Source of the DNA: Fibrobacterales bacterium
GTDB lineage: Bacteria > Fibrobacterota > Fibrobacteria > Fibrobacterales > CADBQJ01
Direction of reading: 5' to 3'
Assembly (NCBI GenBank): GCA_017650365.1
Contig: JAGCEZ010000030.1
Coordinates: 1-47,082 of the forward strand
DNA: 47,082 bases
The notes under the pieces are model-generated. The model worked only from the letters and a program-made list of their open reading frames with translations. It was not told where the DNA came from and searched no databases. Positions within the stretch are counted from its first letter, which is position 1. Each line of letters starts with the position of its first letter. Positions 1 to 47,082 of the stretch are shown piece after piece. A program made the translations under genes and the position numbers.

Positions 1-118
1 CCACGTTCTCCACGGCCGAGACGCGCGAAAGCAGGTTGAACGACTGGAAGACGAACCCGATGCGCCGGTTGCGCACCTCCGCGAGCTGGTCGGAGTCCAT
101 CTTCCCGACCTCCTCGCC
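1..118 (-). pseudogene. ABC transporter ATPase fragment (Q-loop region), inverted relative to its other half
   Basis: Read on the minus strand, these bases encode 39 residues that match the Q-loop region of a LolD/MacB-type ATPase: GEEVGKMDSDQLAEVRNRRI followed by GFVFQSFNLLSRVSAVENV. The Q-loop Gln lies in VFQSFNLL. The reading frame runs off the contig edge. The Walker B half of what looks like the same protein lies on the plus strand from about 104. The two halves therefore point in opposite directions and share about 15 bases (104-118) at the junction. This cannot be an intact gene as assembled. A fold-back chimera or assembly error is the likeliest cause, a real inversion the alternative. 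Confidence 0.8.
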
Positions 119-316
119 GACGAGGCGACCGGCAACCTCGACAGCAGGACCTCGCTCGAGATCCTCGCGCTCTTCCAGAAGCTCGAGTCCGAAGGGAAGA
201 CCATCGTCTTCGTCACCCACTCCCCCGACGTCGCGCTCTACAGCGCGCGCACCCTCCACCTCCTCGACGGACGGCTCCGCGACGACGAAACCGTGGCCGA
301 GAGGAAGTTCGTCTGA
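104..316 (+). CDS. ABC transporter ATP-binding protein, C-terminal part (MacB/LolD family)
   Basis: This is the C-terminal part of an ABC ATPase of the MacB/LolD family, which powers the FtsX-type permease encoded directly downstream. It carries the Walker B/D-loop segment (LLADEATGNLDSRTS, with Ala where DEPTGNLD is usual) and the H-loop His (IVFVTHSPDVALY), and ends in TGA at 314-316. The permease ATG follows 5 nt later, as expected for an operon. Walker A, the Q-loop and the LSGGQ signature are absent on this strand, because the sequence switches strand near 104-118 (see the inverted fragment at 1-118). In an intact genome the full gene would be about 230 codons. Substrate unknown. Confidence 0.85.
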   Translation, partial: PDLLADEATGNLDSRTSLEILALFQKLESEGKTIVFVTHSPDVALYSARTLHLLDGRLRDDETVAERKFV

Positions 317-321
317 CCGCC

Positions 322-1545
322 ATGGGATTCGCCGACCTCTGCAGAACCGCCTTCGAGGCCATGGGACGCAACCGGATGCGCACCCTGCTCTCGATCCTGG
401 GCATCGTCATCGGCATCGCCTCCGTCGTCGCGATGCTCGGCATCGGCGAAGGGTCCAAGTCGAGCATCCGCTCGCAGATCACGAGCATGGGGACCAACAT
501 GGTCACCATCATGCCCAACCGTTTCGGGCGCTCCGGCGTCCGGACGGACCGCGCCTCGCAGGAGGTGCTCGAAGCGGCCGACGTGGAGCTGCTCGCGGAG
601 CGCGCGACCCTGCTGCAGTGGGTCTCGCCCGTCGTCCAGAGCAACGGGCAGTGGATCTCCGGGGCGAACAACTGGCCCTCGTCGCTGCAGGGCGTCAGCC
701 CGGACTACCTCTCCATCCGCGGGCTCGAGCTCTCGGAGGGGCGGAACTTCACCGCGGCGGAGGTCAAGGCGAAGGCGAAGGTCTGCCTGCTCGGGAAGAC
801 CGTCGCCGACAACCTCTTCCCCGACGGCGGAAGCCCGGTCGGGAAGTGGGTCCGGTTCAACAAGCACCCGATGCAGGTGGTCGGCGTGCTCGCGCCCAAG
901 GGCTCCAACGGCTTCGGGCAGGACCAGGACGACATCGTCCTCGCGCCGTGGACCACGGTGCAGCGCCGCATCCTCTCGACGAACTGGCTGCGCACCATCC
1001 AGGCGAGCGTCGTGGACGAGAACTCGGTGGACGAGGCGATCGAGGAGACGACGGAGCTCCTGATGGAGCGCCGCAGGGGGAAGAGCGTCTCGAACGAGGA
1101 GCCCTTCGTCGTCCGTTCGCAGAAGGAGATGCTCGACATGCTCGGCTCCACCGCGCAGACGCTCTCCGTCGTCCTGACGGCGGTCGCCGCGCTCTCGCTG
1201 CTGGTGGGCGGCATCGGCATCATGAACATCATGCTCGTCTCGGTGACGGAGCGCATCCGCGAAATCGGCCTGCGCATGGCCATCGGCGCGCGGCGGCGCG
1301 ACATCCTCGCGCAGTTCCTGCTGGAGTCGGTGCTGGTCTCGCTCATCGGCGGGCTCGTCGGCATCGCGCTCGGACTCGGCGTCTGCGCGCTCATCTCGTT
1401 CGGGCTCGGCTGGCCCGTCTCCGTGACGGCGCTCTCGCTGGTCCTCTCGTTCTGCGTCTGCGTCGGGACCGGCATCCTCTTCGGCTGGCTCCCCGCCCGC
1501 AAGGCCGCGCGCCTCGACCCCATCGCCGCGCTGCGAAGGGAGTAG
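322..1545 (+). CDS. MacB-like ABC transporter permease (FtsX family)
   Basis: This 407-residue inner-membrane permease has the MacB architecture. One N-terminal transmembrane helix (about residues 21-45, LLSILGIVIGIASVVAMLGI) is followed by a periplasmic MacB_PCD domain (about 45-270) and a C-terminal FtsX domain with three helices (about 285-400). The conserved cytoplasmic segment between helices 2 and 3 reads TERIREIGLRMAIGARRRDI. The family exports macrolides, peptides or lipoproteins by a mechanotransmission mechanism together with an outer-membrane partner; no TolC-like or membrane-fusion gene is in the window, so the substrate is unknown. The start follows the ATPase stop by 5 nt, so the two are co-transcribed. 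The stop at 1543-1545 lies 6 nt from the stop of the convergent nuclease gene. Confidence 0.9.
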   Translation: MGFADLCRTAFEAMGRNRMRTLLSILGIVIGIASVVAMLGIGEGSKSSIRSQITSMGTNMVTIMPNRFGRSGVRTDRASQEVLEAADVELLAERATLLQWVSPVVQSNGQWISGANNWPSSLQGVSPDYLSIRGLELSEGRNFTAAEVKAKAKVCLLGKTVADNLFPDGGSPVGKWVRFNKHPMQVVGVLAPKGSNGFGQDQDDIVLAPWTTVQRRILSTNWLRTIQASVVDENSVDEAIEETTELLMERRRGKSVSNEEPFVVRSQKEMLDMLGSTAQTLSVVLTAVAALSLLVGGIGIMNIMLVSVTERIREIGLRMAIGARRRDILAQFLLESVLVSLIGGLVGIALGLGVCALISFGLGWPVSVTALSLVLSFCVCVGTGILFGWLPARKAARLDPIAALRRE

Positions 1546-1551
1546 GTCGCA

Positions 1552-2217
1552 TCACTGATTTTTCTTCTTCCCCCGGTTTTCCTTCCGCCATTCCCACGGC
1601 GGCTGGGGGTTCGGGTCGGCCCAGAGCCCGCGCTTCGCGTTCCGCGCCTCTTCCTCGAGCCGCGCGAGCGAGTCGGTCCAGCCGTACTGCCTGTAGTACC
1701 AGGCCATCCCCTCCGAAATCATCCGCGCGGACTGGTCTTCGCCGTCGATCACGACCGATCCGACGATGCGACCGTAGCGGTCCACGGTGTTGACGACGAG
1801 CGCGATCTCCTTCCCCATGACGAGTTCCGTGAAACGCTCCTTCGACTTCTGCCCGAACGGCATGTTCTTCTCCGGCGCGTCCATCTGCGCCACGCGCACG
1901 CGCTGCTTCCGGTTGTCGCCGTAGAGAAAGTCGAACGTGTCTCCGTCCTGAACCTTGACCGCGCGGCCCCGCAGCGTGTCGCCCTTCGCCCCGCGCATCT
2001 CCTCCTTGAGCTGGCGCGCGGTCTGCTTTTTCGTCTGCTTGGAGGAGAGCTGTTCCGACGGACCTTCGTTCTTTCCGATGGCTCCGTCCGAATTCTCCTG
2101 CGCGATTCCCTGGATCAGCCCGACGACGAGCAGGACCAGCAGCGTCGTCAGCGACGTCGCGATCCTCCGGCGCGAAGGAACGCGCCTAGGCGAAACGGAC
2201 CGTGACCTCGACTTCAT
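1552..2217 (-). CDS. Secreted or membrane-anchored thermonuclease (SNase) domain protein
   Basis: A 221-residue protein with a basic N-terminus, one hydrophobic segment (about residues 21-40, signal peptide or anchor), a charged linker and a staphylococcal-nuclease domain (about 78-205). Catalytic-site equivalents are visible: D93 in QDGDTF (Ca2+ ligand, SNase D21), R108, D113 and E116 in RVAQMDAPE (R35, D40, E43), and R150 in YGRIVG (R87). The residue matching T41 is Ala114. The family cleaves DNA and RNA using Ca2+; the export signal suggests action outside the cytoplasm, for example nutrient scavenging or defence. The C-terminus (WEWRKENRGKKKNQ) is strongly basic. Its start overlaps the 3' end of the upstream phosphoesterase gene by 32 bp, implying co-transcription. 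Confidence 0.85.
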   Translation of the reverse strand: MKSRSRSVSPRRVPSRRRIATSLTTLLVLLVVGLIQGIAQENSDGAIGKNEGPSEQLSSKQTKKQTARQLKEEMRGAKGDTLRGRAVKVQDGDTFDFLYGDNRKQRVRVAQMDAPEKNMPFGQKSKERFTELVMGKEIALVVNTVDRYGRIVGSVVIDGEDQSARMISEGMAWYYRQYGWTDSLARLEEEARNAKRGLWADPNPQPPWEWRKENRGKKKNQ

Positions 2218-2917
2218 CGCCTCTCCATTCGACCGTCTGCCAGCCCGGTTCGGAACTCGCGATCGCGAATCCCGGCTCCTCGTCCGAAATCTGGAACTGC
2301 GTCGCGGGCGCGAGGTGCAGGAGCAGCCCGCCCGCCTCCACGCTCTTTCCGCTGTGGTAGTGTCCGCAGAAGACGTGCCGAATCGAAGGAATCCCCTTCA
2401 GGCGCTCCAGCACGGGCCCGTGGTCCAGCAGCGGCCATTTCGTATCCATGAAAAGAGAGCCGCAGGGCGACGGCGGATGGTGGATCCAGAGCGCGCATGG
2501 CCCCTTCTCCTTTCCCGCTTCGCCTTCCAGCCAGTCCAGCTGCCAGGAATCCACGCGGTTCGCCGAGCTGTCGAGGACGAAGTGCTCCACGCCTCCGAGC
2601 GAAAAGCGGTAGACCAGCTTGCCTTGCGTCGACGGCAGCGAAAGCGCCGAAATCAGCCGCGCGGAGTCGTCGTGGTTCCCGGAGACGAAGAAAAGCGGAA
2701 TCTTCGCGCCCTCGATCTCGCGCTTCAGGAGGTCGAGCTCCTTCTCCGTCCCGTGGTCGGTCATGTCGCCGGAGAAGACGACCGCGTCCGGCTTTTCGGC
2801 GAGAACCGCCTTCCAGACCCTGCGGAAATTGGCGAGGTAGAACTCCTGCTGCGCACGGTCCGCGCCGGCGCCGAGGTGGATGTCCGAAATCTGGGCGATT
2901 TTCAGCTGTGGAGACAT
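2186..2917 (-). CDS. Calcineurin-like metallophosphoesterase (CpdA-like)
   Basis: A 243-residue cytoplasmic protein with the complete metallophosphoesterase signature in order: D12 and H14 in ISDIHLG, GDMTD, GNHDD, the HHP segment (LWIHHPPS) and GHYHSG. These residues bind the two catalytic metals. Spacing and length fit the class III cyclic-nucleotide phosphodiesterase (CpdA/YfcE-like) family, whose members hydrolyse phosphodiesters, including cAMP in some species. The real substrate cannot be read from sequence. The ATG lies upstream of all motifs. It is the first gene of a minus-strand pair with the nuclease gene (32-bp overlap). Upstream is a 356-bp intergenic region shared with divergent ilvD. 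Confidence 0.85.
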   Translation of the reverse strand: MSPQLKIAQISDIHLGAGADRAQQEFYLANFRRVWKAVLAEKPDAVVFSGDMTDHGTEKELDLLKREIEGAKIPLFFVSGNHDDSARLISALSLPSTQGKLVYRFSLGGVEHFVLDSSANRVDSWQLDWLEGEAGKEKGPCALWIHHPPSPCGSLFMDTKWPLLDHGPVLERLKGIPSIRHVFCGHYHSGKSVEAGGLLLHLAPATQFQISDEEPGFAIASSEPGWQTVEWRGDEVEVTVRFA

Positions 2918-3273
2918 CTTGGAAAAAGCTTAGAAAAATGTGGTTTCGGTTTTGGAAAACGGGTCCCCTCCGGGTTTTCCACGTCTCTCCACATCGTTTT
3001 TCAAAGACCCGCCTGAGGTTTTCAAAACTTGACTTCGCAACGGTTTTTCCACCCAAGTCCGCAGCCGTCGGCCCGGAGAGAGCGTGGTCGCGTTTTCCCC
3101 CACTGTCAACACCCCTATATACCCTCTCCTAGAATGAAAATTCTAAGAGGAGAGCGGGGTTCGAGCAGGGCGAAAGCCAAAGCATCGATCGAAAATCCGC
3201 GGAGCTCAAAGCGAGCCTGAGTGGCTATTTTTGAAAGCCCAGCCGAAGAACAGGCCTGTCCAGGAGTTTTGCC
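2918..3273. other. 356-bp intergenic region between a phosphoesterase gene and ilvD, with hairpins
   Basis: No convincing gene is seen. The first 150 bp contain several short inverted repeats built from GGAAAAC/GTTTTCC and a GTTTTcAAAAC palindrome (about 2955-3030). A stronger hairpin lies at 3125-3153: TCTCC-TAGAAT, GAAA loop, ATTCTA, a 3-nt bulge, then GGAGA. It is not followed by a T-run, so it is more likely an operator or mRNA structure than a terminator. Ahead of ilvD is a TATTTTTG promoter octamer (3226-3233). An AT-rich CTATATA stretch (about 3113-3119) may be a second promoter. Confidence 0.5.
3226..3233 (+). promoter_or_regulatory. ilvD promoter, TAnnTTTG-type element
   Basis: The octamer TATTTTTG, preceded by GGC, matches the Bacteroidetes-type -7 consensus TAnnTTTG. 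Transcription would start near 3238 and give a leader of about 36 nt carrying the Shine-Dalgarno sequence AGGAG at 3261-3265. No clear -33 TTTG partner was found. Predicted by motif only. Confidence 0.5.
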
Positions 3274-5112
3274 ATGCCCGAATACCGTTCCGCGAAGACG
3301 ATCACCGGAAAGAAGATGGCCGGCGCCCGCGCCCTCTGGCGCGCCACCGGCGTGAAGAAAGAGGACTTCGGCAAGCCGATCGTCGCCGTCGCGAACTCCT
3401 TCACCCAGTTCGTTCCCGGCCACGTGCATCTCCACGACGTGGGCCAGCTGGTCTGCCGGGAAATCGAAAAGGCGGGCGGCATCGCCAAGGAATTCAACAC
3501 CATCGCCGTGGACGACGGCATCGCGATGGGCCACGACGGCATGCTCTACAGCCTGCCGAGCCGCGAAGTGATCGCCGACTCCGTGGAGTACATGTGCAAC
3601 GCCCACTGCGCCGACGCCCTGGTCTGCATCAGCAACTGCGACAAGGTGACCCCCGGCATGCTGATCGCGACGATGCGCCTCAACATCCCCACGATCTTCG
3701 TGAGCGGCGGTCCGATGGAGGCCGGCAAGGCGGAAATCGAAGGGAAGAAGTGGCGGCTCGACCTGATCGACGCCATGGTGCAGAGCGCTCGTCCCGACAT
3801 CACCGAAGAGGACGCCGACGCGTTCGAAGCCTCCAGCTGCCCCACCTGCGGCTCCTGCTCCGGCATGTTCACCGCCAACTCGATGAACAGCCTGACCGAA
3901 GCGCTCGGCTTCGCCCTTCCCGGCAACGGCACGACTCTCGCGACCCACGCGGACCGCAAAAACCTCTTCGTGAAGGCGGCCCACCGCATCGTCGAGATGG
4001 CCAAGGCCTGGTACGAAAAGGAGGAAGCCTCCGTCCTGCCGAAGAACATCGCGACCTTCGAAGCGTTCGAAAACGCCATGCGGCTCGACATCGCCATGGG
4101 CGGCTCCACCAACACCGTGCTCCATCTGCTGGCCGTGGCCCACACCGCCGGCGTGGACTTCACGATGAAGGACATCAACCGCCTTTCGCTGAACACCCCG
4201 CACATCTGCAAGATCGCCCCCAGCACCAACCTGGTCCACATCGAGGACGTCCACCGCGCCGGCGGCATCATGGCGATCCTCGGCCAGCTCGACAAGCTCG
4301 GGTTGATCCACCGCGATTGCGCCACGGTGATGTATCCGACCATCGGCGAGGAGATCGACAAGTGGGACGTCGCCCGGAACCCCTCCGACGACGTCAGGAA
4401 GCTCTACCTGGCCGCGCCCGCGAACAAGTTCAACCTCGAGCCCTTCTCGCAGGATTCCCGCTGGCCCGACCTGGACCTGGACCGCGCGAACGGCGCGATC
4501 CGCGACCTCGACCACGCGTTCAGCAAGGACGGCGGCCTGGCTGTGCTCTACGGCAACCTGGCCGTGGACGGCTGCGTCGTGAAGAGCGCGGGCGTGGACG
4601 CCTCCTGCTGGACCTTCACCGGCCCGGCCCGCGTCTACGAATCCCAGGAAGAGGCCAACGACGGCATCCTGGGCGGCGAAGTGAAGGCGGGCGACGTGGT
4701 GGTGATCCGCTACGAAGGCCCGAAGGGCGGCCCCGGCATGCAGGAGATGCTCTACCCCACCAGCTACCTGAAGACGATGGGACTGGGCAAGTCGTGCGCG
4801 CTGATCACCGACGGCCGCTTCTCCGGTGGCACCTCCGGCCTGTCGCTCGGCCACATCAGCCCCGAAGCGGCCAACGGCGGCAACATCGCCTTGGTCCGCG
4901 ACGGCGACATGATCGAGATCGACATCCCGAACCGGACGATCCAGGTCGCGCTGACCGACGAAGAGCTGGCTGCGCGCCGCAAGGAGGAGGAAGCGCAGGG
5001 CAAGCTCGCCTTCCGTCCGAAGAAGCGCGACCGCAAGGTGAGCGACGCGCTGCGCGCCTACGCCAGCATGGTGCTGAGCGCGGACAAGGGCGGCGCCCGC
5101 GAAGTCCCGTAG
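3274..5112 (+). CDS. ilvD: Dihydroxy-acid dehydratase
   Basis: A 612-residue IlvD that dehydrates 2,3-dihydroxy-isovalerate and 2,3-dihydroxy-3-methylvalerate to the 2-keto acids in valine, isoleucine and leucine synthesis. Length and motifs match the E. coli enzyme (616 aa). Cluster ligands are C122 in [11 protein letters not shown] and C195 in the [13 protein letters not shown] motif. The position that carries a third Cys in the [2Fe-2S] plant/mycobacterial class reads [10 protein letters not shown], so this is probably the oxygen-sensitive [4Fe-4S] class, which suits an anaerobe. The ATG at 3274 follows AGGAG at 3261 and a TATTTTTG promoter. No other ilv gene is adjacent. A perfect-looking bidirectional terminator follows at 5138-5167. 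Confidence 0.97.
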
Positions 5113-5137
5113 AAACGGGCATCGCGCCCGGACGCGG

Positions 5138-5167
5138 AAAAGAAGAAGGCGCGGCCTTCTCCTTTTT
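5138..5167. terminator. Bidirectional intrinsic terminator between ilvD and galE
   Basis: AAAAG-a-AGAAGGC, loop GCG, GCCTTCT-c-CTTTT forms a 12-pair stem with one A/C mismatch, ending in a T-run on the plus strand. The A-run on the left arm gives a T-run on the minus strand, so it can end transcription of both convergent genes, ilvD (stop 5112) and galE (stop 5194). Confidence 0.8.
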
Positions 5168-5193
5168 GCATGGATGAAATTCAGGAGAGGCCG

Positions 5194-6177
5194 CTACGCG
5201 TCCGGAAGGTTCGCCCTGTAGGCGGCGTAGGTCGTGGAGAGCAGCGTGTTGACGTCGCTGCATTGCGCTTCCCAGCCGAGGAGCTCCTTCGCCTTCGCGG
5301 AGGAGGCGTAGAGTTCGGTCGAGTCGCCTTCGCGGCGCGGGCCGAAGGACCAGTCGAACGGATGGCCGACGATCCTCTCCGCTTCGGAGATCATCTCCAG
5401 GACGGAGACGCCGCGTCCGGTGCCGAGGTTGACCGTGAGGTCCTTCTTCTCCGCCTCGATCCACTCGAGCGCCAGGACGTGCGCGCGCGCCAGGTCGTCC
5501 ACGTGGATGTAGTCGCGGATGCAGGTTCCGTCCGGCGTGGGGTAGTCGTTCCCGAAGACGGTCATCGACGGGCGGATCCCCACCGCGGTCTCCATCACCA
5601 CGGGGAGGAGGTTCGCGGGGTTGCGCTCCAGGCCGCGCAGCTCGCCTTCGCAGTCGTAGCCCGCGGCGTTGAAATAGCGGAGCGCGCCGTAGCGCATTCC
5701 GCGGAGGCGCGAGTTCCAGGCGAGGACGCGTTCGATCTCCAGCTTGGTGAAGCCGTAGTAGTTCTCGGGCTCGGTCGGGTGCTTCTCGTCGATTGGAAGG
5801 TAGACGGGGTTTCCGTAGACCGCCGCGGAGGAGGAGAGGAGGAAGATCTTCACCCCGCATTCCACGCAGGCGTCGATCAGCTCGATCGAACCGATCAGAT
5901 TGTTGTAGGAGTATTTGACCGGATCGGTCATCGACTCCCCGGCCGCCTTGCTCGCGGCGAGGTGGATCGTCGCGTCGGGCTTGAAGGCGTCGAGTTCGGC
6001 GCGCAGCCGGAGCCCGTCGTGGATGTCGCCCAGGACGAATCCGGCGCCGGGCCGCAGGTTTTCCTGGAGGCCGGAGCTCAGGTTGTCGTAGACCATGACC
6101 CGGTGGCCCGCGGCCAGGAGCCTCTTGCAGACGTGGGAGCCGATGTACCCGGCCCCGCCGACGACGAACACGCGCAT
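5194..6177 (-). CDS. galE: UDP-glucose 4-epimerase
   Basis: A 327-residue extended short-chain dehydrogenase that interconverts UDP-glucose and UDP-galactose, feeding galactose metabolism and surface-glycan synthesis in the cytoplasm. The NAD-binding GGAGYIGSH motif lies at the N-terminus, DNLSSG follows, and the catalytic YxxxK is in NYYGFTKLEIE; a Ser-rich SSSAAVYG strand precedes it, as in GalE. The length is slightly under the E. coli enzyme (338). It sits 19 nt behind the GH18 gene, with a GGGAGA-like Shine-Dalgarno, so the two form a minus-strand operon. Other sugar-nucleotide epimerases are possible, but the N-terminal motifs and length favour GalE. Confidence 0.9.
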   Translation of the reverse strand: MRVFVVGGAGYIGSHVCKRLLAAGHRVMVYDNLSSGLQENLRPGAGFVLGDIHDGLRLRAELDAFKPDATIHLAASKAAGESMTDPVKYSYNNLIGSIELIDACVECGVKIFLLSSSAAVYGNPVYLPIDEKHPTEPENYYGFTKLEIERVLAWNSRLRGMRYGALRYFNAAGYDCEGELRGLERNPANLLPVVMETAVGIRPSMTVFGNDYPTPDGTCIRDYIHVDDLARAHVLALEWIEAEKKDLTVNLGTGRGVSVLEMISEAERIVGHPFDWSFGPRREGDSTELYASSAKAKELLGWEAQCSDVNTLLSTTYAAYRANLPDA

Positions 6178-6196
6178 CCCGTCTTCTCCCGCGGCG

Positions 6197-7357
6197 TTAT
6201 TCGCGGTGCGCCGCGACGGTGTGCAGGAAGGAGTTGTCGTCCAGGTCCTGGCCGAGCTCCCAGATCATGGCGCCGCCGAAGTTCCGCGCGAAGCAGCTCT
6301 TCTTGTCGATGGTCTTCAGGGAGTTCCAGGAGACCGTCTTTTCGAACCCGGCCTCATCGACGGTGAAGTAGTCGTCGTCGGCGTGGTCGGGCCAGAAGGC
6401 CGCGATCTCCCGCGCGAGGAGTTCGCCCCGCCCGTTTTCGCCTTCGGCCGTGTTGGTCGTCCAGTAATAGCCGTAGAAGGGGAGCCCGAGGACGACGAAC
6501 GAGGCGCCGCGGCCGCGGTTGAGGGCCCAGTAGTTCGTCTCCTGCATGGCCTTGGCGTAGGTGGAGTGTTCCCCCTTCCCGGTCCAGGTGCCCGAATGGT
6601 CGTAGCTCATCACGTTGATGAAGTCCATCTGGTCGAGCGCGGCGTCGGTGAACTTTTCGCCGACCCAGTTGGCCACGGCGGCGGTGACCAGCGCAGTGTC
6701 GCCCAGGGCGGCGCGCAGCGCCACGACGAAGGATTCGTACTTGGCGTCGAACGCGGCGGCGTAGGCCGGCTTGCTGTCGGAGTATTCCAGGTCGACGTCC
6801 ACGCCGTCGATGCCGAGCCGGCGGACCAGGGCTGCCAGGGAGTCGGCGAGCGCCGCGACCCCGCCGTCCTCGGTCAGCTTCGTCGCCCAGACGTCGCGGG
6901 CGCCGTCCCCGCCGCCGCCGATGGAGGCGAGCACTTTGATGCCGTGCGCCTTGGCGGAGTCGATGGCGGCGGCGAGCTTCTCGTCGTTGAACTTGGAGGA
7001 GAAGCGGCCGTTCTGGTCGGGATTGAAGAAGGCGAGGCAGAGGTGGGTCAGCTTGCTCCAGTCGCCGGTGCCGATCCAGCCGGTGCGGTAGTAGGGGAGG
7101 TAGCCGACGAGGCGGGCGAGCGGCGCGGTGTTGGCGCAGGTGCTCGCGGAGGCCGAAGAGGTCTGCGTTTCGGAGGAGACGCCGGGTTCGTCCGAAAGGC
7201 CGGAGTCGGAGGAGCCGCCGTCGCCGTTCGATTCGGAGGACTCTTCGACCGAGGAGGAGAGGGGTTCGTCGTTGGAGGAGGTGCCGCTGTCGCCGCAGGC
7301 GAAGAGGAAGAACGCCGTGCCGGCGCAGAGAATCGACCGGAAAAGAAGATTGGACAT
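6197..7357 (-). CDS. GH18-family (chitinase-like) lipoprotein
   Basis: A 386-residue surface or periplasmic lipoprotein. A signal peptide ends in the lipobox FLFAC with lipidated C21. A Ser/Glu/Gly-rich linker (about 22-75) precedes a glycoside hydrolase family 18 TIM barrel (about 80-386). The catalytic DxxDxDxE motif is complete: D184, D187, D189 and acid/base E191 in IDGVDVDLEYSD; the SIGGG strand typical of GH18 is at 145-149. The family hydrolyses beta-1,4-GlcNAc linkages (chitin, or peptidoglycan/glycoprotein glycans). The start at 7357 was chosen because it begins the signal peptide; a start 35 codons upstream would bury it. Upstream lies the origin-like region. It leads an operon with galE. 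Confidence 0.88.
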   Translation of the reverse strand: MSNLLFRSILCAGTAFFLFACGDSGTSSNDEPLSSSVEESSESNGDGGSSDSGLSDEPGVSSETQTSSASASTCANTAPLARLVGYLPYYRTGWIGTGDWSKLTHLCLAFFNPDQNGRFSSKFNDEKLAAAIDSAKAHGIKVLASIGGGGDGARDVWATKLTEDGGVAALADSLAALVRRLGIDGVDVDLEYSDSKPAYAAAFDAKYESFVVALRAALGDTALVTAAVANWVGEKFTDAALDQMDFINVMSYDHSGTWTGKGEHSTYAKAMQETNYWALNRGRGASFVVLGLPFYGYYWTTNTAEGENGRGELLAREIAAFWPDHADDDYFTVDEAGFEKTVSWNSLKTIDKKSCFARNFGGAMIWELGQDLDDNSFLHTVAAHRE

Positions 7358-7503
7358 GGAAAACCTGCCAAAAAGGGTTTTGTCTAATATATATAAGACG
7401 GGGTGGAGAAATTGGCGGGTGTACGGAAGTTTTCCAAAAAAGATGTCCACATATCCACGCAAAATGTGGATAGATTGTTTGCTACTTGAAAAGATTTAGG
7501 CGA

Positions 7504-7519
7504 TGTTTCACGTGAAACA
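7504..7519. promoter_or_regulatory. parS site 1
   Basis: TGTTTCACGTGAAACA, a perfect 16-bp palindrome identical to the widely conserved chromosomal parS consensus bound by ParB. It lies about 1.5 kb upstream of parB. Confidence 0.93.
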
Positions 7520-7556
7520 ATTCACAGCGGAGGAAAAGGTGTGGATATCTGCGGGA

Positions 7557-7572
7557 TGTTTCACGTGAAACA
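7557..7572. promoter_or_regulatory. parS site 2
   Basis: A second perfect copy of TGTTTCACGTGAAACA, 53 bp from the first (start to start). Both share the flanks GA on the left and A on the right, so they may be a local duplication. It ends 26 bp before the rsmG promoter octamer, so bound ParB could affect rsmG-parAB transcription. Confidence 0.93.
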
Positions 7573-7598
7573 ATGGCGCGGTGAAACGGGGGAGGATG

Positions 7599-7606
7599 TA
7601 TATTTG
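7599..7606 (+). promoter_or_regulatory. rsmG promoter element, leaderless arrangement
   Basis: TATATTTG is an exact TAnnTTTG match. Only 5 nt (AGCGC) separate it from the rsmG ATG at 7612, so the transcript should begin at or next to the start codon. A purine-rich GGGGGAGG lies upstream of the element (7588-7595), too far from the ATG to act as a ribosome-binding site. Confidence 0.6.
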
Positions 7607-7611
7607 AGCGC

Positions 7612-8220
7612 ATGGAATGGAGCGAATTCTCCCGGATGCTGGAGTTCCCCTTCACGGCGGAACAGCTGGAGAAGTTCGCGGCTCTGGAAGAGTTGGTCTC
7701 CCGGCTGAACCGAAAGCACAACCTCGTCTCTGCGAACGACCTTCCGTTGTTGAGGGAGCGCCATCTGCAGGACGGGCTGACCGCACTCTCCTGGATGCGC
7801 GACGCGAAAGGCCGTCATCTGGATCTCGGTTCCGGGACAGGGTTCCCTCTCCTCCCGCTGGCGATCGCCCAGCCCGGGCGGATGTTCGTGGGCGTGGAGT
7901 CCCGCTCGACCCGCGTGATGCAGATGCGCTACCTGGCGGGGGAGTTGGGGCTGGGGAACGTGGAGCTCGTCGAGTCCCGGATCGAGGAGCTGCCGGCGGA
8001 GTTCGGGCCGTTCGAGACGGCGACCTCCCGGGCGCTCGGCGCGCTCGAGGAGGATTGGTTCCGGGCGAAGCCGTTCCTTTCTGCGGGCGGCCGCTTTATT
8101 ACCTTTAAGTCCGAACGGGCCTCCGTTCCGGTGGACGGAACAGAGCCCCGCTGCCGCGAATACAGGTTGCATCCGCAACTCAAGAGCTATTTCTCGGTCT
8201 GTCTGGAGAAGAAAGCATGA
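7612..8220 (+). CDS. rsmG: 16S rRNA (guanine527-N7)-methyltransferase RsmG (GidB)
   Basis: A 202-residue SAM-dependent methyltransferase that modifies G527 of 16S rRNA. The N-terminal helical part contains the RsmG-typical NRKHNLVSANDLPLLRERHL segment, followed by the SAM-binding motif HLDLGSGTGFPLLPLAIA and the ESRSTRVMQMRYLA strand. Length is normal for the family (about 200-215). It starts the run rsmG-parA-parB and overlaps parA by 4 bp (ATGA), so translation is coupled. A TATATTTG element 5 nt before the ATG predicts a leaderless transcript; no Shine-Dalgarno is suitably placed. Confidence 0.95.
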   Translation: MEWSEFSRMLEFPFTAEQLEKFAALEELVSRLNRKHNLVSANDLPLLRERHLQDGLTALSWMRDAKGRHLDLGSGTGFPLLPLAIAQPGRMFVGVESRSTRVMQMRYLAGELGLGNVELVESRIEELPAEFGPFETATSRALGALEEDWFRAKPFLSAGGRFITFKSERASVPVDGTEPRCREYRLHPQLKSYFSVCLEKKA

Positions 8221-9026
8221 GCCGTGTTATCGCAATCAGCAACCAGAAGGGCGGCGTCGGCAAGACGACGACCGCGGTGAACCTCGCCGCCAGCCTGGGG
8301 GCGATGGAGCACAAGGTGCTGTTGATCGACATGGACCCGCAGGCCAACTCCTCGATGGGTTCCGGCGTCACCGAGATGCAGGACGAGGACATCACCGAGG
8401 TGATGCGCTGGGCGGCCGACCCCTCCACCCTTTCGCTGGAGAGGGTGCGCGGGGTGATCCACGACGTCGAAAACATCCCCTTCTTCCAGGTGCTCCCCAG
8501 TTCGACCTCCCTGGCGGAGCTGGAGGTGGAGCTGACCATCGACACGCGCGCGGAGAGCCGTCTCCGGCTGCGCCATCTAATCGACCTGCTGCGGAACGAA
8601 TACGAGTTCATCGTCATCGACTCGCCGCCCTCCCTCAGCCTGCTGACCATCAACGTGCTCTGCGCGGCCGACTCCGTCATCATCCCGATCCAGTGCGAAT
8701 TCTACGCGATGCAGGGGGTGGCCGACCTGCTGAACACGATCATCCGGGTGCAGAACGGGCTGAATCCCGCGCTCGAGATCGACGGGGCGCTGCTGACCAT
8801 GTACGACTCCCGCCTGAGCCATTCGCGCCAGGTGATGGAGGAGGTGCAGCGGGAGTTCGGGGAACGGCTCTTCCGCACGGTGATTCCGCGGAACGTGAAG
8901 CTGAGCGAGGCCCCTTCGTTCGCGAAGCCGGTCCTTCTCTACGACGTCAAGAGCAAGGGTTCGCGGTGCTACATGGAGCTGGCGCAGGAGCTGCTCGCCG
9001 TTCTCAGGCAACGAGGAGTGATCTAA
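8217..9026 (+). CDS. parA: Chromosome-partitioning ATPase ParA (Soj)
   Basis: A 269-residue ParA/Soj ATPase that forms nucleoid-bound gradients to move ParB-parS complexes. The deviant Walker A box is at residues 10-19 (QKGGVGKTTT, signature K11 and K16), DMDPQANSS is the Walker A' motif, and IVIDSPPSLSLLT is Walker B. It has no N-terminal DNA-binding extension, consistent with the chromosomal type. The ATG overlaps the rsmG stop and parB begins directly after its TAA, a compact coupled unit. Two parS sites lie 0.7 kb upstream. Confidence 0.96.
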   Translation: MSRVIAISNQKGGVGKTTTAVNLAASLGAMEHKVLLIDMDPQANSSMGSGVTEMQDEDITEVMRWAADPSTLSLERVRGVIHDVENIPFFQVLPSSTSLAELEVELTIDTRAESRLRLRHLIDLLRNEYEFIVIDSPPSLSLLTINVLCAADSVIIPIQCEFYAMQGVADLLNTIIRVQNGLNPALEIDGALLTMYDSRLSHSRQVMEEVQREFGERLFRTVIPRNVKLSEAPSFAKPVLLYDVKSKGSRCYMELAQELLAVLRQRGVI

Positions 9027-9923
9027 ATGGGAAAATCGTCGCTCGGCACGGGCTTTGACGCCCTGATGGGGAGAAACGCCGGACTGGTCGGACAGGTGAG
9101 CGCCGGTCTGGCCAATGCCGGACAGAACGCGGCTTCGGGCGAGGGCGTTTCGCGCATTCCGCTCGCGCTGGTCGATCCCAACCCCTTCCAGCCCCGCGTG
9201 GAGTTCGGCGAGGACGAGATCCTCGAGCTGGCGGAGTCGATCCGCAAGCAGGGGCTGCTCCAGCCGATCACCGTCCGCAAGCACCAGGACCGCTACCAGA
9301 TCATCGCGGGCGAACGGCGCGTGCGCGCCTGCCGGCTGCTCGGCGACGAGACGATCGCCGCGCTGGTCAAGGAGAAGATCTCCGACCGGCGGATGGCCGC
9401 GCTCGGCCTGGTCGAGAACATCCAGCGCGTGGACCTGAACCCGGTGGAAGAGGCCGTGGCGATGCGCCAGCTGCAGGAGCAGTACGACTACACGCACGAA
9501 CAGCTGGCCGAGGAGCTGGGCCGTTCGCGCTCCGCGGTGACGAACGGGCTCCGTCTGCTCTCCCTGCCGGAGGAGGTGCTGGACCTGCTCCGCGAGAAGA
9601 AACTGACCGCCGGACACGCCCGCGCGCTGCTGTCCGACGGGCTCGCCGACCCGGCGGCCCTCGCCCGCGAAATCGTCGCCAAGGGGCTGAGCGTCCGCCA
9701 GGCGGAGGAGCTGAGCCGGAAGAGCGGGAAAACAAAAACTAAAAAAGCCAAAAAGCCGGAGGTCCGGCGGGACCCCAATCTCGCCGAACTGGAGCGGGAG
9801 ATGGGCTACGTCCTGGGCGCGGACGTCGTGGTGGAGCACCTCGACGGCATCGGCACCATCTCGATCCGCTTCTCCTCGAACGAGCAGTTCAAGGCGATCT
9901 ACTCCCGGATCACGGGCAAGTAG
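9027..9923 (+). CDS. parB: Chromosome-partitioning protein ParB (Spo0J)
   Basis: A 298-residue ParB, the CTP-dependent clamp that loads at parS and spreads. The N-terminal domain carries NPFQPRVEF, then the CTP-binding GERRVRAC box (about residues 94-101) and ENIQRVDLNPVEEA; the helix-turn-helix (YDYTHEQLAEELGRSRSAV) reads parS. A Lys-rich linker (about 232-249) leads to the C-terminal dimerisation domain. The Lys-rich linker is encoded by an unusually A-rich stretch at 9727-9755. The ATG directly abuts the parA stop. Matching parS sites lie at 7504-7519 and 7557-7572. Confidence 0.96.
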   Translation: MGKSSLGTGFDALMGRNAGLVGQVSAGLANAGQNAASGEGVSRIPLALVDPNPFQPRVEFGEDEILELAESIRKQGLLQPITVRKHQDRYQIIAGERRVRACRLLGDETIAALVKEKISDRRMAALGLVENIQRVDLNPVEEAVAMRQLQEQYDYTHEQLAEELGRSRSAVTNGLRLLSLPEEVLDLLREKKLTAGHARALLSDGLADPAALAREIVAKGLSVRQAEELSRKSGKTKTKKAKKPEVRRDPNLAELEREMGYVLGADVVVEHLDGIGTISIRFSSNEQFKAIYSRITGK

Positions 9924-9944
9924 CGAAGGCGGGGCGGTCCGGGC

Positions 9945-10733
9945 ATGCGCGTCTTCACCACGGTTCAGATCATCCCCTCGGGAACGGGGACGGTGCGGCA
10001 GGTCAACCTCTACCGCTGGCAGCTCCGGCTGATCGCGCTCCTCGTCTCGCTGACGGTCGTGGTGGTGGCGCTCGCCGCCTACTACGGGACGACCGTGCTG
10101 ATGAGCGCGGCGGAGTCGGAGCGGCTGCGCGAGGAGAACTCCTTCCTGAAGTCGGAGAACGAGAACTACAGGCAGGCGCTCTCCATCCTCGACTCGGTCC
10201 AGGCGGAGCAGGAGAGGCTGCACGCCGTCGGCGCGGTCCTGCTCGGCCCCGCGGACTCCGTTCCCGAGCTGGCCGCGGCCTCCCGGCCCGAAGGCGCTTC
10301 GGGCGACGCGGAGCTGGAGGAGCACATCCGCCGGTACCGGAAGAGCGAGAAGAAGCCGGGCGAATCGCGGCCGGGCATCAAGCCGGTGATCGGCGTGGTG
10401 ACGCAGCGCTGGAAGGAGGGCGGCTCGGACCACCAGGGCGTGGACATCGCCGCGCTCCTGAACGACCCGGTCTACGCCGCGGCCGCGGGCGAGGTCGTGG
10501 AGGCCGGCGACCGGGGCGACCTCGGGCTGACCGTGGAGCTCGACCACGGCGACGGCTGGAGGACGCTCTACGCGCACCTCAACCGGATCCTGGTCCGCAA
10601 GGGCGACGCGGTCGGCCGCGGGAGCTCGATCGGCACGATCGGGATGACCGGGAACACGACCGGCCCGCATCTGCACTACGAGGTCCTGAAGAACGGCAAA
10701 CGGCAGGACCCTTCGCTATTTTTTATGGACTAG
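9945..10733 (+). CDS. Membrane-anchored M23 (LytM) peptidoglycan endopeptidase
   Basis: A 262-residue protein with a short cytoplasmic N-terminus, one transmembrane helix (about 28-46), a coiled coil (about 54-93), a charged linker and an M23 domain (about 148-258). All zinc and catalytic residues are present: H163 and D167 (HQGVD), H211 (YAHLN), and H242 and H244 (PHLHYEV). An active enzyme that cleaves peptide cross-links in peptidoglycan is therefore expected, acting in the periplasm. It is 21 nt behind parB and 15 nt before a bactofilin gene. The M23-bactofilin pairing is known from other bacteria, where it controls cell curvature or stalk/helix shape (for example CcmA/Csd in Helicobacter). 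Its last codons contain the octamer TATTTTTT, a possible promoter for the next genes. Confidence 0.9.
   Translation: MRVFTTVQIIPSGTGTVRQVNLYRWQLRLIALLVSLTVVVVALAAYYGTTVLMSAAESERLREENSFLKSENENYRQALSILDSVQAEQERLHAVGAVLLGPADSVPELAAASRPEGASGDAELEEHIRRYRKSEKKPGESRPGIKPVIGVVTQRWKEGGSDHQGVDIAALLNDPVYAAAAGEVVEAGDRGDLGLTVELDHGDGWRTLYAHLNRILVRKGDAVGRGSSIGTIGMTGNTTGPHLHYEVLKNGKRQDPSLFFMD
10717..10724 (+). promoter_or_regulatory. Possible internal promoter for bactofilin-atp genes
   Basis: CTATTTTTT inside the last codons of the M23 gene fits the CTAnnTTTS-like pattern and uses codons (CTA TTT TTT) that are unusual in this GC-rich sequence. A start near 10729 would give a 20-nt leader with AGGAGG (10738-10743) before the bactofilin ATG. 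Motif evidence only. Confidence 0.35.
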
Positions 10734-10748
10734 TTTCAGGAGGCTCCC

Positions 10749-11123
10749 ATGGCACGCGCCGAGGAAAACGACGGCAACAACATCACCATCATTTCGCAGG
10801 GGACCACGATCACCGGCGAAATCCAGGTCAACAACGATCTCCGCCTTGCCGGAAAGCTCAAGGGCAAGCTGACCTGCGCCCGCGACCTCGTGCTGGACAA
10901 GACCGGCCTGGTCGAAGGCGACGTCGAAGTGGCCTCCGCCACCCTCTGCGGCACCGTCAAGGGCAACGTCAAGGTTTCGGGCCGGCTGACCCTCGAAAAG
11001 GAATCGCTCCTGGAAGGCGACATCGACACCAAGGAGCTGGTGATCAACCAGGGCGCCACGTTCCGGGGCAAGTGCCAGATGGGCGCCCCGACGTCGGCGA
11101 AGCCCGAGGCCAAGTCTCTCTGA
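10749..11123 (+). CDS. Bactofilin
   Basis: A 124-residue bactofilin, a nucleotide-independent cytoskeletal protein that polymerises into filaments on the inner membrane and recruits cell-wall enzymes. The central beta-helix (about residues 12-110) is shown by regular turns such as TITGEIQVNNDLRLAGKLKG, VEGDVEVAS, KGNVKVSGRL and LEGDIDTKEL; short disordered ends flank it. The length is typical. AGGAGG at 10738-10743 is a strong Shine-Dalgarno for the ATG. The M23 peptidase gene directly upstream is its likely functional partner. The 3' end overlaps the next reading frame by about 50 bp if that gene uses its GTG start. Confidence 0.93.
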   Translation: MARAEENDGNNITIISQGTTITGEIQVNNDLRLAGKLKGKLTCARDLVLDKTGLVEGDVEVASATLCGTVKGNVKVSGRLTLEKESLLEGDIDTKELVINQGATFRGKCQMGAPTSAKPEAKSL

Positions 11124-11503
11124 TCTCCGCCGGAAACGGACTCCGGGCGCCGCGCGCGGCGGTCCGGATCTACGCGCTTTTCGGAGCGGCGCTTTTCGGA
11201 GCGGCGCTCCTTTGCGCGTCCGCGTTCCCGCAGTGGATGGGGCGCGGAGGGGAGGTTCCCTTCGTCGGCGCGGTCCTCGTCTGGATCCTCTCCGGCCTCT
11301 TCCCGGTTCTGCGCCTGGAGGACGCGCGGCGCTCCTCGCTCGGAATCCTGCTCGCGACGGCGCTCCGCCTGGTCTCGGCGGGAGTCTTCTTTTTGGCCGC
11401 CTTCGCGCTTTGTAAAGTTTCGCCCGGGCCCTGGCTGGGGCTGATTTCGCCCTTTTATTTACTTATCATTCTCGCGGAGTCCGCGCTGGTCTGGAGGGGC
11501 TAG
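11072..11503 (+). CDS. Small membrane protein, probable ATP synthase subunit I (AtpI-like)
   Basis: A protein of up to 143 residues with four predicted membrane helices (about 35-52, 60-78, 92-110 and 120-140). Position directly before atpB, size and four-helix layout fit AtpI/AtpZ-type proteins that help assemble the c-ring or import Mg2+, but no diagnostic motif was recognised, so the call rests mainly on context. The start is uncertain: GTG at 11072 overlaps bactofilin by 52 bp, and a CTG at 11120 would overlap its stop. The stretch at about 11450-11472 is unusually AT-rich for the gene. atpB begins 18 nt downstream. Confidence 0.6.
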   Translation: MPDGRPDVGEARGQVSLISAGNGLRAPRAAVRIYALFGAALFGAALLCASAFPQWMGRGGEVPFVGAVLVWILSGLFPVLRLEDARRSSLGILLATALRLVSAGVFFLAAFALCKVSPGPWLGLISPFYLLIILAESALVWRG

Positions 11504-11521
11504 CGGCGGGCTCCCGATGTT

Positions 11522-12370
11522 ATGGAAGAAGGTTCCGACGGGCTCGGCGCGCTGAGCGAATTTCTTCTGCACCATGTCGCCGACAACCGCGAGGTCTGGC
11601 GAATCTTCCCCGGCGTGGAGATCCCCCTGGGCGGGTCGCTGAAGGTCGGCGGAATCGAGCTCTTCCCGTCGCTCCACGTCTGCATGATGCTCCTGGCGTT
11701 CCTGCTGCTGGTCGTCCTGCTGGGGCGCGGCAGCCGGCGGAAGGAGGGCGGCGACCTGCCCGCCGGGAAGTTCGCCTCGATGGTCGAGGCGATGGTCCTC
11801 TTCGTCCGGGACGACATCGTGGCGCCGAACCTCGGGCGCGCCCGCGCCGCGAAGTGGATGCCCTTCTTCTGCACGCTCTTCTTCTTCCTCCTCGCCCTGA
11901 ACCTGATCGGGCTGGTGCCCGGCTTCGCGGCGGCGACGGGGAACCCGAACTTCACGGCGGCGATGGCCGCGATGGTCTTCGTCGTCTTCAACGCGGCGGG
12001 CATGGCGGCGAACGGGGGAGCCGGTTACTGGAAGGGGATCGTCCCGAAGGGCGTGCCCTGGCCGATCCTGCTGATCCTCGTGCCGATCGAGCTCTTCGGG
12101 CTGGTGACGAAGTCGGCCGCGCTGGCGATCCGTCTTTTCGCGAACATGGCCGCGGGCCACATCGTCATCTTCTCGCTGCTCGCGCTCGGGACCGTCGTGA
12201 ACATGCTGTTCGCGATGCCGAAGCTCTCGCTGGGCGCGGTGCAGCCGGTCGCGGTCCTCTTCGCCGCCTGCATCGAGTGCCTGGAGCTATTCGTCGCCTT
12301 CCTGCAGGCCTACATCTTCACGCTGCTCTCCGCGCTGTTCGTCGGGGGGGCGGTGCGCCAGGAGCATTGA
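11522..12370 (+). CDS. atpB: F-type ATP synthase subunit a
   Basis: A 282-residue Fo subunit a, the membrane stator that conducts ions to and from the c-ring. Five or six helices are visible. The essential Arg is in the conserved helix SAALAIRLFANMAAGH (about residue 203), and GAVQPVAVLFAACIECLELF followed by FLQAYIFTLLSALFVGG forms the C-terminal helices with conserved Glu and Gln. An N-terminal extension of about 50 residues precedes the first helix, as in Bacteroidetes/Chlorobi-type subunits. It starts an uninterrupted atpBEFHAGDC cluster; atpE follows 16 nt later. Confidence 0.95.
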   Translation: MEEGSDGLGALSEFLLHHVADNREVWRIFPGVEIPLGGSLKVGGIELFPSLHVCMMLLAFLLLVVLLGRGSRRKEGGDLPAGKFASMVEAMVLFVRDDIVAPNLGRARAAKWMPFFCTLFFFLLALNLIGLVPGFAAATGNPNFTAAMAAMVFVVFNAAGMAANGGAGYWKGIVPKGVPWPILLILVPIELFGLVTKSAALAIRLFANMAAGHIVIFSLLALGTVVNMLFAMPKLSLGAVQPVAVLFAACIECLELFVAFLQAYIFTLLSALFVGGAVRQEH

Positions 12371-12386
12371 AACCAAGGAGAACACC

Positions 12387-12629
12387 ATGGAACAGATCGT
12401 TCAGCAAATCCCCCACTTCGGACCGATCGGCGCGGGCTTCTGCGCCGGCATCGCCGTGGTCGGCGCGGGCCTCGGGATCGGGAAGCTCGCCGCCTCCGCG
12501 CTGGAGGGGATGGCGCGCCAGCCCGAGGCGGCCGGCAACCTGCGGTCGACGATGCTGATCGCCGCGGCGCTGATCGAAGGGGTCGCCTTCTTCGCGGAGG
12601 TGATCGCCCTGATGATGATGGGGCAGTAG
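12387..12629 (+). CDS. atpE: F-type ATP synthase subunit c
   Basis: An 80-residue two-helix c subunit of the rotating ring. The loop ARQPEAAGNLR and the ion-binding carboxylate in helix 2 (ALIEGVAFFAEV) are conserved. Aligned to the Na+-type ring of Ilyobacter, the helix-1 Gln is replaced by Ile (GAGLGIGKLAAS) and the E-S-T motif reads E-G-V, so the Na+ ligands are missing. Proton coupling is therefore inferred. A good AAGGAG Shine-Dalgarno precedes the ATG. atpF follows after 1 nt. Confidence 0.95.
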   Translation: MEQIVQQIPHFGPIGAGFCAGIAVVGAGLGIGKLAASALEGMARQPEAAGNLRSTMLIAAALIEGVAFFAEVIALMMMGQ

Positions 12630-12630
12630 G

Positions 12631-13134
12631 ATGTCGAATCCGCTTCTGCAGCTCGACCCCGGCGTCGCGGTCTGGACGCTCGCCGTCTTCGCGCTGCTCC
12701 TCGTGGTCCTGAAGAAGGTCGCCTGGGGGCCGCTGCTCTCGGCGATCGACGCGCGCGACGAGAAGCTGCGCCGGACGATGGAGGAGGCCGAGAGGACGCG
12801 CGCCGCCAACGAGTCGGCCGCCTCGGAGCGCGACCGGCTGATGCGGGAGTCCGCGAAGCGCGCCGACGAGATCGTGGCGGAGGCGCGGAGCCGGGCGGAC
12901 GAGCTGGCCAGGCGGTCGGAGCGCGCGGCCCGCGAGGAGCGCGAGCGCATCCTGGAGACCGCGCGGAAGTCGGCCGACGCGATGCTCGCCTCGGCGAAGA
13001 ACGAGCTGCGGCTGAAGGTGGTCGACGCGACGGTCGGCCTCGCCTCGAAGCTGCTCGTCCGCGAGCTGGACGTCGAGTCCGACAGGCGCGTGGTCGAGCG
13101 GATGATGGACGAACTGGAGAAGGAAGAGGCGTAG
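12631..13134 (+). CDS. atpF: F-type ATP synthase subunit b
   Basis: A 167-residue peripheral-stalk subunit. One N-terminal membrane helix (about residues 10-30, VAVWTLAVFALLLVVLKKVA) is followed by WGPLLSAIDARDEKLR, a signature of b subunits, and a long charged Ala/Arg/Glu-rich helix (40-165) that dimerises along the stalk. Only one b-type gene is present, so it is presumably a homodimer. It begins 1 nt after the atpE stop and ends 3 nt before atpH. Confidence 0.94.
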   Translation: MSNPLLQLDPGVAVWTLAVFALLLVVLKKVAWGPLLSAIDARDEKLRRTMEEAERTRAANESAASERDRLMRESAKRADEIVAEARSRADELARRSERAAREERERILETARKSADAMLASAKNELRLKVVDATVGLASKLLVRELDVESDRRVVERMMDELEKEEA

Positions 13135-13137
13135 GCG

Positions 13138-13671
13138 ATGGGCTGCGGAACGGTCGCGGAGCGGTACGCGGAGGTCCTCCTGGCGAGAATCGCCGAGGAG
13201 GCGGACGGCGGAGCCGTGTTCGCGGAGGCGGCGCGCCTGGAGCGCGCCTTCGCCGCGGACCCGCGGATCGGGAAGCTGCTGGACGACCCGGCGATCCCCG
13301 AGGAGGCGAAGGCGCGCGCCCTCGTCTCCTGCGACCCGGAGCGCACGGCCGCGATGCGGAGCTTCATCCTCTTCCTGGCCGCGCGGCGCAGGGTCGCCCT
13401 GCTTCCCGCGGTGGCGGCGCGCGTGCGCGAGGAGGGCGAGCGACGGCGCGGGACGCGCCGCGCGACGGTCTGGAGCGCGCGCGAGCTGGAGCCCGCGGAG
13501 CTGGAGCGCCTGAAGCGCTTCGCGCGGAGGCGCGCGGGCGGGGAGTGCGTCCTGGAGACGCGCGTGGACCCCGCCGTCATCGGCGGATTCCGGATGCGGC
13601 TGGGCGACCGGATGGTCGACTGTTCGCTGCGACGGCAGCTCGACCTGCTCCGCGGGCGGCTGGGAGCTTAG
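13138..13671 (+). CDS. atpH: F-type ATP synthase subunit delta
   Basis: A 177-residue delta (OSCP) subunit joining the peripheral stalk to the top of F1. The N-terminal helical domain (ERYAEVLLARIAEEADG) and the C-terminal GGECVLETRVDPAVIGGFRMRL segment, with the conserved DPxxIGGF core, are recognisable; the protein ends in a short Leu/Arg-rich helix. The sequence is very Arg-rich. Position between atpF and atpA confirms the call. Confidence 0.92.
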   Translation: MGCGTVAERYAEVLLARIAEEADGGAVFAEAARLERAFAADPRIGKLLDDPAIPEEAKARALVSCDPERTAAMRSFILFLAARRRVALLPAVAARVREEGERRRGTRRATVWSARELEPAELERLKRFARRRAGGECVLETRVDPAVIGGFRMRLGDRMVDCSLRRQLDLLRGRLGA

Positions 13672-13680
13672 GAGAAAAAG

Positions 13681-15216
13681 ATGGACGACGGACTTCGACC
13701 GGACGAGATTTCCGAGGTTCTTTTCAGGGAGCTCAAGGCCTTCGAGGGCTCGGGCCCCGACGTGTACGAGATGGGGACCGTGCTGAGCGCCGGCGACGGG
13801 ATCGCGCGCGTGCACGGCCTTTCGAACGCGATGGCGGGCGAGCTGGTCTCCTTCCGCGACCGCCCGGACGTGCGCGGCCTGGTGCTGAACCTCGAGGCCG
13901 GAAACGTCGGCCTGGCGCTGCTCGGGAACGCGGACGCGGTGGAGGAGGGCGACGTCGTCGTCCTGACCGGGAAGGTCGCCTCCGTGAAGGTCGGGCCCGC
14001 GACGGTCGGCCGCGTGGTGGACGCGCTGGGGCGCGCCGTGGACGGCGGACCCGCGATCGAGAGCGACCTGGAGCGGCCGATCGAGGCGCGCGCGCCGGGG
14101 ATCGTGGAACGGCAGAACGTCCGCGAGCCGCTCTACACCGGGCTGAAGTCGGTGGACGCGATGATCCCGATCGGGCGGGGCCAGCGCGAGCTGATCGTCG
14201 GCGACCGCAAGACCGGGAAGACGACCATCGCGCTCGACGCGATCGCCAACCAGAAGGGCAAGGGCGTCCACTGCATCTACGTCGCGATCGGGCAGAAGTC
14301 CTCGACGGTCGCGCTGGCCGTGGAGACGCTGCGCGAGGCGGGCGCGATGGAGTACACGACCGTCGTCGCGGCCTGCGCGTCGGAGGCGGCCTCCATGCAG
14401 TACCTCGCCCCCTACGCCGGCGCCGCCCTGGGCGAACACTGGCGCGACAACGGCGGGCACGCGCTCGTGGTCTACGACGACCTGACCAAGCACGCGCAGG
14501 CCTACCGCCAGATGTCGCTGCTGCTGCGCCGCCCGCCGGGGCGCGAGGCGTTCCCGGGCGACGTCTTCTACCTGCACTCGCGCCTGCTGGAGCGCGCCGC
14601 GAAGCTGAGCGACGCGCGCGGCGGCGGCTCGCTGACCGCGCTCCCGATCGTGGAGACGCAGGCGGGCGACGTCTCGGCCTACATCCCGACGAACGTGATC
14701 TCCATCACCGACGGGCAGATCTTCCTCGACGCAAACCTCTTCAACTCCGGCCTGCGCCCCGCGCTGGACGTGGGGATCTCGGTCTCGCGCGTCGGCGGCG
14801 ACGCGCAGATCAAGGCGACGAAGCAGGTCGCCGGGCGGCTGAAGCTCCTCCTCGCGCAGTACGCCGAGCTCGCCGCCTTCTCGCAGTTCGCGGGCGACCT
14901 CGACAAGGCGACCCGCGCGCAGCTGGACCAGGGCGCGCGCCTGACCGAGCTCCTCAAGCAGCCGCAGGGCCGTCCGCTCCCGATCGGCAAGACGATCATG
15001 GTCTTCTACGCCGGGCTGAACGGATACCTCGAGAACCTCCCCGTGGACCAGGCGGTCCGCTTCGAGTCGGAGCTCCTGGGCTACGTCGACCTCGTCGCGC
15101 CCGGCCTCCCCGCGGAGATCGAGGAGGCGAAGGAGCTGACCCCGCAGCTGACGGACGCGATGCGTTCGCTCCTCGACAAGTTCTCCGCGCAGTTCGCGCC
15201 GGACCCGAAGGAGTAG
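13681..15216 (+). CDS. atpA: F-type ATP synthase subunit alpha
   Basis: A 511-residue F1 alpha subunit, the non-catalytic nucleotide-binding subunit of the hexamer. The P-loop [12 protein letters not shown] starts near residue 175, [20 protein letters not shown] follows, and the catalytic-site arginine finger is in [17 protein letters not shown]. The N-terminus ([16 protein letters not shown]) is the delta-binding segment. Length is normal. It follows atpH after 9 nt, with a GGAG Shine-Dalgarno. Confidence 0.97.
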
Positions 15217-15219
15217 CGG

Positions 15220-16116
15220 ATGCCCTCGATCAAGGAGTTCCGGCTGCGCATCCGGAGCCTGCAGAACACCCGGAAGATCACGTCGGCGATGAAGCTGGTC
15301 GCTTCGTCCAAGCTGAAGCGCGCGCAGGGCGCGCGGCTGAAGTCGGCGACGTGGATCCGCCGCGTGGACGGGCTCTGCGGCCGCCTGCTCTCCGCCCCGG
15401 GGGTCTCGCATCCGCTGGCCGCCGTCCGCCCGGAGAGGCGCGTCCGCGTGGTCGTGCTCTCGTCGGACCGCGGGCTCTGCGGGAACTTCAACCACCGCGT
15501 CCTGCGCGAGGCGCAGGCGGTCTGCGAGGCGAAGGCGGCCGCGGGCGCGGAGCTGGAGATCGTGGCCGTGGGCCGCCGCGCGCTGGCGTTCTTCCGGAAG
15601 GGGCCGTGGGCGGACCGGACGGTCGCGGGCCCCGACCTGGCGAAGGCCAAGGTGAACGCCGTGGCGGGCGAGCTGCGCCGCGCGGCGGTCGCGGACTTCG
15701 CCTCCGGGAGGATCGACGCGCTCTACCTCGTGGGGAACGAGTGCGAATCGGCGCTCGTCCAGCGCCCGGTCTCGCGCAGGCTCCTGCCGACGGACCTCGG
15801 TCCGGACGCGCCCGCCGGAGGCGTGGACGGAACGGCGAAGGGCGCGGAAGCGCGGACGGAATACGTCATGGAGCCCTCGCCCGCGCGGCTCCTGGACGCG
15901 ATGCTGCCGCTGCGCCTGCACGCGCAGCTGCTCCGGGCCCTGTTCGAGAGCCTCGTCGGGGAGCACGGCGCGCGCATGGCGGCGATGGACAGCGCGACGC
16001 GGAATTCGGGCGACCTGATCGACCGCCTGACGCTGATGGCGAACCGCGCGCGGCAGAGCGCGATCACGACGGAACTGACGGAAATCGTCTCCGGCGCCGA
16101 GGCGCTGAAGGGATAG
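15220..16116 (+). CDS. atpG: F-type ATP synthase subunit gamma
   Basis: A 298-residue central-shaft subunit. The N-terminal helix has the signature RIRSLQNTRKITSAMKLVAS; the Rossmann-like middle contains VVVLSSDRGLCGNFNHRVLR; the C-terminal helix has MAAMDSATRNSGDLIDRLTL and ends ITTELTEIVSGAEAL, all diagnostic. It begins 3 nt after the atpA stop; atpD follows after 18 nt with an AAAGGAG Shine-Dalgarno. Confidence 0.96.
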   Translation: MPSIKEFRLRIRSLQNTRKITSAMKLVASSKLKRAQGARLKSATWIRRVDGLCGRLLSAPGVSHPLAAVRPERRVRVVVLSSDRGLCGNFNHRVLREAQAVCEAKAAAGAELEIVAVGRRALAFFRKGPWADRTVAGPDLAKAKVNAVAGELRRAAVADFASGRIDALYLVGNECESALVQRPVSRRLLPTDLGPDAPAGGVDGTAKGAEARTEYVMEPSPARLLDAMLPLRLHAQLLRALFESLVGEHGARMAAMDSATRNSGDLIDRLTLMANRARQSAITTELTEIVSGAEALKG

Positions 16117-17787
<1,671 letters not shown>

Positions 17788-17810
<23 letters not shown>

Positions 17811-18564
17811 CCAGCGGGTCGAGCGCCTCGGCCAGCGAGACCTGTTCTCGCGTCTCGAGCTGCGCCTTGAGAAGCTTCTCGATGCTCGCCTGCGTGGAGC
17901 TCCAGTCGAAGTCGAAGGGATGGAGCGCGACGCGCAGCAGCCGCGTCTCGCGCCAGAGGAACGCGAGCGCGGGGCAGACGTAAAGAGAGCCGATCCGCCG
18001 CGCGAGCGTGCGCGTGGCCCACGAGATCACGGGCGCGAGCAGCCACTCCTGCCCGCCGTCGGGCCCGACGACGCAGAGCCCCTTGTGCGCCTCGAAGCTG
18101 CGGATTCCCGCGGCGGCGAGGGCGCGGGGCAGGTCCTCGTGCCAGAGCCAGGCGGGCGGGACGAAGTGCGCGGGCGCGGCGCCGAAGATCGATTCGTGGA
18201 CGCGCACGCCCTCGCGCAGGCGCGTTTCGGCCTCCGCGGCCGGGAGCGCGAGGAACTCGCCCTCGCCGCCGGTCATCCAGGCGCGGTCGAACCGCTCGCG
18301 CGCGGAGCCGCCCGCGGGCGCGTTCTCCTCCACGTGGAAGTACCCGTGCAGCGCCCACTCGATCTCGAGCGGATGCGGCCCGCGGCACCATTCGACGAAC
18401 GGCTCCGCGAGGTCGCTCCTCCCCTCGTGGTGGAAGTCGGGGACCGCCAGGAACGTGGCCTTCTCCACGCCGAGCGAGGCGAGGAGCTTCTCCGCGCGCT
18501 TCGCGCGGGCGAGGTGCTTGGGCGCGACGTCGTGCAGGGCGACGTGCAGTTTCCGCTCGTTCAT
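17788..18564 (-). CDS. DUF2334-type polysaccharide deacetylase-like protein
   Basis: A 258-residue cytoplasmic protein resembling the DUF2334 branch of the polysaccharide-deacetylase superfamily. The first strand reads VALHDVAPK (Asp as metal ligand); ATFLAVPDFHHEG and EWALHGYFHVEE (His-x-x-x-His pair) match the metal-binding motifs; a late VALHPFDFDW supplies the C-terminal His. No signal peptide is seen. The substrate is probably an N-acetyl sugar in a surface glycan, inferred from the glycosyltransferase gene upstream. The ATG at 18562-18564 overlaps the stop of that gene (ATGA). The 3' end overlaps convergent atpC by 23 bp. Confidence 0.8.
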
Positions 18565-19739
18565 CGTTTCGCCTCCGGAATCCTCCGTCCGTAGAACGCG
18601 GCCATGCGCGCGCAGGCGTCGTCCCAGCTCCCGTAGCGCGCGGCGACTTCGAGCGCCTTCGCGGAGAGCTTCCCGTAGTCCATGTCCATGACGCGCAGCA
18701 GCGCGTCGAGCAGCCCGTCCAGGTCGTCGGGCGCGTAGAGCGCCTCGGGCGCGAGTTCGGCGACCAGCTCGCCCGCGCCCCCCTTCGCCGGCGCGACCGC
18801 GGGAATCCCGAGCGCGAAGCACTCCAGCACGCCCAGCCCGAAGGTCTCCCACGGGCAGAGGGAGAGCAGCACGTCGTGCCCGTCGATGACGTCGAGCAGC
18901 TTCGAACGGTCGGCGATGTAGCCGACCGCCCTGTAGTTCGGGTTCGCCAGCCACTCCTCGTTCCGGAAGACCGCCTCCCGCGAACCGCGCCCGAGCACGG
19001 TGACGGAGACGTTCCCCCAGTCGAGCAGCTTCGGGACCGCGCGCGCCAGGAGGTCCGTGCCCTTCTCCGGGTCGAGGCGCCCGGCGTAGAGCAGGCGGAG
19101 CGGAGCGCCCGGATTCCGGCGCCTCCCGCCTTTTCGCAGATGCGATTTCCCGCGTTCGAGGAACTCCGCCGGGCAGCCGAAGGGGGTGAGCGCTGCGGGG
19201 ACGCGCATTTCGCGCAGGTGCCGCTCCATTTCGCGCGACGAGACGAGCGTGACGTCGTATTTGCGCTGGAGCTTGTAGAAGGCCTTCCCGGCCAGCTTCG
19301 CCAGAGGGCGGCGCGCGAAGGAGGTCGCGCCGCGGGAGGCCCAGGGGTCGATGTAGGTGCGGACGGGGTCGCCGTGGTAGAAGCTCGAGAGCACGGGGAT
19401 CCTCGCCCCCTTCCTCCGCATGCGCAGCAGCATCGGGCCGCCCAGCCAGGGGTCGCCGGACTCCACGACGTCGGGCCGGAATTCGTCCACCAGCGCGCGC
19501 AGGGCCTTCGCGTCGAGGAGGAGCCGGTAGCCCGCGGGGTCCTTGGTCGCGCGCGGGCCCTTGATCCGCACGCGCAGGACGTTCGGGGCGAGCTCCTCGC
19601 GGCCGTTCTCCGCGCCGGGCCCGACGACGACGTAGCGGTGCTCGGGGTGCTTCCGGAACCAGGCGATCTTCGCGAGGTGGTAGGTCCGGATCCCGCCGCC
19701 CTTGTCGCCGAAGAAGGTGTTGACGTCCAGGAAGATCAC
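18561..19739 (-). CDS. GT4-family glycosyltransferase
   Basis: A 392-residue retaining glycosyltransferase with the GT-B fold. The N-terminal domain begins MIFLDVNTFFGDKGGGIRTY, where the Gly-rich loop binds the acceptor side; the C-terminal domain has LLYAGRLDPEKGTDLLARAV and the EX7E motif in CPWETFGLGVLECFALGIP. It transfers a sugar from a nucleotide donor during glycan or lipopolysaccharide-like synthesis. The start is GTG at 19739, chosen because it follows GGAGGC and overlaps the stop of the upstream lipoprotein gene by 4 bp (GTGA). Middle gene of a tightly coupled trio with the lipoprotein and the deacetylase. Confidence 0.88.
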   Translation of the reverse strand: MIFLDVNTFFGDKGGGIRTYHLAKIAWFRKHPEHRYVVVGPGAENGREELAPNVLRVRIKGPRATKDPAGYRLLLDAKALRALVDEFRPDVVESGDPWLGGPMLLRMRRKGARIPVLSSFYHGDPVRTYIDPWASRGATSFARRPLAKLAGKAFYKLQRKYDVTLVSSREMERHLREMRVPAALTPFGCPAEFLERGKSHLRKGGRRRNPGAPLRLLYAGRLDPEKGTDLLARAVPKLLDWGNVSVTVLGRGSREAVFRNEEWLANPNYRAVGYIADRSKLLDVIDGHDVLLSLCPWETFGLGVLECFALGIPAVAPAKGGAGELVAELAPEALYAPDDLDGLLDALLRVMDMDYGKLSAKALEVAARYGSWDDACARMAAFYGRRIPEAKR

Positions 19740-20428
19740 GGCTCGCCTCCGGGCGCGTTTCGCGTTCCGGCTTCCGTCTCCGCGTCGGCCGCGGCGCGCC
19801 CGATCCGCCGGACCCAGACGCGGGCGAAGCGTTCGGAGGCCTTGTCGACCAGCTCGTCCCAGCCTGCGCGCGCGAAGGCGTCGGCGCGCGTTTCGGCCGT
19901 CAGCGTGTCGCAGTGCAGCGCGTTCGGGGAGAAGGGGACGCGCGCCTCGCCGATGCGGACCTCTCCCGCGCCCTCGGCGGCGACGCAGCGCAGCAGCCGG
20001 AACAGGGAGACCTTCCGCCCCTTGCGGTCGAACCCGTCCGCGTAGCCCTCCTCCTCGCCCAGGGCGAGGAGGACCTCGAGGCGGATTTCGGGAGGGGCCT
20101 CGCCGGCCCCGGCGGGGGAGTCCTCGGGCAGCGCGGAACAGCCGGCCCGCGCCAGCTCCGCGACCAGGGTCCCGCGGAGGTCGCGGGCCCTCTGGGCGAA
20201 GTTCTCGCCGTGGAAGAGGCCCTTGCGGGAGCGTAGGGTCGCCTCCCCCCAGAGCAGGGTTCCGGCGCGGAGGGCGGGGCTTTCGGACCCCTCGGCGGCG
20301 AACAGGAGGCGGACGCTCCGCCCGGCCAGCGGGGAGGGGGCTTCCGGGTCCGGGCCGCGGCACAGGAAGACGCATCCCGTCGCCAGGAGGGCGACGGCCG
20401 GAGCGAGTCGCGAAAGCCCTGTTTTCAT
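19736..20428 (-). CDS. Hypothetical lipoprotein
   Basis: A 230-residue lipoprotein of unknown function. The signal peptide ends in the lipobox LLATGC with lipidated C19. The mature part is rich in Ala, Glu and Arg and has no recognised domain; RLEVLLALGEEEGYADGFD and GWDELVDKASERFARVWV look like alternating strand/helix segments, loosely recalling LPS- or curli-assembly helper lipoproteins, but this is only an impression. It is the first gene of a coupled trio with a glycosyltransferase (4-bp GTGA overlap), so a role in glycan export or anchoring is inferred. It shares a 112-bp divergent promoter region with gyrB. Confidence 0.7.
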   Translation of the reverse strand: MKTGLSRLAPAVALLATGCVFLCRGPDPEAPSPLAGRSVRLLFAAEGSESPALRAGTLLWGEATLRSRKGLFHGENFAQRARDLRGTLVAELARAGCSALPEDSPAGAGEAPPEIRLEVLLALGEEEGYADGFDRKGRKVSLFRLLRCVAAEGAGEVRIGEARVPFSPNALHCDTLTAETRADAFARAGWDELVDKASERFARVWVRRIGRAAADAETEAGTRNAPGGEP

Positions 20429-20433
20429 GGTCC

Positions 20434-20441
20434 TAATAGTA
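20434..20441 (-). promoter_or_regulatory. Possible leaderless promoter of the hypothetical lipoprotein operon
   Basis: On the minus strand CTACTATTA lies 5 nt (GGACC) before the ATG of the lipoprotein gene. It fits TAnn-T-rich only loosely (ATTA instead of TTTG), so it is the weakest member of the leaderless set. The surrounding 20433-20462 is markedly AT-rich. Confidence 0.3.
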
Positions 20442-20462
20442 GATAAATAGATACAATTTTTC

Positions 20463-20470
20463 TACCTTTC
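20463..20470 (+). promoter_or_regulatory. gyrB promoter element
   Basis: CTACCTTTC matches CTAnnTTTS. Exactly 4 nt (GGGC) downstream is an ATG at 20475 in frame with gyrB, the same spacing seen at other putative leaderless genes. The mRNA would begin at 20475 and either be translated from there or serve as a 66-nt leader for the Shine-Dalgarno-led ATG at 20541. Confidence 0.5.
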
Positions 20471-20540
20471 GGGCATGTTCCGGAGGCGCGGAAAGGCGCT
20501 TCCGCCGACCCCGCGGCGAACGCCGCGACGAGGAGCCGAA

Positions 20541-22487
20541 ATGAGCGAAGAAACCACGAAGAAGGCCTACAGCGGCAGCAACATCACCGTCCTCGAGGGG
20601 CTCGAGGCCGTGCGCGTCCGCCCGGCGATGTACATCGGCAGCACCGACGAGCGCGGCCTGCACCAGCTGGTGTGGGAAGTGGTCGACAACTCCGTGGACG
20701 AGGCCCTCGCCGGCGAGTGCACCCACATCGAGGTGACCATCACGCCGACCAACGGCATCAAGGTCGTCGACGACGGCCGCGGCATCCCGATCGACATGCA
20801 CCCCAAGGAGCACATCGGCACGCTCGAAGTCGTGCTGACCAAGCTCCACGCGGGCGGCAAGTTCAACGACTCCACCTACAAGGTCTCCGCCGGCCTGCAC
20901 GGCGTGGGCGTGAGCTGCGTGAACGCGCTCTCCGACCTCAAGGCCACCGTGACGCGCGACGGGCGCACGGTGACGCAGAGCTTCAGCAAGGGCGTCCCGC
21001 TCGGGCCGCAGCAGGAGCTGCCCTGCGACGGCCGCCGCGGCACGACCATCGAGTTCCAGCCCGACGCGACCATCTTCACCGACACGGTCTACTCGTTCGA
21101 CCAGCTCGCCTCGCGCATGCGCGAGCTCGCCTTCCTCAACAACGGCCTGAAGTTCACGCTGACCGACGAGCGCCAGGACCCGCCGCGGCGGGAGGTCTTC
21201 GACTTCCCCGGCGGCATCGCCGCCTACGCGAAGTGGCTCGACGCCAGCAAGAAGCCGATCCTCTCCGAGCCGATCTTCATCTCGAAGTCCGACGGCGTCT
21301 GCCCGGTGGAGATCGCGATGCTCTACAACGAGAGCTACGTCGAGAACCTGCAGTCCTTCGTCAACAACGTCAACACCTGGGAGGGCGGCACGCACGTCAT
21401 CGGCTACAAGGCCGCGCTGACCCGCGTGATCAACAAGTTCGCCGCCGACCTCCTCCCGAAGAACAAGAAGGACGTCCAGCTGACGGGCGAGGACGTGCGC
21501 GAGGGGCTCACCGCGATCATCTCGGTGAAGGTCCACAACCCGCAGTTCGAGGGGCAGACCAAGCGCCGCCTCGGCAACAGCGAGATCAAGGGCTACGTCG
21601 AGGCCGTGACCGGCGACATGCTGGCCACCTGGTTCGAGGAGCACCCCGCCGAGATCCGCGCGATCGTCGAGAAGGTCTACAACGCCGCGGTCGCCCGCGA
21701 CGCCGCGCGCCGCGCCACGCAGATGGCCCGCCGCAAGAACCTCTTCGAGGGCGGCGGCCTCCCCGGCAAGCTCGCCGACTGCACCTGCCGCGACCCCTCC
21801 AAGTCCGAGATCTTCATCGTCGAAGGCGACTCCGCCGGCGGCAGCGCCAAGCAGGGCCGCAACCGCGAGTTCCAGGCGATCATGCCGCTGCGCGGGAAGG
21901 TGCTCAACGTCGAGCGCGCGCGCCTCGACAAGGTGCTCTCCAGCGAATCGGTCAACGTGCTGATCCAGGCGCTCGGTACGGGCGTCGGCAAGGACGCGGA
22001 GAGCGGCTTCAAGCTCGAGAAGCTCCGCTACGACAAGATCATCATCATGACCGACGCGGACGTGGACGGCCTGCACATCCAGACGCTGCTGCTCACGTTC
22101 TTCTTCCGGCAGATGCTCCCGCTGATCCAGGGCGGCCACGTCTACATCGCGCAGCCCCCGCTCTACAAGGTCTCGGCGAAGCTCCCCGGCGGCAAGTCGG
22201 TCGAGCGCTACTGCTTCGACGAGGCGGAGCGCGACCAGGTCCTGTCCGAGCTCGGGCCCGAGATCAAGCCGACGATCCAGCGTTACAAGGGCCTGGGCGA
22301 AATGAACGCCGACCAGCTGGCCGAGACGACGATGAAGCCCGAGAACCGGCGCCTGCGCCAGGTCCACATCGACGACATGATCACCGCCGACCAGACCTTC
22401 ACGATGCTGATGGGCGACGAGGTGGAGCCCCGCCGCCGGTTCATCGAGGAGAACGCCCACCTCGTCCGGAACGACCTCGACGTCTAG
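20541..22487 (+). CDS. gyrB: DNA gyrase subunit B
   Basis: A 648-residue gyrase B subunit. The GHKL ATPase starts with the GLEAVRVRPAMYIGS motif and has ELVDN-like VWEVVDNSVDEALAG and VSAGLHGVGVSCVNAL. The transducer follows, then the TOPRIM domain with EGDSAGGSAKQGRN (E428) and DADVDGLHIQ (D505, D507), and the C-terminal YKGLGEMN and LMGDEVEPRRRFIEENA, which separate GyrB from ParE. It lacks the 165-residue insert of E. coli. The start at 20541 has AGGAG at 20531-20535 and gives a standard N-terminus; an in-frame ATG at 20475, 4 nt behind a promoter octamer, would add 22 Arg-rich residues. gyrA is not in the window. Confidence 0.96.
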   Translation: MSEETTKKAYSGSNITVLEGLEAVRVRPAMYIGSTDERGLHQLVWEVVDNSVDEALAGECTHIEVTITPTNGIKVVDDGRGIPIDMHPKEHIGTLEVVLTKLHAGGKFNDSTYKVSAGLHGVGVSCVNALSDLKATVTRDGRTVTQSFSKGVPLGPQQELPCDGRRGTTIEFQPDATIFTDTVYSFDQLASRMRELAFLNNGLKFTLTDERQDPPRREVFDFPGGIAAYAKWLDASKKPILSEPIFISKSDGVCPVEIAMLYNESYVENLQSFVNNVNTWEGGTHVIGYKAALTRVINKFAADLLPKNKKDVQLTGEDVREGLTAIISVKVHNPQFEGQTKRRLGNSEIKGYVEAVTGDMLATWFEEHPAEIRAIVEKVYNAAVARDAARRATQMARRKNLFEGGGLPGKLADCTCRDPSKSEIFIVEGDSAGGSAKQGRNREFQAIMPLRGKVLNVERARLDKVLSSESVNVLIQALGTGVGKDAESGFKLEKLRYDKIIIMTDADVDGLHIQTLLLTFFFRQMLPLIQGGHVYIAQPPLYKVSAKLPGGKSVERYCFDEAERDQVLSELGPEIKPTIQRYKGLGEMNADQLAETTMKPENRRLRQVHIDDMITADQTFTMLMGDEVEPRRRFIEENAHLVRNDLDV

Positions 22488-22497
22488 GGAGACGAGG

Positions 22498-23553
22498 ATG
22501 CGCCGCACGGCCGTCGCGCTCCTTCTCCTCCTCGCCTCCTGCGTTTTCGCGCAGGAGCGCTACATGGTCTCCCTCTGGCGGGGCGGCGCGAAGGGCGCCT
22601 ACTCCCTGACGCTCGACGACTTCTGCGGCGACTGGGCCCGGGGGATCTGGGCGCACGCCGACCCGATCGCCCGGAAGGAGGGGATCCGGTTCGGGTTCGC
22701 GGTCATCTCCGGCCAGTGCACGGCCGGGCTCTGGGAGAAGGCGCGCTCGATGGCCGAGTGGGGGCACGAGCCCGTCAACCACTCCTGGTCGCACGCCTGC
22801 CCGACGGAGGAGGCGTGGTGCGTCGCCTCGGCCGGACGGAGGCGCTGGACCGACCTCGCGCTGGAGATCGACAGCTCGACCGCGGCCATCGCGCGAGGGA
22901 CCGGCGTCCGGCCCGTCGTCTTCGCGTTCCCGTTCGACGTCTCCCTGCCCGAGCAGCGCAAGGCGCTCGAGGAGCGGGGCTACGTCGCGTTCCGCGCCCC
23001 GGGCGGGAAGCTGAACCCCCCGGACGTCGACCTGCCCGCGCTCTACGTCGCCGACTCGGAGTTCCCGAAGGACGATCCGGGGAAGAACGCCTACCAGCGC
23101 TTCTCCATGGACTCGCTCCCGAAGGCCGCCGCCGCGCAGGGGGCGTGGGGCGTCCGCACGATGCACGGCGTGGACGACGCCTCGTGGGGAGCGCTTCCGC
23201 AAGAGGAGTTCGCCGCGCACATGGCGCTGCTGGCCCGGATGTCGAAGGCGCGCGAGCTCTGGGTCGCGCCGCCGGGCGACGTCGTCCTCTACGCCGCGAT
23301 GCGCGACGAGGTCCGCTTCTCGAAGAGCCCGGCGGCGGGCCCGCACGGCGGGACGGTCGTGGAGTACGCGAACGGGCTCGATTCGCTCGCCGCGCTGCGC
23401 CCGGGCCTGAAGCTCACGGTCGAGGTCTCCGGGCGCGAACTCCGGCGCGCGTGGCTGGGCGGCGAGGAGATTCCCGTGGTCCGCTCCGGGCGCTACTTCC
23501 TCGTGGACGTGCCGGCGCGGAGCGGATCCTTCGAAGCGGAGTTCGCGGAGTAG
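22498..23553 (+). CDS. Secreted polysaccharide deacetylase (NodB/CE4-like)
   Basis: A 351-residue exported protein. The signal peptide is about residues 1-19 (ALLLLLASCVFAQ); the Cys in LLASC could form a lipobox, so lipidation is possible. The NodB-homology domain has the Asp pair in YSLTLDDFC and the zinc-binding HxxxH in VNHSWSHAC. The C-terminal third (about 270-351) looks like a small beta-sandwich. CE4 enzymes remove N- or O-acetyl groups from peptidoglycan, chitin or xylan; the substrate here is unknown. It starts 10 nt after gyrB with a GGAGACGAGG-like Shine-Dalgarno and may be co-transcribed. The 3' end overlaps a convergent gene by 61 bp. Confidence 0.85.
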   Translation: MRRTAVALLLLLASCVFAQERYMVSLWRGGAKGAYSLTLDDFCGDWARGIWAHADPIARKEGIRFGFAVISGQCTAGLWEKARSMAEWGHEPVNHSWSHACPTEEAWCVASAGRRRWTDLALEIDSSTAAIARGTGVRPVVFAFPFDVSLPEQRKALEERGYVAFRAPGGKLNPPDVDLPALYVADSEFPKDDPGKNAYQRFSMDSLPKAAAAQGAWGVRTMHGVDDASWGALPQEEFAAHMALLARMSKARELWVAPPGDVVLYAAMRDEVRFSKSPAAGPHGGTVVEYANGLDSLAALRPGLKLTVEVSGRELRRAWLGGEEIPVVRSGRYFLVDVPARSGSFEAEFAE

Positions 23554-24767
23554 ATCTCGATCCCCCGGTGCGGCCCCTTGTGCACGCGCCGCTGGAAGAC
23601 GCTTCCGTCCGCGTTGTAGAGGATCTCCTCCCCGAAGAGCGAGTCGTTCTTCCAGAAGGACTCCGCGGCGAGGTTCCCGTTCTCGTCCCACCGCTTCCAC
23701 GGGCCTTCGCGCCTTCCGCCGGCCATCCCCCCTTCCGCGATCTTCGTCGAGTCCCAGCCCGCGGTGTCCGTCCCCTTCAGGACAGGCTTCATCGCCCAGA
23801 TCTCGAGCCGCCGGACCTCTCCGTTTTCATATTGCGAAATCTTCTTGCGCGAGGTCCATCCCCACTTCGTCGCCCGCCCGTCCGGCCGGCCCTCCCTCCA
23901 CGACGTGTCGGCGCAGACGAAGGCGCGGTTCCGCGCGCAGAGCTCGACGCAGCGCCCGGTCCCGTTCTCGAGCAGGCAGTCCATGAGGAGGGAGCCGTCC
24001 TTCGCGAACTTCCGCTGCAGGCCGTCGCGCGAACCGTGCCTCCAGGTGGAGAGCGCGAGGAGCGCCCCCGTGGCGCGCCAGAGGCGCTGCTCGCCGTCCG
24101 GAAGCCCGTCCGCGTCGAGGTTCGTCTCCTCCATCTTGTGTCCGAGGAAGTCCCAGCGCGTCCATTTCCCCGTCGGCGTTTCGCCGGCGCAGCCGTGCTC
24201 CAGCTCCAGCCGTCCCTCGCGGTTCCAGCGTCGCAGCCGCCGCTTTTCCGGCGGGACCGTTCCGTCGAAGCAGTCCGATTCGCTCTTCTTCGTCCCGTCG
24301 GGGAAGAAGGAGACGCTCTTCCCGCACCGCTCCCCTCCGCACCACGTCGTCTCCTCGGCGAGCGCGCCGCCGGGATGCCGCTTCGTCCAGACGCCCGTCT
24401 TCAGGCCGTCGCGCCATTCTCCCTGTTCCGCGACCTCGCGGTTCGCGCCGACGTGCAGCGTCCAAAGCCCGTCGCGCTTCCCGTTTTTGAACGACCCCGT
24501 CCACTCCGCCGTGCCGTCGGAGCGCCAGGAGCGGTAGTCCCCGTGGGGCACGCCGCCTTCGTAGCGGACGCGGCTCCGGCGCAGGGCGTTGAAGTGGCGC
24601 GTCTCGCGCGCGGTCAGGTTTCCGTCGGCGTCGCGCCATTCGACGACGCGGGCCGAACCGTCGGGATGCGTCTCCACGACCTCGCGCCGGTCGGAGCACG
24701 AGAGCAGGAGCGCGGCGCACAGGGCGGCGGCGACGGACTTCGCGGCGGACGGGAACGCGGGCTTCAT
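23493..24767 (-). CDS. YwqK/MORN-repeat lipoprotein
   Basis: A 424-residue lipoprotein with lipobox LLLSC (C24). The mature protein is built of about a dozen beta-hairpin repeats of the YwqK (MORN-variant) type, recognisable as YEGGVPHGDYRSWRSDG, FKNGKRDGLWTLH, WRDGLKTGVWTKRHPGG and WRHGSRDGLQRKFAKDG. Such repeats are common in Bacteroidetes/Fibrobacteres surface lipoproteins, and some neighbouring families are linked to toxin-antitoxin loci, but no toxin gene is present here. Function unknown, presumably binding at the cell surface. GGAGG sits directly against the ATG. The last 61 bp overlap the convergent deacetylase gene. Confidence 0.8.
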   Translation of the reverse strand: MKPAFPSAAKSVAAALCAALLLSCSDRREVVETHPDGSARVVEWRDADGNLTARETRHFNALRRSRVRYEGGVPHGDYRSWRSDGTAEWTGSFKNGKRDGLWTLHVGANREVAEQGEWRDGLKTGVWTKRHPGGALAEETTWCGGERCGKSVSFFPDGTKKSESDCFDGTVPPEKRRLRRWNREGRLELEHGCAGETPTGKWTRWDFLGHKMEETNLDADGLPDGEQRLWRATGALLALSTWRHGSRDGLQRKFAKDGSLLMDCLLENGTGRCVELCARNRAFVCADTSWREGRPDGRATKWGWTSRKKISQYENGEVRRLEIWAMKPVLKGTDTAGWDSTKIAEGGMAGGRREGPWKRWDENGNLAAESFWKNDSLFGEEILYNADGSVFQRRVHKGPHRGIEIYSANSASKDPLRAGTSTRK

Positions 24768-24807
24768 CCTCCGGAAACTATTAAATTGTGCGCGGAGGCC
24801 AGACGTC

Positions 24808-25287
24808 TTGAGACTTTTCCTTTCCCTGCTGCTGAACGCGCTCGCCGTCCTCTGCCTGATGTGGCTGCTGCCCTGGACGACGCGGATGTTCGGCTCCGCG
24901 GTCTTCGCGCACGGGGAGCCCGTCGAGTTCTACTGCATCGCGCGCGGCGCGACGGTCGTCCCGAACTTCGGCAAGGTCTCGGTCTGGTGCCAGGGGGACG
25001 ACGACACCCGCTGGGAGTACTTCTTCCGCGGCGAGGACCGGGACCGCTTCGTATCGGCGTTCGGCGAAGGGTCCGTCTTCCGCGTGACCGCGAAGCCCTC
25101 GCTGGAGAACCGCTGGTCGGGGATCGCGATCGAAAACGCGGAGTTCTCCGTCGGGGAGGAGGCGCTCGCCGGCCGCGCCCTGGCCCTCCGCCTCGGGTTC
25201 GCCGCGCTCGCGGCCGCGGTCGCGCTCTTCTTCGTCGCGCGGATCCGGAATCCGCTTCTCGCGAAGCGCGGAAGGAGGCGGCGCTAG
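24808..25287 (+). CDS. Small two-helix membrane protein, unknown function
   Basis: A 159-residue protein with an N-terminal membrane helix (about 3-22, LFLSLLLNALAVLCLMWLLP), an extracytoplasmic domain of about 100 residues with two Cys (FYCIAR and VWCQGDD, possibly a disulphide) and a C-terminal helix (about 128-148) followed by a basic tail (RNPLLAKRGRRRR). No family was recognised. The TTG start at 24808 is chosen because CGGAGG lies 10 nt upstream and because it places the helix at the N-terminus. The gene diverges from the YwqK lipoprotein gene and its stop overlaps the end of rapA by 4 bp. Confidence 0.65.
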   Translation: MRLFLSLLLNALAVLCLMWLLPWTTRMFGSAVFAHGEPVEFYCIARGATVVPNFGKVSVWCQGDDDTRWEYFFRGEDRDRFVSAFGEGSVFRVTAKPSLENRWSGIAIENAEFSVGEEALAGRALALRLGFAALAAAVALFFVARIRNPLLAKRGRRRR

Positions 25288-28200
25288 GCGCCGAGGACGA
25301 CGCGGAGCGCGTCGAGCCTGACCTGCGGCGCGCGGAAGAGCTCTTCCAGGGAGTCGCGCCGCCTGCACAGCTGCTCCAGGCGCTTGGAGATGGCGGTTTC
25401 GTTGCCGGAGCGGAGCCATTCCAGGCGGCGGATCTCGCCGTCGAGCTTCTCCGCGGCGTTTTTCCGCATCCGGTCGAGGTCGCCGCGGACCCGTTCCAGG
25501 GCCATGCTCCGGGCGTCGCGTTCCAGCGCGTTGATCCGCCGCGCCAGTTCGTCGGCGATCCGGTCGAGCGCGGCGGGGGAGCCGTCGGCGAGCGGCGCGA
25601 AGGCCAGCGTCTCGGCCAGCCCGGGGGCGCTCTTCCCCTTCAGGTCCAGGACGATCTCCGCGGGGACGGGCCAGACGCACTCCTGCAGGTTCCAGTCCGG
25701 CTTGGGCTGCGCGTCCACCACGAAGCGGAAGTCGCAGTGGACCCCCTTGGGGAACGGGGCCTTCGCGACGGCGAAGCAGGTGCGCCCGAAATGGTCCGCC
25801 AGCGCGAGGTCGAGCGCGCTCCGGACGATCGGATGGTCGATGGAGAAGAAGGCGACGTTCTCGTGCCGGAGCGCGGTCGCGCGGTCGGAGGAGAAGGTGA
25901 TCCCCTCGGCGGGAAGCCCGGCGATCCCCTCTTCGGGAAGGGCGTCGCCCGGACGGACCACCCAGGTCCCCTCGGCCTTGCCGCGGGAGATTTCGGCGCC
26001 GAAGTGCTCCATCGTCTCCAGGACGAACCCCTCGGCGGCGTTCTCCTCCTCGGAGGCGCGCACCTGGGCCACGAGCTTCTTCGCCGCGCGCGGGTCGAAG
26101 CTGTTGAACTCCAGCAGCAGGTCGCGCCCCGATTCGGCGGCGGCGCGGAGCTTGTCGGCCTCCCTGCGGACCGCCGGCAGGAACTTTTCCGAGAACTCCG
26201 GCCCGTTCTCCGACGGCGCGCCGAAGAACCGCTCCAGCTCGGGCAGGTGCGCGCTGTGCACGTTCTCGATCCCCATCACCGGGTTCGCGAAGACGTCGAG
26301 CCCGAGGTCGTACCAGTCGCAGAGCCGCTCGCCGAGCGAGCCCTTCACGTAGGGGACGTGGATCGAGACGTCCTCGGTCTGGCCGACGCGGTCCACGCGC
26401 CCGATGCGCTGCTCCAGCTTGCCGGGCCCGTCGGGGAGGTCGAAGAGGACGAGATGGTGCGCGCACTGGAAGTTGCGCCCCTCCGACCCGATCTCGGAGG
26501 AGACCAGCACCGAGGGGCCGTCCGGGTCCGCGAACGACGCGGCCGCGGAGTCCAGGCGCACGCGGCGCTCCTCGGCCGCCTTCGCCTCGTCGGCGCCGGA
26601 GTCGTCCGCGTCCCCGACGAAGTTCCCGTCCTCGTCCAGGACGTCGGCGTCGAGCACGACGTTCCGCCGCGCCGCGGGCGCGGGCCGCGCGGAGTCGCCC
26701 AGGTAGGACTCGCCCATCTGCTCGAAGAAGATCGCGACGTCCAGGTCGCACAGCCGCCCGAGCGCGCTCCGCACCGAGAGCGCGGAGAACTCCGAGCCGC
26801 AGAGGACCAGGACCTTCTCCTTCGGGCGTTTCTTCAGGAAGGAGGCGAGCCAGCGGACCTTCTCGTCGCGGATCCAGAGGTCCTCGACCTTCTTCCACCG
26901 CTCCTGCTCGAACCAGCGCTTGTCGAAGAAGACCGCGCCGTTCTGCCCGAACCAGAAGCGCTCCTCGGGCTCCAGCCCGATCTCCCCGGCGAGCGATTCG
27001 CAGGCCGCGCGGTACTTCGGGTCGGCCTTCAGCTCGTGGCGGAAGAGCCTGCGCCTGAAGAACCCGCCGACGGAGCGGCGCGTGTTGCGGATCACCGCGC
27101 GCCCGGTCCCCATCGAGTCGCAGAGGAAGCGGAGCGCCTGCGAGCAGGTGATCCGGTCCGCGTCCGGGACCGTCTCCGCGATCCGGCGCAGCGCGGTGCG
27201 CTTCTTCAGGGAGGCGACCATTCCGGACCAGGGGGCGTCGGGGTCCTCCATCCGCTCCACGAGCCCGGAGAGGGCCCCCGCGACTTCGGAATAGCGGGAG
27301 TACTCCTCCTGCCACTTCCCGAAGTCGGGGTAGCGCGCCGCGTCCAGGAGGTGCAGCCGCGCGAAGTGCGCGTCGAGCTGGAGCTGCACGGGCGTGGCCG
27401 TCAGCAGCAGCAGCCCCGGCGTCCTCCGCGCGAGCTCCTTCAGCAGCTCGTAGAGCGCGCGGTGCTCGGGCGCGGGCGAGATGGTGTGCGCCTCGTCCAC
27501 GATCACGAGGTCGAACCGCACGGCCGTCAGCTGCTCGGCGCGCCCGGGCACGACGAGCCAGTCCTGGTCCACGATCTGGAAGTCGGACCGCGAGAAGGGG
27601 TTGGCGGAGTTCTTCGCCACGGCCCCCACGCCGATGTCGCTGCGCAGCGCGTCGGCCCCGCTCTTCTTCCGCAGGAGGTCCTTGTCGTCGTCGCCCCGGT
27701 CGAGCGTCGCGTCGAGCTGGGCGCAGTACTCGTCGTCCACCAGCGTGAAGGCGACGTTGAAGCGGCGGTACATCTCCACCATCCACTGGTGGCGCAGCGC
27801 CTGCGGGACGATCACGAGCGCGCGGCGGATCCGCCCGGTCCGGAGGAGCCGGTGGAAGATCAGCCCGGCCTCGATGGTCTTGCCCAGCCCGACCTCGTCG
27901 CTCAGGAGCCTGCGCGGGAGGCGCGCCTCGGAGCAGGCGTTCGCGGCGATCTGCAGCTGGTGGGGGTAGAGGTCGATGCGCGGCCCGACGAAGCCGCGGG
28001 CGGGGTCGGCCCCGATCTTCGCGCGGAGCTCGTTCGCCTGGGCGCGGAGCTCGAACTCCTCGACGGTCCCGAAGTCGCCGTCCAGGAGCCGCGCGGAGAG
28101 CGAGCCCTCGCCGGAGGCCTGCGCGTCGGCGATCTCCGACTCGCAGAAGAGGCCGAGCGTGGTGTCGTACCAGAGGAGGCCGTCGCGCTCCGTGGAGTCC

Positions 28201-28412
28201 TTGACGATGGCCCTGCCCGAGGGGAAGTTGGCGGAATCGCCCTGCTTGAGCCTGTAGCGCGCGAGGGGCGCGTTCGCGAAGCGGAACATGCGGGTCTCGC
28301 CGACGCGCTCGAACTGCAGGACGACGTTGCGCTGGTCGAGGGAGGCCACCTTGCCGATGCCGAGTTCGGGCTCCGCGGTGGAGACCCAACGCTGTCCGAC
28401 GACTGGCTGCAT
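25284..28412 (-). CDS. rapA: RapA-like SWI2/SNF2 ATPase (RNA polymerase recycling factor)
   Basis: A 1042-residue DNA translocase resembling E. coli RapA (968 aa). The N-terminal tandem-Tudor-like region begins VGQRWVSTAEPELGIGKVAS, closely matching RapA's GQRWISDTESELGLG. Then come helicase domain 1 with Walker A DEVGLGKT (172-179) and DEAH (306-309), and helicase domain 2 with GSEGRNFQCAHHLVLFDLP and EQRIGRVDRVGQ; the C-terminal domain (from about 700) resembles the RapA C-terminal region. RapA rescues and recycles stalled RNA polymerase. The start at 28412 follows AAAGGACGGG and gives the RapA-like N-terminus. A TAGATTTG promoter lies about 36 nt upstream, back to back with the promoter of the divergent gene. 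Confidence 0.9.
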   Translation of the reverse strand: MQPVVGQRWVSTAEPELGIGKVASLDQRNVVLQFERVGETRMFRFANAPLARYRLKQGDSANFPSGRAIVKDSTERDGLLWYDTTLGLFCESEIADAQASGEGSLSARLLDGDFGTVEEFELRAQANELRAKIGADPARGFVGPRIDLYPHQLQIAANACSEARLPRRLLSDEVGLGKTIEAGLIFHRLLRTGRIRRALVIVPQALRHQWMVEMYRRFNVAFTLVDDEYCAQLDATLDRGDDDKDLLRKKSGADALRSDIGVGAVAKNSANPFSRSDFQIVDQDWLVVPGRAEQLTAVRFDLVIVDEAHTISPAPEHRALYELLKELARRTPGLLLLTATPVQLQLDAHFARLHLLDAARYPDFGKWQEEYSRYSEVAGALSGLVERMEDPDAPWSGMVASLKKRTALRRIAETVPDADRITCSQALRFLCDSMGTGRAVIRNTRRSVGGFFRRRLFRHELKADPKYRAACESLAGEIGLEPEERFWFGQNGAVFFDKRWFEQERWKKVEDLWIRDEKVRWLASFLKKRPKEKVLVLCGSEFSALSVRSALGRLCDLDVAIFFEQMGESYLGDSARPAPAARRNVVLDADVLDEDGNFVGDADDSGADEAKAAEERRVRLDSAAASFADPDGPSVLVSSEIGSEGRNFQCAHHLVLFDLPDGPGKLEQRIGRVDRVGQTEDVSIHVPYVKGSLGERLCDWYDLGLDVFANPVMGIENVHSAHLPELERFFGAPSENGPEFSEKFLPAVRREADKLRAAAESGRDLLLEFNSFDPRAAKKLVAQVRASEEENAAEGFVLETMEHFGAEISRGKAEGTWVVRPGDALPEEGIAGLPAEGITFSSDRATALRHENVAFFSIDHPIVRSALDLALADHFGRTCFAVAKAPFPKGVHCDFRFVVDAQPKPDWNLQECVWPVPAEIVLDLKGKSAPGLAETLAFAPLADGSPAALDRIADELARRINALERDARSMALERVRGDLDRMRKNAAEKLDGEIRRLEWLRSGNETAISKRLEQLCRRRDSLEELFRAPQVRLDALRVVLGA

Positions 28413-28447
28413 ACCCGTCCTTTGCCCGCGAAAGCGGCGCCTGAACA

Positions 28448-28455
28448 CAAATCTA
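28448..28455 (-). promoter_or_regulatory. rapA promoter, TAnnTTTG element
   Basis: TAGATTTG on the minus strand is an exact TAnnTTTG match. Transcription would begin near 28443, giving a leader of about 31 nt with a Shine-Dalgarno before the ATG at 28412. Only 2 bp separate it from the divergent element at 28458-28465. Confidence 0.5.
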
Positions 28456-28457
28456 AC

Positions 28458-28465
28458 TAATTTTA
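28458..28465 (+). promoter_or_regulatory. Promoter element of the outer-membrane-like gene, leaderless arrangement
   Basis: CTAATTTTA (TAnnTTT plus A) lies 5 nt (GGTGT) before the ATG at 28471, so the transcript should have almost no leader. A partial AGG in the gap could act as a weak ribosome-binding site if transcription starts earlier. Confidence 0.45.
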
Positions 28466-28470
28466 GGTGT

Positions 28471-30027
28471 ATGAAACTATCCGAGTTCCGCCCCGGACGC
28501 GTTCTCGCGCTTCTCGCCGCCGTCTTCGCGCCGGCGGCCGCGGGCGAGTTCGGCCCGGAGTTCCTGGACGGCCGGCTCGTCGGCGGGCAGGCGCACGACG
28601 TCCTGCTCATGCCCTGGATCTCCCCCGACTCCGGCGAGGAGTCCGCCGCCTTCCGCGACCTCTGGCGGATCGGCTCCGCGGACGTCTTCGAGTCGCGGCT
28701 CTGGCTGCGCGGCGGGCTGCGGACGCGGGGCGCGGACGACTGGCGCTTCGGCACCGCGGGCTGGACCGGCGAGATCCGCCCGGCCGAGGGGACCCGCGTC
28801 TCCTGGAACTGGAGGATGGACAACCTCTGGTTCGCCCACGACAACTCCTCGGGCGACTGGCGCAACGGGCTCGACCGCGACCAGTCGGTCGAGCTCTACC
28901 AGTCCTTCCGCGTCAAGCGGCTGAGCCACGACGGCAAGATCCAGGTGGAGCGCGAGGACTACGGGATCCTCTTCTACCGCGACCCGCAGCTCGACGCCGG
29001 GCAGGTCGGCTGGGAGATCGTGGAGTCGCACGCCTTCGCCAAGGTCGGGATCCTCGCCGACACCGTCGGCGCGGTCCTGCGCTACGGGCTCGCGCGCCCG
29101 GTCGAAATCGGCGCGGAATTCCTGGCCCGGCGCCCCGTCCGGCGCGGGAAGAAGGAGTGGATCGCCGGCGACTGGGACGGGACCGGGCGCCTGAACGCGG
29201 GCTTCTTCTCCGGCCCGGTCCGGATCAAGGCCGACGGGACCTTCGGGCTCTGGGAATCGGAGACCCGGCCGGAGTTCACGCGCGAACTCGGCGTCGAGGG
29301 CGACCTCGTCCTCTTCGGGCGCAGGATCTTCTCCGAAGTCTCGGGCAACTGGGACGGATGGTTCGACCGCACCGCCCCCGCCGGGCAGATCCGGCTCTCG
29401 GGGCGCGCCGCCGCCTGGTCCTTCGACGACTTCGGCTCGGGCCCCGACTCGCTCCGCGCCGAAGCGCAGCTCGGCCTTCCGCTCGGCTTCGCCGCGGACG
29501 GCGGCGCGCGCTTCCTGGGCGGATTGGACGACCCGGCCTGGGGCGTCGGCCTGACCTGGAGCAACGCCCCGCAGCGGCTCGGCGACCCCAAGCGCCACGA
29601 CCCGATCGAGGTGCTCTACGGCCACCGCCTCCCCGCGTGGGCGAACATGGTCGCCGCCGACTTCTGGGACGACGGGGCCGCGGGTTCGCGCTGGGTTTCG
29701 GGCAGCTGGAGCGCGGGCCTGCCCAAGGGCTGGCAGCTCGACGGCGAGCTCGCCCTCGCCGCGGACGACGGGCTCGACCTCGGCTGGGGCTGCGCCGGAA
29801 TCGGCTGGGGCTCGCGCCACTGGCGCTTCTCCGTCGGCGCGCAACAGCGCTGGAAGGCGGGCGACGGGTTCTCCGACGCGCAGCCCTGGCGCGTCGCCCA
29901 CGACGGAACGCCCGCGAAGGGGTTCCACGAACGGACCTGGGGCGCCGACGCGAACGTCGCCGGCGCGGGCGGCTGGGGCTCCGCGCCCGGATGGGGCGTG
30001 ATGGGCGCCGTCAGGTCCTGGTTCTAG
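28471..30027 (+). CDS. Probable outer-membrane beta-barrel protein, unknown function
   Basis: A 518-residue exported protein with a signal peptide (about 1-24, VLALLAAVFAPAAAG). The mature part is rich in Trp, Gly and Asp and consists of alternating amphipathic stretches such as RVSWNWRMDNLWFAHDN, GWQLDGELALAADDGLDLGW and HWRFSVGAQQRWKAG; it ends in RSWF, and a C-terminal Phe is typical of outer-membrane barrels. No family was recognised, so transport, adhesion or enzyme activity cannot be assigned. It diverges from rapA across 58 bp and converges on the amidase gene with a 16-bp gap. Confidence 0.7.
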   Translation: MKLSEFRPGRVLALLAAVFAPAAAGEFGPEFLDGRLVGGQAHDVLLMPWISPDSGEESAAFRDLWRIGSADVFESRLWLRGGLRTRGADDWRFGTAGWTGEIRPAEGTRVSWNWRMDNLWFAHDNSSGDWRNGLDRDQSVELYQSFRVKRLSHDGKIQVEREDYGILFYRDPQLDAGQVGWEIVESHAFAKVGILADTVGAVLRYGLARPVEIGAEFLARRPVRRGKKEWIAGDWDGTGRLNAGFFSGPVRIKADGTFGLWESETRPEFTRELGVEGDLVLFGRRIFSEVSGNWDGWFDRTAPAGQIRLSGRAAAWSFDDFGSGPDSLRAEAQLGLPLGFAADGGARFLGGLDDPAWGVGLTWSNAPQRLGDPKRHDPIEVLYGHRLPAWANMVAADFWDDGAAGSRWVSGSWSAGLPKGWQLDGELALAADDGLDLGWGCAGIGWGSRHWRFSVGAQQRWKAGDGFSDAQPWRVAHDGTPAKGFHERTWGADANVAGAGGWGSAPGWGVMGAVRSWF

Positions 30028-30043
30028 AAAAGGGAAAGTCCGT

Positions 30044-30841
30044 TCAGGCGCGGACCACGCGCAGCTCCCCGGGATCCCGGGCGCAGTCGAGGATCATCGA
30101 CTTCTCGCGCCACGAGAGGACGCGCCGGAGCTCCACGTCCACGCTCAGGACGCCGGGCCCGTCCCCCAGCTCGCCCAGCGGCTCGCCCTTGGGCCCGTAG
30201 GCCTGCGACTCGCCCTTGAACGTCAGGTGGCCGTCGGTCCCGACGCAGTTCGCGCCGAGGACGTAGGCGAGGTCATCGATCGCCCGGGCCCGGAGCAGGG
30301 TTCTCCAGTGCTCGCGCCGCGTCCTGGGCCAGTTGGCGCCGATCGCGAAGAGCTGCGCGCCGAGGAGCGTCGCGCGCCGGAAGCATTCGGGGAAGCGGAG
30401 GTCGTAGCAGACCATCGGGCAGACGACGATCTCGCCCCACTTGTAGAGCAGGATGCGGTCGCCCTTGCCGAAGACCTCCTCCTCGCCCCCGAACCGGAAC
30501 GGGTGGATCTTCTCGAACGTGCCGATCGTCCCGCCGTCGGGACCGTGGACGGAGACCAGGTTCTGGAGCTTGCCGTCCTTCGCGCGCCCGATGCCGGTCC
30601 CCTGGACCGTGCATTTCCACTTCCGGGCGATTCCGGCGAGGAACTCGGCCGTTTCGGCCAGTTCGCCCTCGCCCTCGGCCATCTCGCGCGAGGCGGGCGT
30701 GAAGCCGCAGGCGAAGAGCTCCGGCAGGACGATCAGCCCGCCGGGCTCCGGCGAGGCCTTCTCCAGAAGGTCCCGGACCTGGGCGAAGGCCGCGGACCTG
30801 CCCTCCAGCGGGAACGTCGTCTGCACGATGTGGGCGCGCAT
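30044..30841 (-). CDS. Nitrilase-superfamily amidase (omega-amidase/YafV-like)
   Basis: A 265-residue cytoplasmic carbon-nitrogen hydrolase. The Glu-Lys-Cys triad is complete: E41 in LPELFACGF, K111 in FEKIHPFRFGGE and nucleophile C145 in MVCYDLRFPE. The YDLRFPE motif and length fit the omega-amidase (YafV/Nit2) branch, which hydrolyses alpha-ketoglutaramate or ketosuccinamate as metabolite repair; deaminated glutathione amidase (Nit1) is an alternative. A TATTTTTC element lies 4 nt before the ATG, predicting a leaderless mRNA. The gene diverges from the rhomboid gene with only 29 bp between the start codons. Confidence 0.88.
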   Translation of the reverse strand: MRAHIVQTTFPLEGRSAAFAQVRDLLEKASPEPGGLIVLPELFACGFTPASREMAEGEGELAETAEFLAGIARKWKCTVQGTGIGRAKDGKLQNLVSVHGPDGGTIGTFEKIHPFRFGGEEEVFGKGDRILLYKWGEIVVCPMVCYDLRFPECFRRATLLGAQLFAIGANWPRTRREHWRTLLRARAIDDLAYVLGANCVGTDGHLTFKGESQAYGPKGEPLGELGDGPGVLSVDVELRRVLSWREKSMILDCARDPGELRVVRA

Positions 30842-30845
30842 GCGG

Positions 30846-30853
30846 GAAAAATA
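30846..30853 (-). promoter_or_regulatory. Amidase promoter element, leaderless arrangement
   Basis: CTATTTTTC on the minus strand, separated from the ATG (30839-30841) by 4 nt (30842-30845). No Shine-Dalgarno fits in that gap. Confidence 0.6.
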
Positions 30854-30858
30854 GCTCC

Positions 30859-30866
30859 TATATTTC
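30859..30866 (+). promoter_or_regulatory. Rhomboid promoter element, leaderless arrangement
   Basis: CTATATTTC followed by 4 nt (GCGC) and the ATG at 30871. It is back to back with the amidase element, so a 29-bp gap holds two outward promoters and no room for leaders. Confidence 0.6.
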
Positions 30867-30870
30867 GCGC

Positions 30871-31419
30871 ATGAGACTCCGCTACAACGCCCCCGTCGTC
30901 ATCACCTTCTCCGTCCTCTGCGCGGCGGTGCTCCTGCTTTCGCTGCTTTTCGGAGGGTCGTTCCTCGAGGCCTTCACCGCGCCCGGGCGCGGCGGCTTCT
31001 CCGCCCGCGATCCGTTCGACTGGGTCGCCCTCTTCCTCCACCCGCTCGGGCACGCCTCGTGGGAGCACCTGCTCGGGAACCTCAGCATCATCCTGCTCGT
31101 CGGCCCGATGCTCGAGGAGAAGCACGGCTCCGGCGCCATGGTCCTGATGATGCTCATCACCGCGCTGGTGACCGGCATCCTCAACGTCCTCTTCTTCTCC
31201 TCCGGCCTCGTGGGGAGCTCCGGGATCGCCTTCATGATGATCCTGCTCTCGAGCTTCGTCAACCGCGGCACGGGCGAGATCCCGGTCAGCTTCATCCTCG
31301 TGGCGCTGCTCTTCCTCGGGCGCGAAATCGCCGGCGACGGCGCCGTGGGCGTCTCCCACTTCGCGCACCTGGTCGGCGGCGCGCTCGGGGCGCTCTTCGG
31401 ATTCCTCCGCCACAAGTAG
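30871..31419 (+). CDS. Rhomboid-family intramembrane serine protease
   Basis: A 182-residue, six-helix membrane protein. Rhomboid motifs are present: H66 and N70 in WEHLLGN (oxyanion region), the catalytic Ser S117 in GSSGIAF (GxSG) and the catalytic His H166 in SHFAHLVGGALGALFG. Both dyad residues are kept, so it should cleave single-pass membrane proteins within the bilayer; substrates are unknown. The length is near the minimal six-helix core. Start predicted to be leaderless. A gene for an unknown protein follows after 3 nt and is probably co-transcribed. Confidence 0.88.
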   Translation: MRLRYNAPVVITFSVLCAAVLLLSLLFGGSFLEAFTAPGRGGFSARDPFDWVALFLHPLGHASWEHLLGNLSIILLVGPMLEEKHGSGAMVLMMLITALVTGILNVLFFSSGLVGSSGIAFMMILLSSFVNRGTGEIPVSFILVALLFLGREIAGDGAVGVSHFAHLVGGALGALFGFLRHK

Positions 31420-31422
31420 GGA

Positions 31423-31914
31423 ATGGAAGAGCCTGCTTCCGGAGACCGTTTCCGCGAGGCGGTTCCTCCGCCCCCCGGGCCCGTGCTCGTCTGCCGGGTG
31501 CTCGCGGACGGGAAGGAGGTCCTGCGCCAGGGCCGGATCCTCAAGGTCTACCGCAACGACGTGCTGGCGATCGAGGCGAGCGACGTCCTCTCCCCGCCGG
31601 TCTTCTTCGTGAAGGAGGCCGCGGACTGGGCCAAGCTGACCGACTGGCTGCTCCTCTGCTGGTCCGGCGCCCGGCTGAGGGCCCCGTTCGGGTTCCGCCT
31701 CCTGCGTCCGCTCCCCGACGAGATCCTCGGCAACCTGCGGGCGATGGACGTCCCCGCGCGCCGCGCGGTCTTCGCCCGGCTCCGCGAGGCCGGCGTCCTC
31801 CCCAAGGCGCTCCCGATCCTCCCGGAGACCCTGCCCGAGGGCGTGGCCCCGGCCGACCTCCCCTCCCTCTGCCTGCTGGCCCCGGGCGAGGAACCCCTGA
31901 ACCGCAGGGGCTGA
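31423..31914 (+). CDS. Hypothetical protein downstream of rhomboid protease
   Basis: A 163-residue soluble protein with no recognised family. A Pro-rich N-terminal part precedes a short beta-rich stretch (VLVCRVLADGKEVLRQGRIL, with VYRNDVLAIEASDV), then a helical segment and a Leu/Pro-rich C-terminus. No signal peptide or membrane helix. It begins 3 nt after the rhomboid stop, so it is probably translated from the same mRNA. An imperfect two-step hairpin (CCCTGAA at 31895-31901 with TTCAGGG at 31923-31929, and an inner GGGG/CCCC) overlaps its end but lacks a T-run. Confidence 0.65.
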   Translation: MEEPASGDRFREAVPPPPGPVLVCRVLADGKEVLRQGRILKVYRNDVLAIEASDVLSPPVFFVKEAADWAKLTDWLLLCWSGARLRAPFGFRLLRPLPDEILGNLRAMDVPARRAVFARLREAGVLPKALPILPETLPEGVAPADLPSLCLLAPGEEPLNRRG

Positions 31915-31972
31915 CTTCCCCCTTCAGGGTGTAAAATCGGGGATTTCGGGGCCGGTTTCGCGGCCAATAACC

Positions 31973-31980
31973 TATATTCT
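31973..31980 (+). promoter_or_regulatory. Probable oad operon promoter
   Basis: CTATATTCT is close to CTAnnTTTS (one mismatch). A start near 31985 gives a leader of about 28 nt before the oadG ATG. The leader contains AAGCGGGG rather than a canonical GGAGG. Confidence 0.4.
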
Positions 31981-32012
31981 CCCCCTAATACGCACTTCGA
32001 AAGCGGGGCGAC

Positions 32013-32234
32013 ATGATCGGCGACGGTTTGCTTCTGATGGTTCTGGGAATGGGCGTCGTGCTCACGTTCCTCTGTCTGCTCTTCGGGCTGACGACCCTGA
32101 TGGGGAAGGTCGTCCCCGCCGGACCCGCGCCCGCGCCGAAGCGCGCCCCCTCCTCCCGACCCTCCTCTTCGGACGACGCGACTCTCGTCGCCGTGATCTC
32201 CGCCGCGATCGCCGCTCACAGGGCCCGCGGCTGA
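32013..32234 (+). CDS. oadG: Oxaloacetate decarboxylase gamma subunit (OadG-like)
   Basis: A 73-residue membrane protein that anchors and assembles the Na+-pumping decarboxylase. One N-terminal helix (about 3-30, LLLMVLGMGVVLTFLCLLFGL) is followed by a Pro/Ser-rich linker and the short C-terminal LVAVISAAIAAHRARG motif found in OadG-type subunits. It is first in the oadG-oadA-oadB cluster, with oadA 23 nt downstream. The call rests on this layout and the C-terminal motif. Confidence 0.85.
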   Translation: MIGDGLLLMVLGMGVVLTFLCLLFGLTTLMGKVVPAGPAPAPKRAPSSRPSSSDDATLVAVISAAIAAHRARG

Positions 32235-32257
32235 TTTTTTCAGAAAGGAAAGACGAC

Positions 32258-34117
32258 ATGGCCAAGAAACGCATTCTCTTCCAGGACACCTCCTTCCGCG
32301 ACGGGTTCCAGTCGATCTTCGGCGCCCGCGCGTTCACCAAGGACTTCATGCCCGCGGTGGAAGCCGCCTGCGCGGCCGGCATCACCCACTTCGAGGCCGG
32401 CGGCGGCGCCCGCTTCCAGGCCCTCTACCAGAACTGCGGCGAGGACGCGTTCGACATGATGGACGAGTTCCGGCGCGTGGCCGGCCCCAAGGCCCGCCTG
32501 CAGACGCTCGCCCGCGGCATCAACGTGGTCGCCCTCTCGGCCCAGCCGAAGGACATGATCGACCTCCACGCGAAGATGTTCAAGAAGCACGGGATGACCC
32601 GCATCCGCAACTTCGACGCGCTGAACGACGTCAACAACCTCATCTACTCCGGCCAGTGCATCAAGAACGCCGGGCTCGAGCACGAAGTCGTCGTCACGAT
32701 GATGGAGCTGCCTCCGGGCTGCTCCGGCGCGCACGACCCCGCCTTCTACCTCAAGACGCTGAAGGACATCCTCGACTCCGGCCTGCCGTTCGACTCCGTC
32801 TGCTTCAAGGACGCCTCCGGCACGAGCAACCCGAGCAAGGTGTACGAGACCTTCAAGGCCGCGCGCAAGCTCCTCGGCGACAAGGTCGAGCTCCGCATGC
32901 ACTCGCACGACACCTGCGGCACCGGCGTGGCGCAGTACGTCGCGGCGATCGAAGGCGGCTGCGACGGCGTCTGCCTGGCGCGCAAGCCCCTCTCCGGCGG
33001 CACCTCGCAGCCCGACCTCTTCTCGCTCTTCCACGCGCTCAAGGGCAAGGACTTCGTCCTCGGCCTCGGCGAGGACGGAATCGTCGACGACAACATCGAC
33101 AAGCTGATGGAGGCGAACAACGTCGCCGTCGAGTGCCTGAAGGACTACAACTTCCCGCCCGAGGCGCTGCAGATCTCGCCCGACGTCATCTTCTCGCCCA
33201 TGCCCGGCGGCGCGCTCACGGCCAACACGCTGATGATGCGCGAGACCAACACCTTCCACCTCTATCCGCAGGTGATCGCCAACATGAGCGAATGCGTGCG
33301 CCGCGGCGGCTTCGCCAGCTCGGTCACGCCCGTCTCGCAGTTCTACTTCCAGCAGGCCTACGCCAACACCGTCAACAAGGCGCAGGGCAAGGACACCTGG
33401 GCCACGATGACCGAAGGCTACGGCAAGATGCTGCTCGGCTACTTCGGCAAGACCCCGGTCGAGCCCGACCCCGAGCTGGTGAAGATCGCCTCCGAGCAGC
33501 TCAAGCTCCCGGTCTTCTCCGAAGCCCACCCCGGCAAGCTCCCGGTCGACATCCTCGAACCCGGCATCCCCGCCGCCAAGGCGCTGCTCGAGAAGAACAA
33601 CCTGCCGACCACCGACGAGAACATCTTCATCGTCGGCGCGCTGCAGACCAAGCAGGGCAACAAGGGGCTCGACTTCCTGCTCGGCAAGAAGACGATCCGC
33701 GTGCCCAAGAAGGATCCCAACGCGCCCAAGCCCGCCGCCCCCGCGGCGGCCGCGCCCAAGGCCGCTTCCGGCTCCGGCTCCTACACGGTGACCGTCAACG
33801 GCGTCAGCTACGCCGTGCAGGTCTCCGAAGGCGGCGCCGTCTCCTCCGTCGCCCCCGCCGCCGCTCCGGCCGCCGCGCCCGCGGCCCCCGCCGCCCCGGC
33901 CTCCGGGACCGCGGTCGAGGCCCCCATGCCCGGTTCCGTCTTCCGCATCGACGTCAAGGTCGGCGACGCCGTCAAGGCCGGCGACTCCCTCGTCGTCATC
34001 GAGGCGATGAAGATGGAGAACCCCGTGCTCGCGCCCAAGGACGGCAAGGTGGTCGCGGTCAACGTCAACCAGGGTGACGTCGTCGTCGCCGGCCAGTCGC
34101 TCGTCACGCTGGGGTAG
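32258..34117 (+). CDS. oadA: Biotin-dependent oxaloacetate decarboxylase alpha subunit (carboxyltransferase)
   Basis: A 619-residue protein with an N-terminal carboxyltransferase TIM barrel, a conserved carboxylase domain, an Ala/Pro-rich flexible linker (about 490-555) and a C-terminal biotinyl domain with the biotin site K585 in EAMKMEN. Metal and catalytic residues are visible: [16 protein letters not shown] (lysine) and MHSHDTCG (His pair). It removes CO2 from a keto acid, most likely oxaloacetate, and passes it to biotin; OadB then releases CO2 while pumping Na+. The usual RDAHQSLLATR motif reads [13 protein letters not shown], so the enzyme belongs to a divergent branch and another substrate, such as malonyl- or methylmalonyl-CoA, is not excluded. 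AAAGGAAAG precedes the ATG. Confidence 0.9.
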
Positions 34118-34121
34118 GCCG

Positions 34122-35678
34122 ATGGTCCGCTTTCCGAATCTCCGCGCGGGACTCCTGATCTGCGCCGTCGCCGTCTCGGCGGCGTTCGCGCAGGCGCAGG
34201 ACGCGCCCGCGGCGGTCGACGGCGTCTCCGCCGCCACCGTCGACGGAACCTCCGGCGCCACCGAACAGGCGGCGCCCGAAGCCGCGGCCTCCGCGGCGAT
34301 CCTCGCCCCCAACGAACACCCCGACTTCCCGAACGGCTTCGACCCCGAAAAGGAGTGCAAGTTCGAAGATGCCGGCGCCAAGAAGGGCGAGCGCGTTCCC
34401 CCGTTCGGGCAGATGCTGAAGACCCTGTGGGAGTCCACGGGCCTCTACGCGTTCCTGAACTACGACGACGCCTCGTTCAAGAAGCGCCACGCCTGCAAGA
34501 TCCTGGCCGCCGCCCGCGCCGAGGAGAGCGCCGCCGCCGAGGAGAGCCGCAAGGTCCTCTCCGCCGACTCCGGCATCCTGCCGCAGCACGTCGGCCGCCT
34601 CGTGATGATCCTCGTCAGCTTCGTCCTGCTCTTCCTGGGCATCGCGAAGAAGTTCGAGCCGCTGCTGCTCGTGCCGATCGGCATGGGCGCGCTGCTCTCG
34701 AACGCGCCGCTGGCCGGCATCAACGAACCCGGCGGCATCCTCGACTTCGTCTTCCACGGCGGCATCGAGACCGGCATCTTCCCGCTGATCATCTTCATGG
34801 GCGTCGGCGCCATGACCGACTTCGGACCGCTGATCGCGAACCCCCGCACGCTGCTCCTGGGCGGCGCGGCGCAGTTCGGCATCTTCGGCACCCTCGTCGG
34901 CGCGCTCGCGCTCGGCGAGCTGATCCCCAGCCTGAGCTTCGGCCTGCGCGAAGCCGCCTCCATCGGCATCATCGGCGGCGCCGACGGCCCCACCTCCATC
35001 TACGTCACCAGCAAGCTGGCGCCCGACCTCCTCGGCCCCATCGCCGTGGCGGCCTACTCCTACATGGCGCTCGTCCCGCTGATCCAGCCCCCGATCATGC
35101 GCGCCCTCACCACCGAGAAGGAACGCAAGATCCGCATGGTGCAGCTGCGGCCCGTCTCGCAGCGCGAGAAGATCGTCTTCCCGATCCTCGTCCTCACGCT
35201 CTGCGTGATGCTGCTGCCCAGCGCGGCGCCCCTCATCGGGTTCCTCTGCTTCGGCAACCTCCTCAAGGAGTGCGGCGTCACCAACCGCCTGAGCGACACC
35301 GCGCAGAACGCGCTGATCAACATCACCACGATCTTCCTCGGCCTCGGCGTCGGCTCCAAGCTGGCGGCCGACAAGTTCCTCACGCCCAAGACGCTCGGCA
35401 TCATCGTGCTCGGGCTGCTCGCCTTCTCGGTGGGCTCGGCGATGGGCGTGCTGATGGCCAAGCTGATGAACAAGCTGAGCAAGACGCCGGTCAATCCGCT
35501 GATCGGATCCGCGGGCGTGTCGGCCGTTCCGATGGCCGCGCGCGTCTCGCAGGCGGAGGGCCAAAAGGCCGACCCCGGCAACTTCCTGCTGATGCACGCC
35601 ATGGGGCCCAACGTGGCCGGCGTCATCGGCTCGGGCGTCGCCGCGGGCGTGCTCCTCGCCGTCTTCGGGGCGTTCTGA
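34122..35678 (+). CDS. oadB: Na+-pumping decarboxylase beta subunit (OadB) with N-terminal extension
   Basis: A 518-residue membrane protein that decarboxylates carboxybiotin on OadA and exports Na+. The core (about 150-518) has around nine helices and the signature [19 protein letters not shown], whose Asp binds Na+. OadB/GcdB/MmdB proteins are usually 375-430 residues. Here about 120-150 extra N-terminal residues include a signal-like hydrophobic segment (10-25, [16 protein letters not shown]), an Ala/Thr-rich stretch and a charged helical part ([17 protein letters not shown]). The ATG is 4 nt after the oadA stop. A strong terminator follows at 35711-35740. Confidence 0.9.
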
Positions 35679-35710
35679 CCGAACCGCCGGCCAGGTTCCA
35701 AGACCAACGG

Positions 35711-35740
35711 AAAGCCTCTCGAAAGAGAGGCTTTTTCGTT
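35711..35740 (+). terminator. Intrinsic terminator of the oad operon
   Basis: AAAGCCTCTC, loop GAAA, GAGAGGCTTT forms a perfect 10-bp stem with a tetraloop, followed by TTCGTT. It lies 33 nt after the oadB stop. Confidence 0.9.
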
Positions 35741-35785
35741 CGCGCGATTTTCGGAAAAACAGTTCTTTTCAAGAACCGATTTGAC

Positions 35786-35793
35786 TATTTTTC
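35786..35793 (+). promoter_or_regulatory. Lipoprotein promoter, TAnnTTTC element
   Basis: CTATTTTTC matches CTAnnTTTS. A start near 35798 gives a leader of about 38 nt with AAGGAGAG (35822-35829) before the ATG at 35836. A short inverted repeat (GTTCTT-TTC-AAGAAC, about 35762-35776) lies just upstream and could be an operator. Confidence 0.5.
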
Positions 35794-35835
35794 GGCCCCG
35801 TTCCGCGAATCCGCGCAACCCCAAGGAGAGAAGAG

Positions 35836-37170
35836 ATGACGAAGAAGATTTCCGTTCTGGCGACGCTGTGCCTGCTGCTCGGCTGCCTGGCCGCCTGCGG
35901 CGACTCCACCGGAACTTCCGGCGGGCACGATCCGGAATCCGGCGAATCCTCCAGCTCCAACGGCGTCGGCGGCTCCTCGAGCTCGGGCGGTTCCGGAAAC
36001 GGGGCGTCTTCCGTTTCGTACGGCTCCGAAGGCTGGTCGATGGACATCCGGTTCGCGTTCGAAGGCGACCGGTATCTGGTGACGATCGCCCAGGCGTATC
36101 CGATCGTCGGCAATGACGAGGACAACCACGTGCTGACCCTTGTCAGGGGGAACAGGTCCGAAGACTGCGTCGTCTCCGGGAACGACGTCTCCTGGCGCGT
36201 CGTCGAGCGCGAGGGCCGCGCGCTTCGATCCGAGTACGGGTTCGGGACGCTGACGGCGGCCGAAGAGGCGTTCGTGCGCGACACGCTCCGCCTTCCGGTC
36301 GTGGACGGCGTCTATCTCCGGCTTTTCGCCGAAGGGGACGAGCTGCCGGCGGCGCTCGTCGGCGGCGATTCGTCCTCCCTTTCCGGAACCTGGTACGCCA
36401 CGCAGTGCGCCGTCCGCGACGGAGCGCTGGACTGCGACCACGCCCGGCTGACCGCGGGATACGGCCCGGACACGACCGCCTCGGCGAGCTACGTGTTTTC
36501 CGACCGTTCGATGTCGGTGACGGCGGTCGTCGGCGTGAACAGGAACGACGCGTTCGCCTTCCGCCCCTTCGATTCCTGGTTCATGGAAATCCTGTACAGC
36601 GCCTTGTCGGGCTATTATTCGTGGCTTGAAGAGTTGCTCTCGCCGGCGGAACTTTTCGGCGACGACGCCGAGGACGTCGCCGAAGCCGCGGCGGATCTGG
36701 GCGTCTCGGTTCTGTCGCGGACGGAAAACGCGCAGACGTTCGTCCTGGGCGGCAGGGAGTACCGGATGGTCGTCGACTCGGCTCGGGAGACGCTCAACGA
36801 GAAGGGAACGGGTTTCGAGATGGTCGTTGGCGTCGAGGTTTCTTCCGGCGGGGTCGCCTGCCGCTATGCGGGCTGGGAGAACGAAACCGTCGACAGGGAA
36901 AGCTGCAAGGCGGAGAACATCGGCCTGTTCGACGGCTACACGACGAAAGACGACGACGGTTCCACGGTCTTCTACGCGGAAAGCATGGTCCGGGACAACG
37001 CCGAGGAATTCCTGGCCTGCATCAAAAGCATCGCGCCGCAGGACGTCTCGCCCGCGCCAGCCGGGGCCGTCGCCCCTCCGCCCGCTCGAGACGGTCGCGC
37101 GAAGGCCTCCCTCCGAAAGTCCAGGAGCCTCGGACTGTCCTTCTTCCACGCACTAATCCCTGATCCCTAA
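35836..37170 (+). CDS. Hypothetical lipoprotein with Ser/Gly linker
   Basis: A 444-residue lipoprotein. The lipobox is LAAC (C21), followed by GDSTGTSGG and a Ser/Gly-rich linker up to about residue 58, the same style as the GH18 lipoprotein in this window. The mature domain (about 60-400) is beta-rich with Tyr/Trp/Asp; no family was recognised. Paired Cys (ATQCAVRDGALDCDH and GVACRYAG...ESCKAE) may form disulphides. The last 45 residues after LACIKSIAP are Pro/Ala/Arg-rich and unlike the rest, and run into a short heptamer repeat, so the natural C-terminus may lie earlier (possible frameshift or decayed stop). Confidence 0.7.
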   Translation: MTKKISVLATLCLLLGCLAACGDSTGTSGGHDPESGESSSSNGVGGSSSSGGSGNGASSVSYGSEGWSMDIRFAFEGDRYLVTIAQAYPIVGNDEDNHVLTLVRGNRSEDCVVSGNDVSWRVVEREGRALRSEYGFGTLTAAEEAFVRDTLRLPVVDGVYLRLFAEGDELPAALVGGDSSSLSGTWYATQCAVRDGALDCDHARLTAGYGPDTTASASYVFSDRSMSVTAVVGVNRNDAFAFRPFDSWFMEILYSALSGYYSWLEELLSPAELFGDDAEDVAEAAADLGVSVLSRTENAQTFVLGGREYRMVVDSARETLNEKGTGFEMVVGVEVSSGGVACRYAGWENETVDRESCKAENIGLFDGYTTKDDDGSTVFYAESMVRDNAEEFLACIKSIAPQDVSPAPAGAVAPPPARDGRAKASLRKSRSLGLSFFHALIPDP

Positions 37171-37181
37171 TCGCTAATTTA
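37154..37181. repeat. Short heptamer repeat TAATCCC-like
   Basis: Four consecutive 7-bp units: TAATCCC, TGATCCC, TAATCGC, TAATTTA. The repeat spans the stop codon of the lipoprotein gene, and its last unit supplies the promoter-like TAATTTAT before the ogt ATG. Confidence 0.6.
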
Positions 37182-37182
37182 T
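37175..37182 (+). promoter_or_regulatory. Possible ogt promoter, leaderless arrangement
   Basis: CTAATTTAT lies 4 nt (CCCC) before the ATG at 37187. The first six bases fit CTAnnTT; the last two do not (AT for TG/TC). The CCCC gap cannot be a Shine-Dalgarno. Confidence 0.4.
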
Positions 37183-37186
37183 CCCC

Positions 37187-37678
37187 ATGGTGTTCGGACG
37201 ATTGTACGCCACGCCCGAGGGGCTGAACGATTTGTGGGCGGTGAGCGACGGCGAGGCGCTGGTGGGGTTGCGCTTTGTCTCTCCGGCGGAGGCGGCGCGG
37301 TTGCGCGGGGGTGGCGATGTGCCGGTTTTCCGCGAAGTGGAGCGGTGGCTGGACTGCTATTTCGCGGGGCGCGATCCGGGTTTTGTTCCGGCCTGCCGGT
37401 TTTCGGGGCTTTCGCCTTTTGGCGCGGCGGTGATCCGCGAATTGTTTGGCGTTCCGTTTGGCGAGACGATCTGCTACGGCGAGCTGGCGGAGCGCGTGGC
37501 GCGGCGAACGGGCGGTCGCCCTTGCGCGCGGGCTGTGGGGCAGGCTTTGGGATGCAATCCGATTTGCGTGATCGCGCCCTGTCATCGGGTGGTCGGGGCG
37601 CGCGGGAGCCTGGGCGGCTATAGCGGCGGCGTGGGGAACAAGCGGGCGCTGCTCGCGTTGGAGGCTAAAGCGCCCTGA
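37187..37678 (+). CDS. ogt: Methylated-DNA--protein-cysteine methyltransferase (O6-alkylguanine repair)
   Basis: A 163-residue Ogt/AGT suicide enzyme that moves the alkyl group from O6-alkylguanine to its own Cys. The acceptor is C132 in IAPCHRVVG; the GETICYGELAERVA segment and the RAVGQALGCNPI helix (arginine finger) are conserved. The N-terminal domain is short. The gene uses noticeably more T-ending codons (TTT, GTT, TTG) than its neighbours, which may signal recent transfer or weak codon selection. No Shine-Dalgarno; a leaderless start is suggested by TAATTTAT at 37175. Confidence 0.93.
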   Translation: MVFGRLYATPEGLNDLWAVSDGEALVGLRFVSPAEAARLRGGGDVPVFREVERWLDCYFAGRDPGFVPACRFSGLSPFGAAVIRELFGVPFGETICYGELAERVARRTGGRPCARAVGQALGCNPICVIAPCHRVVGARGSLGGYSGGVGNKRALLALEAKAP

Positions 37679-37716
37679 TTTCGGTAGATGTCCCGTCGCT
37701 TTCGCCGAAACGAGTA

Positions 37717-37724
37717 TAGATTTG
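37717..37724 (+). promoter_or_regulatory. Lipoprotein promoter, TAnnTTTG element
   Basis: TAGATTTG is an exact TAnnTTTG match and identical to the rapA element. A start near 37729 gives a leader of about 24 nt with AAAGGG (37739-37744) before the ATG at 37753. Confidence 0.5.
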
Positions 37725-37752
37725 AAACAGGAACTTCGAAAGGGATGTGCCT

Positions 37753-38721
37753 ATGAAGAACATGACCAGAACCGCGATGACGTTCTGCTGTGCCGCGTTG
37801 CTCGCGCTCGGCGCGTCCGCCTGTTCCTACGACGGGACCACGGGCCCGGGCGGAAGTGAAGAGGCGAACCTCTCTTCGGACGCCGGCGGCTCGAGCGATT
37901 CGGGCTCCTCGTCGGAAGGAACGAGCGGCGAGGGCGGTTCGGAAAAGGTCTCGTCTTCGTCCTCGTTCTATTACTCGTACTCCGGACCGACATGTTGCGG
38001 GAAAGACGCGCTCTACCCCTTTGAATTCGACCCTTACAGAGGCTTTCCCCACAACAGCGCAATGTTCGTCGACGATTCGCGCCGCGAAGATTCCGCATCG
38101 GCGGAAACCGCGCTGTACCACGCCGAAGATGGCAACTACTACCCCGCCGCCCAAGGCTGGACGGAAGGTTGCGGCTGGGAATGTCCCGAGGGCGGCCTCG
38201 TCGAGGAACCCGAAGGCAGCGGCAACTGGGTCTCGCCCTGCTACTGGGGCTGGAACGACGGCGACATGTTCACCGACAGCTCCGCCAAGGTCGGCGTGAA
38301 ACTGAAGAAGTTCGTCGACGAAGCCGGCTGGGGCCATGTCAACGGAGGCTTCATCTACATTCTCGACGGTTGGAACTTCTCGTACGCGGAACCCGTCGAC
38401 ATCGGCTACGAGCTCATCGTCGAAGTGAAGGCCAAGGCCGGCATGCCGGTCAAGATCTACGGTTGGGACAAGGTCGCGTACAACGACTCCACTGAAGGCC
38501 TGCCGAAGTACGGGTTCGCCGGCACCGGCGCCTGGCAGAGGGTGATTGTGCCCGTGGACTCCATCAGACCCCGAAACGGGGCGACCAACACGTTCGACCC
38601 CGCCCATGTGCTCGCCATCGGCCTTCAATACGAACTCTCCGCAACGGTGCCGGGGCAGGCCTGCGATTTGTGCAGCGACGAGATCATCGATCTCGAATGG
38701 CGCTTGCTGTGGAGATGGTAG
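37753..38721 (+). CDS. Hypothetical lipoprotein with carbohydrate-binding-like C-terminal domain
   Basis: A 322-residue lipoprotein with lipobox GASAC (C24) and a Ser/Gly/Glu-rich linker (about 25-75) ending in a Ser/Tyr stretch. The mature part is aromatic- and Asp-rich, with two Cys clusters (PTCCGKD and CGWECPEG...SPCYWGW). The C-terminal half (about 165-322) looks like a beta-sandwich: WNFSYAEPVDIGYELIVEVK and GAWQRVIVPVDSI resemble carbohydrate-binding modules, but the family was not identified. Surface binding of plant glycans is plausible in a fibre-degrader. The ATG at 37753 is preferred over a GTG two codons upstream because of its AAAGGG spacing. Confidence 0.7.
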   Translation: MKNMTRTAMTFCCAALLALGASACSYDGTTGPGGSEEANLSSDAGGSSDSGSSSEGTSGEGGSEKVSSSSSFYYSYSGPTCCGKDALYPFEFDPYRGFPHNSAMFVDDSRREDSASAETALYHAEDGNYYPAAQGWTEGCGWECPEGGLVEEPEGSGNWVSPCYWGWNDGDMFTDSSAKVGVKLKKFVDEAGWGHVNGGFIYILDGWNFSYAEPVDIGYELIVEVKAKAGMPVKIYGWDKVAYNDSTEGLPKYGFAGTGAWQRVIVPVDSIRPRNGATNTFDPAHVLAIGLQYELSATVPGQACDLCSDEIIDLEWRLLWRW

Positions 38722-38734
38722 ACTGGCGACAGGC

Positions 38735-38742
38735 TATCTTTC
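38735..38742 (+). promoter_or_regulatory. Promoter element of small unknown gene, leaderless arrangement
   Basis: CTATCTTTC followed by 4 nt (GGAC) and the ATG at 38747; matches CTAnnTTTS exactly. It lies 13 nt after the stop of the preceding lipoprotein gene. Confidence 0.55.
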
Positions 38743-38746
38743 GGAC

Positions 38747-39157
38747 ATGGACGCGCTGAACATCCGACTCCTCCTCGACGACTCCACCCCCATCGCCCCC
38801 GACGACGCGGGCGGCTGCGTCCTGATCGAGGGGCGCGGGCGCGAGGCCCGCTCCGACTATTGCCAGGTGGACCGCTGGCTCTTGGAGCTGGTCGACGGAA
38901 TCTCGGAGTTCCAGACCGCGCTCGAAGAGTGCTGGGTCGACTTCGCCGCGGACGGCTCGGAGATGCGGCTCTCGCGCGAAGGCGCCGTGACGAAGGCCGA
39001 ATACCGCGGCGCGTCGTGGACCGTCCCGCAGGACGAGTTCGTCGCGGCCGCGAAGGGCGCCGCGGAGGAGCTGGTCAAGGCGTTCGCCGGGTTCAGGCCG
39101 TTCGTTCCGGGGAGCCCTCTCGCCCGTCTCGAGGAGTGGCTTTCCCTCCAAGGGTGA
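38747..39157 (+). CDS. Hypothetical protein, convergent with rsmA
   Basis: A 136-residue acidic soluble protein of unknown family. It has an N-terminal beta-rich half (LNIRLLLDDSTPIAP, then CVLIEGRGREARSDYCQVDRWL), a WVDFAADGSEMRLSREG hairpin and a C-terminal helix (FVAAAKGAAEELVKAFAGF). No signal peptide. Supported as real by a well-placed CTATCTTTC element 4 nt before the ATG and by sustained coding-like composition. Its last 65 bp overlap the end of convergent rsmA. Confidence 0.65.
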   Translation: MDALNIRLLLDDSTPIAPDDAGGCVLIEGRGREARSDYCQVDRWLLELVDGISEFQTALEECWVDFAADGSEMRLSREGAVTKAEYRGASWTVPQDEFVAAAKGAAEELVKAFAGFRPFVPGSPLARLEEWLSLQG

Positions 39158-39962
39158 CGCCGGAGGGCAGCCCGAGGATTCCGTACAGCTCGAACAGCCG
39201 GTCGGCCGAGAGCGCCTCGGCCCGGATCTTCTCGTCCGCGCCGATCGCCGCGAGCGCCGCCCGCACCGCGTTCCGGTCGTAGGCGGCCTCCAGCGCGTTG
39301 TAGAGCATCTTCCGCTTCTGCGCGAAGCAGAGCGTCGCGAACGCGTAGAAGTCGCGGCCCGCGGGCAGCGGGTTCTCGCGCTCCTCGATCAGCACGGTGG
39401 CCGACATCACCTTGGGCACGGGCTTGAAGTTCGCGGGCTCGATGCGCCGCAGGATGCGCGCCTTCCCCGCGCTCTGGAGCAGCACCGAGAGGTACCCGAA
39501 GTCCTTCCCGCCGGGCTCGGCGCAGAGCCGCTTCGCCACCTCCAGCTGGACCATCGCCATCACGCCCCTGACGCGCGGCAGCCGGGGCAGCAGGCTCGTG
39601 AGGATCGGGGTGGCGCAGTTGTAGGGGAGGTTCCCGACGATCCAGGGCTTCGAGTCCGGCTCCTCGTCCAGGTAGGCGTCCGTGTCGTACTTGAGGAAGT
39701 CGCTCCGCTCGATGCGCAGGTGGCCGGGCAGGTCGCCGCGGGCCTTGCGGATGCGGAGGTAGGAGACGCAGTCGGGGTCCACCTCCACGGCCGTGACGCG
39801 GGCCCCCGTGGCCAGGAGCTCCTTGGTCAGGGCGCCGTGGCCCGGCCCGATCTCGAGCACCCGTTCGTCCGGGGCGATGGGGACGTCGCGGACGATCGCC
39901 CTGATCACGGCGTCGTTGCGGAGGAAATTCTGGCCGAAATGGCGTCTGCGGTCGCGGTCCAT
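39093..39962 (-). CDS. rsmA: 16S rRNA (adenine1518/1519-N6)-dimethyltransferase RsmA (KsgA)
   Basis: A 289-residue methyltransferase that dimethylates A1518 and A1519 of 16S rRNA late in 30S assembly. Motifs: the N-terminal RRRHFGQNFLRND, SAM-binding VLEIGPGHGALTKEL, acidic VEVDPDCV, catalytic NLPYNCATPILTSLL and the PVPKVMSATVLI segment. The C-terminus has about 20 extra residues (after ELYGILGLPSG) encoded where it overlaps the convergent small gene by 65 bp. CTATTTTTG lies 4 nt before the ATG, so a leaderless mRNA is predicted. Confidence 0.95.
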   Translation of the reverse strand: MDRDRRRHFGQNFLRNDAVIRAIVRDVPIAPDERVLEIGPGHGALTKELLATGARVTAVEVDPDCVSYLRIRKARGDLPGHLRIERSDFLKYDTDAYLDEEPDSKPWIVGNLPYNCATPILTSLLPRLPRVRGVMAMVQLEVAKRLCAEPGGKDFGYLSVLLQSAGKARILRRIEPANFKPVPKVMSATVLIEERENPLPAGRDFYAFATLCFAQKRKMLYNALEAAYDRNAVRAALAAIGADEKIRAEALSADRLFELYGILGLPSGVTLGGKATPRDGREGSPERTA

Positions 39963-39966
39963 GGCC

Positions 39967-39974
39967 CAAAAATA
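39967..39974 (-). promoter_or_regulatory. rsmA promoter element, leaderless arrangement
   Basis: CTATTTTTG on the minus strand is an exact CTAnnTTTG match; 4 nt (39963-39966) separate it from the ATG at 39960-39962. Confidence 0.6.
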
Positions 39975-40058
39975 GCCACCCGGGCGGACCTCCGGGCCTT
40001 CCGGCGGGCGGGGGCTGGGCGGACCTATTCTATCTACTTATATTGAAAGCCTCAAAAG

Positions 40059-43000
40059 ATGAAGAGGCGAATCCGAAATCCTCGGGGCCTGTTTGCGTTC
40101 TGTTGCCTTCTGGCCGGAGCGCTCGCGCCCGCGTTCGCCCAGGACGCGGCGGAGGTCGACCTCGAGGACGCGGACCTTTCGCGCATCAACGTGGAGGGGC
40201 TCCCCGGTCCGGCCGACCTCTCCTACCTCGGGCTTCCCGGCCAGGCCTCGCCCCTGGACCACATGCTCCCCGCGCAGGGCGTGGACGAGGGGAAGGGGAT
40301 CCTGAAGGTCCCGCCGAACGCGACCTCCTACGACCACAGGGTGGACTACCAGTCGCGCCAGGTGGAGGTGACGAAGAAGGTGCGCAACCTCCGCTCGGGC
40401 AAGGAGACCCCGCTCTGGACCGGGACCTTCGGCGACCTCGGCGACTACGCGATCAAGATGAACGAGCTGGCGCTGCGCAGGCTCTGGCTGAGCTCGCTGG
40501 TCGGGCAGGAGAAGTCCGACGCGCCCGACGAGGAGTCGACCTACGACCTCGACATCCCGATCAAGCTGCCGGCGTGGCTGAAGAAGTTCGAGCTCGACAA
40601 GCCGAAGCTGGAGCTGGAGGGGAGCATGGTCTTCTCGGTCAGCGGGCGCGGCAAGAAGATCTCCGGCTCGCCCTCGACCAGCCTCTGGCCCGGGTTCACG
40701 CCCGACTTCGAGCCGTCGATGCGCGTGAAGGGGCGCGTGGGGCGCTACATCACCATCGAGGTGGCGACCTCCGACGAGTTCTCGATCCGCAACGACGTCA
40801 AGGTCCACTACGGCGAGTCGAAGCCCGGCGAGTTCGAGGACCACATCCTGCAGGAGGTCGAGGCGGGCAACACCTCGCTCTCGCTCCCCGGCACCGAGCT
40901 GACCGGCTACTCCGAGAACCACAAGGGGCTCTTCGGCGTGAAGTCGCGCTGGAAGATCGGGCCCGTGGACGTGACGGCCATCGCCTCGCAGGAGGGCGGC
41001 TCGCAGGAGAACTACACCATCAATCCGCAGTCCACGACGTCGGAGTACACGATCCGCGACAAGGACTTCGTCGCCTACAAGCACTACTTCCTCACGCGGA
41101 GCGACCGCGACGAGTGGGTCAAGGCCGCCGTGAAGAACCGCAAGCCGACCACCGACAACAAGCCGGGGCTGGTGCTCTACACGATCGCGAACGCGACGTC
41201 CGCCGCCAAGAGCGGGAACGTGGTGCGCGAGGTGACCGCCGTCTACTGGGACGCGAACGGCAGGCGGCAGACCTACCGCACGAACATGACGCTGCGCAAG
41301 ATGCAGGGCGGCACGGGCGCCGCGCGCAGCGGGCAGGAGTGGACCTGGGACCCCGAGCGGCGCACGGTGACGCTGCTGCGCGGATCGCGCGACGGGTTCT
41401 ACGCGGCCACGTGGAGCACGCCCGACGGGCTCTCGGTCGGCGGGGCGGGGATCAGCAACGGCGGCACGGTCGTGGTCTTCAAGACCGAGCGCGACGAGAT
41501 CGACGTCCTGCAGGAGCTGATGCAGCGCAACCGGTACAACGTGGGGAGCGGCGCGAAGCAGTCGGGCTTCACGATGCGCGTGGTCAACGCCAAGGGGGCC
41601 TCGTCGAACCAGCGGGGCGTGGCGAACGTCACGCTCCTGGGGCTGGCCGACGAGGACGGCAAGCTCTACCGCAGCGACCGCGAGATCTTCACGGACGACG
41701 GCGAGCTGGTCATGCCGTGCCGCCCGGACCCGCCGCATCCCGACTCGTCGCGCGGCGTGCCCGCGGACTGGGCGGAGCGCGTCTGCCTGGAGCCCTTCCT
41801 CGCGCTCGACACGGCGAGCGCGGAGATCTACTCCGCGAAGGTCCGCAACATCTCGCGCGCGGAGTCGCGGTACAGCTTCGCGGGGACGGCGAAGCGGAGG
41901 CAGACGACGCTGCGCGTGAGCGAGAGCCAGTCGGTCTCGTCGGGCGGCTGCGTGGACATCGCCGAAGGGTCCGAAAAGCTGAAGATCGGCTCGACCACGC
42001 TGCAGCGCGGCATCGACTACGAGGTGGTCTACGAGCTGGGGCAGATCGAGCTGATCTCCGAGCGCGCCAAGGACCCGAACTCCGAGATCACGGTCTCGTA
42101 CGAGTGCGAGCCGCTCTTCCGCATCGAGAACAAGTTCCTCTTCGGCGTGCGCGGCGAGCTGCCGTTCAAGAAGCTCGGCGAGGGGAGCCTCTTCGGCGTC
42201 ACGTTCCTCTACCGCAGCCAGAACACGTCGGAGAACACGCCGCACTACGGGCGCGAGCCCTTCAGCAGCATGCTCTGGGGCGCGAACCTCCGCCTGACCG
42301 ACGGCGCGCGCTGGATGGACGTCTTCACCAACGGGATACCGTTCATCGACACGAAGAAGAGCTCCCGCTGGCTCTTCGAGGCGGAGATCGCCCGCTCCTA
42401 CCACAACCCGAACACCAAGGGGAGCGCGCTCCTCGACGACTTCGAGTCCAGCCGCCGCGAACTCCCCTTCCCGCTGCGCCGCACCGCGTGGAAGCAGGCC
42501 TCGCCGCCCGGCGGCGCGCGCTCCTACCTCCGCGACGAGGCGACCGACTGGCGGCACATGGGCGGGTTCGTCTGGCACTCCAACACCACGATCGACTTCA
42601 GCCGGATCTACGGGAACACCGGGTCGTCCTCCACCGACCGCCAGGACGTGAGCGTCCTCCAGTTCAACCTCGCCGCGAACGACAACCTCCAGGGCCGCTC
42701 CTGGGGCGGCGTGATGCGCGCGAACTCCGACTACTACGCCGACATGGGCACCTACCGCTATCTCGAGGTCGTCGTCCGCGGCTCGCAGGGCGCGCTCTAC
42801 GTGGACCTCGGGCGCGTCTCCGAGGACGTCTCGATCAACGGCGAGGAGCCCAACGGCAGGCTCGACTCCGAAGGCAACCTCTACACCGGCACGCAGGAGC
42901 ACGACTACGGCCTCGACGGCGTTCCCTCGTCGCAGGAGACCGCGACCCGCTGGGAGTGCAACGGCGCGGGCTGCACGGGCTTCGCGGTCTCGGGCACGAA

Positions 43001-46000
43001 CGACCCCGCGGGCGACGACTACGAATACGACGCGCAGAAGGACGCCTCCAACCCCGACCGGCGCATCAACGGCACCGAGGGGAACAACAACGACGCCTAC
43101 GCCGGGCGCGGATTCGACACCGAGGACCTCGACGGATCCGGCTCGCTCGACGCGGACGAGGAGTTCGTGCGCTACCGGATCGACCTGACGGAGGGCTACG
43201 GCTACGAGGAGCTGCGCAACGGCTGGCGCCGCTACCGGATCCCGCTGGAGGACTTCCACGAGACGGTCTCGGCGGAAGGCGCCACCGCGGCGGACATCCT
43301 GGGGAACGCGGCCTACACGCGCGTCTGGATGGGCGACCTGCCCGCGGGCGTGGCGAACGCGACCGTGCAGATCGCGCGCTTCGCGGTGGTCGGCAACCAG
43401 TGGGAGGGCTCCGAGCGGTCGAGCCTCTACGAGACGCCCGCCGACGTCAATTCGCAGCGCGCCGTGGTGGGCGGCTCGACCGTGGACGTGGACTACGGGA
43501 TCGCGTCGGCGTCGCCGGACTCGAACGCGCTGAAGGTCCGCGTGGTCAACACGCGCGACGACATCGGCGCCTACTTCATGTCGCCCCACGTGACCGCCGA
43601 GGAGGACGGCGACGGCGTGAAGCAGCGCGAGCAGTCGCTGGCGCTGGAGTTCACGCACCTGCACCCCGGCCAGAGCGTGACGGCCACGCGCTTCTTCGAC
43701 AGCGAGGAGAAGGACCTCACGCAGTACACGAAGATGTCGATGGAGATCCACCTCGACCAGGACCCCGGCTCGTCGGCCGCGGGCCGGATGCGCTTCGCGC
43801 TGCAGCTCGGGCGCGGCTCGCTGACGGGCGGCTCCGAGTACTACGAATGGTCGTTCCGGCCCGCGCCCTCCTCGTGCTCGGACCTCCAGTCCGAGAAGGA
43901 CCGCCGCGACTGCCACGAGCGCAACTGGCGCGAGAACAGGTTCACGATCGAGCTGGACGAGTGGACCGGACTGAAGGCCGACCGGAACTGGACTCCGGAC
44001 GGCGCGCTCTGGAAGCTGCGCTCCTCCTCGGGCGACTCGGTCTTCCTGCGGCGCGAGGCGCTCGAGGACATGCTCGTCGCGACGCGCGCCGACACCGCGG
44101 ACGACCCGCGCCGCGAGGTCCTGGGCGTGGTCGGCAACCCCAACCTGGGCAAGGTCAACTGGATCCGGTTCGTCGTCTCCGTGGACAAGGACCTTCCCGC
44201 CTCCGAGCTGGCGGAGGGCGAGATCTGGGTGGACGACCTGAAGCTCCGCGGCGTGCGCTCCGGCTGGGGCACCGCGGGCCGCGTCTCCGCGCAGCTCGAC
44301 TTCGGGGACGTGATCACGGTCTCCGGCGACGCGCACTACCAGGACGGCGCCTTCGCCCCGCTCAACGCGTCCGGCGCCTCCGGGCTGCCGACGCTCGCCG
44401 AGGCGGCGAGCACGCTCGACTACCGCGGCGACCTGAAGTTCCAGCTCAACAAGTTCTTCCCCGACGCCTGGAAGCTGCAGATGCCGCTCTCCTTCGGCTA
44501 CGGCGCCAGCGCCGAGCGGCCCTGGCTGAAGCCGAACTCCGACGTGGACCTCTCGCACGACGACATGGGCGACTTCGGCAGGGGGCTCTTCTTCGTCGAC
44601 AGCTCGCTCCGCGTGCGCGACACCTCCGAGGAGCGCCGCCTGCGGGAGCAGCTGGAGTCCAAGGGCTGGCAGAGCTGGACGGAGAACCGCACGGTCGCCT
44701 TCAGCTACCGCAAGGACCACGTGAAGAGCAGGGAGCTCTGGCGCGAGGCGCTCGGGCAGGTCTTCTTCGAACGCCCGCAGTTCAGCTGGCGCTGGACCAA
44801 CCGCACGCTCTACGGCCCCAAGGCGATCGACACCACCAACACCTGGAACACGGTCGTCCGCTACAACTTCGGCCAGCTCGGCCCGCAGAAACGCCGCTTC
44901 TTCAACCCCTGGCCCGAGACCTTCGACGTCACGCTCCTCGACTTCTCCTTCACTCGCACCAAGAACAGGACGCGCGACCCCGAGAGGATCGAGGAGACCG
45001 AGAAGCCCGTGAGCGAGGCGATCGTGGACCTGAACCACGCGGCCAACGTCAACTGGAACGTCTTCAGCTTCCTCAACCTCGGCTACTCGATCAACATCTA
45101 CCGCGACATGCGCGGCGACGCCGAGTCGTTCGGGCGCGAGAACCTCTTCAGCACGAGCTCCCCGGGCGGGTTCCTCGGGTGGAAGAAGCTGGTCGCGGCC
45201 GACGAGTCGGACTGGGACGTGGAGAGCGCCGAGGACGTGGTCGTGACCTACGACACGCTCGCGTCGAACTCCGGCGCCGACTCCCTCGTGGAGCGGAGGA
45301 GCTCCGCCTACCGCGTCGTCGGCGCGAAGCGGCGCTCGCTCGGCGAGGACTACGGCATCCTCTCCAACGAACGCAACCGCCGCCAGACCTTCAAGATCGG
45401 GCTCCAGCCGCGCCTCTTCGAGTTCCTGGAGATGCGCGCGAACTACCAGAGCGACTTCACGCTCGAGAAGACGATCCCCGACGGCTACGACCCGTGGGAC
45501 CCGAAGGACCTGGACGCGAACTACTGGACCGCCGGGCGCGTCGCGACCTTCGACTTCCGCCCGCGGCTCAAGATGAACAGGATCTTCCCGAAGGCCAAGG
45601 GCTGGCAGGCCGCGCTGCGGAAGATCAGCCTGAACGCGGTCGACTTCAACTGGAAGGCCTCGGTCTCGGACCAGGGCGAGGACTTCCGCCTGAACTGGCT
45701 GCACGACAGCACCTCCATGGGCCCGGGCGACTGGTGGCTCTGGGGGCTCGGCCTCTCGGACGGCGACCCGGACCACCCGGTGCGCAACTTCTGGGACGTC
45801 GTCACGGGCGACGGCCTGAAGAGCAACGACCCGAACGACTGGACCGCGTTCGGCGACTACATGTACGCGGACGTGGACTCGCTCGTGTTCCGCAACAAGT
45901 TCCGCACCACGATCGCGCGCGAAGCCGGCGCGAACACGGGGATCACGCTGCCGTTCTGGAAGATCCGCGCCTCGGGCAACGTCAAGTGGAAGCACGACTT

Positions 46001-46880
46001 CACGCAGTACCGCGCGCAGCCCCTGCAGGAGGAGCGCCACTGGACCTGGCCCTGGTGGAGCGTCTCGTTCAACGTGCCCGACGTCCACGCGAAGTTCGGC
46101 GCCACGAAGAAACACCTCTCCAAGCTGACCTTCGAGACCCGCTTCACCTACGAGAAGGACTCGACCGCCAAGCCCTACGCCTCCTCCGAGGACCTGACGC
46201 AGCGCACCTACTCCTTCGACCCGCTGCTCAAGGTGAGCATGACCACGGCCAAGCGGAAGATCGGGATCGTCAACGGCTTCTCCGTGAAGTACGAGACCGG
46301 CTGGCGCAGGCCCAAGATCGACCCCTTCGACGGCGAATACACCCAGAAGCTCTCCTTCTCGGCCCCCTGGCGCCCCCCGGCCTGGATCTACACCGACCTC
46401 GTGGACGAGGACACCTGGACCCTCCGGGACCGCCTGGAGATCACCTACGACCTGAACGTCAACAAGGGGATCCAGCTCCTGAAGTGGTATTTCCGGCTGA
46501 AGAACCCGATCCGGCTGGCCCTGGGCTTCGACTTCGAGCGGATCCTGGAGACCCGCCGGGACTACATCGCCCCTTCGGACTTCGACCCGCTCTCCTCCGA
46601 CGGGCCCGTCGAGCTCGCCTACGTCCACGTCCAGGCCGACGGCACCCGGGTCCCCGTGAACCAGGTGGACGCGGACCAGCTCGAGCCGACCAGCGAGACC
46701 GTCCCCACCGACAGCTGGCTCTTCACGGTCCGCCCCTCGGCCCGGTACCAGTTCACGAAGAAGATCGAGGGCGAGGCCTGGCTGGAGTACTCCTGGTACC
46801 GCTCCGAAAGCGCCAGTTCCGACGACAACCTGCTGGAGCAGACCCTGGCCTACTCCGTCCGGGTGCAGGTGAACTTCTGA
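40059..46880 (+). CDS. sprA: SprA/Sov-family type IX secretion translocon
   Basis: A 2273-residue outer-membrane protein of the SprA (Sov) family, the very large beta-barrel through which type IX substrates cross the outer membrane. A signal peptide (about 1-28, ending APAFAQ) is followed by repeated barrel segments. SprA hallmarks are NTKGSALLDDFESSRRELPF (about residue 785, matching the family's NTKG..DDFE motif), a second DDFE-like aromatic region and EGEIWVDDLKLRGV (about 1388); RSTPYYFGQLGP-like Tyr/Phe-rich barrel strands fill the C-terminal half, and the protein ends LAYSVRVQVNF with a terminal Phe. Length fits the family (about 2300-2500). An AT-rich stretch with TATATT (40039-40044) lies 14 nt before the ATG. 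No other T9SS gene is in the window. Confidence 0.92.
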   Translation: MKRRIRNPRGLFAFCCLLAGALAPAFAQDAAEVDLEDADLSRINVEGLPGPADLSYLGLPGQASPLDHMLPAQGVDEGKGILKVPPNATSYDHRVDYQSRQVEVTKKVRNLRSGKETPLWTGTFGDLGDYAIKMNELALRRLWLSSLVGQEKSDAPDEESTYDLDIPIKLPAWLKKFELDKPKLELEGSMVFSVSGRGKKISGSPSTSLWPGFTPDFEPSMRVKGRVGRYITIEVATSDEFSIRNDVKVHYGESKPGEFEDHILQEVEAGNTSLSLPGTELTGYSENHKGLFGVKSRWKIGPVDVTAIASQEGGSQENYTINPQSTTSEYTIRDKDFVAYKHYFLTRSDRDEWVKAAVKNRKPTTDNKPGLVLYTIANATSAAKSGNVVREVTAVYWDANGRRQTYRTNMTLRKMQGGTGAARSGQEWTWDPERRTVTLLRGSRDGFYAATWSTPDGLSVGGAGISNGGTVVVFKTERDEIDVLQELMQRNRYNVGSGAKQSGFTMRVVNAKGASSNQRGVANVTLLGLADEDGKLYRSDREIFTDDGELVMPCRPDPPHPDSSRGVPADWAERVCLEPFLALDTASAEIYSAKVRNISRAESRYSFAGTAKRRQTTLRVSESQSVSSGGCVDIAEGSEKLKIGSTTLQRGIDYEVVYELGQIELISERAKDPNSEITVSYECEPLFRIENKFLFGVRGELPFKKLGEGSLFGVTFLYRSQNTSENTPHYGREPFSSMLWGANLRLTDGARWMDVFTNGIPFIDTKKSSRWLFEAEIARSYHNPNTKGSALLDDFESSRRELPFPLRRTAWKQASPPGGARSYLRDEATDWRHMGGFVWHSNTTIDFSRIYGNTGSSSTDRQDVSVLQFNLAANDNLQGRSWGGVMRANSDYYADMGTYRYLEVVVRGSQGALYVDLGRVSEDVSINGEEPNGRLDSEGNLYTGTQEHDYGLDGVPSSQETATRWECNGAGCTGFAVSGTNDPAGDDYEYDAQKDASNPDRRINGTEGNNNDAYAGRGFDTEDLDGSGSLDADEEFVRYRIDLTEGYGYEELRNGWRRYRIPLEDFHETVSAEGATAADILGNAAYTRVWMGDLPAGVANATVQIARFAVVGNQWEGSERSSLYETPADVNSQRAVVGGSTVDVDYGIASASPDSNALKVRVVNTRDDIGAYFMSPHVTAEEDGDGVKQREQSLALEFTHLHPGQSVTATRFFDSEEKDLTQYTKMSMEIHLDQDPGSSAAGRMRFALQLGRGSLTGGSEYYEWSFRPAPSSCSDLQSEKDRRDCHERNWRENRFTIELDEWTGLKADRNWTPDGALWKLRSSSGDSVFLRREALEDMLVATRADTADDPRREVLGVVGNPNLGKVNWIRFVVSVDKDLPASELAEGEIWVDDLKLRGVRSGWGTAGRVSAQLDFGDVITVSGDAHYQDGAFAPLNASGASGLPTLAEAASTLDYRGDLKFQLNKFFPDAWKLQMPLSFGYGASAERPWLKPNSDVDLSHDDMGDFGRGLFFVDSSLRVRDTSEERRLREQLESKGWQSWTENRTVAFSYRKDHVKSRELWREALGQVFFERPQFSWRWTNRTLYGPKAIDTTNTWNTVVRYNFGQLGPQKRRFFNPWPETFDVTLLDFSFTRTKNRTRDPERIEETEKPVSEAIVDLNHAANVNWNVFSFLNLGYSINIYRDMRGDAESFGRENLFSTSSPGGFLGWKKLVAADESDWDVESAEDVVVTYDTLASNSGADSLVERRSSAYRVVGAKRRSLGEDYGILSNERNRRQTFKIGLQPRLFEFLEMRANYQSDFTLEKTIPDGYDPWDPKDLDANYWTAGRVATFDFRPRLKMNRIFPKAKGWQAALRKISLNAVDFNWKASVSDQGEDFRLNWLHDSTSMGPGDWWLWGLGLSDGDPDHPVRNFWDVVTGDGLKSNDPNDWTAFGDYMYADVDSLVFRNKFRTTIAREAGANTGITLPFWKIRASGNVKWKHDFTQYRAQPLQEERHWTWPWWSVSFNVPDVHAKFGATKKHLSKLTFETRFTYEKDSTAKPYASSEDLTQRTYSFDPLLKVSMTTAKRKIGIVNGFSVKYETGWRRPKIDPFDGEYTQKLSFSAPWRPPAWIYTDLVDEDTWTLRDRLEITYDLNVNKGIQLLKWYFRLKNPIRLALGFDFERILETRRDYIAPSDFDPLSSDGPVELAYVHVQADGTRVPVNQVDADQLEPTSETVPTDSWLFTVRPSARYQFTKKIEGEAWLEYSWYRSESASSDDNLLEQTLAYSVRVQVNF

Positions 46881-46892
46881 TCGGAAGGACGA

Positions 46893-47082
46893 TTACCTGG
46901 AACGGGTCAGCGCGAGCAATCCGTTGATGACGGTCAACGGATGGCAGGGGTTGCCGGGAATGTAGAGGTCGGGCTTGTGGCTTTCGAGCCAGGAGCGGTC
47001 CAGCTCCTTCGAACCTTCGAAAATGCCGCCGCTGATGGCGTCGGTGCCCGCAAGCACCACGATGCGCGGATCGGGGACGGCC
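46893..47082 (-). CDS. NuoB/[NiFe]-hydrogenase small-subunit-like protein, C-terminal fragment
   Basis: The last 63 codons of a minus-strand gene that enters from the right edge. The fragment reads PRIVVLAGTDAISGGIFEGS, then HKPDLYIPGNPCHPLTVING and LLALTRSR, resembling the C-terminal part of NuoB-like/energy-converting hydrogenase small subunits (usual pattern GACAxxGG...VPGCPPxP). The usual cluster Cys positions read D-A in GTDAISGG and Asn in PGNPCHP, with one Cys shifted by two. This may be a hydrogenase-related complex lacking a canonical [4Fe-4S] site. Only the 3' end is seen, so the assignment is moderate. It ends 12 bp from the sprA stop. Confidence 0.5.
   Translation of the reverse strand, partial: AVPDPRIVVLAGTDAISGGIFEGSKELDRSWLESHKPDLYIPGNPCHPLTVINGLLALTRSR

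Follow-up and report, generated by a model that had tools for sequence, protein, structure and literature searches.

A probable parS centromere with clustered DnaA-box-like sites in the origin region of a Fibrobacterales chromosome

The window analysed here is a 47-kb stretch of DNA, contig C65 of the host assembly (G000), and the features that concern us are two intergenic regions and the genes around them (Table 1). Gap A lies between a GH18 glycosidase-like gene and a conserved string of genes that opens with rsmG, parA and parB; gap B lies between mpe, a metallophosphoesterase gene, and an ilvD-type dehydratase gene. The GH18 gene begins with an ATG at 7357, at the edge of gap A; its open frame extends to a TTG at 7462, but the homologue in the relative G001 aligns from the ATG. 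The host is placed in the order Fibrobacterales. Among the genomes compared, it shares its family (f1) only with G001, which is of the same genus; the others form family f2, presumably the Fibrobacteraceae.

Table 1. Genes and sequence features of gap A, gap B and their surroundings, in window coordinates.
Feature	Position	Strand	Basis or remark
mpe, metallophosphoesterase (PF00149)	2186..2917	-	Homologue of the neighbour of the relatives' conserved block
Gap B, upstream of mpe, 356 bp	2918..3273	.	Syntenic with the relatives' skew-minimum block; preferred origin candidate
Weak R2 match to the box end of the relatives' unwinding segment	3100..3123	-	E=4, not significant
ilvD-type dehydratase, right border of gap B	3274..5112	+	Pfam
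NAD-dependent epimerase	5194..6177	-	Order mpe-gap B-ilvD-epimerase-GH18 common to G001
GH18 glycosidase-like gene, left border of gap A	6197..7357	-	Pfam; alignment of G001 homologue
Gap A, divergent intergenic region with parS and DnaA-box-like sites	7358..7611	.	Centromere (very probable); rival origin candidate
AT-rich 16-bp near-palindrome, possible unwinding element	7383..7398	.	Sole one found in the window by scan
DnaA-box-like ATGTCCACA, 7/9	7443..7451	+	9-mer scan
DnaA-box-like ATATCCACG, 7/9	7451..7459	+	9-mer scan
DnaA-box-like CTATCCACA, 8/9; inverted pair with the preceding box (7451)	7465..7473	-	9-mer scan
parS site 1, perfect 16-bp palindrome TGTTTCACGTGAAACA	7504..7519	.	Direct sequence reading and assembly scan
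DnaA-box-like ATATCCACA, 8/9, between both parS	7540..7548	-	9-mer scan
parS site 2, perfect 16-bp palindrome TGTTTCACGTGAAACA	7557..7572	.	Direct sequence reading and assembly scan
rsmG (GidB, PF02527)	7612..8220	+	Pfam
parA (AAA_31)	8217..9026	+	Pfam
parB (ParB_N, HTH_ParB, ParB_C)	9027..9923	+	Pfam; alignment to solved ParB/Spo0J chains
M23 peptidase, in the conserved rsmG-parAB gene string	9945..10733	+	Pfam
Bactofilin, end of the conserved string; ATP synthase genes next	10749..11123	+	Pfam

The two parS palindromes, scored against a 16-bp consensus that we assumed for this site, start 53 bp apart with 37 bp in between, and rsmG starts 39 bp past the end of the second. At up to two mismatches this pair is the only parS of the host assembly (2,079,203 bp in 126 contigs). 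The initial annotation had described two perfect palindromes 53 bp apart in a gap directly before rsmG-parA-parB; both statements stand, the start of rsmG at 7612 marking the right border of gap A. A parS palindrome with genes for ParA and ParB nearby, two of the features expected of a chromosomal ParABS centromere, is present in the host genome.

The same arrangement recurs in the relatives. A parS with at most one mismatch is present in 57 of 61 genomes, and in all 16 loci with a recognised rsmG a parS is found within about 450 bp upstream of that gene. These loci comprise the window, G001 and 14 from family f2; in L045 parS is seen only at two mismatches, and the rsmG starts used for the count are alignment starts, that of L049 being set by hand. 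Four loci from genus g8 (L038, L039, L040 and L041) have a parS with no rsmG, parA or parB in the 5–20 kb fetched and hold at most one DnaA box; a search for mpe at 1e-20 found no match in the 12 listed genomes of that genus, whose layout seems to be different. Given perfect parS sites, adjoining parA and parB genes and the upstream parS in 16 of 16 loci, we conclude that gap A is very probably the site at which the copied chromosomes are pulled apart, that is, the centromere, as had been proposed.

Gap A also carries sequences resembling DnaA boxes, scored against a consensus that we took as given. The four sites annotated initially, two of them matching at 8 of 9 positions, were recovered at 7443, 7451, 7465 and 7540; the first three stand to the left of the parS pair and the fourth inside it, and two further, weaker 7/9 sites are found at 7402 and 7430. 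Two or more boxes with at most one mismatch were reached by 0.004 of 4000 dinucleotide shuffles of the gap, and six boxes with at most two mismatches by 0.0005; when the parS letters were removed before shuffling, 8 and 1 of 4000 shuffles reached these counts. The best box-scored 254-bp segments of the 47 kb start between 7301 and 7401 (step 10), that is, at gap A. The most AT-rich segments of this length are there too (best start 7331), which agrees with the AT-rich stretch noted earlier, and of all 100-bp stretches of the window the least stable one, starting at 7427, is again in gap A. Across the assembly there are 53 box-like sites with at most one mismatch, compared with 57 for a reversed control pattern; as there is no genome-wide excess, the signal at gap A is one of clustering. 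A DnaA-box cluster exceeding shuffled sequence and an AT-rich unstable element, both features expected of an oriC, are therefore found in gap A.

The genome of G001 presents a closely comparable picture. Its contig C261 starts inside the counterpart of gap A and contains five boxes (at most one mismatch) and a parS with one mismatch, followed by rsmG, parA, parB, the M23 peptidase gene, bactofilin and ATP synthase genes. None of 4000 shuffles reached five boxes, and the sole TTATCCACA of the G001 assembly abuts rsmG at this place. Another contig, C22, holds the GH18, epimerase and ilvD genes, a gap and mpe in the same order as in the window, so that, by gene order, the counterpart of gap A falls where C22 and C261 meet. 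Both intergenic regions are conserved between the species: in gap A 126 of 207 aligned bases are identical (61%, compared with at most 50% in 30 shuffles), and in gap B 180 of 314 (57%, with 48% for the best of 30 shuffles).

Boxes are common beside parS in family f2 as well. In 12 of its 14 loci, a parS (at most two mismatches) has at least two boxes (at most one mismatch) within 200 bp, the exceptions being L037 (G042), with no box near any parS, and L046, with at most one. Around 56 parS sites, boxes are about 3.5- to 4-fold more frequent than at AT-matched random positions where the local AT content is at least 0.6 (28 sites), with no excess at a local AT content of 0.5–0.6 (25 of the 56 sites); three sites fall below 0.5. 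Among 80 loci listed across phyla, at least 34 hold a parS with at most one mismatch in the region compared, which extends no more than 10 kb to either side of parB. Among the matches listed, at least two boxes occur within about 160 bp of parS in 6 of 9 Fibrobacter/Fibrobacteres loci and in 0 of 25 others, with one box consensus assumed throughout and with some of the nine loci coming from the same genomes as in the 61-genome set.

A simple explanation of these sites would be that gap A is only a divergent promoter for the GH18 gene and for rsmG-parA-parB, with parS and the DnaA boxes serving autoregulation. DnaA is able to regulate transcription, divergent genes do flank gap A, the second parS ends only 39 bp before rsmG, and parS is found upstream of rsmG in every one of the 16 loci. 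We nevertheless consider this explanation improbable. If ParABS works in the host, the only parS of its assembly must serve segregation; the box-rich parS of the relatives are also found 1–9 kb upstream of rsmG; and a scan for sigma-70-type promoter-like sites, the one promoter type that it covers, found none in gap A.

The relatives also bear on where replication starts. In the complete genome of G014, the sampled 20-kb stretches have negative GC skew as far as 1.425 Mb (11 of 11) and positive skew from there on (9 of 9), and parS lies at 1.416–1.420 Mb. The two dnaA matches, at 0.79 and 2.39 Mb, are both 0.6–1.0 Mb away from this switch. The absence of dnaA from the window, which the initial annotation had singled out, is therefore unremarkable, and an origin next to dnaA was rejected for the relatives because both paralogues lie far from the switch in this complete genome. 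Two DUF772 transposase genes of the same length (L098:3194-4567 and 12786-14159, 9.6 kb apart) stand beside the parS region of G014.

At finer resolution the skew minimum falls in a different intergenic region, upstream of mpe. Family f2 has a conserved AT-rich gap of 340–432 bp between bactofilin and mpe (12 loci with the mpe start found), in which box-like sites such as TTATCCACT and the repeated words TTGAAAA/TTTTCAA accompany an AT-rich core; strict boxes are often few. Examples are L044:16159-16360, L098:18142-18343 and the corresponding gaps in other f2 loci. All 13 of the 20-kb f2 loci counted have their skew minimum no more than 1 kb from this block, at a median of 535 bp; several of them have little DNA past the block (0.5 kb in L053), where a minimum further out would be missed. 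The rsmG contig of G042, which has no block, was left out of this count. In the same 13 loci the minimum is nearer to the block than to any parS, the nearest of which is 3–5.3 kb away, so that the centromere of the relatives is origin-proximal. When longer stretches are scanned, G003 has its minimum inside the block, G017 and G021 have theirs about 0.5 kb from it, and that of G014 lies 3.6 kb past the block.

R1, a model of the block that uses sequence alone and was built from 12 sequences, matches 51 of the 61 genomes at E values up to 2.9e-13, counting the 12 that supplied the model sequences. In 50 of the 51, the matched segment shares the strand of mpe and precedes the gene by 82–204 bp; in G022 it is 1.8 kb off. 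Only weak matches were obtained in eight genomes (G005, G034, G044, G051, G053, G055, G056 and G060), and at default filters there was no match in the whole assemblies of G000 or G001. In G042 bactofilin is followed by the ATP synthase genes, as in the window, yet the block is still found upstream of mpe, on another contig, which ties it to mpe rather than to bactofilin. We conclude that the bactofilin-mpe block is probably the chromosome origin of Fibrobacter and its relatives.

These results divide the claim, made in the initial annotation, that gap A is a combined chromosome origin and centromere. Its wider form is upheld by the skew of the relatives, with the switch of G014 at parS, and a centromere in the origin region is well supported; that the origin is gap A itself is doubtful, since the minimum lies at the mpe block. 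Applied to the relatives, the GC-skew check proposed there gave a similarly divided answer, with a switch at the parS locus of the relatives and a minimum that is 3–5.3 kb from the nearest parS and not at the gap upstream of rsmG. The coarse skew switch in four relatives would by itself favour gap A, but the finer scan puts the minimum beyond the rsmG-bactofilin string.

Because mpe of the host lies in the window, the gap upstream of it, gap B, is the syntenic counterpart of the relatives' block, about 4.1 kb to the left of gap A. The cumulative skew of the window has its minimum at 4515, between the two gaps but closer to gap B (1.2 kb) than to gap A (2.8 kb); skew in the host assembly is weak, and a low near 36 kb is nearly as deep. 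Skew at third codon positions calculated gene by gene (GC3) and the skew of the host's own contigs are too noisy to favour either gap.

Model searches speak against gap B rather than for it. At default filters neither R1 nor R2 has a match in gap B or in the stretches searched of the host genome and G001. Unfiltered, R1 matches gap B with E=3.6 in the window (20 kb) and E=0.14 in G001 (12.5 kb), neither significant, and gap A as well or better, with E=0.31 in the window and E=0.22 in G001. The R2 match in gap B (Table 1) has the orientation towards mpe that is expected, and the best unfiltered R2 match of the window lies in neither gap. These unfiltered matches are weak and do not discriminate between the gaps.

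Box counts differ between the two regions. Allowing one mismatch, no box is seen in gap B of the window and a single one in its G001 counterpart, compared with two and five for gap A; at up to two mismatches gap B has four, a count reached by 9 of 1500 shuffles, and its counterpart in G001 three, which 35 of 1500 shuffles reach. Gap A alone holds the AT palindrome and the 100-bp stretch of lowest stability. Other elements were seen in gap B, namely a promoter-like site at 3106–3135 and, by eye, a TATATA sequence with an imperfect inverted repeat at 3120–3160, before ilvD, where the repeat tool gave none. From its sequence, gap B may be in part the promoter or leader of ilvD.

DnaA trios were also considered. 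In the relatives, the block of L042 has a run of DnaA-trio-like triplets that abuts its boxes. Runs of at least three triplets on either strand were found in neither gap A nor gap B, in a scan that is weak as a test, being positive at the expected place of the relatives' block in only 3 of the 7 loci tried. The consensus given for the trio is 3'-GAT-5' (PMC10721633); the triplet set used here is wider and was chosen for this analysis.

The main rival to an origin at gap B is a fused origin and centromere, in which gap A is itself oriC and its DnaA and ParB sites are interleaved, so that loading of ParB and opening of the origin affect each other directly. Box clustering is found there in both species of the genus; the least stable, AT-rich stretch and the AT palindrome lie near the boxes, one of which stands between the two parS; gap A resembles R1 weakly in both species; and the bactofilin-mpe gap of the relatives is absent from the window. 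The relatives, however, have box-rich parS gaps with no origin there, the block is beside mpe in 50 of 51 genomes and the host mpe has a conserved gap 4.1 kb away from gap A, and gap A has no trio run. We regard a fused origin as a serious possibility, though the less probable one. Direct cross-talk between ParB and DnaA at gap A, which had been proposed from the packing of their sites, may occur; closeness alone is no proof of it.

On balance, and by a slight preference, we read gap A as a centromere in the origin region, with replication starting at gap B rather than at gap A. Gap A must still be reckoned with, since the block model finds no significant match in gap B. As a matter of judgement, the chance that gap B is the initiation site is a little better than even, that of gap A is distinctly lower, and a site elsewhere is unlikely. 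With box-rich parS in 12 of 14 f2 loci and a skew-defined origin elsewhere wherever this was checked, the DnaA boxes at parS look like a feature of the centromere (or of the operon promoter).

The genomes analysed commonly hold more than one DnaA, with at least two places matching the DnaA DNA-binding domain in 58 of 61. In the host, dnaA1 is on contig C118 (L034:8103-10085) and dnaA2 on contig C97 (L035:7316-8743); the DnaA1 frame has a long N terminus, perhaps an artefact of start-codon choice. Twelve aligned proteins were compared, with five more second or cut copies left out. Those of the DnaA1 type have DH(S/A)TV, and RF at the arginine-finger place, in 8 of 8, whereas in 4 of 4 of the DnaA2 type one residue is deleted and RD(Y/F) is present, with RF missing in 3 of 4; we take DH(S/A)TV to be a DNA-reading motif and RF to be the arginine finger. 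The stretch L035:7086-7332 at dnaA2 contains three boxes with at most one mismatch, one of them perfect, two upstream of the gene and one at its start, possibly for autoregulation.

These boxes raise a further alternative, in which the origin is on another contig, for instance at dnaA2 on C97, and neither gap of the window initiates. The box score there is 9, compared with 8 for gap A. Against this, dnaA2 of G001 has only one such box, both dnaA genes of G014 are 0.6–1.0 Mb from the skew switch, the skew around dnaA2 on C97 shows no clear flip, and the box cluster there fits autoregulation of the gene; we consider an origin at such a place very unlikely. Two more places with paired boxes, on C8 and C99, were rejected as their best 254-bp scores in the stretches read are 3 and 5, compared with 8 for gap A, and the sites on C8 are inside open frames. 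A further box pair is present at C118:888 and 1028.

Returning to an origin at gap B, we infer from the sequence elements, the gene order and synteny, and the skew position in the relatives how proteins would bind and how their actions would be coupled in the host species. ParB would load on the two parS of gap A and spread over the neighbouring DNA, and ParA would move the ParB-parS complex and so drive segregation. Replication would start at gap B, about 4.1 kb to the left of the centromere. DnaA bound to the boxes of gap A would most likely couple the start of replication to that of segregation, tune the rsmG-parA-parB promoter, or both. A bolder extension, which we put forward as a long shot, is that the centromere of the Fibrobacterales is, like the origin, a conserved DnaA-binding platform, where DnaA, bound at parS kilobases away from oriC, acts as a switch to release or start segregation, with DnaA2 specialised for the centromere or restraining DnaA1 and DnaA1 opening the origin.

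It is an open question, studied mainly in a few model species, whether bacteria use DNA sites common to both processes to couple the start of replication to segregation. The order described here, with boxes at parS and a skew-defined origin kilobases away, comes from outside those models and would make the two functions separable genetically. A concrete origin candidate for Fibrobacter and its relatives would be useful for building plasmids and for estimating growth rates from read depth. It also carries a warning, in that parS plus DnaA boxes alone does not mark an origin.

Among the titles and abstracts listed from the open-licence literature searched, none describes an origin from the Fibrobacter group or box-rich parS there. 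A chromosomal ParABS centromere is of a known kind, and DnaA boxes at parS with the origin elsewhere resemble the arrangement in Caulobacter, in a different phylum and with a different layout. In Caulobacter crescentus, as on our reading of the host, a chromosomal ParABS centromere with DnaA sites lies kilobases from the origin (about 8 kb in Caulobacter), and a DnaA site within parS is needed there for DnaA-dependent partitioning (PMC4468827, PMC6399470). The host differs in that its two perfect parS start 53 bp apart within a single gap ahead of rsmG-parAB, together with several predicted boxes, at which DnaA may bind and trigger the movement of parS.

Bacillus subtilis offers a caution: there, control of initiation by ParA is reported to persist after parS has been separated from oriC (PMC7614844). 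Other systems share single features with the host. On chromosome II of Vibrio cholerae, ParB2 is described as out-competing the initiator at inhibitory sites (PMC3688505), and ParB acting over initiator sites offers a comparable route from segregation to initiation; that replicon is a secondary chromosome, which uses an initiator of its own and 39-mer sites, whereas the host has DnaA boxes on its primary chromosome. The cisII and cisMP elements of Deinococcus radiodurans likewise combine DnaA-box-like and ParB-binding elements just upstream of parAB, but they belong to secondary replicons and have iterons rather than canonical parS, and both of their functions were tested experimentally (PMC7671480). 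In Thermus thermophilus, finally, a canonical parS is found at gidB (rsmG), immediately upstream of parA and about 6 kb from the predicted origin; there parS is inside gidB, the origin is placed beside dnaA, and the available part of the report mentions no box cluster at parS (PMC4409726), whereas in the host parS precedes rsmG and is accompanied by such a cluster.
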